The notes under the pieces: model-generated
The model's input: only the letters and a program-made list of their open reading frames with translations
Databases searched by the model: none
Told to the model about the DNA's origin: nothing
Program-made: the position numbers and the translations under genes
From: Opitutus sp. GAS368
GTDB taxonomy: Bacteria; Verrucomicrobiota; Verrucomicrobiia; Opitutales; Opitutaceae
Reading direction: 5' to 3'
Length of the DNA: 44,877 nucleotides
Assembly (NCBI GenBank): GCA_945869845.1
Contig: CAMBRG010000014.1
Location: 1 to 44,877, forward strand
Shown here: one piece after another, positions 1-44,877 of the stretch
Numbering within the stretch: the stretch's first letter is position 1
Layout of the letters: each line of letters opens with the position of its first letter

Positions 1-311
1 CGCTCTTCGTCCGCGAAAGCATGAAGACCTCGCTCACGACCTACCGTATCCATGTCGGCGATTACCCGTCCACGTCGGACGGCATCCAAGCCCTCATCGC
101 CGCTCCGGCCAATAAAGCCGATCGGTGGCGCGGCCCTTATATCCAGGGCAACAAGGTTCCGCTCGACCCGTGGGGCGAGGCTTACCAATACCGTTCCCCC
201 GGCACGAAGAACAAAGGCGGCTATGATCTGTATTCCAAAGGCCCGGACAAAGTGGACGGCAACGAAGACGACATCGGCAACTGGGATGCCCCGGCTGCGC
301 CCGCCAAGTAA
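1..311 (+). CDS. gspG: Type II secretion major pseudopilin GspG, C-terminal part
   Basis: This is the 3' end of a gene cut by the window edge; the frame is already open at base 3. The visible residues match the C-terminal globular domain of the T2SS major pseudopilin: 'TYRIHVGDYPSTSDGIQAL', then 'GPYIQGNKVPLDPWGEAYQY' and 'GGYDLYSKGPDKVDGNEDDI'. The Asp-rich last segment is the calcium-binding loop of this family. The hydrophobic N-terminal helix and prepilin cleavage site lie outside the window. GspG polymerises into the periplasmic pseudopilus that pushes substrates through the outer-membrane secretin. Three bases separate its TAA stop from gspH, consistent with one operon running through gspM. 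The ATG at 21 is internal to the domain and is not the true start. The family call is secure from sequence and context. Confidence 0.93.
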   Translation, partial: LFVRESMKTSLTTYRIHVGDYPSTSDGIQALIAAPANKADRWRGPYIQGNKVPLDPWGEAYQYRSPGTKNKGGYDLYSKGPDKVDGNEDDIGNWDAPAAPAK

Positions 312-314
312 TCC

Positions 315-887
315 ATGACCGAGTCAGGCCACCGGCTCCCGCCCGTCGGAGCGACTGCCGGGGTAGGGCAGGGTCTTCGACCCGCCCCTCCGCGCCGCGC
401 CGGATTCACGCTGCTTGAGATTCTTCTCACGCTCGCGCTCATCGGCCTTTTGGCCGGCGCCCTGATCGGCGGTTCCTCCGCGTTGATTTCCGAGCGCGCC
501 CCCTCGGCCAACGATGTCTTTTGGTCGGCCGTGCGCACCGCCCGCAAGACGGCTCTGAATTCGCAGCGCGACATCGCGTTTCGTTTCGACGACAAGGCCA
601 AGGCGTTTGTGCTCACCTCGTTTGACGGGGTTGCGAGCCCCGTTCCCATCCCCGAAGCGCCGGCCGACCTAGGGGTTGATTTCCTTTCCACCCAACGCAC
701 GGGCGGTTTGATTTTGCTCGGTGGCAGCGTCGTCGAGACGGAGCCGCTGCCCGGCGGTGTCACGTTTTACTCCGACGGCACCTGCACGGGGTTTCGCCTG
801 CAAATCAGGCTCAACGGCGGCGCCAGCATCATCGCGATCGACCCTTGGACTTGCGCGCCCGTCATCCCGCGCGCCCCAAACCCGTGA
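315..887 (+). CDS. gspH: Type II secretion minor pseudopilin GspH-like
   Basis: A 190-residue prepilin-like protein. Residues 28-50 read RAG then FTLLEILLTLALIGLLAGAL: a class III signal with Gly at -1, Phe at +1 and Glu at +5, followed by the hydrophobic helix. Prepilin peptidase would cut after Gly30. GspH sits at or near the pseudopilus tip in the inner membrane and periplasm. It begins 3 bases after gspG and ends in a GTGA overlap with gspI. The 30-residue leader is long for this family, and no other start codon occurs in frame before the cleavage site. Nine leader codons (VGQGLRPAP) are exactly a copy of the REP palindrome found in gaps elsewhere in this window. GspH is assigned from operon position; the globular domain is too divergent to confirm by eye. 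Confidence 0.85.
   Translation: MTESGHRLPPVGATAGVGQGLRPAPPRRAGFTLLEILLTLALIGLLAGALIGGSSALISERAPSANDVFWSAVRTARKTALNSQRDIAFRFDDKAKAFVLTSFDGVASPVPIPEAPADLGVDFLSTQRTGGLILLGGSVVETEPLPGGVTFYSDGTCTGFRLQIRLNGGASIIAIDPWTCAPVIPRAPNP
363..388 (+). repeat. REP palindrome inside the gspH coding sequence
   Basis: GTAGGGCAGGGTCTTCGACC plus GCCCC is a copy of the 26-bp palindrome seen at 13570, 35275, 35354, 36087, 36313, 36959, 37039, 44105 and 44151. Here it is translated in frame as VGQGLRPAP in the prepilin leader. Confidence 0.85.
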
Positions 888-1357
888 AGCATCGATCAGC
901 CAAATTTCGCTCCGGCTTCAGCCTCCTCGAGGTGCTCGTCGCGCTCATGATCTTCGGTTTGGCCGCCGTCGTCCTCGGCTCGACCTACGTCAACGTCCTC
1001 AACAGCTACGAGGCCGTCTCCCGCGGCAACACTCGCGACGAAGACGTCGCCTTCGCCCGCGCCCAACTCCTCGCCGAATCTGATCGCGCCAAGGTCGAGG
1101 CCGGGGCCGAGTTTGAGGCCACCGAGGGCCGCCGCGTGCGCTGGAGCGCCACCTTGGCCAGCACCACGCTCCCCGACCTCTTTGCCGTGACCTTCGTCTG
1201 CGAGATCGCCGATAACGCCAAAGGCGGTGATCCGCAGCAGACGACCCAGGTGTTCACCGTCCTTCGGCCCACGTGGTCCGACGCCGTCGAGAAAACTCAA
1301 CTCCGCCAAGCCGTGCAGGACCGCATCGCGGAAATCCAAGGGAAGACCAAAAAATGA
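884..1357 (+). CDS. gspI: Type II secretion minor pseudopilin GspI-like
   Basis: The start is taken as GTG 884, which overlaps the gspH stop as GTGA. It gives a short basic leader, (M)KHRSAKFRSG, cut before FSLLEVLVALMIFGLAAVV, a textbook prepilin signal with Glu at +5. The mature part is about 146 residues, normal for a minor pseudopilin. GspI is the core of the GspI-J-K tip complex that starts pseudopilus assembly. The frame stays open upstream to an ATG at 845, but that would bury the signal and overlap gspH by 43 bases, so 884 is preferred. The stop overlaps gspJ as ATGA, indicating translational coupling. Subtype is assigned from gene order; the pseudopilin class itself is certain. Confidence 0.87.
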   Translation: MKHRSAKFRSGFSLLEVLVALMIFGLAAVVLGSTYVNVLNSYEAVSRGNTRDEDVAFARAQLLAESDRAKVEAGAEFEATEGRRVRWSATLASTTLPDLFAVTFVCEIADNAKGGDPQQTTQVFTVLRPTWSDAVEKTQLRQAVQDRIAEIQGKTKK

Positions 1358-2130
1358 TTTCGCACCGCCCTCATTTCGAGGTGACCCCGCGACCTCTGCC
1401 CGCGCGCGATCTCCGAGCCCGCTTCGCTTTTCGCATCCAATCAAAAATCAAGCGACCGAGCGCAGCGACCGTTCAGCATCCAAAATCGAGAACCCAATCC
1501 GCCTTCACCCTCCTCGAAATTCTTCTGTCCCTCGCCTTGGTCGCGATGCTGCTCGTCGCGATGAACACCTTCGTGTTTTCGATGGGCGAACTCTGGGGTA
1601 AGAATACCGACGTCCGCCTTTTCGAGCAACACGTCCGCGCCGTCACGCGGGCGCTCGAGCGCGAACTCCGCGCCGCGACCCTGCCGCCCGCCGCGCGCGC
1701 CAACGCCTCGCCGGTCGCCCCGCAGGAAATCCGGCCCACCGGCGGCGCGACCGATACACTGCTCACCTTTGAGCTGCCCGCCGGCACCCGTCTCATCACT
1801 TGGCCCGGTCCCGCCCTGCCCGAGGTGGTCTGCTCGCTCCAAGCGCGGCCGCAGGAGGGCCTCGTGCTGCTCTGGCACTCCCGGCTCGAAACCCGTTTCG
1901 ACGCCGACCCGCCACGCGAGACGGTGCTCACGCCTTTCGTCACCGCACTGGCCTACGACTACTACGACGTGGCGCTCAGGCGGTGGACCACCGAGCCCGC
2001 GCTCAAAAAAGAAAACAACGGCCAGGCCACCGCGCCCCAGCGGCTCCGGCTGAAATTCGCTCACGGCAAACTCACCCGCGAGACCGTGGTCGCCCTCGGC
2101 AATACGCCCCAAGGTCTGCCCAATTTTTGA
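1354..2130 (+). CDS. gspJ: Type II secretion minor pseudopilin GspJ-like
   Basis: ATG 1354 overlaps the gspI stop (ATGA) and gives 258 residues. The prepilin helix (FTLLEILLSLALVAMLLVAM) begins only near residue 49, so the leader is about 48 residues, several times longer than usual. The residue before the predicted cut is Ala (TQSA/FTLLE) rather than the normal Gly. The last part of the leader (IQSKIKR...QHPKSRTQ) is encoded by AATCAAAAATC / CAAAATCGAG repeat-like DNA. Residues beyond the helix (AVTRALERELRAAT, ALAYDYYDVALRRW) fit the GspJ globular fold. GspJ is a pseudopilus tip component. A shorter true start could exist, but no ATG or GTG lies conveniently closer to the helix. The stop shares bases with the gspK start. 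Confidence 0.84.
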   Translation: MISHRPHFEVTPRPLPARDLRARFAFRIQSKIKRPSAATVQHPKSRTQSAFTLLEILLSLALVAMLLVAMNTFVFSMGELWGKNTDVRLFEQHVRAVTRALERELRAATLPPAARANASPVAPQEIRPTGGATDTLLTFELPAGTRLITWPGPALPEVVCSLQARPQEGLVLLWHSRLETRFDADPPRETVLTPFVTALAYDYYDVALRRWTTEPALKKENNGQATAPQRLRLKFAHGKLTRETVVALGNTPQGLPNF

Positions 2131-3371
2131 TGAATTTTCGATTTTCGATTTTCGATGCTCGATTACGCTTCGGCCCGACCCCGGCGTTGGCTGTTCGCGG
2201 GCGTCCGCAATCGACCTTCGAGACTCCACAATCGGAAATCCCGACGCGCCCGCAGCGCGCGTCCGTCCTCGTGATCGTCATGGTCACGCTGATTTTTACT
2301 GCGCTGGCGCTCACCGTCTTTCTGGAAAAAGCCTCCAACGACCTCATCGTCGAGGCCCGTGAGGCCGACACGCGTCGCCTCCGCCAAGAAGCCTACTCCG
2401 CGCTCGAGACCACGCTCGCCGTGCTCGAACAGTTTCGCGCCGCGTTTAACGGCCTCCACTCCTCCGCCGAGGGCTGGGCCGATCCGCTCGGGTTCGCCGG
2501 CTACGCCCCGGCCGACGGCTGCACGGTCGAAGTCAGTTTCGAAGACGAGAGCGGCAAACTTTCCTTGCCGCGCGCCACCGGCGTCCAGCTCCAGAATCTT
2601 TTTATCGCCTGGGGCCTCACCACCTCCGACTCCGAGAAGCTCGCCGATTCGATCCTCGGTTGGAAGCAGCGCAACCACACCTACACCACCGCCCTTTCTC
2701 CCGCCTACGAACAATCCGTCGTGCCCTACACGGAGCCCCGCCGGTCCCTTCGCTCCTATGAAGAACTGGCCGCCATCGAGTTTGCCCGCACCGTCTTCTT
2801 CGACGAAACCGGCCGCGCCACCGACCTCTATCGGCGCTTCGCCGAAAACGTTTCCCTCCTGAATTTCCGCGAGAGCAATCTTAACGGCGCCCGTCCCGAT
2901 GTGCTCACCGCGGTCGGCGAATTCGATGAAACTCAAAAACGCCGGCTCGACGAATATCGCACCGGCACCGGCACCTCCGCGTTGACCGGTCCCGGCTGGT
3001 TCACCGCCGGCAACGACGCGAAAAAATTCCTCGGCGCCACCGGCCGCGCCAATGCCTTCGCCACCACCATTAGCGCGCTTCGGATCCGGGTGACCGTCCG
3101 CGCGGGTCGCTCCGAGTATCGCCTCAACGCCGTGGTCTCGCCCCAGGGTGGCGGTGCCACCAGCGTCGTCACCACCTCGACTGCCGCCCGGGCCAACACC
3201 CCCGAGAACGACGCCGAGAGCACTTCCAATGTCACCGCGACGGCCCAACCGTCGTCTCGACCCACGGGAGCCGCCACGGCCGCCGCCCCTCGTATCAACT
3301 ATCCTTTCACCATTCTCCAGCTGGTCGAAAACGAACCGCTCCCTCCGCCACCCCCGCCGCCACCGTCTTGA
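2130..3371 (+). CDS. gspK: Type II secretion minor pseudopilin GspK-like
   Basis: The start is ATG 2130, sharing its A with the gspJ stop (TGATGA). The product has 413 residues. Residues 1-44 are an odd leader (MNFRFSIFDARLRF...) encoded partly by TCGATTTTCGAT repeats. The hydrophobic helix follows (SVLVIVMVTLIFTALALTVF) and, as is usual for GspK, lacks Glu at +5. The large domain contains segments typical of GspK helix-hairpin regions (LADSILGWKQRN, LRSYEELAAIEF, NLNGARPDVLTAVGEFDE). The C-terminus is a low-complexity Ser/Thr/Ala tail ending in a run of nine prolines. GspK caps the pseudopilus with GspI and GspJ. The frame is open back to 1800, but that part lies inside gspJ and is ignored. 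Confidence 0.88.
   Translation: MNFRFSIFDARLRFGPTPALAVRGRPQSTFETPQSEIPTRPQRASVLVIVMVTLIFTALALTVFLEKASNDLIVEAREADTRRLRQEAYSALETTLAVLEQFRAAFNGLHSSAEGWADPLGFAGYAPADGCTVEVSFEDESGKLSLPRATGVQLQNLFIAWGLTTSDSEKLADSILGWKQRNHTYTTALSPAYEQSVVPYTEPRRSLRSYEELAAIEFARTVFFDETGRATDLYRRFAENVSLLNFRESNLNGARPDVLTAVGEFDETQKRRLDEYRTGTGTSALTGPGWFTAGNDAKKFLGATGRANAFATTISALRIRVTVRAGRSEYRLNAVVSPQGGGATSVVTTSTAARANTPENDAESTSNVTATAQPSSRPTGAATAAAPRINYPFTILQLVENEPLPPPPPPPPS
2131..2165 (+). repeat. TCGATTTTCGAT-type repeat in the gspK 5' end
   Basis: The sequence TTTTCGATTTTCGATTTTCG followed by ATGCTCGATT is a short tandem repeat. Related tracts occur at 1437-1490 (gspJ leader, complementary orientation) and 14307-14347 (U32 gene). 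Here it encodes RFSIFDARL. Confidence 0.6.
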
Positions 3372-3467
3372 TCGGTCATGGCGGGCGGCGCGGCGACGCG
3401 GCAATCCTGCTCGCCGCGCCGTTTTCTCTCTCTTTCACTCTAATTTTCCTCTTTTTCCTTTCTGCGC

Positions 3468-4634
3468 ATGAGCGACTCTCCTCTTAAATTTCTCCGGGCC
3501 GGTCCGCCGCCGCCCAAAGTCAGTCTTTTGCCCGACGCGCTGTTTTTTACCCGCGCCATTCCCATTGCCCCCGACACCCTGGCCGCCGACGTAGCCGCCC
3601 AGGTCGAGCTCGCCCTCGAATCACTCGCCCCGTTTCCCGTCGCCCAACTTTACCACGGCTACTATTTCCCGCCCGGGGCGACCGCCGCTTTGGTCTTCGC
3701 CTCCTATCGCCGTCGCTTCACCGCCGAGCAAACCGACCTTTGGTCCGACGCCGATCTCGTCCTTCCGACCTTTGCCGCCGTCCTTGGTGCGCCGCTGGAC
3801 CCCGGCACGACCGTCATCATCACGCACGCCGAAAGTCTCACCGCGCTGCACTCCGTCGCCGACGGCCCGGCCCAGATTTTCACCGCGCCGTTGCCACCTG
3901 CGACCGACGACCCCGCCGCCAACGAGGCCGCGCTCGCCGCCGCCAAGACCGAGTTACTCCGCACGGTCGGCGGCAGCCTCAAGGTGCTCGACCTCGCCAC
4001 GCTCCCGGTCGCTCAACCGGCCGCCAGCGACGGTGAGTTCACCTTTGTCGCTGGCGAAGTGATCTCGCGGCTCCCCGCTGCCACCGCTGCCGCCCTCGAC
4101 GTGCGCGACAAGGTCGATCTCGGCGCCCGCCGCCGCGGTCTCGCCCGCGACCTCCTCTTTTGGCGGGTGGCCGTCGGCTGTGTCCTTGCGCTCGTCCTCC
4201 TCGCCGTGGGCGAACTGGTGCTCGGCGTGGGTCGGGCCACGTGGCAACAGGCCCGCCTCAAACAGGTCGCCGCGCAAAAACCCACGGTCGAAAAAATCAT
4301 GAACGCGCAGACGCTCGCCACCCGCATCGAGGATTTGGCGACCAAGCGACTGCTCCCGATGGAGATGATCTCCCTCGTGGCGGGAAAAATCCCCGGCAAC
4401 ATCCGCTTCTCCCGCGTCACCACCGAGTCCAAAGATCTCGACCGCGCCGTCATCGAAGCCCGCACCGACAACAGCGGCGAGATCACCCTCTTCAAGACCG
4501 CGCTCGAAGGCCTGCCTGAAGTGGCCTCCGTCGAAATCAGCAGCCAGCGCAATTCGCCCGGCTCGCCCACCACCAGCTTCACCGTCACGACCACCTTCAA
4601 ACCCGGCGCCGTCAAGCCGGCCGCTGCGCCATGA
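3468..4634 (+). CDS. gspL: GspL/PilN-like inner-membrane assembly protein of the T2SS
   Basis: A 388-residue bitopic protein. Residues 1-225 form a cytoplasmic region resembling the actin-like (PilM/GspL) fold (LPDALFFTRAIPIAPDTLAADV, ALESLAPFPVAQLYHGYYF). One membrane span follows near residues 230-252 (LLFWRVAVGCVLALVLLAVG). The periplasmic C-terminal part is a ferredoxin-like PilN/GspL domain (MEMISLVAGKIPGNIRFSRV, FKTALEGLPEVASVEISSQ). GspL links the secretion ATPase GspE to the periplasmic pseudopilus. The gene follows gspK after 96 bases without a clear terminator and overlaps the next gene as ATGA. Sequence divergence means this is recognised by architecture and order rather than by strong motifs. 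Confidence 0.72.
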   Translation: MSDSPLKFLRAGPPPPKVSLLPDALFFTRAIPIAPDTLAADVAAQVELALESLAPFPVAQLYHGYYFPPGATAALVFASYRRRFTAEQTDLWSDADLVLPTFAAVLGAPLDPGTTVIITHAESLTALHSVADGPAQIFTAPLPPATDDPAANEAALAAAKTELLRTVGGSLKVLDLATLPVAQPAASDGEFTFVAGEVISRLPAATAAALDVRDKVDLGARRRGLARDLLFWRVAVGCVLALVLLAVGELVLGVGRATWQQARLKQVAAQKPTVEKIMNAQTLATRIEDLATKRLLPMEMISLVAGKIPGNIRFSRVTTESKDLDRAVIEARTDNSGEITLFKTALEGLPEVASVEISSQRNSPGSPTTSFTVTTTFKPGAVKPAAAP

Positions 4635-5161
4635 TCCGCACCCTCCGCGCCCTCTTCCTCGCCCGCCTGCTCCGCGAAAAACTGCTGCTCGTGGCCTTCG
4701 CCGTCCTCGGCGTCGCCATGTGGTTCTCCGGCTTCAGCCACCGGGCCGGGGTCTTCTGGGGCGAGCAACGCTCCGCCACCGTCACCCTCGCCGAGCAGAA
4801 ACAGTGGCTGGCGAACCGCGCCGCCATCGAAGCCGCCGCCCAAAAATCCGCCGGTCGGCTCGATCCCGCCAGCACGCTTGACGCGACCCGCCTCTACGCC
4901 GAAGTGGACAAGATCGCTCGCGACGCCGGCCTCAACCCCGGCCTCGGCGAGCAACGCGATGTGATCGGCGAGCAATTCTCGGTTCATTCCCTGCAAGTCA
5001 CCGTGAACCGGGTGGACTGGGAGTCGTTGAAAAAATTCTACCTGAATCTTCAAGCGCGCTCGCCCTACATCGGCATCGAGCAATTCGCCCTCAACGCGCC
5101 GCCTGCCGGTTCGCCGCTCACCGCCGTCCTCCGCGTGTCGTCGGTTGAGGTCGCCAAGTGA
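4631..5161 (+). CDS. gspM: GspM-like T2SS inner-membrane protein
   Basis: A 176-residue protein with a short basic cytoplasmic end, one membrane span near residues 18-36 (KLLLVAFAVLGVAMWFSGF) and a periplasmic domain. The domain contains the GspM/PilO-type pattern of an alpha segment followed by a ferredoxin-like fold (LYAEVDKIARDAGLNPGL, VNRVDWESLKKFYLNLQARS). GspM pairs with GspL in the T2SS assembly platform. The start overlaps the previous stop by 4 bases, so the two are translationally coupled. It is the last gene of the operon here; an 80-bp REPIN lies 52 bases downstream. No gspC or gspN homologue follows. Confidence 0.72.
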   Translation: MIRTLRALFLARLLREKLLLVAFAVLGVAMWFSGFSHRAGVFWGEQRSATVTLAEQKQWLANRAAIEAAAQKSAGRLDPASTLDATRLYAEVDKIARDAGLNPGLGEQRDVIGEQFSVHSLQVTVNRVDWESLKKFYLNLQARSPYIGIEQFALNAPPAGSPLTAVLRVSSVEVAK

Positions 5162-5213
5162 TACCCATGGCGAGAGCCAATCGGCGCGGCCTGACCGATC
5201 CTTTCGCATCTTT

Positions 5214-5293
5214 GTAAGGCTCGACCTCGGGTCGAGCCGTTCCGGGTGGCGGGCGCCGCAGAGGAAACGGCCTCACGCAAGGTGAGGCCCTAC
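5214..5293. repeat. REPIN-like element, copy 1 (80 bp)
   Basis: Two palindromes face each other: GCTCGACCTCGGGTCGAGC and GGCCTCACGCAAGGTGAGGCC, bounded by GTAAGG and CCCTAC and separated by about 35 bp. It is the inverted counterpart of the 80-bp unit at 10154-10233 and the 79-bp unit at 10267-10345. It lies in the gap between the T2SS operon and selO. Confidence 0.8.
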
Positions 5294-5363
5294 AATTAGA
5301 AATCGTCCGTGCAGAATCCGGTGGGGGACTCGACGCGCCGGGGTTTTGGGTCAAGGTAGGGCC

Positions 5364-6839
5364 ATGGCCAAGACTGGGATGGGACCAATTCAAAGCGGGG
5401 CTGCGCAGATGGGCTGGAGCCTGGAGCACACTTACGCGCAGCTGCCCGGGGCGTTGCATGTCGCCGTCGCGCCCACGCCAGTGCGCGCTCCGCGGATGGT
5501 GGTTTTCAATCGCCCGTTGGCGATGGAACTGGGCTTGGAAGGCGAGCGGTTGGCGGGGCCCGAGGGGGCGGAGATTTTTTCCGGAAATTCCCTGCCGCCG
5601 GGCGCGGCGCCGCTGGCCCAGGCCTATGCGGGCCACCAGTTCGGGCACTTCGCGACGTTGGGCGATGGGCGGGCGATTTTGCTGGGCGAGCACATCACGC
5701 CCCGGGGCGAGCGTTTCGATGTGCAGCTAAAAGGCGCGGGGCCGACCCCGTTTTCACGTCGGGGCGACGGGCGGGCGACGCTGGGCGCCATGTTGCGGGA
5801 ATACATCGTCAGTGAGGCCATGCACGCGCTGGGCATTCCCACCACGCGAAGTCTGGCGGTGGCGGGCACGGGAGAAGAGGTGTGGCGGCAAGATGGGGCG
5901 CGACCGGGCGCGGTACTCACCCGGGTGGCGGCGAGTCATATCCGCGTCGGCACGTTTGCGTGGGTGGCGGCGCGACGGGACGAGGCGCTATTGGCCGCGT
6001 TGGTGGACTATACGGTAAATCGTCATTATCCGGAACTCGCGGCGGCGAAGAACCGGGCTCTCGCGCTCTTCGAGGCGGTGGCGGAGCGGCAGGCGGCGCT
6101 GATCGCGCGGTGGATGCACGTGGGTTTCGTGCATGGAGTCATGAACACCGACAACATGGCGTTGTCGGGCGAGACGATCGATTACGGTCCCTGTGCATTT
6201 ATCGACACGTATGATCCGGCGACGGTGTTCAGCTCAATTGACGCGCACGGGCGTTACGCGTTCGGCAACCAGGCCCGGATCGCGCAATGGAATCTGGCGC
6301 GCTTGGCGGAGGCGTTGTTGCCGTTGATCGACCCGGTGGAAACGGTGGCAGTCGAGCGGGCGAACGAGGCGATCGCTCGCTTTGGGCCGCGATGCCAATG
6401 GCACTGGTTGGCCGGGATGAGGCGCAAGCTGGGCTTGGCGAACGAAGAGGCCGAGGATGGGGCCCTGATCGAGACGCTGTTGGAGTGGATGCGGGCGACG
6501 AAGGCCGATTTCACGAACACGTTCACCGGGCTGGAAACGCTGGCGGTGGCCGACGCCGGTTTTGCGGAGTGGAAGGCAAGCTGGCTGGCGCGGCTGACGC
6601 GGCAGGCTCAGAGCAAAGAGGACGTGATGCGGCTGCGCCGGGCGAATTGTCCGGCGGTCATTCCGCGCAATCATCAGGTCGAGGCCGCGCTCGCGGCGGC
6701 CGAGCAGGGCGACCTGACGGTGATGGAGCGACTGCTGGCGGCACTGGCCGCGCCCTACGATTACGGCGTGGCGGCGGCGGTCTACCGGGAACCGGCACCG
6801 AATGGCGGTGCCGGGTATCAGACCTTCTGTGGAACGTGA
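5364..6839 (+). CDS. selO: Protein adenylyltransferase SelO (YdiU family)
   Basis: A 491-residue protein, close to the 478 of E. coli YdiU. SelO is a pseudokinase-fold enzyme that transfers AMP from ATP to Ser/Thr/Tyr of target proteins and is linked to redox stress. Family blocks seen in order: TYAQLPGALHVAVAPTPV (N-terminus), AYAGHQFGHFATLGDGRAIL, DVQLKGAGPTPFSRRGDGRA (nucleotide-binding region), EYIVSEAMHALGIPTTRSLA, RVAASHIRVGTFAW, the active-site block HGVMNTDNMALSGETIDYGP, and ARFGPRCQWHW. The C-terminal Sec/Cys of many homologues is represented by a Cys in the final GYQTFCGT. ATG 5364 is chosen because AAGG lies about 8 bases upstream; ATGs at 5379 and 5409 are possible. It is a single gene, convergent with the next one. 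Confidence 0.95.
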   Translation: MAKTGMGPIQSGAAQMGWSLEHTYAQLPGALHVAVAPTPVRAPRMVVFNRPLAMELGLEGERLAGPEGAEIFSGNSLPPGAAPLAQAYAGHQFGHFATLGDGRAILLGEHITPRGERFDVQLKGAGPTPFSRRGDGRATLGAMLREYIVSEAMHALGIPTTRSLAVAGTGEEVWRQDGARPGAVLTRVAASHIRVGTFAWVAARRDEALLAALVDYTVNRHYPELAAAKNRALALFEAVAERQAALIARWMHVGFVHGVMNTDNMALSGETIDYGPCAFIDTYDPATVFSSIDAHGRYAFGNQARIAQWNLARLAEALLPLIDPVETVAVERANEAIARFGPRCQWHWLAGMRRKLGLANEEAEDGALIETLLEWMRATKADFTNTFTGLETLAVADAGFAEWKASWLARLTRQAQSKEDVMRLRRANCPAVIPRNHQVEAALAAAEQGDLTVMERLLAALAAPYDYGVAAAVYREPAPNGGAGYQTFCGT

Positions 6840-6864
6840 GGCGGCCCGAGGTCTGGGCCAGACT

Positions 6865-6883
6865 CACGGGCAAGATGCCCGTG
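6865..6883. repeat. Short palindrome between convergent genes
   Basis: CACGGGCAAGATGCCCGTG is a near-perfect hairpin in the 78-bp gap between selO and the TonB receptor. It could act as a weak bidirectional terminator, but the T-tract is poor; it resembles the other intergenic palindromes. Confidence 0.5.
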
Positions 6884-6917
6884 CCACGTTTCTAACCTTT
6901 GACGGCTTGGCTCCGGC

Positions 6918-9635
6918 TCAGAATTTCTTCGTCACGTCCAAGTAAAGGAAGCGCGGGAGGAAAGAGCTGGTGGCTTCGCCGTAGCCGGTGGAGGACGCGG
7001 TGAGGGGCGGATTCCGGTCGAAGATGTTGTTCGCGCCGAAGGTGACTTTCGTCGCGTACGGCAAATCGTAGCTGAGTTGCACGCCGGTGATCGTCTGCTG
7101 TTTCACGCGCACGAGGCTGGGGGCGAGATCGGCGAAACCAGAGATGTAGTCGGCCGTGACGCCGGCGCCCAGTTTGCCGCGTTGCCAAGCGATGCCGGCG
7201 TTGCCGCGGAAATTGGGAACTTCGAAGGTGCGGATGGTCTCGACGGTGGGCAGATCGGCGCGGGAGCGGATCTTCGAGTGATAGGTGCGGCTGCCGGCGG
7301 CGCGCACGGTGAATTGGCCGAATTGGGCGGTGGAGAATTTGTATTCGGCGCTCACATCGAGACCGCTCGTTTCCGCGGTGCCGAAATTGCCAGTGACGGT
7401 GCGGATGCGAAGAATCTCGCCGGGCAGGCCGTTGGCGGTGTCGCCCGCGGTGGGGGCGGCGCGGTCCACAAAGCCGGGGAAGAGCGTCGGGTTGGCGAGG
7501 ATGATCGCGGCGGTGGCGGGAGGCCCGATGCGGTCGCGAACTTCGACGTCAAAGTAGTCCACGCTGAGGGAAAGGCCCTTCAGGAATTTCGGCTGGAGGA
7601 GAATGCCGTAATTGCGCGACTCGGATTTTTCGGGGCTCAGGTTGGGGTTGCCGCCGGAGGTGATGATGCGGAGACCGGTGGCGGAGTCGTTGACGTTGGA
7701 ACCGGGGCGACCGGCGCGAAGCGGGTCGGGGATGTTGAAGAAATTACCGGTGCTCTGCGGCTGGTAGAGCTCGGCGAGGGATGGGGCGCGGTAGCCCTTG
7801 CCCCAGGAGCCGCGGAAGGAAATCTGCGAGTCAACGGGCTGCCAGCGAAAGCCGACCTTGGGGACGGCGGTGTGGGTGAAGCCGGCGTCGCTGTAGCGCT
7901 CGGCGCGGCCGGCGGCGTTGAGCTCGAAGGTCGAGAGCAGAGGGATTTTTTGCGACGGTGCGGTGAGTGGTAGGCTGAACTCGGTGTAGAGCGCCTGCAC
8001 GCGGCGGGAGCCTTTCGATTGCGGCACGGGTGCGCCTTGGCCGATGAGGTGGTCTTGGGTGCGCTTGTCGCGGAAACGTTCTTCGCGGGCCTCGACGCCG
8101 GTGGCGAGTGCGAGGGCGCCGGCGGGAAGGGAGAGGACGTTGCCGTTGGCTTGGGCGTTGAAGGAGGTGAGTTCGGTGAAGGCCTCGCGGACGGCGTTGG
8201 AGCGGAGTTTATCAAGCGTGGCCGCGGAGTTGACGACGCCACGCGCGGGGTTGCTGAAGAGGTTGAGGGCGGTGGCGCGGTTCGTGTCGGCAAGGGCGGC
8301 GTTGACGGCGGACTGCGAGAGCCAGCCACTGGGCAGCTCGTTCTTCGAGTCGGCGCGGTTGTAGAGGACGGAGGCGTCCCAGGTCCAGGTGTCGGCGAAC
8401 TTGCCTTTCACGCCGCCGACGAGGCGGTTGAAGGTGTTGGTGGTCTCGGTGGCGCGGGCGCCGGCTTCAAGGAAGCGGTAAACGAGCGTGCCGCCGGCGG
8501 CGGCGCTGTTGACGATGGTGGCCCCGAACGGATTGAAGGCGGCGTTGACGGGCAGGGTGACGGTATTGAGCGTGCCGATGGAGACGGGTGAAAGGAATTC
8601 CAGATTGGTGTTCTTCTGGTAGTTGACCTCGCCGTAGGCGGTTATTGCGGGAGTGAGTTCGTAGCGCGCGGTGGCGAGGGCGCCGTAGCGGGTGACGCGG
8701 GGCTGCGGGGTCAGGTCGGAGTTGATGTCGTAGCGATTCCGCGGGGCCGTGGTCAACGTGGTGTTAAAGACGGGAGGAAACGAGGCTGACGCCGAATCGA
8801 CGGTGAACGTGCGGGCGGCGACGGCCGTGCCGGCGGGAATCACGGCGCCGGTGATGGGGTTGTTCGCGCCGACGGGAGCGACGAACGTGCCGGGGGTCGT
8901 GCCGGCAAGGAGAGAGACGATTTTCGGGGAGAGTTCGCCGTAGAGGATTTTTTCCTGGCGCATGTAGTTCGCGAGGGCGAAGACGCGGAGCTTGCCGCTG
9001 GTGGCGCCGGTGTAGGCGCTGCCGCGGATGGTGTTGGCGGAGATGTCGCCGGGGAAATCGCCATAGAACGCGCGGACGGTCGAGCCTTGGACGTTGTCCT
9101 TTAGGATGACGTTGAACACGCCGGCAACGGCATCGGCGCCGTAGATGGCGGACGCGCCGTCCTTGAGGACTTCGACGCGGGCGATGGCGTCGACGGGGAT
9201 CATGTTAAGATCGACGAACTGGGTGGTCCCGAGCGCGGCGGCAGTGCCGCCTTGGGCGAAGGGCGCGGGGGTGACGCGGCGGCCGTTGAGGAGGACAAGG
9301 GTGGAGTTGGCGCCGAGGCCGCGGAGGGAGACGGAGGCGGTGCCGGGGGAGGAGGTGTTGACGCGGTTCTCGCCGAGACTGCCGGCGCCGACCTCGGGGA
9401 TTTTCTTGAGGAACGAGTAAAGGCTACCGGTGCCGGCCTGCTCGACCTCGGCGGTGGAAAGGACGCGGAGGTTAACCCCGCCGGTGGACTCACCGGCGCG
9501 GAGATTGGAGCCGGTGACGGTGAACGCTTCGAGCTTCACGGTGTCGGCGGCGGGTGCGACCGGGGCTTGGGCGAACGTGAGCGCGGGCAGGACCGCGGCG
9601 AGGACGAGGATACGGGACAGGGTTCGTTTGTTCAT
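6918..9635 (-). CDS. TonB-dependent outer-membrane receptor
   Basis: A 905-residue outer-membrane beta-barrel receptor. ATG 9635 is chosen because it starts a clear signal peptide (MNKRTLSRILVLAAVLPALTFAQA). A TonB-box-like VKLEAFTVTGSN follows. The plug domain shows STAEVEQAGTGSLYSFLKKI, SVSLRGLGANSTLVLLNGRR and MIPVDAIARVEVLKDGASAIYGADAVAGVFNVI. The barrel ends in the typical aromatic terminus (FLPRFLYLDVTKKF). The plug pattern (LNGRR.., DGASAIYG) places it with the broad TonB receptors for oligomers rather than classical siderophore receptors, but no transport partner gene adjoins it and the substrate cannot be read from sequence. The frame extends upstream to 9794 without a plausible signal peptide. 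Convergent with selO. Confidence 0.93.
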   Translation of the reverse strand: MNKRTLSRILVLAAVLPALTFAQAPVAPAADTVKLEAFTVTGSNLRAGESTGGVNLRVLSTAEVEQAGTGSLYSFLKKIPEVGAGSLGENRVNTSSPGTASVSLRGLGANSTLVLLNGRRVTPAPFAQGGTAAALGTTQFVDLNMIPVDAIARVEVLKDGASAIYGADAVAGVFNVILKDNVQGSTVRAFYGDFPGDISANTIRGSAYTGATSGKLRVFALANYMRQEKILYGELSPKIVSLLAGTTPGTFVAPVGANNPITGAVIPAGTAVAARTFTVDSASASFPPVFNTTLTTAPRNRYDINSDLTPQPRVTRYGALATARYELTPAITAYGEVNYQKNTNLEFLSPVSIGTLNTVTLPVNAAFNPFGATIVNSAAAGGTLVYRFLEAGARATETTNTFNRLVGGVKGKFADTWTWDASVLYNRADSKNELPSGWLSQSAVNAALADTNRATALNLFSNPARGVVNSAATLDKLRSNAVREAFTELTSFNAQANGNVLSLPAGALALATGVEAREERFRDKRTQDHLIGQGAPVPQSKGSRRVQALYTEFSLPLTAPSQKIPLLSTFELNAAGRAERYSDAGFTHTAVPKVGFRWQPVDSQISFRGSWGKGYRAPSLAELYQPQSTGNFFNIPDPLRAGRPGSNVNDSATGLRIITSGGNPNLSPEKSESRNYGILLQPKFLKGLSLSVDYFDVEVRDRIGPPATAAIILANPTLFPGFVDRAAPTAGDTANGLPGEILRIRTVTGNFGTAETSGLDVSAEYKFSTAQFGQFTVRAAGSRTYHSKIRSRADLPTVETIRTFEVPNFRGNAGIAWQRGKLGAGVTADYISGFADLAPSLVRVKQQTITGVQLSYDLPYATKVTFGANNIFDRNPPLTASSTGYGEATSSFLPRFLYLDVTKKF

Positions 9636-9919
9636 GGTGTAAAGTGACGGACGGGTGACGAAAGACGCGAAAGTCAGGGTTGCAAGGGGAGATTTGAAGC
9701 CGAACCGAGCGCGGTTCTGGTGGAAAAGATTGCAAAATTTGAGCCACGTCGCCGCCGAATTGGGCGGATGGAAACAGAGCTCGCCGCTCCCCAACGGGAC
9801 TACGGCAGCCGATTGCTACCTTCGGCGCGGACGGTCCACGTGCCGTCGCGGGGGAAGCCGGGTGCGGCCCCGGGCGGGGCCTCGTCCCAGCCGCCGGCAA
9901 GCATGGCCAGCCGGAACTA

Positions 9920-10053
9920 CCTACACACCTTCAAGGCCCGGCTCGAGACGGTAGATTGAGCGGGAAGTAAAAAGGCGGCAGCTAGAGCCAGGTTGAAATT
10001 TTTTCGCCTCATTTTCATCAGGCTGAACCCGCCGAAAACTAACCAACAATGGC
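9920..10053 (+). repeat. Diverged 134-bp repeat, copy 1
   Basis: It aligns over its whole length with 11070-11203, in the same orientation, with roughly three quarters of positions matching. Shared blocks include CTAGAGCCA, GGCTGAACCCGCC and AAAACTAAC..CAATGGC. A partial third copy of the end (AAACTAACAAACAACGG) lies near 10555-10572. Confidence 0.65.
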
Positions 10054-10153
10054 CCTTTTTCCACGCGGCCCCTTTTTCCACGCCCGCGGCGGATTCGAGG
10101 ATGACGCGAAAGAGGCTCTGTCCGGTGGTCGGTCACGGCTGTTTTTTCTTATC

Positions 10154-10233
10154 GTAGGGCCTCACCTTGCGTGAGGCCGTTTCGTCTTTGGCGCCCGACG
10201 CACGGAACGGCCCGACACGAGGTCGGGCCCTAC
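10154..10233. repeat. REPIN-like element, copy 2 (80 bp)
   Basis: GTAGGGCCTCACCTTGCGTG starts the unit and GAGGTCGGGCCCTAC ends it. Two GC-rich palindromes (GGCCTCACCTTGCGTGAGGCC and GGCCCGACACGAGGTCGGGCC-like) flank a variable core. It matches the reverse complement of 5214-5293 closely. Confidence 0.8.
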
Positions 10234-10266
10234 ACCCGGAACGACCCGACCCTGATTTTCTGCTTT

Positions 10267-10345
10267 GTAGGGCCTCACCTCGCGTGAGGCCGTTCCCTCT
10301 GTGGCGCCCACCACTCTGAACGGCCCGACACGGGGTTGAGCCCAC
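10267..10345. repeat. REPIN-like element, copy 3 (79 bp)
   Basis: Direct copy of 10154-10233, 33 bases downstream of it. The first palindrome is intact (GTAGGGCCTCACCTCGCGTG), while the last one is degenerating (ACACGGGGTTGAGCCCAC). Confidence 0.75.
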
Positions 10346-10485
10346 AAAGCGTCGAGCCAGGTCGGTCTGGCCGTTGTTTGTTTGTTTTTGTTTGAGTTGA
10401 TCGGCGAGAAAAGGCGACATCGGGGGCGTGGGGTGGAGCACGCAGATCGACTTTTAATGGGACCGTGCCTCTAAGTTTGCTGCCT

Positions 10486-10502
10486 GATAGCACAGTGCTA
10501 TC
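10486..10502. promoter_or_regulatory. Perfect 17-bp palindrome upstream of the glyoxalase gene
   Basis: GATAGCACAGTGCTATC is an exact palindrome around a central A, 118 bases upstream of the next start. Its AT-containing arms differ from the GC-rich REP-type repeats, so it could be a regulator-binding site. No regulator gene is adjacent; this is only a candidate. Confidence 0.35.
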
Positions 10503-10620
10503 TCGGGGCTGCGGCGACCATCGGCGGCAATCTTCACCACGCTAAAAGTGAAAAAAACTAACAAACAACGGTGGACCTTTCTTGCGCCCCGAGTGGAAGG
10601 GCGTCCGAACTCTTGAAACT

Positions 10621-11001
10621 ATGATTAAAAAACTTTTGCACACGCGGATGCGCGTCAACGATCTAGCCCGGACAGTAAAATTCTACGAGGAGGCGCTGGG
10701 GCTGACGGTTTCGCGCCGGCATACGTCGCCGCGGGGCGCGCAACTCGCGTTTATTGCGACGCCGAACAGCGATGAAGAAATTGAGATCTGCCAGATGCCG
10801 CCGGGGGCACCGAGCGTGGTGGTGCAACCCGACCTGATGCACCTCGCGTTCGAGGTCGAGAATCTCGTGGCGTTTGCGGCCGAAGCGGCGCGAAAGGGTT
10901 ATCCCCTGAGCGATGGGCCGACGCCGAGCGGCAGCGGGATGATCGCCTTCATCGACGCGCCCGAGGGGTATGAGGTCGAACTGATTGAGCGGCGGCGGTA
11001 A
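10621..11001 (+). CDS. Glyoxalase/VOC family protein, lactoylglutathione lyase-like
   Basis: A 126-residue single-module VOC protein. It begins MIKKLLHTRMRVNDLARTVKFYEEALGL, the standard glyoxalase I opening with a metal-ligand His at residue 7. The second half has MHLAFEVENL (His ligand) and ends GYEVELIERRR (Glu ligand). The NSDEEIEICQ strand supplies another acidic position in the place expected for a ligand. Glyoxalase I isomerises the glutathione hemithioacetal of methylglyoxal in the cytoplasm; the thiol used by this organism is not known from the window. ATG 10621 is preferred over an upstream in-frame codon at 10582 because the domain starts there. It stands alone between two copies of a diverged repeat. 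Confidence 0.85.
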   Translation: MIKKLLHTRMRVNDLARTVKFYEEALGLTVSRRHTSPRGAQLAFIATPNSDEEIEICQMPPGAPSVVVQPDLMHLAFEVENLVAFAAEAARKGYPLSDGPTPSGSGMIAFIDAPEGYEVELIERRR

Positions 11002-11069
11002 AGCGGGCGGCCGACTTGCTGGGCCGGTCATGCGTTCTCGCATGGCGGCCAAACGGCCAGACGGCTGGG

Positions 11070-11203
11070 CCTACACCCGCTCAAGGCGCTGCTTGAGACG
11101 ATGGGGCGATCAGGGGAGCACATAGGCGGCTGCTAGAGCCAAGCTGAACCTTTTTCGTCTCATCTTCACCGGGCTGAACCCGCCTAAAACTAACGAGCAA
11201 TGG
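11070..11203 (+). repeat. Diverged 134-bp repeat, copy 2
   Basis: Direct counterpart of 9920-10053. Together the copies bracket the REPIN pair and the glyoxalase gene, giving a unit of about 1.3 kb with diverged ends. No transposase lies within it. Confidence 0.65.
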
Positions 11204-11283
11204 CGAAGCCTCTTTTTTCGCTCCCTTTTTCCGCCTTTGATCTCGGGTCGGCGGCGGTAAGTGGGGTCATGAAGTTTGAACTT

Positions 11284-11688
11284 TTAAGCAGAGGGAGTGA
11301 GCAGGGCCAAAGCGGGGAAGTAGGTGCGGAGGTAGCCGCGGTCGAGGGCGGCGAGACGGTCGGCCTGCACACTGGCGTGGGCGGCGATGAGGAAGTCGGG
11401 GATGAGCTGTTGGCGTGGCCCTCCCTCGCGCCGATAGCGCAGGAATATCTGGCCGGCGAGGTAAGCGGCGGCGGGTGCGATGGGATCGTAAGCGATACAG
11501 AGGGCGTCGAACCTGGTGCGTGCCTCGTCAACGCTGGCAAACCCGATGGAACACTCCGCAAAAACGACGGGACAAAGCGCTAAGCTGCCCTCTTCGGCGG
11601 CACGATTGAGGGCGGCACGCCACTGCTCCCAGCCAGCCTGACGCCGGAGGATGCAGAGGAGCACGGAGGAATCGATGGCGGTTCTCAT
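11284..11688 (-). CDS. vapC: PIN-domain toxin, VapC family
   Basis: A 134-residue PIN-domain protein. The first catalytic acid is in MRTAIDSSVLL, a conserved Glu lies in VVFAECSIGF, and the C-terminal acids are in LIPDFLIAAHAS and LAALDRGYLRTYFP. This is the usual VapC order D-E-D-D. VapC toxins are magnesium-dependent RNases that cleave tRNA or rRNA and are held inactive by their VapB partner. The start overlaps the stop of the antitoxin gene by 4 bases (ATGA), the standard arrangement of these pairs. All the acidic active-site residues look intact, so the toxin should be active. The final LLTPSA tail is unremarkable. Confidence 0.9.
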   Translation of the reverse strand: MRTAIDSSVLLCILRRQAGWEQWRAALNRAAEEGSLALCPVVFAECSIGFASVDEARTRFDALCIAYDPIAPAAAYLAGQIFLRYRREGGPRQQLIPDFLIAAHASVQADRLAALDRGYLRTYFPALALLTPSA

Positions 11689-11939
11689 GGCGAGGCGCCG
11701 GTGGGGATTTCCACAGGGCCGCGCAGGTCGTCCATCACCTCAATCGTGGTGAGGTCGGGCCAAGGGTCTTTCCATCCTTTGGCAAACTCCCCCCAAGCTT
11801 GGGGTGGGATGGTTTTCGTGGCTTTGAGAAAAGGGGCCGTTTCATCGAAATCGAGGACATCGCCCGGCTTAAGGTGGAGCCGGTTGCGGACGCGGATGGG
11901 GATGGTGATTTGACCTTTAGAAGTAAGCGTTGCTTGCAT
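11685..11939 (-). CDS. vapB: AbrB/MazE-type antitoxin, VapB family
   Basis: An 84-residue protein opening MQATLTSKGQITIPIRVRNR, the SpoVT/AbrB swapped-hairpin DNA-binding fold, followed by LHLKPGDVLDFDE. The C-terminal half (WGEFAKGWKDPWPDLTTIEV) would be the toxin-binding part. It should bind and neutralise VapC and repress the shared promoter. ATG 11939 is chosen because it begins the AbrB motif; the open frame runs to 11975 with no family match. It is the first gene of a two-gene minus-strand operon. An inverted repeat overlaps its start codon. Confidence 0.9.
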   Translation of the reverse strand: MQATLTSKGQITIPIRVRNRLHLKPGDVLDFDETAPFLKATKTIPPQAWGEFAKGWKDPWPDLTTIEVMDDLRGPVEIPTGASP

Positions 11940-11955
11940 GAATATATTTGTAAGC
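11932..11955 (-). promoter_or_regulatory. Candidate VapBC operator
   Basis: GCTTGCA and TGTAAGC form a 6-of-7 inverted repeat around an AT-rich centre (TGAATATATT) covering the vapB start. AbrB-type antitoxins usually bind such repeats at their own promoter. Inference from position only. Confidence 0.4.
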
Positions 11956-12067
11956 CGAGGAAGTAAGGAAACCAAGGCTGGATTGCAGAGGTACTAGAAC
12001 GGTGGTTTTGATCGGTCAAGGCCTTGGCGGGCAGTATCCAAGATGCAATGCGCATCGGGTATACCAA

Positions 12068-12176
12068 CGTCCCTTAATTTCTAGAGATTTTTCGTAGGCC
12101 GTCCGCTTGCGGACGCTCCGAGCGCCTGCAAGCAGGCGGCCTACCGCCTGAAGTCTAAATATAATCAGGCGTCGGT
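12068..12176 (+). repeat. 109-bp direct repeat, copy 1
   Basis: Nearly identical to 12333-12441, with about four mismatches. It starts CGTCCCTTAATTT and ends TAAATATAATCAGGCGTCGGT. Its core 12094-12144 is a double palindrome between GTAGGCCG and CGGCCTAC, a third REPIN-like design. Confidence 0.85.
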
Positions 12177-12205
12177 ATAACACTCATAGCGGTTGAGTTT
12201 CGGGG

Positions 12206-12289
12206 CCCCATCTTTTTGACCCTATCTTTCTGACCTTCCCGGGCCTTTTCCGGCCACGCGGAGGTCAGAAAAATGGGGTCAGGAAAATG
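12206..12289. repeat. Imperfect inverted repeat between the 109-bp copies
   Basis: The left arm CCCCATCTTTTTGACCC..CTGACCTT pairs imperfectly with the right arm GAGGTCAGAAAAATGGGGTC. The loop is GC-rich. This TGACC / AAAATGG pattern is distinct from the flanking repeats. Confidence 0.55.
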
Positions 12290-12332
12290 CCGAACCTTCG
12301 ATCTGCCCACCGGCAACAGCGAGGAACCCCAG

Positions 12333-12441
12333 CGTCCCTTAATTTTTAGAGGTTTTTCGTAGGCCGTCCGCTTGCGGACGCTCCGTGCGCCTGCAAGCAG
12401 GCGGCCTACCGCCTGAAGTCTAAATATAATCAGGCATCGGT
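12333..12441 (+). repeat. 109-bp direct repeat, copy 2
   Basis: Second copy of 12068-12176, 156 bases downstream. The gap 11940-12643 contains these repeats and no supported gene; the last 200 bases before 12644 presumably hold the promoter of the DUF1080 gene, but none is evident. Confidence 0.85.
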
Positions 12442-12643
12442 TAAACCCAGGATCGCGAGCCTCGTTGCGTTGTCTCCGGATTCATAGGCGGAGAACTTGG
12501 AGCGCTTGGAGGGGAACCGTCTCGTTAAGGGCCGACCCGATCAACTGACAATGTGCTGAAGCGCTGACGCCCGGGTCTGATGGCCTGTTGCCGGGAAAAA
12601 CGTGGTTTGCGCTCGGCTGAGCCCGTTTTCAACCTTGGGAACT

Positions 12644-13528
12644 ATGCGTTATCCCTTCGTCGTTGTGGCCGTGCTCCTGAGCGTTGTTTCATCCGGGCGT
12701 TCCGCCGAAACGTGGCGACCGCTTTGGAACGGCCGTGATTTGAGCGGCTGGTCGACATGGCTCGCGCGGCCGCACGCGAGCACGGTGCTGCCGGGCGAGG
12801 CGCGGGATGCGAAGGGTAATTTCACGCGGGTCCTCGGCGGCGGGCGCGACCCGCTGGCCGTGTTCACGGTGGTGGACGTGGATGGGCAACCGGCGATCCG
12901 GATCTCGGGGCAAGTGTTTGGCGAGCTGCGCACGCAGGCGGCGTTTTCAAATTATCACCTGCGGTTGCAGTTCAAGTGGGGTGAAAAGAAGTGGGCGCCG
13001 CGCGACAAACCCGAGACGCCCCGGGATAGCGGATTGTTGTATCACGTGCACGCGGAGTCCGGCGCGGAGGGGCGCACGTGGTCGCGCTCGACGGAGTTGC
13101 AGATTCAGGAGCGCGACGTGGGCGATCTCTACGCGGTGGGATCGTTTGTGTTTGTGCGGTCGACGATGCGTCAAGGCACGGGCAGCGCGGCGACGAAGGC
13201 GGTTTTCGACTACGATCCAAAGGCGGCGTGGAACGTTTTTGCGCAGGTGCCGGGACGGGACGGACGCTGCGTCAAGCAGCCCGACAACGAAAAGCCGACG
13301 GGTGAATGGAACACCGTTGAGCTGGTGTGTTTTGGCGAGGACAGCATCCACATCGTGAATGGCCAAGTGGTGATGCGCCTGCACCGCACGGTGCGCCTCG
13401 ATACGCCGACGCCGCAGACGGTGACCTCGGGTCCGCTGATTTTGCAGTCGGAGGGCGCGGAGATTTTCTACCGCGCGATCGAGCTGCGTCCGATCACGGC
13501 GGTGCCGGCGGAATGGGCGGAGCGTTGA
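12644..13528 (+). CDS. Secreted DUF1080 protein (3-keto-disaccharide hydrolase-like domain)
   Basis: A 294-residue protein with a signal peptide (MRYPFVVVAVLLSVVSSGRSA) and one DUF1080 domain. The domain opens WRPLWNGRDLSGWSTW, then shows AFSNYHLRLQFKWGEKKW, RDSGLLYHVH and STELQIQERDVGDLY, and ends FYRAIELRPI. The fold is a LamG-like jelly roll. Characterised relatives cleave 3-keto-glycosides, and many members in Verrucomicrobia and Planctomycetes are exported. ATG 12644 is chosen because it starts the signal; the frame extends to 12602 without one. It is a single gene, convergent with the U32 gene. The exact substrate cannot be deduced. Confidence 0.9.
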   Translation: MRYPFVVVAVLLSVVSSGRSAETWRPLWNGRDLSGWSTWLARPHASTVLPGEARDAKGNFTRVLGGGRDPLAVFTVVDVDGQPAIRISGQVFGELRTQAAFSNYHLRLQFKWGEKKWAPRDKPETPRDSGLLYHVHAESGAEGRTWSRSTELQIQERDVGDLYAVGSFVFVRSTMRQGTGSAATKAVFDYDPKAAWNVFAQVPGRDGRCVKQPDNEKPTGEWNTVELVCFGEDSIHIVNGQVVMRLHRTVRLDTPTPQTVTSGPLILQSEGAEIFYRAIELRPITAVPAEWAER

Positions 13529-13569
13529 GCCCGCGTGCCGGCTCAGGCCGATTTCGTTTTTGCGCGAAA

Positions 13570-13591
13570 AGGTCGGGTCGAAGACGCCGCC

Positions 13592-13595
<4 letters not shown>
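13570..13595. repeat. REP palindrome overlapping the U32 stop codon
   Basis: AGGTCGGGTCGAAGACGCCG plus CCCTAC is a diverged copy of the 26-bp REP. On the minus strand the gene ends AAG TAG GGC, with the TAG belonging to the REP. Confidence 0.7.
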
Positions 13596-16216
<2,621 letters not shown>

Positions 16217-16257
16217 GGGCGGAGACGAAGACGAAGTGTGGGCGCCCGCAAACGGAA

Positions 16258-17535
16258 TCACGTCGCGGGGTCGGCGAGGGGCGGAGTGCCGGATGTCTTG
16301 GCGGCGCGGGCGACGTGGGGCGCGGCGGCCTTGAGGCGGGCGGCGCAGAACAGCGTGAGGCCGAAGAAACCGACCGAGGCGATCCCAAGCGCGGGGAAGC
16401 CGACGAGCCGGCCGCCGGCGCCGGTGGTGATGAAGACGCCGGCGATGAGATTGGCGAGGCCGCCGGAGGCTTGTTGCAAGGCGGAGTTGACGCTCATGAA
16501 ACCGCCCCGGTAGCGGGGGGAGACGGCGTCGGCGACCATGGCCATCGCCGGAGCGAAGCGGCTGGACATCGTGACCATGAACGAAGCCATGAGCGCCGCG
16601 GCGACGGGGAAAGTAGCGGTTTCGAGATTGGTGAGAATCAGGACGACGACGGCGGCGAAAAACGTGATGCCCGCCAGCAGGTGCAAGCGGTCCAGCCGGT
16701 CGCTGAGCCGGCCGACGATCGGCGCGCTGATGAAGGCTGCGATGCCACCGATGGCGTAGAGTTTGGGCAGATCGGATTCGGCGAGACCGTAGTTGATCAC
16801 AAATGACGGGGCGAGAAACGGGATGATACAGCCGCCGGCCATGACGAGGAAACACGTGACGGCAAACGCGCGCAGATGGATGCCGCTCGAGACGATCTCA
16901 CGCATCTGGCGGATCGGCTGGTGATTTTTGATGGCCGTGCGGATGTTGGGCAACGCGAAGAGGGCCAAGGCCAGAATGAACGCGGAGCAACCGGCCAGTA
17001 GGTAAAAGGGCGCGTGCCAGTCGAACCAGCCGGCGAGCGTCAGCCCGAGGGGAACGCCGAGGACGGAGGCGAGCGGAAAGGCGGACATGACGTAGCTCAT
17101 CGCGCGACCCCGGCGGGTGGGAGGAATGATATCGCCGATCATGGCGGTGACGAGAGAGCCGGAGATGCCGCCGAAGGCGCCGGCGATGAGCCGGGCGATC
17201 AGCAAAGCGGAGTGGGTGGGCGCGAGGGCGCAAGCGAGAGTGGCGAGACCGAAGCCGGCGTAAACGAAGACGAGCGCGCGCTTGCGGTCGATGCGGTCCA
17301 GGAAAAAACCGCCGGCAAAACCGCTCAGAGCGGCGGCGAGCCCGTAAGTCGCGACGAGGTGGGTGAATTGCGCGGGCGTAAGACTAAAAGCCCGCATCAG
17401 CTGCGGCCCCAGCGGCAGCATGATCATGAAATCGAGGACATGCGTGAACTGCACGGCGGCCAGCGCGATCAAGGTCGCCAACTCGCGCCGCGGGGAGAGC
17501 GCGTGGTGTTCGACGAGAGCGGCGGGTGCGGACAT
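16258..17535 (-). CDS. MFS transporter, DHA1-like
   Basis: A 425-residue membrane protein with about 12 predicted spans. The first (TLIALAAVQFTHVLDFMIML) carries the drug:H+ antiporter style opening. Loop 2-3 has the MFS signature variant GGFFLDRIDRKRALVFVYAG, and span 5 the motif-C-like SAFPLASVLGVPLGLTL. A similar loop in the second half reads VGRLSDRLDRLHLLAG. The substrate is unknown; Opitutaceae and Bacteroidetes have many such DHA1 exporters. It sits between the LysR gene (69-base gap) and the U32 gene (41-base gap) on the same strand, so the regulator may control it, although this may be chance. Confidence 0.9.
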   Translation of the reverse strand: MSAPAALVEHHALSPRRELATLIALAAVQFTHVLDFMIMLPLGPQLMRAFSLTPAQFTHLVATYGLAAALSGFAGGFFLDRIDRKRALVFVYAGFGLATLACALAPTHSALLIARLIAGAFGGISGSLVTAMIGDIIPPTRRGRAMSYVMSAFPLASVLGVPLGLTLAGWFDWHAPFYLLAGCSAFILALALFALPNIRTAIKNHQPIRQMREIVSSGIHLRAFAVTCFLVMAGGCIIPFLAPSFVINYGLAESDLPKLYAIGGIAAFISAPIVGRLSDRLDRLHLLAGITFFAAVVVLILTNLETATFPVAAALMASFMVTMSSRFAPAMAMVADAVSPRYRGGFMSVNSALQQASGGLANLIAGVFITTGAGGRLVGFPALGIASVGFFGLTLFCAARLKAAAPHVARAAKTSGTPPLADPAT

Positions 17536-17604
17536 AAGCGGGGCAGGGTCGGGCGTTTTGAGGAAAGCGCAACCGCGAGGTTGGCCGCGGGGGGCGGAGT
17601 GGCG

Positions 17605-18501
17605 TCAGGCTGGCAGGGCGAGCTCGGCGGCGCGCTCGCGGAGGAGCGTGAGAAACTGTTCAGCGCCCCGGCTTTGGTAGCGTTGGAGATGGCGGATGAC
17701 GGCGAGCTCGCGCGTGGGAGAACCGCCGGAGAGGGCGATGTAGACGAGATTGGCTTTATCGGCCGGATCGCGCGCAACTTGGGGCAAGATGGAGATGCCG
17801 ACGCCAAGTGCGACGAGGGCCTTCACGGTGGCGACTTGGGCGCACCGGAACCCCACGCGCGGCTCGAAGTGATGGTCGCCGCAGAATCGCTGGATCTGAC
17901 TCGCGAGCGAGCTGGAGGTGCCGAGGATGACGAACGTCTCGCCCGCGAGATCGGGAGCCTTCACGCGAGGCTTCCGAGCCAGCGGATGGTCCTTGGCCAC
18001 GACGAGGAGCAGCGGTTCGGTGAGGAGCGGCACGATGGAGAGCCGGACGTCCTTGACGGGCAGGGCCACGATGGCGAGGTCGACCTCGCCCTCGACCGCG
18101 GCCCGGGTGAGATGGGTGCGGAAATCCTCACGCACATCGATTTGCAGATTGGGGTGACGCTCCCGGCACCGGGTGATGAGCGTGGGCAGCAAATAGGGAG
18201 CGACGGTCGGGATGGCGCCGACGGTGATGCGGCGTTCTAAGGTGGGGTGATCGCCCAGTTCTTTGGCGGCGTTTTCAATTTCGAACAGGATGCGGCGGGC
18301 GCGTTCGAGGAACACTTCGCCGGCCTCGGTGAGGACTGCTTTGCGACCGAGGCGGTGGAAGAGCTTTCGTCCGACTTCGCTTTCCAGATTGATTATCTGC
18401 TGGCTAAGCGATGGTTGGCTGATGTTTACGCGCTCCGATGCGCGGGTGAAATTGCCGGTTTCAGCGACGGCGACAACGTAGCGGAGTTGGTGGAGTTCCA
18501 T
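17605..18501 (-). CDS. LysR-type regulator, OxyR-like
   Basis: A 298-residue LysR protein. The N-terminal winged helix-turn-helix (MELHQLRYVVAVAETGNFTR, ISQPSLSQQIINLE, GRKLFHRLGRKAVLTEAG) is followed by a linker helix and a substrate-binding-like regulatory domain. That domain aligns by eye with OxyR: VGAIPTVAPYLLPTLI, then APDLAGETFVILG..SSSLASQIQRFC, then KALVALGVGISILP. In E. coli OxyR the matching segment is GHCLRDQAMGFC, so the peroxidatic Cys199 position is Ser here while Cys208 is kept. The family call is firm; the peroxide-sensing role is uncertain for that reason. An ATAG/CTAT operator covers its start codon, pointing to autoregulation. Confidence 0.88.
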   Translation of the reverse strand: MELHQLRYVVAVAETGNFTRASERVNISQPSLSQQIINLESEVGRKLFHRLGRKAVLTEAGEVFLERARRILFEIENAAKELGDHPTLERRITVGAIPTVAPYLLPTLITRCRERHPNLQIDVREDFRTHLTRAAVEGEVDLAIVALPVKDVRLSIVPLLTEPLLLVVAKDHPLARKPRVKAPDLAGETFVILGTSSSLASQIQRFCGDHHFEPRVGFRCAQVATVKALVALGVGISILPQVARDPADKANLVYIALSGGSPTRELAVIRHLQRYQSRGAEQFLTLLRERAAELALPA

Positions 18502-18546
18502 AGTCTATGACTATGATTAGAATAGTTAGATGTGATTTCAACTATT
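18500..18546. promoter_or_regulatory. OxyR-type operator overlapping the LysR start
   Basis: ATAG (18500), CTAT (18511) and ATAG (18522) lie at exactly the spacing of the OxyR consensus (ATAG-N7-CTAT-N7-ATAG-N7-CTAT); the fourth box is TGAT at 18533. AATAGTT (18521) also pairs with AACTATT (18540). It sits between the LysR gene and the divergent small gene. Confidence 0.65.
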
Positions 18547-18613
18547 GAAAGAGATACGGTAGGATAGGGGACCTGATCCTCCTTGGGTTAGGGATTCAAA
18601 CAAAGACAAACCT

Positions 18614-18796
18614 ATGAAAAACTACATCAATGCTTCGACGATCATCCCTAGCGCTACCGCTGCGATCGTGCTGCTGCTTTCTTTCGCTACCCTGGTCAAC
18701 GCGGACCTCGTTCTCGGCTTCGGCGCAGTGCTCGCACTGGGCCTGATCGCCACGCTCGAATACCGCCCAGGCCAGAAGAGTTTGCGGGGCCTCTAA
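18614..18796 (+). CDS. Small membrane protein, unknown
   Basis: A 60-residue protein not recognised as a known family. Two hydrophobic stretches (PSATAAIVLLLSFATLV and VLGFGAVLALGLIATLEY) predict two membrane spans, or a signal-like span plus one; the end YRPGQKSLRGL is basic. It is divergent from the OxyR-like gene, with the operator between, and is followed 28 bases later by a strong terminator. That makes a real, separately transcribed small gene likely. AAGACAAA precedes the ATG but no classic Shine-Dalgarno is seen. It could be a target of the LysR protein. Confidence 0.7.
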   Translation: MKNYINASTIIPSATAAIVLLLSFATLVNADLVLGFGAVLALGLIATLEYRPGQKSLRGL

Positions 18797-18824
18797 CCGA
18801 GGTTTCGTCAAACCCCTCCCGGCA

Positions 18825-18856
18825 ACGGGGCCGGAGCAATCCGGTCCCGTTTTTTT
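18825..18856 (+). terminator. Rho-independent terminator of the small gene
   Basis: ACGGGGCCGGA and TCCGGTCCCGT form an 11-bp stem (one G-T pair) with a GCAA loop, followed by TTTTTTT. Confidence 0.9.
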
Positions 18857-19017
18857 GCGCCCGGCGATCGGTTTTACCGCGGATGCAATGCCCTGCGGCG
18901 AGGTCGCCCGGTTTAGGGAGCGGAGCGAAGAGGGCTGCGTTGGCGCGCTCAGGTAGGTCGCTTTGGGCTCGGCGGTGCAGGCTTCGGCCCCAAACCGATC
19001 GATGCCGGCGATGGAAG

Positions 19018-19281
19018 TTAAGAATTGTGGGCGGCGAGCAGGCGCTGAAGTTGGTAGCGGCGGTAAAGAAACCGGCCGAGGTCACCGGCGAAGGCGACGA
19101 GAAAGGCGATGATGATGACCCAAGAAAGTTGCAGAGGAAATTTTAGGTAACGGCGGGCGATCATGATCACCACGCAACAGATGATGAAGAAAATGAAATG
19201 GCCGAGCACCACGCGGCGGGCTTTGCGGTGGGCCTCAATGAGGACGTGGAGCTCGGCGACGGTGGGTGGCGGACGGGGCAT
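19018..19281 (-). CDS. Small membrane protein, hypothetical
   Basis: An 87-residue protein with two predicted membrane spans (GHFIFFIICCVVIMIA and LSWVIIIAFLVAFAGDLGRF), a basic loop between them (RRYLKFPLQ) and a basic tail (LYRRYQLQRLLAAHN). No family is recognised. The start ATG 19281 follows a normal coding profile, and its neighbours on both sides are non-coding. It is an isolated minus-strand gene. Confidence is moderate, because only hydrophobicity supports it. Confidence 0.6.
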   Translation of the reverse strand: MPRPPPTVAELHVLIEAHRKARRVVLGHFIFFIICCVVIMIARRYLKFPLQLSWVIIIAFLVAFAGDLGRFLYRRYQLQRLLAAHNS

Positions 19282-19992
19282 CAGGTGATTGTGCGGCGGA
19301 GGGCGCGGTTTGAACTAGCGAGCGAGGGCGGGCTGGGCTAGCCAGCGGATTTCCAGTTTCATCGCGATACGTGATGCGATCAACACGCGCGGGGCGCAGG
19401 GTGCCAAGCGCGAAGGCGGCGGAATTTTTTGGTGAAGGGGGAACGTGCGGGGTGATTCGCGCCGGCGAGGCCCGAGGTGAACGGCCGCATCGCTGGGCTT
19501 TTTAAGAAGGAGGAATCTGCCATGAGCTTTTGGCAACGAGATGAAAGGTGATGCCGGCGGGGCAAAGCAACGCGGCGTGAAAAAGGCCCGCGGCGTCGGC
19601 GGGGGTGCCGCGCCGGCGCGAGCAGCGGCAAGCGTGGCGGCGGTCGCGCCCGGTGGCGTGCACGTCGAAGCCGCCGTTGAAAGTCGAGACGGTGGGAAGG
19701 GTCGCACCCGCGCCCAAGAATCGACCTGATGTGCGGGACGGGCTCAGGCCGGAGAAGGCCGGGTGGTAAGCCGCAGGGTGGGTGCGAGGGGCAACGCGGA
19801 GTTCGCCGGTGTAGAGACGGTTGCGGCGAACGGTCCACGTGACCGGTGAGGCGGTGGGCGAGGGCTCACCCTAAATGTTACAAATAATCGGGCGATCAAA
19901 CGGGATGCCGGCCACGCTCTGATGGGCGCGGCTATCTCCGGGGTTGCAAAGCGGGGTATTTGCGAGAGGTTGAGCGGTTTAATTCGTCACCT
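19282..19992. other. Gap with no supported gene
   Basis: About 710 bases. Several Arg/Pro/Ala-rich frames are open, but none matches a family. On the minus strand one frame is open from roughly 19875 to a TAA near 19502 (VRRNRLYTGELRVAPRTH..., FHAALLCPAGITFHLVAKSS). It looks more protein-like than the rest and may be a decayed gene, but it lacks a good start codon. No hairpin terminator or tRNA is seen. Confidence 0.5.
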
Positions 19993-21651
19993 ATGCTCAA
20001 AAAATTTCTCGCGAAGTTGCGCGAAAAAATCGCCCCCGCCAAAAAACCAGCCTCGGCCGCAGCCGCATCGACGCCGGCAAAGCCCGCAGCGCGGGAGTAT
20101 GATGGTCGCCGGCAAGGCGGCGACGGAGCGCGTCGCGGCGAGGGGCATGGCCAAGGCCGCGGCGGCTATGGGCGTGGCAACGGCGAAGGCCGCGGTGAAG
20201 GCCGGTCCAGCCGCGGTAGTAGCGGTGAGCCGCGCCGAGATTTTCAGCCTCGGAGCGGAGAGCGTGGTGGCCGCGGCGCCGGTCGCGGAGAAGGCGGCGG
20301 GAGTGGCCGGCGGGATGATTTTCGCGGCGACAGCCGTGGCCCGCGCGAGCCGCGGGAGCGCCCGGTCATCGACAAGAATTACGACCACCCGCGCGCGGCG
20401 CCGATCAAGCCGGCGGTGCCGATCGAGGTGCCGAAGATGGACACGGCATTTACCAAGCTTGGGCTGTCGGATGCGTTGGCGTTTGGGGTGCAGGAGATGG
20501 GCTATGTCGAGCCCACCCCGATTCAGGCGCAGGCGATCCCAGTGGTGTTGTCCGGCCGCGATCTGATCGGTTCGGCGCAGACCGGTACGGGTAAGACGGC
20601 GGCGTTTGCTCTGCCGATCATCCAGAAACTCGGCACCCACGGAAAACTGCGTTGCCTGATCCTTGAGCCGACGCGGGAACTGGCGCTGCAGGTGGAGGAA
20701 GCGTTTCAGAAATTTTCCAAATTTACCGATCTGCGCGTAACCATCGTCTACGGCGGCGTGGGCTACGGCAAACAGCTGGAGGATCTGCGCGGCGGGATCG
20801 ACATTCTGGCGGCGACGCCGGGGCGGCTGCTCGACCACATGGAGCAAGGCAACGTGTCGTTGGCCAACGTGGACATCCTCGTGCTCGACGAAGTGGATCG
20901 CATGTTGGACATGGGGTTTCTGCCGGACGTGAAGCGGATCGTGCAGAAGACGCCGAATACGCGGCAGACGCTGTTCTTCACGGCGACGGTGCCACCGGAG
21001 ATCGCATCGTTGGCAAGTTGGGCGTTGAAAGATCCGGCGCGCGTCGAGATCGGGCGGCAACGCTCGGTCGCGGAGACGATCGCCCACGCGTTTTACCCTG
21101 TGGTGGCATCGCAAAAATTCGATCTGCTGCAGCTGTTGTTGGAGCAGACGGATTTCAAGAGCGTGATCATTTTTGCCCGCACGCGGATGGGCTCGGACCG
21201 CATCGCGGACCGGCTTCAGCGCAAGGGTCACACGGTCGGCGTGCTGCACTCTGACCGTAGCCAGCGCGAGCGCATCGAGGCGCTCGAGGGGTTCAAGTCA
21301 GGCAAATTTGAAGTGCTCGTGGCGACGGATATCGCGGCGCGCGGCTTAGACATCGCGGGCGTCTCCCACGTGATCAACTACGACGTGCCGGAGAATGCCG
21401 AGGACTACGTGCACCGCATCGGACGCACGGGCCGCGCGCAGAACACCGGCGACGCGTTTACGCTCGTGACTGAGGAAGACGTGCGCGACGCGCGCAGCAT
21501 CGAGCGGTTCACGGGCATGACGATCGAGCGGAAGAAGATCGAGGGTTTCCCCTATATCTACTCGGCGCTCTTTGACGAGAAGGCCCAGGCGGAAGTCGCG
21601 GCGGCGGCGGCGAAACCGGTGAGCCGGCTGCACCGCGGCGTGCGGCGCTGA
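19993..21651 (+). CDS. DEAD-box ATP-dependent RNA helicase
   Basis: A 552-residue helicase. Residues 1-120 are basic and low-complexity, with many RGG/GRG repeats (GQGRGGYGRGNGEGRGEGR), a likely RNA-binding arm. The core shows the Q motif (PTPIQAQAIPVV), motif I AQTGTGKT, Ia PTRELALQ, motif II DEVD (in place of DEAD), motif III TAT (in place of SAT), IV VIIFARTR, V ATDIAARGLDI and VI YVHRIGRTGRA. Such enzymes unwind RNA in ribosome assembly or cold adaptation. ATG 19993 gives a natural MLKKFLAKLREKIAP start; an upstream TTG at 19960 is less likely. It is a single gene ended by a strong terminator. Confidence 0.95.
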   Translation: MLKKFLAKLREKIAPAKKPASAAAASTPAKPAAREYDGRRQGGDGARRGEGHGQGRGGYGRGNGEGRGEGRSSRGSSGEPRRDFQPRSGERGGRGAGRGEGGGSGRRDDFRGDSRGPREPRERPVIDKNYDHPRAAPIKPAVPIEVPKMDTAFTKLGLSDALAFGVQEMGYVEPTPIQAQAIPVVLSGRDLIGSAQTGTGKTAAFALPIIQKLGTHGKLRCLILEPTRELALQVEEAFQKFSKFTDLRVTIVYGGVGYGKQLEDLRGGIDILAATPGRLLDHMEQGNVSLANVDILVLDEVDRMLDMGFLPDVKRIVQKTPNTRQTLFFTATVPPEIASLASWALKDPARVEIGRQRSVAETIAHAFYPVVASQKFDLLQLLLEQTDFKSVIIFARTRMGSDRIADRLQRKGHTVGVLHSDRSQRERIEALEGFKSGKFEVLVATDIAARGLDIAGVSHVINYDVPENAEDYVHRIGRTGRAQNTGDAFTLVTEEDVRDARSIERFTGMTIERKKIEGFPYIYSALFDEKAQAEVAAAAAKPVSRLHRGVRR

Positions 21652-21676
21652 GCGAGCGGATGCAGTGAAATCAAAG

Positions 21677-21699
21677 GCCGGTGCGAACCGGCTTTTTTT
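21677..21699 (+). terminator. Terminator after the DEAD-box helicase
   Basis: GCCGGT and ACCGGC pair around a GCGA loop, followed by seven T. It separates the helicase from the arsR operon, and argues against an arsR start upstream of it at 21665. Confidence 0.9.
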
Positions 21700-21769
21700 G
21701 CGTCCGGTTTCTGCCTCAATCCAACGATCGCGCTTGAGTCATATTCCTTGGCAAGCATACGAGTTGGGT

Positions 21770-22153
21770 GTGGATCTGATCAAAATCTACGAATGCCTGT
21801 GCGACCGGACGCGGTTGCGGTTGCTCAACGTGCTGGCGCAGGGGCCGGTGTGCGTATGTCACTTTCAGGCGGTGCTCGGGGAGCCGCAGGTAAAGATTTC
21901 CAAGCATCTCGGGTATCTGCGAGAGCGCGGTCTGGTGGAATGTGAGCGGCATGGAAACTGGGTGGTCTATGCGTTGCCGGCGAAGCCCTCGCGGGAGCTG
22001 AAGGTGAATCTGGCGTGTCTGCAGGACTGCGCGCGGGAGCATGCGGTGTTTAAACGCGATCTGGCGCGGTTGAAGAAGATCGAGCCGGCGTGCGCGTGGG
22101 TGCGGGCGGGCGAGCCGGAGAAGGCGCCGGGGCAAGTGCGGTGCGGCTGCTAG
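21770..22153 (+). CDS. arsR: ArsR-family arsenic-responsive repressor
   Basis: A winged-helix repressor of about 127 residues. It opens [20 protein letters not shown], then has [20 protein letters not shown] with the Cys-Val-Cys As(III) site of ArsR in the DNA-recognition region, and [16 protein letters not shown] as the wing. The C-terminus adds further Cys ([17 protein letters not shown]). It represses the operon and lets go on binding arsenite. The start is uncertain: GTG 21770 is chosen because it begins the conserved fold; TTG 21764 or 21734, or the GTG at 21665 (which overlaps the upstream terminator), are alternatives. gapdh begins 25 bases after its stop. Confidence 0.88.
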
Positions 22154-22178
22154 GGCGCGGTGGGAGAAGACTTTTAAC

Positions 22179-23192
22179 ATGAAGAAAACGAAAATTGGCA
22201 TCAACGGGTTTGGGCGGATCGGGCGGCTGACGCTGCGGGCGGCTTGGGATTGGCCGGAATTTGATTGGGCGCTGATCAATGATCCGAAAGGCGGCGCGGA
22301 GTGCGCGGCGCACTTGCTCACCTTCGACTCGGTGCAAGGCCGCTGGGCGCACGAGGCGAAGGCCGAAGCCGGCGCGATCAAGGTAGCCGGGCGCAGCATC
22401 GCGTTTTCAGAGAAGAGCAAGCCGGGCGACGTGGATTGGGCGGCGCACGGGGTGGAGATCGTGTTGGAGTGCAGTGGAAAGTTTCGCACGCCGGCAGAGC
22501 TCGCGGCGTATTTTGAACGCGGCGTGAAGAAGGTGATCGTGGCGGCGCCGGTGAAGGGCGGGGCGCTAAACATCGTGATGGGCGTGAACGACGGTCTCTA
22601 TGAACCGGCGAAGCATCATCTGCTGACGAACGCGTCTTGCACGACCAACTGTCTCGCGCCGGTGGTAAAGGTGATGCACGAGGGCATCGGCATCGAGCAT
22701 GGGGCCATCACGACGTTGCACGACGTGACGAACACGCAGACGCTCGTCGATGCGCCGCACAAGGATCTGCGGCGGGCGCGGGCGGCGGGGATGTCGCTCA
22801 TTCCGACGACGACCGGGAGCGCGACGGCCATCGGGATGATTTACCCCGAGCTGCTCGGGAAGCTGAACGGCCACGCGGTGCGGGTGCCGTTGCTCACGGG
22901 CTCGCTCACGGATTGTGTTTTTCAGATGCAGCGGGACACGACGATCGAGGAAGTGAACGCGCTGCTGAAGGCGGCGAGCGAGAGTGGGCCGCTAAAAGGG
23001 ATTTTGGGTTATGAGGAGCGGCCGTTGGTATCGATTGATTACAAGGGGAGTCCGCTGTCGGCGACGGTGGACGCACTTTCGACGATGGTCGTGAACGGGC
23101 GGATGGTAAAAATCTACGCGTGGTATGACAACGAGTGGGGTTACTCGAACCGGATGGCGGAACTGACGCGGAAGGTGGCGAGCACGCTCTGA
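22179..23192 (+). CDS. gapdh: Glyceraldehyde-3-phosphate dehydrogenase, ArsJ-associated
   Basis: A 337-residue type I GAPDH. The NAD site is [16 protein letters not shown], the catalytic Cys lies in [15 protein letters not shown], the catalytic His is in the [15 protein letters not shown] stretch, and the C-terminus is [16 protein letters not shown]. Placed between arsR and arsJ, it is the type that uses arsenate in place of phosphate to make 1-arseno-3-phosphoglycerate, which ArsJ then exports. The residue D34-type specificity site reads NDPKG. Arsenate specificity is inferred from context, since the enzyme itself would also work with phosphate. The ATG has a short gap from arsR. Confidence 0.93.
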
Positions 23193-23228
23193 AAAATTGG
23201 GCGCCCGCGAGGGACGCCCTATCACCTG

Positions 23229-24476
23229 ATGAATCTCAGAAATTACATCGTCGTCACGGCGGCCTACTGGGGGTTCACGCTCACGGACGGGGCGCTGCGG
23301 ATGCTGGTGCTGCTGCACTTCGCGCAGCAGGGATTTAGTCCGGTGCGGCTGGCGCTGTTGTTTTTGTTTTACGAGTTTTTCGGGATCGTCACGAATTTGT
23401 TCGGCGGGTGGCTGGCGAGCCGGATGGGGCTGCGGGTGACGCTGCTCGCGGGGCTGGGCTTGCAGGTGGTAGCGCTGGGGATGCTCGGGGCGTTGAACCC
23501 GGCGTGGACGGCGGGGATCGCGCTCGGCTACGTGATGGCGGCGCAGGCGCTTTCGGGAATCGCCAAGGATCTCACGAAGATGAGCTCGAAGAGCGCAATC
23601 AAGGTGCTGGTGCCGGGCGGCGAGGAAGGGCGTGGGGCGCTGTTTCGATGGGTGGCGATTTTGACCGGTTCGAAGAACGCGCTGAAGGGCGTGGGCTTTT
23701 TTCTCGGCGGGTTTTTGCTGAGTGTGGCGGGATTTGCCGGCGCGCTGTGGGCGATGGCGGCGGGACTGGCGGTGATGTTGGCCGGGGCTTGGGCGGTGTT
23801 GCCGGCGGCGATGGGCAAGGCGAAGCAGAAGGCGGGTTGGCGGGAGCTGTTTGCGAAGAGCCGGCCGGTGAACGTGCTCTCGGCAGCGCGGTTCTTTTTG
23901 TTCGGGGCGCGCGACATCTGGTTCGTGGTGGGTGTGCCGGTTTTCCTGAGTGGATCGCTCGGTTGGAGCGGAGCACGGGTGGGGACGTTTATGGCGTTTT
24001 GGGTGATTGGCTACGGGCTCGTGCAGTCGCTCGCGCCGGCAGTTTTTCGCGGGCGCGCGCCGGGCGGCGGGGTGGCGGCGGGGCTGGCTTTTATGCTCGC
24101 GGCGGTGGCGGCGGGTGTGCCGCTGCTGCTCGGGACAGGGCTGCCGGCGGGCGGCGTGATTGTGGGCGGGCTGGCGGTGTTCGGGGTGGTGTTTGCGCTG
24201 AACTCGGCGGTCCATTCCTACCTGATTTTGGATTACACGGACGGCGACAAGATCGCGTTGAACGTAGGGTTTTACTACATGGCGAACGCGGGCGGGCGGC
24301 TCGTGGGGTGCTTGTTGTCGGGGGTGCTGTTTCAATTCGGCGGGCTCGCGGGGTGTCTGTGGGGCACGTTCGGGTTTACGTTGGCGGCGGGGGTGATCGC
24401 GTTGGCGTTGCCGCGGACGGCGGCACATCCGGAAAAACTCGCGGCGGCGAGAGTGGGTGCGGACGGCGGCGATTGA
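23229..24476 (+). CDS. arsJ: ArsJ, MFS exporter of 1-arseno-3-phosphoglycerate
   Basis: A 415-residue MFS membrane protein with about 12 spans. The opening MNLRNYIVVTAAYWGFTLTD and GALRMLVLLHFAQQGFSPVR are characteristic of ArsJ, as are LFYEFFGIVTNLFGGWLASR and LSGIAKDLTKMSSKSAIKVL. The product exports the unstable arseno-phosphoglycerate made by the adjacent GAPDH; it breaks down to arsenate outside. It lies 36 bases after gapdh. No arsC, arsB or acr3 is in the window. The later half contains long Ala/Gly stretches. The identification is strong because both the protein and the gapdh pairing fit. Confidence 0.93.
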   Translation: MNLRNYIVVTAAYWGFTLTDGALRMLVLLHFAQQGFSPVRLALLFLFYEFFGIVTNLFGGWLASRMGLRVTLLAGLGLQVVALGMLGALNPAWTAGIALGYVMAAQALSGIAKDLTKMSSKSAIKVLVPGGEEGRGALFRWVAILTGSKNALKGVGFFLGGFLLSVAGFAGALWAMAAGLAVMLAGAWAVLPAAMGKAKQKAGWRELFAKSRPVNVLSAARFFLFGARDIWFVVGVPVFLSGSLGWSGARVGTFMAFWVIGYGLVQSLAPAVFRGRAPGGGVAAGLAFMLAAVAAGVPLLLGTGLPAGGVIVGGLAVFGVVFALNSAVHSYLILDYTDGDKIALNVGFYYMANAGGRLVGCLLSGVLFQFGGLAGCLWGTFGFTLAAGVIALALPRTAAHPEKLAAARVGADGGD

Positions 24477-24641
24477 GTTGGAGCGGAGTGAGGACTTTCC
24501 CCGGAACTCCAGAACTCCCTGGATTTTTTTGTTCGAGCCAGGAGGGCTGCCGTTGGCTGATGGCAAGGGGAAGTTTGCCGGGAGTGAACGGAGTAGGGCT
24601 TGCGCTGAGCGCGGGCGGGCGGAGATGGTGGCGTCTTACGC

Positions 24642-25241
24642 ATGAAACTGGACATTCCAGCGGGCGATTTCGCCGGCTACATTTTTGATCTGGATGGGAC
24701 CTTAATCGACTCGATGCCGATCCACTACGTGGCTTGGGATGCGGCGATGCGGCGGGCGGGGTTGCGGGAGAAGCTGAGCGAAGAGTTGTTTTATTCGCTC
24801 GGGGGCGTGCCGACGCGCCGGGTGGCGGAACTGATCGGGCAGCACTACGGACTCACGGTGGACGTGGAGCGGGTTTTCCACGAGAAGGAGGCGTTTTTCG
24901 CGGAGAAACTCGCGGGTGTGACGTTGATCGAGCCGGTGGTGGCGGTGGCGCGGGAGGTGGCCAAAACGCGGCCGGTGGCGATCGCCTCGGGCGGGCCGCG
25001 GGAGATCGTAGAACGGTCGCTGGCGTTGAGCGGATTGGCGCCGTTATTTCCGGTGGTGGTGTCGGCGGATGACGTGGTGCACGGGAAGCCGTCGCCGGAT
25101 ATGTTTCTGTTGGCCGCGAAACGGATGGGTGTGCCGGCGGAACGGTGTCTGGTGTTTGAAGACGCGGAGCCTGGAATGCGCGCGGCCGAGGCCGCGGGGA
25201 TGCCGTGGGTGCGGGTCGACAGCCGCAAAATCAAGGGGTGA
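24642..25241 (+). CDS. HAD-superfamily phosphatase, beta-phosphoglucomutase-like
   Basis: A 199-residue HAD hydrolase. Motif I is FDLDGTLIDSMPIHYVAW, with the Asp nucleophile and Asp acid; the cap helix includes LFYSLGGVPTRRVAELIG. Motif II is AIASGGPREIV, motif III has the Lys in VHGKPSPDMFLLAAKRMGV and motif IV is LVFEDAEPGMRAAEAAGM. It belongs to the phosphoglycolate phosphatase / beta-PGM group; the substrate is unknown. It follows arsJ after 165 bases on the same strand, so it may belong to the arsenic operon, but no terminator or promoter decides this. Confidence 0.88.
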   Translation: MKLDIPAGDFAGYIFDLDGTLIDSMPIHYVAWDAAMRRAGLREKLSEELFYSLGGVPTRRVAELIGQHYGLTVDVERVFHEKEAFFAEKLAGVTLIEPVVAVAREVAKTRPVAIASGGPREIVERSLALSGLAPLFPVVVSADDVVHGKPSPDMFLLAAKRMGVPAERCLVFEDAEPGMRAAEAAGMPWVRVDSRKIKG

Positions 25242-25425
25242 GGCGGCGGATGGCGCCGCCGAGTTCGCCGGTTTCGAAATGAAAGTCGGACGCCGGCGGA
25301 GTGACCGGTGGGTGGGCAGATGATACCTGAGGGAGGAGGATTAGCGCAGGAAATAGGTAAGGGCGGAACCTAAGAAAATGATTTCGGGCTTTCTTGGTGG
25401 TGTTGATTCGTGTTCCGCTCAGGGG

Positions 25426-26529
25426 ATGAAACTAGAGACGTTGGTCAAACCGTCGGTGCGCACCCAGCCGAGCTACGAACCGGGTAAGCCGATCGAGGAT
25501 GTGGCGCGGGAGCTGGGCCTAGATCCGGCAACGATCATAAAACTGGCGTCGAATGAGAATCCTTGGGGGCCGTCGCCGAAGGCACTGGCGGCAGCGAAGG
25601 CGGCATTGGACCACAGCGAGCTTTATCCTGACGGCGGCTGTTTTGCTCTACGGCAGAAACTGGCGGCGGTGCACGGCCTCGGAGCGGATCAGTTTATCAT
25701 CGGCAACGGCTCGAACGAGATCATCGAGCTGTTGGGTCATGTCTTTTTGGGCCCGGAGGACGAAGTGGTTTTCGGCGGACCCGCGTTTGTGGTTTATAAA
25801 CTGGTGACGCTGCTGTTCGGGGCAAAGGTGGTGGAGGTGCCGTTGCAGCACTGGCGGCACGACCTCGCCGGGATGACGCGTGCGATCACGCCGCGAACGA
25901 AGTTGGTCTTTGTGGCGAGCCCGAACAATCCGACCGGGACGGCGAACGATGCGGCCGAATTGACGGCTTGGGCGCGGGCGTTGCCGGAGCACGTGATCGC
26001 GGTGTTCGACGAGGCGTATGCGGAGTATCTGGCCCCGGGAACGGCGATGGACCTGCGGCCGTTGATTGCGGAAGGCCGAAAGGTGATCGGCCTGCGGACG
26101 TTTTCGAAAATATACGGGTTGGCCTCGTTACGGGTCGGCTACGGTTATGCCGGGGCGGAATTAGCGGCTTGGTTGAACCGGGTGCGGCAACCGTTTAACG
26201 TCAATGCCATCGCGCAGGTGGCGGCAACGGCGGCTTTGGACGATCGAGAATTCGCGGAGAAATGTGCCCGGGAGAATCGGACCGGACTGGTGCAAATTGA
26301 GGCGGGGTTGCGTGAGCAGGGGTTGGAGTGGGTGCCGAGCGTGGCAAACTTCATGTTGGTCAAAGTGGGCGATGGCGCGCGGGTTTTCGGTGCGTTGCAG
26401 GCGCGCGGGGTGATCGTGCGGCCGGTGAAGATTTATGGATTGCCCGACTGGATCCGGGTAACGGTGGGCACGCCCGAGCAGAATGCTCGGCTGTTGGCGG
26501 AACTGAAGGTGGCGCTGGCGAGCCGTTAA
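25426..26529 (+). CDS. hisC: Histidinol-phosphate aminotransferase
   Basis: A 367-residue PLP-dependent aminotransferase of fold type I. It opens VKPSVRTQPSYEPGKPIEDV and KLASNENPWGPSPKALAA; the PLP/phosphate-binding residues appear in IIGNGSNEIIELL, SPNNPTGTAND and VFDEAYAEYL, and the catalytic Lys in LRTFSKIYGLASLRVGY. HisC makes histidinol phosphate from imidazole-acetol phosphate in histidine biosynthesis; some also act on aromatic amino acids. ATG 26426-type alternatives are absent; ATG 25426 is preferred to an in-frame ATG at 25378, whose extra 16 residues match nothing. No other his genes lie nearby. Confidence 0.92.
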   Translation: MKLETLVKPSVRTQPSYEPGKPIEDVARELGLDPATIIKLASNENPWGPSPKALAAAKAALDHSELYPDGGCFALRQKLAAVHGLGADQFIIGNGSNEIIELLGHVFLGPEDEVVFGGPAFVVYKLVTLLFGAKVVEVPLQHWRHDLAGMTRAITPRTKLVFVASPNNPTGTANDAAELTAWARALPEHVIAVFDEAYAEYLAPGTAMDLRPLIAEGRKVIGLRTFSKIYGLASLRVGYGYAGAELAAWLNRVRQPFNVNAIAQVAATAALDDREFAEKCARENRTGLVQIEAGLREQGLEWVPSVANFMLVKVGDGARVFGALQARGVIVRPVKIYGLPDWIRVTVGTPEQNARLLAELKVALASR

Positions 26530-26941
26530 AGTTGGCCGTCAATGTTGGCGACGGGCGCGCGTGAGGTCGGCATCGAGGGGGGCGAATCGAAGTGAGCACA
26601 GGGGCGCGGTCGGGAGTGAATGGAAAAGCCTCGCCGCCCAGTGGGTGGTGGGCGACACGGAGCCGGTCGCTTGACGGCCGCCGCTTGGTCAGAAGTTGGC
26701 GTTGATGGGTCTCGGGTTCGCCCGGTGGGACGACGGGTCAACCTCGAGCGTGACGAGGCCCGAAAGCGCGGCCTCGGTCATAGGCGAACTCCTCTGCTGC
26801 CTCGGCGCCGTTATGCGCCCGGTCTGCTCCGCCCGGCTCACTCCCGTTCCATAAATTTTCTCCGACGGCCCGTTCCCACCGCCAAATTTTTACCCGAATC
26901 CTGAATGTGGAATTTCCGGGTCCGACAAATTGCAAGCTTGG
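26530..26941. other. Gap with nothing identified
   Basis: About 410 bases between the convergent hisC and tsaC genes. I see no gene, hairpin with T-tract, or copy of the REP family here; short open frames are Arg/Ala/Gly-rich. Confidence 0.5.
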
Positions 26942-27946
26942 CTACTTCGCGGCGGCGCGTCGGAGGCGGTCATTAATTGCAGCGGCAGGTCCGGTCTCGT
27001 TCGCTCCCGCAAGTTCAGCGTGAATCTTAGAGTAGCCTTTTGTATCGAGGGAGCGGAGCTGGGCGAAGAGTCGACGGGCGGCGGCCCGAAGATTTCCGCT
27101 GCGATCAAGCCAGTAGATATTCTTGGAGAGTTTCCCGGCGGGCTTTGAAATAAAGAGCCAGGCCTCTTCAGGAGCGCTTCGTGCGGCGAGGGCAACGCTC
27201 GCCCGGGTGTGAATCACCAGGGGCGTCAGAGGACTGTAGTGCCGCAAGAGCGAGCCGGGCGCCAGTTGAGGCTTTGCGATCTGGCCACTGCGCCGAGGGT
27301 GCCAAGCAATGGCGCAGCCAAGAGTTTCGGCCAGCTGTTCTCTGGTAATTGCACCGGGCCGCAAAAGCCGGGGCTTAGCTGGATTTCGCAAATCGACGAT
27401 CGTAGATTCGAGGCCGATACCCGAGGCGCCACCATCCAGAATGTAGCGGATCTTTGTTCCGAGTCCGCTGCGAACGTGCTCGGCCGTGGTGGGGCTGATA
27501 TAACCGAAGGGATTGGCGCTGGGTGCTGCAAGGGGCCGTCCGACGAGCTTGAGCAGCCGGCGGAACAGCGGGTGCGCTGGGACGCGGACGGCAACGCTGG
27601 GCAAGCCGGCGGATACGATCGATGGCACAACCTCTAATTTCGGTAATACGAGGGTGAGCGGTCCGGGCCAGAACGTTTCCGCCAGCGTCAATGCGGCGGA
27701 ATTGGCGACGGCGACGTTCGCGAGGTCGCGAAGGGAATGAAGATGGACAATAAGTGGATCGGAGACAGGTCGGCTCTTTGCTTCGAATATCTTGCGGCAG
27801 GCATTCGGATTCAAGGCATCGGCGGCGAGGCCGTAAACGGTCTCGGTCGGAACACCCACAATGTCTCCGGCTCGCAGTCGACGGGCCAGGAGCTCCAGGT
27901 TCCTGGGGGTCCCTTCGAGAATCCGGGCGGCGGGCTTTCGTGGCAT
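26942..27946 (-). CDS. tsaC: L-threonylcarbamoyladenylate synthase
   Basis: A 334-residue Sua5-type enzyme. The YrdC domain shows GDIVGVPTETVYGLAADALN, IFEAKSRPVSDPLIVHL, FWPGPLTLVLPK, VAVRVPAHPLFRRLL and LAAPSANPFGYISPTTA. A C-terminal Sua5 domain starts near PGSLLRHYSPLTPLV. It makes the threonylcarbamoyl-AMP used for t6A37 of tRNAs reading ANN codons. The two-domain length distinguishes Sua5 from the shorter TsaC of E. coli, so sua5 is an equally good symbol. ATG 27946 follows a terminator by 7 bases. It runs in the same direction as rpsR and is probably transcribed separately. Confidence 0.93.
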   Translation of the reverse strand: MPRKPAARILEGTPRNLELLARRLRAGDIVGVPTETVYGLAADALNPNACRKIFEAKSRPVSDPLIVHLHSLRDLANVAVANSAALTLAETFWPGPLTLVLPKLEVVPSIVSAGLPSVAVRVPAHPLFRRLLKLVGRPLAAPSANPFGYISPTTAEHVRSGLGTKIRYILDGGASGIGLESTIVDLRNPAKPRLLRPGAITREQLAETLGCAIAWHPRRSGQIAKPQLAPGSLLRHYSPLTPLVIHTRASVALAARSAPEEAWLFISKPAGKLSKNIYWLDRSGNLRAAARRLFAQLRSLDTKGYSKIHAELAGANETGPAAAINDRLRRAAAK

Positions 27947-27952
27947 GGCATG

Positions 27953-27980
27953 AAAAAGGCCGGAGTGGATAACTCCGGCC
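27953..27980 (-). terminator. Terminator of rpsR
   Basis: On the minus strand GGCCGGAGT pairs with ACTCCGGCC around TATCC, followed by TTTTT. It lies just before tsaC and ends the rpsR transcript. Confidence 0.88.
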
Positions 27981-28006
27981 CTAAAGTGTAAGGCTTAACC
28001 GTCGGC

Positions 28007-28201
28007 TTACTTGGCGAGCAGCATGTTGCGCGAGTGCTTCAGCGTCTTGGTGATCGCGCGCTGATGTTTCGCCGAAAGATGGGTGTAGCGGCGCGGCAGA
28101 ATCTTGCCGGTATCGGTGACGAAGTGACGCATGACGTCAGGCGTCGTGAATGGAATCTGGTCCGGCGTCAGCGTTTGAGTGGTGGTCTCGGTGGTGCTCA
28201 T
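28007..28201 (-). CDS. rpsR: Small-subunit ribosomal protein bS18
   Basis: A 64-residue protein; the core reads GKILPRRYTHLSAKHQRAITKTLKHSRNMLL, the highly conserved bS18 RNA-binding region (shown here in two parts: GKILPRRYTHLS and AKHQRAITKTLKH). The N-terminal 20 residues (MSTTETTTQTLTPDQIPFTT) are variable. bS18 binds bS6 and the 16S rRNA platform. No Cys zinc ligands are present. rpsF, ssb and rplI, its usual partners, are not adjacent, and it is ended by its own terminator. A tRNA gene lies upstream on the opposite strand. Confidence 0.93.
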   Translation of the reverse strand: MSTTETTTQTLTPDQIPFTTPDVMRHFVTDTGKILPRRYTHLSAKHQRAITKTLKHSRNMLLAK

Positions 28202-28309
28202 ATCGATAAAAGAATGTGAGAGGCTTATCCGGGTGCCGGGGTTGTCAACGGCACATTTTTTGATGGAAATGGTCGCGGTTTAGACGGACTTTCCCTACTG
28301 TCATCTTCG

Positions 28310-28385
28310 GTCCCCGTAGCTCAAATGGATAGAGCAAGCGTTTCCTAAACGCTGGATTCCGGTTCAATTCCGGACGGGGGCACCA
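28310..28385 (+). tRNA. tRNA-Arg (anticodon CCT)
   Basis: The acceptor stem GTCCCCG / CGGGGGC, D arm GCTC..GAGC, anticodon arm AGCGT-TTCCTAA-ACGCT and T arm TCCGG-TTCAATT-CCGGA all pair. The anticodon is CCT (reads AGG). The discriminator is A and the CCA end is encoded. Confidence 0.97.
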
Positions 28386-28605
28386 AGTTCAGCGGCCGCA
28401 CTTCTGACGTTGTGATTCCGGATGCCACCCGGGCGCTTTTAAGAGCACGGCTGAAATAGACGCACGAGCCTGCTCGCTTTGAACGGGAGCAGGGTCGGTC
28501 TGACGTATTTTTCGATCGATTTGAACCTAGTCCGGCGAACTGAAACCCTGCGACCGCGGGGTAAGAGCAAATGCGGGTGCGCGGGTGGTTGCGGCCGAAC
28601 GGGGC

Positions 28606-31254
28606 TCAATGCGCTTCTTCTTCGCCGCCGCGCGGGCGGACGGGCCGGATGACGGGCCCAAAGAAGAGCGCATTTAGGAAAAGCTTATTTCCCCCGTACC
28701 AGTAGCCGCGGAAATTAGGGTTGTCGGTCATGAGCACGACCACGCCCGCTCCACTCGGCGCGGCGATGACGCCGGCAGACTGGGCAATCGCCTGTTGATT
28801 GGCGGTCGAGGCGTAGCCGGCGAGGAGCGGCTTTTCGGTGTAAACCACCGGGGTTTCCCACGACGTGCGCGTGGGTCGCATCACGAGGGTGTTGTCGCGG
28901 AAGGACGGAAGCGATTCGCCGGTATAGCCGAAGCCGAGCGGGTGGGAGGGATCAATTTTGGTTTCAAAAATCGCGCCCGAAACGAGTTTCAACGCCTCAC
29001 GGTTCTCGGCATCGGCGTAAGCGATGCGTTTGCCGGCGGCGGTTTCGGGGCGAACTGAGGACGCGGACTCTCGTCCGAATTCGGCGCGGATGAGTTCGTT
29101 CTTTGCCGCCCACTCGGCGGCGCGGCCCATGGCGACGAGCGTGCCGCCGTCGCGGACCCAGCGTTTCAGGTTATCCAAGATTTCGCCGGTGAGGCTTCGC
29201 TCGTAAAGACCGTCGGCGAGGACGATCGCGGTGTAGCGATCAAAACGGGCGGTGCGGAGCTGAATCACGTCGAGCAGCGTCGCGGCCAGACCGACGCGGG
29301 TGTCGAGCAGGTGCCAAGCTTCGCCGAGGTCGAGGGCGGTGACGCCTTCGCCGGTGACCAGCGCAACGCGCGGAGTTTCAAGGGTGACGAAGGATGCGCT
29401 CCCGAGGTCGACGCCGGCTGGGGTGTAACCGGTCGCGACCCCGTGGACCGTGATGGCATCTTCCCGCGTAATGGTGTCGACGATGGCGGCGATCTCTTGG
29501 GCGCGGGCGGGTTGCAGGCCGACGGGAACGAGGATGCTGCCGTAGCCGAATGCGGTGCGACCCGCCGCCGTCTTGGCTTCGATGGGTGACTTCAGGACCT
29601 TCGTCAAAATGCCGGCTTTTTGAAGGCGAAGGAGGGCGCGGGGCGCATAGTAGCCGGTCCACGAAAAGAGATAGGCGTAGGTGGAGTGGCCGCCGACGAG
29701 TTGGCCGGATGGGAATGCGGGCTCCGCGGGCACGGCGTCGCCGAGAGCGGGCACGGTGGTGAGGGTGGCGTGGGGCACGTTGAAACCGAGCAGCAGGTTC
29801 CAGGCGGATACGTCGTAGAAAACCTCGTCTTCAAACTGAGTGCGGCGCGAAAAAATCTCGGTGATCAAGCGGTACTGCGGTTGCTCGGAGGGCACGATCC
29901 ACGCGTGGCCCGGAGTAAAATTTTTCCCATCGACCGTGAGCTCGGCCCCGAGCGCGCGCACCTCGATGCGGTGGCGGCGGAGCAGGTCCAGCAGCACCCA
30001 AGCGCGGGCGGGGTCGCCGTCGTCGCCGAACACGTGGGCCTTGACCGGGGACTGGCGGGCAAGATCAAGCGCTTCGCCGGTAAAATTTTTCTGCATGGTC
30101 AGCAGCTCGGGCCGCAGGGCAACAGAGGCTTCGAGCGTGCTAAACGTGGTGATGACTTGATTGCGGATGGTAAAAGGAAACGTCAGCGGGCCGTTGACGC
30201 TTTCCTGGAGGTGGCCGCGGGAGCTGCCTTGCTCGAAGAGAATGCCGACGGTCCCGTGGACTTTGGGAAACGTGGAGCCTTTGCCGGGGTAGAAATCGTC
30301 AAAGCCCTGGCCCGAGTAGTAGAGCACGCCGCGAGCGTCGAAGGCGTTGGCGTGGTATTGGGCGATCCGCGCATTGAGATCGAGGACGACGCGCGGGATG
30401 AGTGGATTATTTCTGGTGGCGACGCCGGGTTGAAAAAAGAAGGTGCTGTTGGTGCCCATCTCGTGGTGGTCGGTGAGCACGGAAGGACGCCAGCGGTGGA
30501 AGAGTTCGTTGCGGGCGCGGGCCTCGGGGTGGGCGAGGGGAAGCCAGTCGCGGTTGGGGTCGAAGCCGTAGTGATTGAGCCGGCCGCGGGGCCAGGTCTC
30601 ATTGAGTTCGCGGCTCTGGGGATCGCCGACGAGGACGCGGCCTTTGTTGCTGTTGACCCAATTTGCGAAGCGGTCCGAGCCGTCCGGGTTGCGCAGGGCT
30701 TCGAGGACGATGACGGCGTCGCGCAGTTGGGCGTCGATTTTTTCACCTTGGCCCGCGGCCAGATGGTACACCACGGCCGGCACGGCGTTCACGGCGCTGG
30801 GTTCGTTGCCGTGGATGCTGTAGCCCATGTTGATGACGACGGGCATTTTTGTGAGATCGAGGCCGGCGTGTTTGGCGGGATCGAAGAGGGCGAGGTGATC
30901 GGTGCGGATCCGTTCAAGGTCGCGGTGGTTGGTGGGCGAAGTGATGAGGGCCACGACGAGCGGTTTGAACTCATGGGTGCGGCCGATGATCTCGATCTTC
31001 ACGCGGCCGGGCGCGGCGGCGGCGACGGCGCGCAGGTAAGCCTCGATTTGGTCGGAGCGGAGATGCCAAGCCCCTAGATTGAAACCGAAGAACTGCTCGG
31101 GCGTGGGCACGGCGGGATCGTAGGATGTGCCGCCGGGCAAGTAGTAACCGAGGGGTTCACCGCCGAGGGCCGAAGGCTCGGCGGCACGCAGAGTCGGGAG
31201 AAAAAGCGCTAGAACAGTGCAGCAGGTCGAAAGCGTTAGAAAAAATGGGCGCAT
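28606..31254 (-). CDS. M14-family zinc carboxypeptidase-like secreted protein
   Basis: An 882-residue protein with a signal peptide (MRPFFLTLSTCCTVLALFLPTLRA). The N-terminal half is an M14 peptidase: the zinc motif HxxE in NMGYSIHGNEPSAVNAV, then NPDGSDRF and FDPNRDWLPLAHPEARA, and a third-ligand-type His in VLTDHHEMGTNSTFFF. The second half resembles the glutamine-amidotransferase-like domain often fused to this type (LVTGEGVTALDLGEAWHLLD, LADGLYERSL, WVRDGGTLVAMGRAAEWA); no nucleophile is evident. It is probably exported and degrades peptides. ATG 31254 is preferred because it starts the signal; the frame is open to 31401. Divergent from xseA, 135 bases away. Confidence 0.86.
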   Translation of the reverse strand: MRPFFLTLSTCCTVLALFLPTLRAAEPSALGGEPLGYYLPGGTSYDPAVPTPEQFFGFNLGAWHLRSDQIEAYLRAVAAAAPGRVKIEIIGRTHEFKPLVVALITSPTNHRDLERIRTDHLALFDPAKHAGLDLTKMPVVINMGYSIHGNEPSAVNAVPAVVYHLAAGQGEKIDAQLRDAVIVLEALRNPDGSDRFANWVNSNKGRVLVGDPQSRELNETWPRGRLNHYGFDPNRDWLPLAHPEARARNELFHRWRPSVLTDHHEMGTNSTFFFQPGVATRNNPLIPRVVLDLNARIAQYHANAFDARGVLYYSGQGFDDFYPGKGSTFPKVHGTVGILFEQGSSRGHLQESVNGPLTFPFTIRNQVITTFSTLEASVALRPELLTMQKNFTGEALDLARQSPVKAHVFGDDGDPARAWVLLDLLRRHRIEVRALGAELTVDGKNFTPGHAWIVPSEQPQYRLITEIFSRRTQFEDEVFYDVSAWNLLLGFNVPHATLTTVPALGDAVPAEPAFPSGQLVGGHSTYAYLFSWTGYYAPRALLRLQKAGILTKVLKSPIEAKTAAGRTAFGYGSILVPVGLQPARAQEIAAIVDTITREDAITVHGVATGYTPAGVDLGSASFVTLETPRVALVTGEGVTALDLGEAWHLLDTRVGLAATLLDVIQLRTARFDRYTAIVLADGLYERSLTGEILDNLKRWVRDGGTLVAMGRAAEWAAKNELIRAEFGRESASSVRPETAAGKRIAYADAENREALKLVSGAIFETKIDPSHPLGFGYTGESLPSFRDNTLVMRPTRTSWETPVVYTEKPLLAGYASTANQQAIAQSAGVIAAPSGAGVVVLMTDNPNFRGYWYGGNKLFLNALFFGPVIRPVRPRGGEEEAH

Positions 31255-31389
31255 CGAAAGACGTTTTTCGGTGCACGCGGCCGTGGCGAGAGGTTTTTGG
31301 GTGCGCTGGAGAGTCCGCGCAAACTTCGCGACAGGAGTGGGCGATGCCCGGACTTGACGGTGCCGAGCGGCGGGCGGCACGCTGGTTGG

Positions 31390-32724
31390 ATGCCGCTGCA
31401 AAAATCGGGAGACGATCGGGACGCTCCCACGCGAATCGACCGATCAAAACTTGGGGCAACGCAGGCTGAGGACGAAGCGCGAGTGGAGAGCGTGAGCGCG
31501 TTTACGCGGCGGGTGAAAACCTTGCTCGAAGGCGGCATCGGGTCGTCGTGGGTGCGGGGCGAGGTCTCGAACGTTCGGGCGCAGGGCAGCGGCCATGTCT
31601 ATTTTTCGCTGAAGGATGCGGGTGCGCAAGTGAGTGCGGTGTTGTTTCGCGGCGACGCGGCGCGGCAGACGGTCAAGTTGCGCGACGGCCAGCAGGTCGT
31701 GATTTACGGCGACGTGAGCGTGTACGAGGCGCGCGGGCAGTATCAGCTCATCGTGCGGGTGGTGATTGAGGACGGCGTGGGGCGGTTGCAGCGGGAGTTT
31801 GAGGCGATGAAGGTGCGTTTGGCGGCGGAGGGACTTTTTTCGCCGGAGAAGAAGCGGACGTTGCCGCCCTTGCCGGCGTGCGTGGGCTTTGTGACCTCGC
31901 CGACGGGTGCGGCGGTGCAAGATTTCATAAGAATCATGGCACGACGCGGCTGGCGTGGACGCTTGGTGGTGTTGCCCGCTAAGGTGCAGGGCGAGGGCGC
32001 GGCGGCGGAGTTGGCGGCGATGCTGGAGCTGGCGCAGCAGCAAGGGATTTTCGACTTGCTCGTGATCGGGCGCGGCGGCGGGAGCCTGGAAGATCTTTGG
32101 GCGTTTAACGAGGAGGTGCTGGTCCGGGCGGTGGCGGCGTGTGGGGTCCCCATTATTTCGGCGGTGGGGCACGAGATTGATTTTACGCTCTGTGATTTTG
32201 CGGCGGATGTGCGGGCGGAGACGCCGAGCGCGGCGGCGGAGTTGATCTCGAGTAAATTTGTCGAGGCGGCGCAGCGGGCGGGGCGGGCCGGTGAGGCGAT
32301 GGGTGATGCGCTCGATCGGGCGTTGGCCGAGGGTTCGGAGCGGCTCGACCATGCCCGCTCGCGACTGCGCTTGCTGGCGCCGGCGGCCCAGATCGAGCAG
32401 GGCTATTTGCGGCTCGATGATCTGGGCAACCGGTTGACGGCGGCGCTACGAGGGGCGGCCCAGATGCGGCGTCAACAATTGGTCGAGGCCCGCGCGGCGC
32501 TGGCGCGGGTGTCACCGGAATTTCGCGTGCAGACCGAGTCTCACCGGCTCCTCGCGCTGTGGAAGCGTTTGCAAGCGGCGAGCCCGGCCTCGGTGTTGAA
32601 CCGGGGATTTGCCATTGTGCGCGACGAGGCGGGCCGGCCGTTGATGCGGCGGGCGCAGGTAGCCGCGGGACAGAATCTGACGACGGAGTTCGCAGACGGC
32701 GCGGTGAATGTTCGCGCGGAGTAG
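31390..32724 (+). CDS. xseA: Exodeoxyribonuclease VII large subunit
   Basis: A 444-residue XseA (456 in E. coli). The OB-fold shows SVSAFTRRVKTLLEGGIGS, SNVRAQGSGHVYFSLKDAGA and GDVSVYEARGQYQLIV. The catalytic domain has VTSPTGAAVQDFIRIMARR, DLLVIGRGGGSLEDLWAFNE and ISAVGHEIDFTLCDFAADVR, then the long coiled coil and NRGFAIVRDEAGR. With XseB it degrades single-stranded DNA from both ends. xseB is not in the window. ATG 31390 is chosen although the frame extends to 31297; the exact start is uncertain. It is a single gene divergent from the M14 peptidase. Confidence 0.94.
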   Translation: MPLQKSGDDRDAPTRIDRSKLGATQAEDEARVESVSAFTRRVKTLLEGGIGSSWVRGEVSNVRAQGSGHVYFSLKDAGAQVSAVLFRGDAARQTVKLRDGQQVVIYGDVSVYEARGQYQLIVRVVIEDGVGRLQREFEAMKVRLAAEGLFSPEKKRTLPPLPACVGFVTSPTGAAVQDFIRIMARRGWRGRLVVLPAKVQGEGAAAELAAMLELAQQQGIFDLLVIGRGGGSLEDLWAFNEEVLVRAVAACGVPIISAVGHEIDFTLCDFAADVRAETPSAAAELISSKFVEAAQRAGRAGEAMGDALDRALAEGSERLDHARSRLRLLAPAAQIEQGYLRLDDLGNRLTAALRGAAQMRRQQLVEARAALARVSPEFRVQTESHRLLALWKRLQAASPASVLNRGFAIVRDEAGRPLMRRAQVAAGQNLTTEFADGAVNVRAE

Positions 32725-32845
32725 CGGGGCGGATTGGGCGCCGAATCCGACGATGATTTCGCTTGGCAGTAGCCCGGCTGTAATAATTATCAAAGGTTGG
32801 GTTTGACCGTGCATCTACGTGCCGGCTGATCCCCAACCCCCACCT

Positions 32846-35233
32846 ATGAACTCAAGAATCCCGTCCCTCCGGGGCGCTGCTTTAGCGCGCGCCCTGTTTG
32901 TCGTTTTGAGCGCGACTGCGCTGCGAGCGCAGACGCAAAGTGCCGCCGCGGCTCGTCCCGCCGGCGAAGAAGTAATCACGCTCTCTGAATTTCAGGTCTC
33001 GACGACCGCCGATAGAGGCTACCGGGCCGGCAATTCGGTCTCGGCGACCCGCATTAATACGCCGATCAAGGATCTGCCGTTTGCGATCAGTGCGTTTACC
33101 CAGCAGTTCATCACGGACATCGGGGCGCGGGATCTTTTCGATGTGGTGCAATATGCTCCCGGCGTGACGAGTGCAGGCCGCGAGTTCAACGCCGGCAACG
33201 CCGTCTATGCGATTCGTGGCTTCGACCAGACCCCGCAGCGCAACGGCTTTGTGGGCGAGGGCTACGTGGACACGGTCAGCATCGAGCGCGTCGAGGTGGT
33301 CAAGGGGCCGTCCTCGGTGCTGTATGGCCAGGTCGCTCCCGGCGGCACGGTGAATTACATCACGAAACGGCCCGGCACGAAGGCCTCGACCAAGGTCAAC
33401 GTGCAGGCCGGCACCGACAGTTTTTGGCGCACGTCGGTCGACGTGAATCAGCCGCTGGTGGGCGACAAAGTGCTCTTCCGTTTCAACGCCGCCTACGAAA
33501 ACGGCTTCGAATACATCAAACCCGGCGAGCAACGCACGGCGGTGTTCACTCCGGTCATCACCTGGCGCATCACCGACCGAATCGCGCTCACCGTGGACTA
33601 CAGTAATTTTTCTCGGCGCGAAACTCCACCTTCCGCGCAGATCAAGCCCAACATCCAAGTTGTGGGCGTGCGGCCGGCGAACGGAATTCTCAGTGCGACC
33701 GGTGTGCTGATCAACTCGCTCGACAACAGTGATCCCGGCTTCCTGACCTACTATCCGTTGCCCCGGGATTTCAATTATCTCTCAAACAACGACAATCGCT
33801 TCTCCGACTATGAATCGATCAATGCGGAGCTGACCGCGAAACTGACGGATCACTGGAGCGCCCGGGCCAACTTCAACTGGAATAAACGCCGCGTTGCCCA
33901 GAAGCTGACGGGTCTTGGCGGCGTGAGCATCACCGTGCCGACGAGCTACTATCCGGCCGGGGCCACGTTGCCGATCTCGGCGGCCAATTACCTCATCGGG
34001 GCGCGGGCTTACGCCGCGGACCTGCTGCAAAATCCGAATCTCGCGCTGCTGGCCCCCGAGGCTCAGCTCGGCCGCCGCAAGCGGCTCCAGGAAAATTTCG
34101 GCCAAGGCAAAGCCTCGCAGGTTGAGCTGGCCGGCGACTACACCTTGGGCGGCGTGAAGGTGAAGCCCCTTGTCGGCGCGCTCTACAACGAGTCGCGCGG
34201 TTACAGCCGGCTCCGGTCCAGCACGACGGCAAATTTCTTCCCCGTCTGGGATATGAAGAATCCTGCGACTTGGGATCGTAACACGGACTTCGACCCGGCG
34301 GCGCAGCCGTTGACGACGAACAACCGGGCCGTCACCCGCAACAGCGCCGGTTACGCGATCGTGAACACGAGTTTCTTTGAGGACCGTTTGAACGCCGTCG
34401 TCGGCGCCCGCTACAACAAATCCTCGGGCTCCACGGATAACTTCCTCAACCCGGCCGGCAGTCTCGCCAAGGTCGCGACGAAAAAGACCACGCCCCAAGT
34501 CGGGCTCGGCTGGAAGGCCACCCGCGACGTGATGGTTTACGGTTCCTACAGCCAATCCTATGTGCTGAACGCGGCCGCGCTCACCCAAGCGAGCGTGCCG
34601 ATCGGCCCGGCTTCGCCCACGACCTCGGAGGGCTACGAGCTCGGCGTGAAGACCGATTTCCTCAACGGCCGGATTTCGTCGACCGTCGCGGTTTTCCAGA
34701 TCGAGCAGAAGGACCGCATTCTGAATTTCAATTCGTTCAATGCCCTCGGCGTGACGGTGATCAACAGTCTTCAGGGCACGCTCGACCGCAGCCGCGGCAT
34801 CGAGGCCGAGGTCACTTGGTCCCCGATGGATAACTGGCAAGTATACGCCAGCGGCGCGATGAACGACATCCGCGTCACCCAAGTGCCGAAGGGCGTCGAG
34901 GTATTCCTTGGCGCGCATCCGGAGGCGACGGTCAAGGCGCTCTTCAACCTCTGGACGCGCTACTCATTCACCAGCGACGCACTCAAGGGCTGGTGGGTCG
35001 GCGGCGGCTTCAACCACACCGGCAAAAAGGCGCAGCGGACCAACAATCCGAAACTCTTCCTGCCGGCGGACACGCTTTGGAACTCGGCGGTCGGCTACGA
35101 TTGGAAGCAAAACGGCCGGCCGATGAACCTCGCCTTGAACTGGCAGAACATGGAGGACATCGAATACTTCCCGGCCAACCAGCAGCGCGGTCTGCCCGGC
35201 CGCGCCGTGCTCTCGCTGACGACGAAATTCTAA
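32846..35233 (+). CDS. TonB-dependent siderophore-type receptor
   Basis: A 795-residue outer-membrane receptor. The signal peptide is MNSRIPSLRGAALARALFVV; the TonB-box region is EVITLSEFQVSTTADRGY. The plug shows INTPIKDLPFAISAFTQQFI, QYAPGVTSAG, YAIRGFDQTPQRNGFVGEG and VEVVKGPSSVLYGQVAPGGTVNYIT, the pattern of TonB-siderophore receptors (FhuE/FpvA like). The barrel ends GLPGRAVLSLTTKF with a terminal Phe. ATG 32846 is used; an upstream GTG at 32819 lacks a signal. No iron-uptake ABC genes or regulator adjoin it, so the ligand is unknown. A REP hairpin with a T-run ends the transcript. Confidence 0.93.
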   Translation: MNSRIPSLRGAALARALFVVLSATALRAQTQSAAAARPAGEEVITLSEFQVSTTADRGYRAGNSVSATRINTPIKDLPFAISAFTQQFITDIGARDLFDVVQYAPGVTSAGREFNAGNAVYAIRGFDQTPQRNGFVGEGYVDTVSIERVEVVKGPSSVLYGQVAPGGTVNYITKRPGTKASTKVNVQAGTDSFWRTSVDVNQPLVGDKVLFRFNAAYENGFEYIKPGEQRTAVFTPVITWRITDRIALTVDYSNFSRRETPPSAQIKPNIQVVGVRPANGILSATGVLINSLDNSDPGFLTYYPLPRDFNYLSNNDNRFSDYESINAELTAKLTDHWSARANFNWNKRRVAQKLTGLGGVSITVPTSYYPAGATLPISAANYLIGARAYAADLLQNPNLALLAPEAQLGRRKRLQENFGQGKASQVELAGDYTLGGVKVKPLVGALYNESRGYSRLRSSTTANFFPVWDMKNPATWDRNTDFDPAAQPLTTNNRAVTRNSAGYAIVNTSFFEDRLNAVVGARYNKSSGSTDNFLNPAGSLAKVATKKTTPQVGLGWKATRDVMVYGSYSQSYVLNAAALTQASVPIGPASPTTSEGYELGVKTDFLNGRISSTVAVFQIEQKDRILNFNSFNALGVTVINSLQGTLDRSRGIEAEVTWSPMDNWQVYASGAMNDIRVTQVPKGVEVFLGAHPEATVKALFNLWTRYSFTSDALKGWWVGGGFNHTGKKAQRTNNPKLFLPADTLWNSAVGYDWKQNGRPMNLALNWQNMEDIEYFPANQQRGLPGRAVLSLTTKF

Positions 35234-35274
35234 AGTGGGCGAGACGGGCGACGGCCCCATCCGATAAGTTGCAA

Positions 35275-35306
35275 GGCGGGGCGGGTCTTTGACCCGCCCT
35301 TTTTTG
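35275..35306 (+). terminator. REP hairpin serving as terminator of the TonB receptor
   Basis: GGGCGGGTC and GACCCGCCC pair around TTT, followed by TTTTTT. The stem is a copy of the 26-bp REP (35275-35300), so a repeat has the form of a rho-independent terminator here. Confidence 0.8.
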
Positions 35307-35353
35307 GGTCTACGGGCGACGATATCCGGAGCCAATTGCGGGCGGCGCTGATG

Positions 35354-35379
35354 AGGGCGGGTCGGAGACCCTGCCCTAC
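35354..35379. repeat. REP palindrome upstream of msrB
   Basis: AGGGCGGGTCGGAGACCCTG then CCCTAC; inverted partner of the copy at 35275, about 53 bases apart, so the pair is REPIN-like. Confidence 0.85.
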
Positions 35380-35441
35380 TTTTCGATCGTGACGACCCGG
35401 CGCTGGAATATTTGCGGTTCGGTGCTACGCTCATCGGGACA

Positions 35442-36071
35442 ATGAAACTCTCACTCGCTCGATCGCTCGCTGCGGTGGCCGTTGCCACCAGTTTCTCTTA
35501 TGCCGCTATGAAAACCAATGCTGCCGAATCCACCGTGGTATCCGCCAAAGACGCCCTCGACTGCAAGCCGGGCGAAGTTTCGGCGTGCGGGTTGCCGTCC
35601 AACGTCGTCATCGACCTGAGCAAGGCGAAGGTGCAGCGCACCGATGCCGATTGGCGCGGTCGGCTCACGCCGATCCAGTTTCGGGTCGCGCGGCAGCAGG
35701 GCACCGAGCCGCCTTTCCAGAACGAGTATTGGAACCACCACGAGGACGGCGTCTATTTTTCCGTGTGCAGCGACACGCCGCTGTTTGATTCGAAGGACAA
35801 GTTCGACAGTGGGACGGGCTGGCCCAGTTTCACGAAGCCGATCGAGAAAGCGTTCGTCGGAGAGCATGTCGATACGAGCTACGGGATGCGGCGCGTCGAG
35901 GTCCACGTGACGGTAGACGGCGGGCATCTCGGCCATGTTTTTGAAGATGGTCCCCGCGCGAAAGGCGGCCTGCGTTACTGCATCAATAGCGCGTCGCTGC
36001 GGTTCGTCCCGCGCAAGGCTTATGAGGCGTGGGTGGCGAAGAATCAGGCGGGTGCGGTGGCCGCGAAGTAG
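35442..36071 (+). CDS. msrB: Peptide methionine-R-sulfoxide reductase, exported
   Basis: A 209-residue MsrB with an N-terminal signal-like segment ([21 protein letters not shown]), so the enzyme is probably periplasmic. The catalytic domain shows [46 protein letters not shown] and the nucleophile Cys in [15 protein letters not shown]. It reduces R-methionine sulfoxide in proteins. The two CxxC zinc pairs of many MsrBs are missing ([18 protein letters not shown]). ATG 35442 is preferred over an upstream in-frame codon at 35412 because the signal begins there. The last codons read AAG TAG GG, and a REP copy begins 16 bases after the stop. Confidence 0.92.
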
Positions 36072-36086
36072 GGGATGCGGCACGGA

Positions 36087-36112
36087 GTAGGGCAGGGTCT
36101 CTGACCCGCCCT
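36087..36112. repeat. REP palindrome, left end of RAYT element
   Basis: GTAGGGCAGGGTCTCTGACC followed by CGCCCT. This is the consensus form of the family and is paired with an inverted copy at 36313. Confidence 0.9.
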
Positions 36113-36312
36113 TTCACGCGTGGTGCGTTGCGCGGATGGCGTTGCGCGTGGTGCGTTGCGCGGAGGGCATGGTGCGTTGCGCGTGGTGCGTTGCGCGTGG
36201 TGCGTTGCGTGCTGTGCGTTGCGTGCTGTGCGTTGCGTGCTGTGCGAGGCGCGTGGTGCGCGTTGCGTGCTGCGCGTTGCGCGTGGTGCGTTGCGTGCTG
36301 CGCGTTGCGCGG
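36113..36312 (+). repeat. Degenerate GTGCGTTGCGCG tandem repeat
   Basis: About a dozen imperfect units of 13-17 bases built on TGGTGCGTTGCGCG, drifting to TGTGCGTTGCGTGC. It lies exactly between two inverted REP copies. It is open in several frames, as expected of a simple repeat, and is not taken as coding. Confidence 0.85.
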
Positions 36313-36338
36313 AGGGCGGGTCGGAGACCCTGCCCTAC
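36313..36338. repeat. REP palindrome carrying the RAYT stop codon
   Basis: AGGGCGGGTCGGAGACCCTG then CCCTAC. The RAYT gene (minus strand) ends AAG TAG GGC; its TAG is the GTAG of the repeat. Confidence 0.9.
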
Positions 36339-36937
36339 TTTGTCCAAGGGTGATCTTCCCAGTGTGCAGCGAGGCCGGCCTTGACCGGGTTGTTGCGAAT
36401 GTAGGCGACCGTTTTCTCCCACTCCGCGTCGTCGCGCATCCAGCGGTCGAACCACTCGCGTTGCCACACCGGCCCGGTGCCGCTCGTCTGTGTCGCGGCG
36501 CGGATCAGCCGGCCGGTGCGACCCTTGAGTCGCTTGATGATCTCATCGAGCGAGTGGGGGCAGTCAGGCGCGGGAGCGAGGAGCGCGTGCCAGTGATTCG
36601 GCATGATCGAGTAGTGCGGGACGGCGACGGACCAGTCCGTGAGCGCGCCGAGTTCGTCGATCATGATCTGGGCGCACGCCGGTTCGCGTACCCAGCACGC
36701 GCCCGTGCCCGCGTCGAGATACTTCTCCATCGTTGCGAAACACTGACGCTGGAGCGTCGCAAACTGATCGGAGACGGGATCTACGGCGGCGAGGGCGCGG
36801 TGGATTTCTTGCAGGCGGGCGACGATAGCCGCCGGCAGACTGTCGGCGAGGCGGACGGTGACGAAGTAACGGCCGCCTTTAACTTCCCAATGCGGGAGTT
36901 TCCCTCGGCGAAAACTCGTGGTCTCGACGAGGCGCAT
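36335..36937 (-). CDS. REP-associated tyrosine transposase (RAYT)
   Basis: A 200-residue Y1/IS200-like transposase. The opening SFRRGKLPHWEVKGGRYFVT is a common RAYT start. The HUH metal motif is HWH in SIMPNHWHALLAPAP, and the catalytic Tyr is in KTVAYIRNNPVKAGLAAHWE. VWQREWFDRWMRDDAEWEK is also diagnostic. RAYTs cut and join single-stranded DNA at REP hairpins, and REP copies sit on both sides of this gene. All catalytic parts appear present, so it may be active. ATG 36937 is the start. A long open frame on the opposite strand is a shadow. Adjacent genes (msrB and an oxidoreductase) are unrelated. Confidence 0.94.
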   Translation of the reverse strand: MRLVETTSFRRGKLPHWEVKGGRYFVTVRLADSLPAAIVARLQEIHRALAAVDPVSDQFATLQRQCFATMEKYLDAGTGACWVREPACAQIMIDELGALTDWSVAVPHYSIMPNHWHALLAPAPDCPHSLDEIIKRLKGRTGRLIRAATQTSGTGPVWQREWFDRWMRDDAEWEKTVAYIRNNPVKAGLAAHWEDHPWTK

Positions 36938-36958
36938 GGGACGGCCGAGGGATCGAAA

Positions 36959-36984
36959 ATAGAGCAGGGTCTCTGACCCGCCCT
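36959..36984. repeat. REP palindrome upstream of RAYT
   Basis: GAGCAGGGTCTCTGACCCGC then CCT, ending at 36984. It lies 21 bases before the RAYT start codon and differs slightly from the consensus at its left edge. Confidence 0.85.
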
Positions 36985-37038
36985 AGATTGTTTCCGGCGA
37001 TTGGGAGTGGCGGAGTTGGCTCGTAGGCCGGGTCGAAG

Positions 37039-37064
37039 AGGGCGGGTCGGAGACCCCGCCCCAC
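37039..37064. repeat. REP palindrome, right end of RAYT element
   Basis: AGGGCGGGTCGGAGACCCCG then CCCCAC; inverted partner of 36959-36984, about 54 bases away. Confidence 0.82.
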
Positions 37065-37070
37065 TCCGAA

Positions 37071-38240
37071 TCACAGCCTCGGAAACTTCACCCACTTCGC
37101 TCCGGCTTTGCCGGATTTTACGGCGGTCTCGATGAAGGCCATGCCCGCCAGGCCGTCGTTGATCGTCGGGAAATCGTAGCCGGTCTTCGGGGCTTTGCGG
37201 CCGGCGATGGAATCAGCGATGGCCACGGCGGCGCTGCGGTAAACGTTCGCAAAGGCCTCGATGAAGCCCTCGGGGTGCGCAAAGGGCGTGCGCGTCGCGC
37301 CCTGCGCAGCGGCCGAGACGTAGCTGTTGCCGCGACGATAAATCTGCTGGGGGGCGTCGGCTTTTTTCCAGATGAGCTCGTTGGGGTTTTCCTGGAACCA
37401 CTGGAGCGAGCCTTGGGTGCCGAAGACGCGGATGTTGAGGTTGTTTTCCTCGCCGCTCGAAATCTGCGAGGCGAAGAGGATGCCTTTCACGCCGCCGCTG
37501 AAGCGCACAAGGCAGTTGCCATCGTCATCAAGGAGGCGGCCGGGGATGAAGGTCGAGAGCTCGGCGCAGATCGACTCGACTTCGAGGCCGGTGATGTAGC
37601 GGGCGAGGTTGTGCGCGTGGGTGCCGATGTCGCCCATGCAATTGGAGACGCCGGAGACGTTGGGGTCCATGCGCCAGTTGGCGATTTTGCTCACGGTCTT
37701 GGCTTCAAGCGCGGTGATCGCGTAGCCCTGCGGATACTCGACGACGATCTTCATGAGCTGGCCGAGCTTACCGCTGCGGACCCACTCGCGGGCTTCCTTC
37801 ACCATCGGGTAACCGGTGTAGTTGTGCGTGAGGGCGAAAACTTTGCCGGTCTTCTTGACGACGTCGCGGAGCTTGCGGCCCTCGGCGAGGGTGAAGCAGA
37901 GGGGCTTGTCGCACACCACGTGGAAGCCGGCCTCGAGAAACGTTTTCGCGATGGGGGCGTGGGTGTTGTTGCGCGTGACGATGGAGACGAAGTCGATGCG
38001 CTGATCGGCGGGCAGGGCGGCTTCAGCCTGGGCCATTTCCTGGTAGGTCGCGTAAACGCGGCTGGGGTCGAGGAAGAGGTCCGCGCCGGAGGCTTTGGAT
38101 TTGGCGGGATCGGAGGAGAAGCAGCCGGCGACGAGATCGATCTCGCCGTCGAGCCGTGCGGCCATGCGGTGGACGGCGCCGATGAAGGCGCCACGCCCGC
38201 CGCCGATCATACCCATGCGGAGTTTACGGTTAAGTTTCAT
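37071..38240 (-). CDS. Gfo/Idh/MocA family oxidoreductase
   Basis: A 389-residue NAD(P)-dependent sugar or cyclitol dehydrogenase. The Rossmann site is RMGMIGGGRGAFIGAVHRMA; the conserved EKP-type motif appears as VVCDKPLCFTLAEG; ALTHNYTGYPMVKEAREWV and a catalytic-type GDIGTHAHNLARYI (His) follow. The C-terminal domain ends AGAKWVKFPRL. Such enzymes oxidise sugars or inositols, often at C3 or C2. It is on the same strand as the next three genes. ATG 38240 has no competing start. The substrate cannot be deduced, but the adjacent isomerases suggest sugar or inositol breakdown. Confidence 0.9.
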   Translation of the reverse strand: MKLNRKLRMGMIGGGRGAFIGAVHRMAARLDGEIDLVAGCFSSDPAKSKASGADLFLDPSRVYATYQEMAQAEAALPADQRIDFVSIVTRNNTHAPIAKTFLEAGFHVVCDKPLCFTLAEGRKLRDVVKKTGKVFALTHNYTGYPMVKEAREWVRSGKLGQLMKIVVEYPQGYAITALEAKTVSKIANWRMDPNVSGVSNCMGDIGTHAHNLARYITGLEVESICAELSTFIPGRLLDDDGNCLVRFSGGVKGILFASQISSGEENNLNIRVFGTQGSLQWFQENPNELIWKKADAPQQIYRRGNSYVSAAAQGATRTPFAHPEGFIEAFANVYRSAAVAIADSIAGRKAPKTGYDFPTINDGLAGMAFIETAVKSGKAGAKWVKFPRL

Positions 38241-38325
38241 AGAGGGAGATGAAGTTTGGGAGACAGGAAAATCGGAGGACCGCTGGGAAGCAAAGGACGA
38301 CCGTTGGTCAATTCTCGGGTTTTTT

Positions 38326-38928
38326 CTATTCGTCAGGGTAGGTCTCGTCGTAGATGTCGCTCACCCTTTTGCCGTTAAACGTCCAATGTGGGCCGGGCTG
38401 AACGCTGTAGTCTAACTGAAGCATGAGACGCGTTGCTGCGGTCAAGGTCAGCTCTTGATCTCGATACTTCACTTTCTTGGGCGCAATTACAGTTGCGGTT
38501 GAGTCGTCGTCGAATGACTGCAAGACGGAACCGACGGGAATTCCCATCTCATCAAAATTCAGGTTCGGCCGACGCGAGCGAAGCGACTCTGCTGCTTGCG
38601 CGGATTCTGGGTCGACCTGAGAATTCTCTTGTTTCACTTCATCGGTCGCATCTTCCGAATGCAGGAGTTTCAAGATCGCGATCGCTTGTTCTGGTTCGAT
38701 TCGAAAAAACTCGCGCTTGGGATTGATCCGCTGCGGGCCGAACGCGATGTGAAGAGCTTTTTCGACTTCGAGTTCGTCGCCCACTCTGCAAGCGAACTCG
38801 ATTTTAAACGGCACTGGCACACCTGTGGTGTAAAGCTGCAGGATTCTGTCGTTAGCGTCGCCGAGAGACGTCTTTCCAATTTTGACGAGTCCCGGCATCG
38901 CCGGATTTGTGAGGACGTAAACAATCAT
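38326..38928 (-). CDS. GIY-YIG (T5orf172-type) nuclease-like protein
   Basis: A 200-residue protein. The N-terminal region MIVYVLTNPAMPGLVKIGKT then ALHIAFGPQRINPKREFFRI is a T5orf172 / GIY-YIG domain (YVLTN and VKIGKT replace the usual GIY and YIG). The acidic linker EVKQENSQVDPESAQ is followed by a C-terminal module (TVIAPKKVKYRDQELTLTAA, WTFNGKRVSDIYDETY) resembling the RAMA/DUF4357 domain of restriction and mobile-element proteins. ATG 38928 is preferred over TTG 38940. Its base composition seems lower in G+C than its neighbours. It sits inside an otherwise sugar-related minus-strand run, so it may be a recent insertion. Function not known. Confidence 0.78.
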   Translation of the reverse strand: MIVYVLTNPAMPGLVKIGKTSLGDANDRILQLYTTGVPVPFKIEFACRVGDELEVEKALHIAFGPQRINPKREFFRIEPEQAIAILKLLHSEDATDEVKQENSQVDPESAQAAESLRSRRPNLNFDEMGIPVGSVLQSFDDDSTATVIAPKKVKYRDQELTLTAATRLMLQLDYSVQPGPHWTFNGKRVSDIYDETYPDE

Positions 38929-38967
38929 GAAGATGACCAACTGCCGTGCTCTGTTTTCCGCTTAATC

Positions 38968-40050
38968 TCAAAGCGCCACCGGTTTGCCCGTCGCCGCCGA
39001 CTTGTAGGCGCCGTCGATGATCTTCATCAGCGCGAGGGCTTGGGCCGGGGTGTTGAGCGGCTTCTCGGTGCCCTCGAGGGTGCGGATGAAATTTAGCGCG
39101 GAGCGCGCGCGGCCCATCGTCTCGTCGGGGGTGACCACGATGTCGCGGTTCACTTGGCGGCCGTGTTCCAGCGTGTAGAGTTGGCAGTCGTCTTGCGCGG
39201 TTGCGTCGATGCCGTTGACCCCGAAGAGGCGGCGCACCAAGCCGCCGGCTTTGGCGCCTTGGAACGTCACGGAGACTTCCTCGCGTTGGTTCATCTCGGC
39301 CCACGACACGGCGAAGTTCATCGACTGCCCGGTCTTGAACGTGATGAAGCCGTGCGCGGCGGCCTCGACGTCGGTCGTGCCCTTTTCAACATCGGGGATG
39401 CCCCACGGGCCTTTGAACGCTTTGTTGTCGATGTGATCGTGGTAGGTGCGTGCGAGGATGTGCGCGGGCTCGGGGTAGCCCATGAAGTGGAGCCCGAGGT
39501 CGATCATGTGGAGGAGGTCGATGAGCGGGCCGCCGCCGGAGAGGGCCTTGGTGGTGAACCAGCCGCCGAAGCCGGGGATGCCGGCGCGGCGGATCCATTT
39601 CGCCTGACAGGTGTTGATGGTGCCGACGGTGCCGGCGGCGATGTAGTCCATCATCGCGTAGCTCTCGGGGCGGGCGCGGTTGTTGAAATTGAACATCAGC
39701 GTCTTCTTCGCCTTTTCGGCGGTGGTCTTCATGACCGCCATTTCCTTGGCGCTGAGGGCGGGGGGCTTTTCGCAGAAAACGTGTTTGCCGGCCTTGAGCG
39801 CCTGCAGGGCGAGTGGGGCGTGGAATTTGTTGGGGACGATGATTGAGACGGCGTCGAGCTCGGGGACGGCCTTGAGCATCGCGGTGACGTCGGTGAAGAC
39901 GCGGCCGATCTGGTGCTTGGCGGCGGCGCGGTCGGCGGCGGCCTGGTTGACGTCGCAGAGCGCGACGATTTCGGCGCCGGCCTGGCGAAAGCCGCTGGCG
40001 TGATAGCCGGCCATGCCGCCGGCTCCGATGATGGCGATTTTGGTGCTCAT
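38968..40050 (-). CDS. Gfo/Idh/MocA family oxidoreductase
   Basis: A 360-residue dehydrogenase of the same superfamily as the gene at 37071 but clearly distinct. Rossmann site MSTKIAIIGAGGMAGYHASG; EKP motif VFCEKPPALSAKEMAVM; then FNFNNRARPESYAMMDYIA, GGPLIDLLHMIDLGLHFMGY with a catalytic-type His, and a C-terminal GAYKSAATGKPVAL. ATG 40050 is chosen; the frame is open to 40131. It is co-directional with the isomerase gene upstream, with a 132-base gap holding a perfect 23-bp inverted repeat. Probably part of the same sugar pathway; substrate unknown. Confidence 0.9.
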   Translation of the reverse strand: MSTKIAIIGAGGMAGYHASGFRQAGAEIVALCDVNQAAADRAAAKHQIGRVFTDVTAMLKAVPELDAVSIIVPNKFHAPLALQALKAGKHVFCEKPPALSAKEMAVMKTTAEKAKKTLMFNFNNRARPESYAMMDYIAAGTVGTINTCQAKWIRRAGIPGFGGWFTTKALSGGGPLIDLLHMIDLGLHFMGYPEPAHILARTYHDHIDNKAFKGPWGIPDVEKGTTDVEAAAHGFITFKTGQSMNFAVSWAEMNQREEVSVTFQGAKAGGLVRRLFGVNGIDATAQDDCQLYTLEHGRQVNRDIVVTPDETMGRARSALNFIRTLEGTEKPLNTPAQALALMKIIDGAYKSAATGKPVAL

Positions 40051-40085
40051 AAAATTAGATGGGAAAGGTGACGGAGAAAGACGGG

Positions 40086-40164
40086 TGGCCCACGGAACAC
40101 ACGGAATACACGGAAATAAAACGGGCTCCAATTCTTCCGGGTATTCCGTGTGTTCCGTGGGCCA
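40086..40164. repeat. Perfect 23-bp inverted repeat
   Basis: Arms 40086-40108 (starting TGGCCCACGGAACACACGG) and 40142-40164 (ending GTGTTCCGTGGGCCA) are exact complements. The 33-base loop has a partial repeat of the same CACGGAA unit. It lies between two sugar genes; no T-run follows on the minus strand, so it is not a clear terminator. Confidence 0.9.
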
Positions 40165-40182
40165 AAAAAACTTGGGGGCTTC

Positions 40183-41226
40183 TTACTGGTTTTTCTTGTC
40201 GAACTGCGCGTCGAAGATGATCGCGCTCGAGGGGAAATCGACTTTGCGGACGAAGGCGGAGGCCTCGGTGGCGCCGTGGACGCGGTCCATGCGGCTGTCT
40301 TCCCACTCGACGGAAAGCGGGCCGCGATAGCCGACGTCATTAAGAGCGACGATGATCTCCTCGAAGTTGATGTCGCCGTGACCGAGGGAGCGGAAGTCCC
40401 AGTAGCGGCGGGCGTCGCCGAAGCTGACGTGACCGCCGAAGACGCCGACCGAGCCGTCGCCGTGGCCCCACCACACGTCCTTCATGTGCAGGTGAAAAAT
40501 GCGCGAACCAAACGCGCGGATAAACTTCACGTAGTCCACGCCTTGGTAGCCGAGGTGGGACGGGTCGTAGTTGAAGCCGAAACGCTTATGGCCCTTCACG
40601 GCGTCGATCGCGCGTTGGGAGCTGGCGAGGTCGAAGGCGATCTCGGTGGGGTGAACCTCGAGGGCGAAATTCACGTTGGATTTTTCGAAGGCTTCGAGGA
40701 TCGGGCCGAAGCGTTTGCCGAAGTCGGCGAAGCCGGCATCCCAGTAAGCCTGCGAAGTCGGCGGGAAGGCGTAGATCGAGTGCCAGATGGAGGAGCCGGT
40801 GAAGCCGTTGACGACGGCGGGGAAGTCGTCGGTGCTTTGGCGGCCGGGCTTGGCGTCGAAGAAGGCGCGGGCGGCGCGACCGGCGGTGATCATCTTGCGG
40901 GCGGCGCGTTTGCGGACGCCCTCGGGATCACCGTCGCCCCAGACATCGGCCGGGAGAATCGACTGATGGCGCTCGTCGATGCGGTCGCAGATCGCCTGGC
41001 CGACGAGGTGGCTGGAGATGGCGTAACAGGTGAGGCCGTGGTCCTTCAGCAGCGCCCATTTGTCGTGGACGTATTTTTTGGAACTGGCAGCGGCATCGAC
41101 GTCGAAGTGGTCGCCCCAGCAGGCGAGTTCGACGCCGTCGTAGCCCATGCTCTTGGCGAGCGGCGCGAGTTTTTCGAGGGGCAGATCGGCCCATTGGCCA
41201 GTGAAGAGGGTGACGGGACGTGGCAT
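40183..41226 (-). CDS. Sugar phosphate isomerase/epimerase (xylose isomerase-like TIM barrel)
   Basis: A 347-residue TIM-barrel protein of the AP-endonuclease-2 / sugar-isomerase family. Conserved pieces: [20 protein letters not shown] and [19 protein letters not shown] (first strand with Glu), [15 protein letters not shown] (Glu metal ligand), [17 protein letters not shown] (Asp and His), [19 protein letters not shown] (His), and [15 protein letters not shown] (Glu). The metal site is therefore intact. Relatives include epimerases and 3-keto-sugar isomerases. It starts a minus-strand run with the MocA genes and is divergent from a second isomerase-like gene. Confidence 0.9.
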
Positions 41227-41394
41227 GTTTTTAGGAGGTTTTAAGGATTAAGGGGAAAGCATTAAGAGGCACCAAGAGGGCGATTCAGGGGTGACGGGCG
41301 CGCGGGGGGCAAGCGGATTGTTTTTTGGGATTTTTTTTGGGACGGAAAGCGATTCGGGCTTCGCGCCGGCCGACGATTGGGCCAGTTTTGGAGG

Positions 41395-42192
41395 ATGTTG
41401 CGGCGCGCGTTTTCCAGTCTCGGTTGTCCGGAGTTCACTCTCGATGCGGCGTTCGCGCTGGCCGAAAGACACCGGCTCGACGGTTTCGAGCTGAGGGCGC
41501 TCGGGGGCACAATTGATCTGCCGGGGTATTTCGCGGCGCAGTTTGGGTCGCCTGCCGCGCTCGCGGAGAAACTGGGTGCAGCGGCGGGTAAAATCTTGGC
41601 CTTCGACACGTCGTTGAAGCTGATCGGCAACACGCCGGCGGAGCGGGCCGGATTTTTGGAATTTCTACCCTGGGCCGAAGCGCTGAGAGTGCCGCGCCTG
41701 CGGATTTTCGACGGAGGCCGCGGGCTCTCGGATGACGCTCTCGCCGAGGCCGCCGAGACCGTGCGTTGGTGGCAGGCGTTGCGGCGCGAGCGCGGGTGGC
41801 GGGCGGATCTGATGGTGGAGACGCACGATTCGCTGGCGAACGCGGATGCGATCCGTCGGTTCGCGCTCGCGGCGCCCGGCTGCGCGGTGCTGTGGGATTC
41901 GCACCACACGTGGCTCAAGGGCGGCGAAGATCCGCTCGTGACGTGGCCCGCGATCCGCGAGCTCGTCGTGCACGTGCACGTGAAGGACAGCATCGACGTG
42001 CCGTCGGCGCGGCACGCGTGGACTTATGTGTTGCCCGGCGCGGGGCGTTTTCCGATTGCGCCGTTATTGGCGGCGTTGCGCGCCGATCGTTTTTCCGGCC
42101 CGGTGTCGCTGGAGTGGGAGCGCATGTGGCATCCCTATCTGCCGCCGCTTGAAGAGGCGCTAAGGACGGCGGCGGCGAACCGCTGGTGGTAG
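41395..42192 (+). CDS. Sugar phosphate isomerase/epimerase-like TIM barrel
   Basis: A 265-residue protein of the same superfamily as 40183-41226, but shorter and diverged. Segments include LDGFELRALGGTIDLPGYFA, VPRLRIFDGGRGLSDDALAE, ADLMVETHDSLANADAIRR (Glu/His), CAVLWDSHHTWLKGGEDPL (Asp, His), VVHVHVKDSIDVPS (His, Lys) and FSGPVSLEWERMWHP (Glu). GGAGG immediately precedes ATG 41395, which is too close to be ideal; TTG 41377 or 41398 may be the true start. It ends inside the convergent AraC gene, a 33-base overlap. Inferred to act in the same pathway as its neighbours. Confidence 0.82.
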   Translation: MLRRAFSSLGCPEFTLDAAFALAERHRLDGFELRALGGTIDLPGYFAAQFGSPAALAEKLGAAAGKILAFDTSLKLIGNTPAERAGFLEFLPWAEALRVPRLRIFDGGRGLSDDALAEAAETVRWWQALRRERGWRADLMVETHDSLANADAIRRFALAAPGCAVLWDSHHTWLKGGEDPLVTWPAIRELVVHVHVKDSIDVPSARHAWTYVLPGAGRFPIAPLLAALRADRFSGPVSLEWERMWHPYLPPLEEALRTAAANRWW

Positions 42193-43062
42193 CGTTGGGG
42201 CGTGCTCGGCCGGGCGGGTGGCTCCGCTTTCCCGAAACTGCGTCGGCGTCAGGCCCACGCACCGCACAAAAGCGCGGGCGAAGACCGTGCCGCTGCGATA
42301 GCCGACTTGGGCGGCAATGGTCTCGAGTTTGCCGTCGGAGTTTTCGAGCAATTCCTTGGCGCGCTGGATGCGCATGTAGGTGAGATGCTCCATTGGGGTA
42401 CGGCCGAGTTCGCGACGGCAGATGCGGCGGAGGTGCTCGGCGCTCACGCCGCAACGGGCGGCGAGCGAGTCGAGTTTCCAACCGGTCGCGAGTTCGCGCA
42501 CGACCGCCTCCCAGAGCTCGCCGATGCGGGAGCCGACGAGCCATGGGCGGGCGCTGCGCCGCGTAAGACCGTGCACGAGGCTCACCCAGTGGTGGACCTG
42601 CGACGGGTCGCGGTCGCCCGACCATTCATCGCGCAGGCCGGCGAGAGCGCGGCCGAGTTCGAATGCACCCTGTTTGACGAGCAACGGGGACGCGGCGCCG
42701 ACCAACGGCTTGAGCCAAGAAGGTTCTTCATAACGCACCCAGGCGAAATCCCAACGCTTGCCGGGCACGGCGTGAAACGCGTTGAGCACGCGCGGTGGGG
42801 CCATGCAGAGCGAACCAGCCGTGACGCGCGCCCATTTTCCTTCCAGCAGCACCCGGCCCTCGCCGGCCAACGTGGCGAGAAAAAAACTGCCCGACGGCGC
42901 GAGTCGCACGCGGCGGTAAGGCGCGTGAACGGTGTCGAGACCGAGCCAAGCGATGCGGTGGGTCTTCAACTCCGGGCACTGCTTCACGTCGACCGCCCAA
43001 CGCCGGGTGCGAGAACCGTCGACGGTGGTTTCCTTAAATGAAGGCGAGGGCGGTTGATCCAC
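42160..43062 (-). CDS. AraC-family transcriptional regulator
   Basis: A regulator of about 300 residues. The N-terminal half (APYRRVRLAPSGSFFLATLA, FAWVRYEEPSWLKPLVG) is an AraC-type sensing domain. The C-terminal half has two helix-turn-helix units: WKLDSLAARCGVSAEHLRRI and LETIAAQVGYRSGTVFARAF, ending VGLTPTQFRESG. AraC proteins of this type usually activate sugar-use genes. The start is uncertain: GTG 43062 is chosen over TTG 43083. It is divergent from the PEP-hydrolase-family gene and convergent with the isomerase-like gene, so either may be its target. Confidence 0.9.
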   Translation of the reverse strand: MDQPPSPSFKETTVDGSRTRRWAVDVKQCPELKTHRIAWLGLDTVHAPYRRVRLAPSGSFFLATLAGEGRVLLEGKWARVTAGSLCMAPPRVLNAFHAVPGKRWDFAWVRYEEPSWLKPLVGAASPLLVKQGAFELGRALAGLRDEWSGDRDPSQVHHWVSLVHGLTRRSARPWLVGSRIGELWEAVVRELATGWKLDSLAARCGVSAEHLRRICRRELGRTPMEHLTYMRIQRAKELLENSDGKLETIAAQVGYRSGTVFARAFVRCVGLTPTQFRESGATRPAEHAPTLPPAVRRRRP

Positions 43063-43241
43063 GGCCGGAGACTCAAGCGCCAAGTTGGGGCGCGATGCAC
43101 GTCAAAATCCGAAGTGGAAATTCGTCACCCGAAGGTGTGTGCTCGGCGCTTTACCTCCCGCGTCGGAAGGGCAGTTTGAGGGCTTGTCACTCGGCCGTCG
43201 AAGCCCGGCGCTGTACTTACTCGTCTTTCACCTCATCTCTC

Positions 43242-44108
43242 ATGCCCAATCCCTGGACCGGAAAAGGAAACCCTTACACGCGCGAGGAAGTGCGCGAACG
43301 CCTCCGCGCCACGCTCGCCAAAGGTGACGCCATTATCGCTGCCGGTGCCGGGACCGGCATCAGCGCCAAATTCATCGAGAAAGGCGGAGCCGATCTAATT
43401 ATCATCTATAACAGCGGCCGTTTTCGGATGATGGGCCACGGTTCAACGGCCGGGATGATGGCCTACGGCGACGCCAACGCGATTGCCATGGAGATCGGCG
43501 AATACGAGGTACTGCCCGTGGTCGAGGAGTGTCCCGTCATTTGCGGCGTTCACGCCACCGATCCGCGTCGCCGCATGTGGCACTGGCTCGGCCAGGTCAA
43601 AGAAATGGGTTTCTCCGGCGTGAATAATTTTCCCACGCACACCATCGTCGACGGCCATTTCCGCGGCGTGCTCGAAGAGACCGGCATGAGCGTGAAAAAA
43701 GAATACGAGATGATCGCCCTCGCTCGGCGGATGGACTTGTTCTCGGTCGTTTACGTGGGCTCGCCCGAGGAAGCCATCGAGATGGCCAAGGCCGGGGCGG
43801 ATGCGATTATCGCGCACGTCGGCACCACCGTTGGCGGGAGCATCGGCGTGAAAAACGCCCTCGTGAGTTGGGATCACACGATCAAGACCACCCAGGACAT
43901 CATCGACGCCGCCTCCACGATTCGGAAGGACATCTTCTTCCTTTGTCACGGCGGCCCGATCAATACGCCCGAAGACGCCGCCCGCGTCATGGCCGCGACC
44001 GCTTGCGACGGCTTCGTCGGCGCGAGTAGCCTTGAACGCATGGGCGTCGAGGAGTCGCTCACCAATCTCACGCGCAAATTCAAAGCCCTGAAACGCAGCC
44101 CGAAGTAG
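43242..44108 (+). CDS. PEP-hydrolase-family TIM-barrel protein
   Basis: A 288-residue protein of the phosphoenolpyruvate hydrolase family (PF09370, once called a TIM-barrel signal-transduction domain). Characteristic pieces: PWTGKGNPYTREEVRERLRA, IAAGAGTGISAKFIEKGGAD, IYNSGRFRMMGHGSTAGMMA, VVEECPVICGVHATDPRRRM, GVNNFPTHTIVDGHFRGVLE, SWDHTIKTTQDII and FFLCHGGPINTPEDAARVMA. Members often pair with a Tm-1-like partner; none is seen here. The frame is open upstream to 43038, but ATG 43242 begins the domain. The TAG stop is part of a REP palindrome. A cupin gene follows. Confidence 0.9.
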   Translation: MPNPWTGKGNPYTREEVRERLRATLAKGDAIIAAGAGTGISAKFIEKGGADLIIIYNSGRFRMMGHGSTAGMMAYGDANAIAMEIGEYEVLPVVEECPVICGVHATDPRRRMWHWLGQVKEMGFSGVNNFPTHTIVDGHFRGVLEETGMSVKKEYEMIALARRMDLFSVVYVGSPEEAIEMAKAGADAIIAHVGTTVGGSIGVKNALVSWDHTIKTTQDIIDAASTIRKDIFFLCHGGPINTPEDAARVMAATACDGFVGASSLERMGVEESLTNLTRKFKALKRSPK

Positions 44109-44176
44109 GGCAGGGTCTCCGACCCGCCCTCCGCGCCCCTCGATCAGCCCAGGGCGGGTCAAAGACGCCGCCCTAC
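44105..44176. repeat. REP pair between the PEP-hydrolase and cupin genes
   Basis: REP 44105-44130 (GTAGGGCAGGGTCTCCGACC then CGCCCT) and its inverted copy 44151-44176 make a 72-bp REPIN-like unit. The first copy contributes the TAG at 44106 to the upstream gene. Confidence 0.88.
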
Positions 44177-44202
44177 TTTCAATCCCGCATCCCCAATCCC
44201 CC

Positions 44203-44655
44203 ATGTCTTCCCCTCAAGACCGCCGCTTCGTTCAAATCGCCGACGCCCTGCGCGAGCCCAACGCTTGGACCAACAACGAGTGGCTCTGCCGTCCCGACCT
44301 GGTCGGCGCCGAGAAACTCCTGCTGGTCCGTGCGAACATGGATCCGCTGCACTGCCACCCGTTTCATTACCATCCGCACCGCGAGGAAATCATCTACGTG
44401 CTTTACGGTCGGGCCGAGCAATGGGTGGGCACCGAACACCGCATTCTCAGCGCCGGTGAGATGGCGCACATCCCCGCCGGCACGATCCACGCGACCTACA
44501 ACCCCCACGCCGAGCCCCTCGTTTTCCTCGCGATCCTTTCCCCCGCCAAGCTCCCCGACGAATTGGCCGTTGTGCCCGATCCGTTCGACGTCTCCACCCA
44601 AGAGCCTTGGGTCAGCCTCCGCGACCATTTCCCTGCCTGCAAAACCCGCTTCTGA
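44203..44655 (+). CDS. Cupin-domain protein
   Basis: A 150-residue single-cupin protein. Motif 1 contains HCHPFHYHPHREEIIYVLYG, with several His and a Glu metal ligand; motif 2 is GEMAHIPAGTIHATYN. The region between (RAEQWVGTEHRILSAGE) has the usual cupin loop. Such proteins often act as sugar isomerases or as small-molecule-binding domains. The gene follows the PEP-hydrolase-family gene in the same direction, separated by the 72-bp REP pair. Its specific reaction cannot be read from sequence. Confidence 0.88.
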   Translation: MSSPQDRRFVQIADALREPNAWTNNEWLCRPDLVGAEKLLLVRANMDPLHCHPFHYHPHREEIIYVLYGRAEQWVGTEHRILSAGEMAHIPAGTIHATYNPHAEPLVFLAILSPAKLPDELAVVPDPFDVSTQEPWVSLRDHFPACKTRF

Positions 44656-44677
44656 GCTGCCCAATCCCAATTCTTTG

Positions 44678-44778
44678 AACCGCTAATTTTCGCTAATCCT
44701 CGCTAATTTCAGAACCCGTCTCGATTCGCCGATCAGGCGAATCTTCCGGGATCGAAAAATTAGCGAAGATTAGCGGTT
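44678..44778. repeat. Nested inverted repeat of CGCTAAT units
   Basis: AACCGCTAATTTTCGCTAAT (44678) and ATTAGCGAAGATTAGCGGTT (44759) pair in 19 of 20 positions. Inside is a second hairpin, GATTCGCC-GATCA-GGCGAATC (44723-44743). The design resembles REPINs but the sequence is unrelated to the other families. Confidence 0.8.
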
Positions 44779-44798
44779 AAAAAATCTGAGACTTCCTG

Positions 44799-44877
44799 AT
44801 GTCTGCCCCTGCCTCATCGCCCCCTCCGCCCGCGCCCGAGCGTCCCTTGCCCCTCGGCACCCGCCTGGCCTACAGCG
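44799..44877 (+). CDS. Probable MFS transporter, N-terminal start only
   Basis: The gene is cut by the window end after 26 codons. The visible residues are a Ser/Pro-rich start, then APERPLPLGTRLAYS. The L..GT.LAY pattern is common at the start of GPH-family (MelB-like) sugar:cation symporters, which would suit the sugar genes upstream. With so few residues, this is a suggestion only. It follows the cupin in the same direction, with a large inverted repeat between. Confidence 0.5.
   Translation, partial: MSAPASSPPPPAPERPLPLGTRLAYS

What the first reader, a model, noticed from the sequence alone, without database searches (positions are those of the whole stretch)
36087..37064. RAYT transposase framed by four copies of the window-wide REP
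The RAYT at 36335-36937 keeps its HWH and YIRNNP motifs and is bracketed by pairs of inverted 26-bp palindromes (36087, 36313, 36959, 37039). Six more copies of the same palindrome lie elsewhere in 45 kb (363, 13570, 35275, 35354, 44105, 44151). Physical linkage of a RAYT to its own REP family is known in gammaproteobacteria; here the sequence shows a matching system in a probable Opitutaceae genome, with some copies inside or at the edges of genes.
Basis: partly seen in the sequence, partly recalled or inferred. Interest (0 to 1): 0.8.

Follow-up and report, generated by a model that had tools for sequence, protein, structure and literature searches.

The report
Transposase gene with its matched hairpins
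A domesticated transposase gene in an Opitutaceae-like bacterium sits between copies of a short DNA hairpin that is scattered about a hundred times over the genome; it is a clear new example of a known kind of gene-and-repeat partnership, with useful detail on how the two change together and how the gene may get lost.

Summary
In detail: ten copies of a GTAG-tagged hairpin lie in the window, four bracketing a RAYT gene (36335-36937, minus). The held genome (3.62 Mb, 83% complete) has 101 copies with up to 3 mismatches, 0 for the reversed control. Among 100 listed copies all 15 close pairs point GTAG outward: these are REPINs. The protein just reaches NCBI's RAYT cut-off, and its predicted fold is best matched by E. 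coli RAYT bound to a REP hairpin.
Across relatives REP tag and loop largely follow the RAYT tree, and the class beside a RAYT is usually repeated in its genome.
Likely reason: loss. The RAYT occupies the same locus in two named MAGs and in another genus, while G150 has one REPIN there, with the breakpoint at the REP. The direction is inferred.
RAYT-REP pairs and REP-rich Opitutus terrae are published (PMC3733652). New member of a known kind. Transposition is not shown.

The parts
36335..36937 (-). RAYT (REP-associated tyrosine transposase, HUH/Y1 family), 200 aa; stop codon TAG supplied by the REP at 36314-36338
   Evidence: (PDB 4er8, E 0.0052)
36087..36111 (+). REP copy, exact; left arm of the REPIN on the msrB side of the RAYT
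36314..36338 (-). REP copy, exact; right arm of that REPIN, overlaps the RAYT stop codon
36115..36310 (.). roughly 14-bp tandem repeat (TGCGTTGCGCGTGG-like) filling the spacer of the 252-bp REPIN 36087-36338
   Evidence: the related genome G150 has a 52-bp spacer there
36959..36983 (+). REP copy, two mismatches (ATAG tag); 21 bp upstream of the RAYT start codon; left arm of the 106-bp REPIN
37040..37064 (-). REP copy, one mismatch (GTGG tag); right arm of the REPIN 36959-37064; direct repeat of 36314-36338
35275..35379 (.). REPIN (105 bp); its left arm has no GTAG tag and looks like a terminator (10-pair stem followed by a T-run) after the TonB-receptor gene; shared with G150; in G062 only the right arm is recognised
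44105..44176 (.). REPIN (72 bp); its first GTAG gives the stop codon of the PEP-hydrolase-like gene; shared with G150 and G062
363..387 (+). single REP, exact, inside the leader of the prepilin-like ORF 315-887
13571..13595 (-). single degenerate REP; its GTAG gives the stop codon of the U32 peptidase gene
35412..36071 (+). msrB-like gene (SelR domain), neighbour of the RAYT locus; also beside the RAYT in L072 and L042/L073
37071..38240 (-). Gfo/Idh/MocA oxidoreductase gene, neighbour of the RAYT locus; also beside the RAYT in L071, L072 and L042/L073

Best explanation
This is a resident RAYT with its own GTAG REP/REPIN family. The protein is an HUH nuclease with one catalytic tyrosine (Y179). 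By homology it binds the REP hairpin in single-stranded DNA, reads the GTAG at its foot, cuts next to the hairpin (the CT that follows the stem, in 33 of 43 copies, is my candidate) and rarely copies or moves REP pairs, so a population of about 100 REPs is kept up in the genome. The RAYT itself is not multiplying: it is one copy, at a locus (msrB to Gfo/Idh) shared with two named MAGs and a genome of another genus, under purifying selection. It can be lost: in the related genome G150 the locus holds one REPIN with the breakpoint at the REP, as expected if the two direct-repeat REPs (36314 and 37040) recombined. After loss the REPs persist for a time. Shown: anatomy, enrichment, orientation, co-variation of REP and RAYT, shared locus, REP-bounded difference at the locus. 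Inferred: binding, cleavage, REP mobilisation, direction of the event (loss).
For: RAYT family match; fold: 4er8, RAYT bound to a REP hairpin, is the top hit, E 8.4e-9, TM 0.50/0.59, and the only PDB sequence match up to E 0.01, at 0.0052. 101 genomic sites, 0 control; 15 of 15 close pairs GTAG-outward. GTAG intact in 83 of 100 listed copies, C25-T26 in 33 of 43. On a RAYT tree of 28 rows the four labels (three REP classes and 'none') need 5 changes, shuffled mean 15.3, 0 of 200 shuffles as low; the GTCTNNGAC-loop REPs are one side of a branch (93/86) and the GTGG REPs another (96/96). The REP class beside the RAYT has many copies in G028 (29), G116 (177), G063 (231) and G127 (85), while G000 has 3 and 0 for those two patterns. 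Same locus in L071, L072 and L042/L073; G000, L071, L072 and L042 are one fork at 97/92. dN/dS 0.10-0.22 among the four RAYTs of that locus where it could be computed (4 of 6 pairs). G150 breakpoint at the REP.
Against: No clean REP insertion was found: where both flanks could be matched, most REPs of G000, G150 and G062 sit at shared sites, so mobility is not seen. In the sample of 150 genomes, REP1-like counts with up to 3 mismatches do not track the close RAYT: G059 has 75, G062 72 and G026 40 without one, while of seven others with a RAYT 50% or more identical only G031 has many (40); G116 has 6, G028 and G016 3 each, G139, G074 and G106 none. Related REP types also pass that pattern (G092, G030). 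The GCTTYAGC loop class is not one clade (4 changes). In G139 the REPs beside the RAYT (CGCGGGTC stem) differ from the 12 of 48 genomic copies that are listed (CGCCGGTC). Synonymous divergence of the RAYT exceeds that of its neighbours (dS 1.20 against 0.42 for Idh, G000-L071), which could mean replacement rather than plain descent at that locus. 13 of 36 distinct RAYT relatives show, on my reading, no clear tagged hairpin within 350 bp.
Confidence: 0.85

Rival explanations
1. The hairpins are ordinary terminator or 3'-end RNA structures kept for gene expression; the RAYT next to four of them is a bystander.
For: The REP tag ends an open frame of at least 100 codons in 15 of 37 copies examined (those with an intact GTAG and at least 600 bases of held sequence before them), against 200 of 1735 other TAG triplets. 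The copy at 35275 looks like a terminator, stem plus T-run. REPs in the literature are often downstream of genes and plausibly transcribed (PMC3733652, abstract).
Against: Terminators need no GTAG tag, no fixed GTAG-outward pairing (15 of 15) and no change of tag and loop along a transposase tree. Base 27 is C or G in 28 of 43 copies, so most are not followed at once by a T-run.
Confidence: 0.06
2. The RAYT with its flanking REPs is an autonomous insertion sequence of the IS200/IS605 kind that arrived recently in the G000 lineage and inserted at a REPIN; the single REPIN of G150 is the original state.
For: G150 (92-95% identical in nucleotides on the two flanks) has one REPIN and no RAYT there; RAYT synonymous divergence is higher than that of its neighbours; the 12 other held genomes of the genus have no close RAYT.
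Against: The RAYT is at the same msrB-Idh place, same orientation, in L072 and L042/L073, and beside Idh in L071, which form one fork with it. It is single copy in G000 and scores 20.3 bits against a cut-off of 55 for NCBIfam IS200. Of 72,556 plasmids only 3 have any match, at 25-32% identity.
Confidence: 0.1
3. REP1 is moved by another RAYT of the same genome; the window's RAYT is inert.
For: G000 has three more RAYT-like genes, and REP1 stays abundant where RAYT1 is missing.
Against: RAYT2 (C44) and RAYT3 (C77) are flanked by repeats of different sequence, and REP2 has 59 copies of its own. RAYT1 keeps its motifs and low dN/dS. GTAG is intact in 80 of 93 copies in G000 (counted by hand) but 39 of 55 in G062 (p 0.03); G150, 53 of 68, does not differ from G000 (p 0.21).
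Confidence: 0.05

Closest known systems
REPtrons: tnpA-REP (RAYT) plus cognate GTAG REPs, as in E. coli, Stenotrophomonas and Marinomonas (PMC8266576; abstract and sections 3, 24, 28, 29 read)
   Same: Single HUH/Y1 protein, GTAG-tagged hairpins beside the gene and across the genome, inverted pairs, a CT dinucleotide next to the hairpin, REP and RAYT changing together.
   Different: Opitutaceae-like host; stem and loop sequence of its own; no biochemistry. Bulged and perfect hairpins occur inside one RAYT clade here, whereas that paper contrasts a bulged-REP group (2) with a perfect-REP group (3).
GTAG REP families of Opitutus terrae and others (PMC3733652; abstract, sections 5 and 16 and passages read)
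   Same: GTAG tag, head-head dimers, TAG stop codons supplied by REPs, REPs inside genes, several REP families in one genome, a related bacterium.
   Different: The consensus sequences are in a figure that is not held, so I could not tell whether this REP equals one of the O. terrae families.
REPINs (PMC3116915, search listing only; PMC8049555, passages read)
   Same: Inverted REP pairs as the likely mobile, non-autonomous unit, with a single-copy, vertically inherited RAYT.
   Different: No REPIN copying seen here; absence of the RAYT with persisting REPs is documented at one locus.
RAYT subclasses 2.4 and 2.7 (PMC6006769; passages read)
   Same: WQ and YIxNNP / YI[LR][NQ]NP motifs, about 200 aa, GTAG REPs with long stems.
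   Different: HUH motif is NHWH, not listed for either; the HUH-to-Y distance (about 64) lacks the longer spacing given for 2.4 (median 88).

Membership tests
RAYT / TnpA-REP | HUH motif, W and catalytic Y in a Y1 transposase domain | tested here: met
   NHWH 114-117, WQ 158-159, YIRNNP 179-184; Pfam PF01797. In the alignment of 10 sequences N114-H117, W158-Q159 and N183-P184 are invariant and Y179 nearly so (L075 has C there)
RAYT / TnpA-REP | Score above the curated RAYT model cut-off | tested here: met
   NF047646, 80 bits, exactly at the cut-off of 80; borderline
RAYT / TnpA-REP | Gene flanked by REPs whose family is scattered in the genome | tested here: met
RAYT / TnpA-REP | Single copy, inherited like a host gene | tested here: met
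   one copy in G000; same locus in L071, L072 and L042/L073; the raised dS of the RAYT is a reservation
RAYT / TnpA-REP | Binds and cuts single-stranded cognate REP | not testable with these tools
   needs purified protein
GTAG REP / REPIN | GTAG at the foot of a short hairpin | tested here: met
   the final G of the tag pairs with base 25 in the exact copies
GTAG REP / REPIN | High copy number, above chance | tested here: met
   101 against 0 control
GTAG REP / REPIN | Inverted pairs as the repeated unit | tested here: met
   15 of 15 close pairs +-; but only 30 of 100 listed copies are in such pairs
GTAG REP / REPIN | Mobile (presence/absence between relatives) | tested here: inconclusive
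   no clean insertion among the sites comparable
IS200/IS605 insertion sequence | Several near-identical copies moving as a unit | tested here: not met
   the next matches in G000 are 31-35% identical over part of the protein
RAYT subclass 2.4 (Bertels group 4) | NH[IFV]H, WQ, YIxNNP and a variable insertion between HUH and Y | tested here: not met
   W and Y motifs met; NHWH and a spacing of about 64 do not fit

The most novel reading that the evidence does not exclude
At one conserved locus a single RAYT lineage has passed between perfect-hairpin REPs (beside the G028 RAYT, 29 copies in its genome) and REPs with a one-base bulge (the common form in G000; bulged and perfect mixed beside the RAYTs of L071 and L072), and neighbouring RAYT clades carry another loop class. 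If RAYT recognition follows, bulged and perfect REPs are not two separate evolutionary groups but states that one RAYT can pass between, and these Opitutaceae pairs would give a natural series for reading the RAYT-REP recognition code residue by residue.
Probability: 0.3. Interest if true: 0.5.

Novelty: new member of a known kind. Interest (0 to 1): 0.35.

Why it matters
RAYTs are called the first described domesticated bacterial transposases (PMC8266576), yet why hosts keep them is unknown. This family of related pairs outside the proteobacteria gives (i) a test set in which hairpin sequence and protein changed together, (ii) a close pair of genomes that differ by a REP-bounded RAYT segment, and (iii) genomes where the REPs seem to outlive the RAYT, so the decay of REPs without it can be measured. 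The system as such is not new.

Tried and rejected
REP decay after RAYT loss as a strong claim: exact matches to my pattern fall from 49 of 93 (G000) to 19 of 55 (G062) and 17 of 68 (G150) (p 0.04 and 0.0006), but the pattern was built from G000 copies, so this is biased. G152 has only 5 exact of 85 yet is uniform around its own consensus (42 of 85 identical) and has the most intact GTAG tags (83 of 85). I keep only the GTAG-integrity comparison, as a hint.

G152 as a RAYT-less genome: not used as evidence of loss, because its contig with msrB stops inside the second REP of this locus, where an assembly would be likely to break.

Mobility from empty sites: two candidate differences (L151 4793-5002 against G000; L142 404-487 against G062) turned out to hold other repeats at the same place, not clean empty sites. 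Two more (L039 with L156; L038 with L158) were ambiguous and not followed. The prepilin leader also differs between G000 and G062 by more than a REP.

RNA families: none up to E 1 in 34900-37300. Defence models: none for the RAYT. Sigma-70-like promoters: none found in 35200-37150. Subclass assignment of the RAYT: left open.

Selection in my tree: 28 of 59 RAYT loci on hand were used. Five rows without a clear REP stayed in the tree under the label 'none', so the clustering test leans towards loci that have REPs. The REP label of each row was chosen by me.

Full report
What is there. The window holds a 200-aa RAYT gene at 36335-36937 on the minus strand and ten copies of one 25-nt repeat. The consensus is GTAG followed by a hairpin, GGCAGGGTC-TNN-GACCCGCCC, with one unpaired base (position 8 in the common form) on the 5' arm. 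Folded as single-stranded DNA, the five exact copies of the ten give this bulged hairpin at -8.8 kcal/mol, with the last G of the tag pairing with base 25; the copy at 35275 folds into a perfect hairpin. In 43 copies read from held sequence, AA precedes the tag in most (A at -2 in 33, A at -1 in 30) and CT follows the stem in 33.

More than chance. The whole held genome (3.62 Mb, 219 contigs, 83% complete) has 101 sites with up to 3 mismatches and none for the reversed control. Of the 100 sites listed, 24 are one identical 25-mer and 83 keep GTAG. 15 pairs lie closer than 320 bp (about 0.9 expected), all 15 with GTAG outward, spacers 20-56 bp but for one of 202 bp; 70 listed copies are not in such pairs.

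Position and genes. The RAYT lies between two REPINs, 36087-36338 and 36959-37064, in the gap between an msrB-like gene and a Gfo/Idh/MocA oxidoreductase gene. REPs often supply the stop codon: in 15 of 37 copies examined the TAG of the tag ends an open frame of at least 100 codons, against 200 of 1735 other TAG triplets in the same sequences; the RAYT's own stop is one. One copy, 363-387, is translated inside the leader of a prepilin-like ORF with no start codon after it in frame before the GFTLLE motif.

The protein. It matches Pfam Y1_Tnp and reaches NCBI's RAYT cut-off exactly. The predicted structure (mean pLDDT 84.7, 10 sequences) has E. coli RAYT bound to a REP hairpin, 4er8, as best PDB match (E 8.4e-9, TM 0.50 by query length, rmsd 10.2 A), followed by ISDra2 and IS608 transposases. 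dN/dS among the four RAYTs of the shared locus is 0.10-0.22 in the 4 of 6 pairs where dS was finite.

Do REP and RAYT belong together? In a sample of 150 genomes of the family, own included, 105 have some RAYT match at E 1e-3. Looking within 350 bp of the RAYT in 36 distinct relatives, 23 have tagged hairpins and 13 have, on my reading, no clear one. On a tree of 28 RAYTs (23 with an assigned REP), tag and loop class largely follow the branches: 5 changes in all against a shuffled mean of 15.3; the GTCTNNGAC and GTGG classes are each one side of a branch, the GCTTYAGC class is not (4 changes). Searching 15 chosen genomes for two of these classes, the class beside the RAYT is repeated in its own genome in most cases (first class: G028 29, G116 177, G139 48, G074 9, G016 20; second class: G063 231, G127 85, G031 29, G111 12, G146 11, G106 6), while the window's genome has 3 and 0. 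Against: G116 is rich in both classes (177 and 106); G139's neighbouring REPs are not the type in the 12 of its 48 copies that are listed; and counts of the window's own REP over the family do not track the close RAYT: G059 75, G062 72 and G026 40 without one, but G116 6, G028 and G016 3 each, G139, G074 and G106 0 with one; G031 (58% identity) has 40.

In the genus (13 held genomes) only G000 has the close RAYT, yet copies with up to 2 mismatches number 93 in G000, 85 in G152, 68 in G150, 55 in G062, 11 in G126, 4 in G109, 2 in G018 and 0 in six. Read literally this counts against a dependence on the RAYT, although only G150 of the three REP-rich others has no RAYT match at all, and its assembly is 68% complete. 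The locus itself suggests a reason. The RAYT lies at this msrB/Idh place in L072 and in L042/L073 (another genus), and beside Idh in L071, and these RAYTs form one fork with G000's (97/92). In G150, 92-95% identical on the two flanks, the gap holds a single REPIN: its left part matches the left REPIN of G000, its right flank matches that of the right REPIN, and the two BLAST matches meet, with a 6-base overlap, at the start of the second REP. That is what recombination between the direct repeats 36314-36338 and 37040-37064 would leave. G062 has another gene (a GIY-YIG-like ORF, recognised from recalled motifs) and other repeats there; G018, G154 and G088 have gaps of about 80 bp with neither. 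Loss of REPtrons by deletion in E. coli strains is mentioned in PMC3733652, and loss is discussed in PMC6006769. A reservation: the RAYT's synonymous divergence from L071 and L072 (dS 1.20 and 2.11) is above that of its neighbours (Idh 0.42 and 0.69; msrB 1.09 and TonB 1.18 for L072), so replacement at the locus is possible, and the direction of the G000-G150 difference is inferred.

Does the REP move? Not shown. Where both flanks could be matched in held stretches, the G000 clusters at 35275 and 44105 of the window and two on C4 are also in G150; 44105, one on C10 and one on C11 are also in G062, and the right arm of 35275 is. Of the differences, two were looked at and are other repeats in the same place; two more were ambiguous. 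This agrees with the very low rates in PMC8049555 (passages).

Other pairs in the same genome. RAYT2 (contig C44, L010) has REP2, GTAGRACCGACCGNTGGTCGGTY, on both sides, with 59 copies in G000, 12 in G062, 13 in G150, 19 in G126, 18 in G109, 4 in G152 and 1 in G018. RAYT3 (C77, L011) lies between GTGGGAGCGAGCTTGCTCGCGA repeats. RAYT4 (C25, L009) has no clear tagged hairpin. One genome thus seems to hold three RAYT-REP pairs, as reported for other species with several REP families.

What is known. RAYT-REP linkage, head-head dimers, stop codons from REPs, intragenic REPs and the richness of Opitutus terrae are in PMC3733652; REP recognition by GTAG and by bulge or loop is in PMC8266576. My searches for Verrucomicrobi- with 'REP-associated tyrosine transposase' (1 paper, PMC3733652), Opitut- with 'repetitive extragenic palindromic' (0 papers), RAYT with REPIN (18 papers) and REPtron (4 papers) listed no paper whose title or abstract is about this system in this family; only open-licence papers are held. 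I file it as a new member of a known kind. The least expected point is that perfect and bulged REPs occur within one RAYT clade at one locus.

Noticed in passing
window 5214-5293, 10154-10233, 10267-10343; also L146 7301-7496 and L003 1779-1940: A different GTAG dimer family in the same genome: GTAGGGCCTCACCTTGCGTGAGGCC paired with GTAGGGCCCGACCTCGTGTCGGGCC in inverted orientation. I did not search for its RAYT.
   Followed up: partly
L010 (own genome, contig C44): Second RAYT with its own REP (GTAGRACCGACCGNTGGTCGGTY), 59 copies in the genome with up to 2 mismatches, often paired with a GTAGGCCCGACC variant.
   Followed up: yes
L011 121-142 and 697-718 (contig C77); L147 17208-17265; L149 7420-7496: Third RAYT-like gene flanked by GTGGGAGCGAGCTTGCTCGCGA repeats, which look like Pseudomonas REPs (recalled).
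   Followed up: partly
L132 about 2000-2770 (G062, same locus as the RAYT): In place of the RAYT, G062 carries a GIY-YIG-like ORF (recalled motifs) among TCATTGCGAGGAG repeats; the same gap holds different mobile-looking pieces in different species.
   Followed up: partly
window 363-387 in ORF 315-887: A REP is translated within the leader of a prepilin-like protein; in G062 the same leader holds a different, also palindromic, stretch.
   Followed up: partly
window 36115-36310: About 14-bp tandem repeats expand the spacer of one REPIN to 202 bp; the other 14 close pairs have spacers of 20-56 bp.
   Followed up: no
window 40086-40164: Near-perfect 30-bp inverted repeat (97%) with 19 bp between the arms, which contain CACGGAATACACGGAA.
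   Followed up: no
window 38326-38940: MUG113/T5orf172 ORF (relation to GIY-YIG recalled), the second gene upstream of the RAYT.
   Followed up: no
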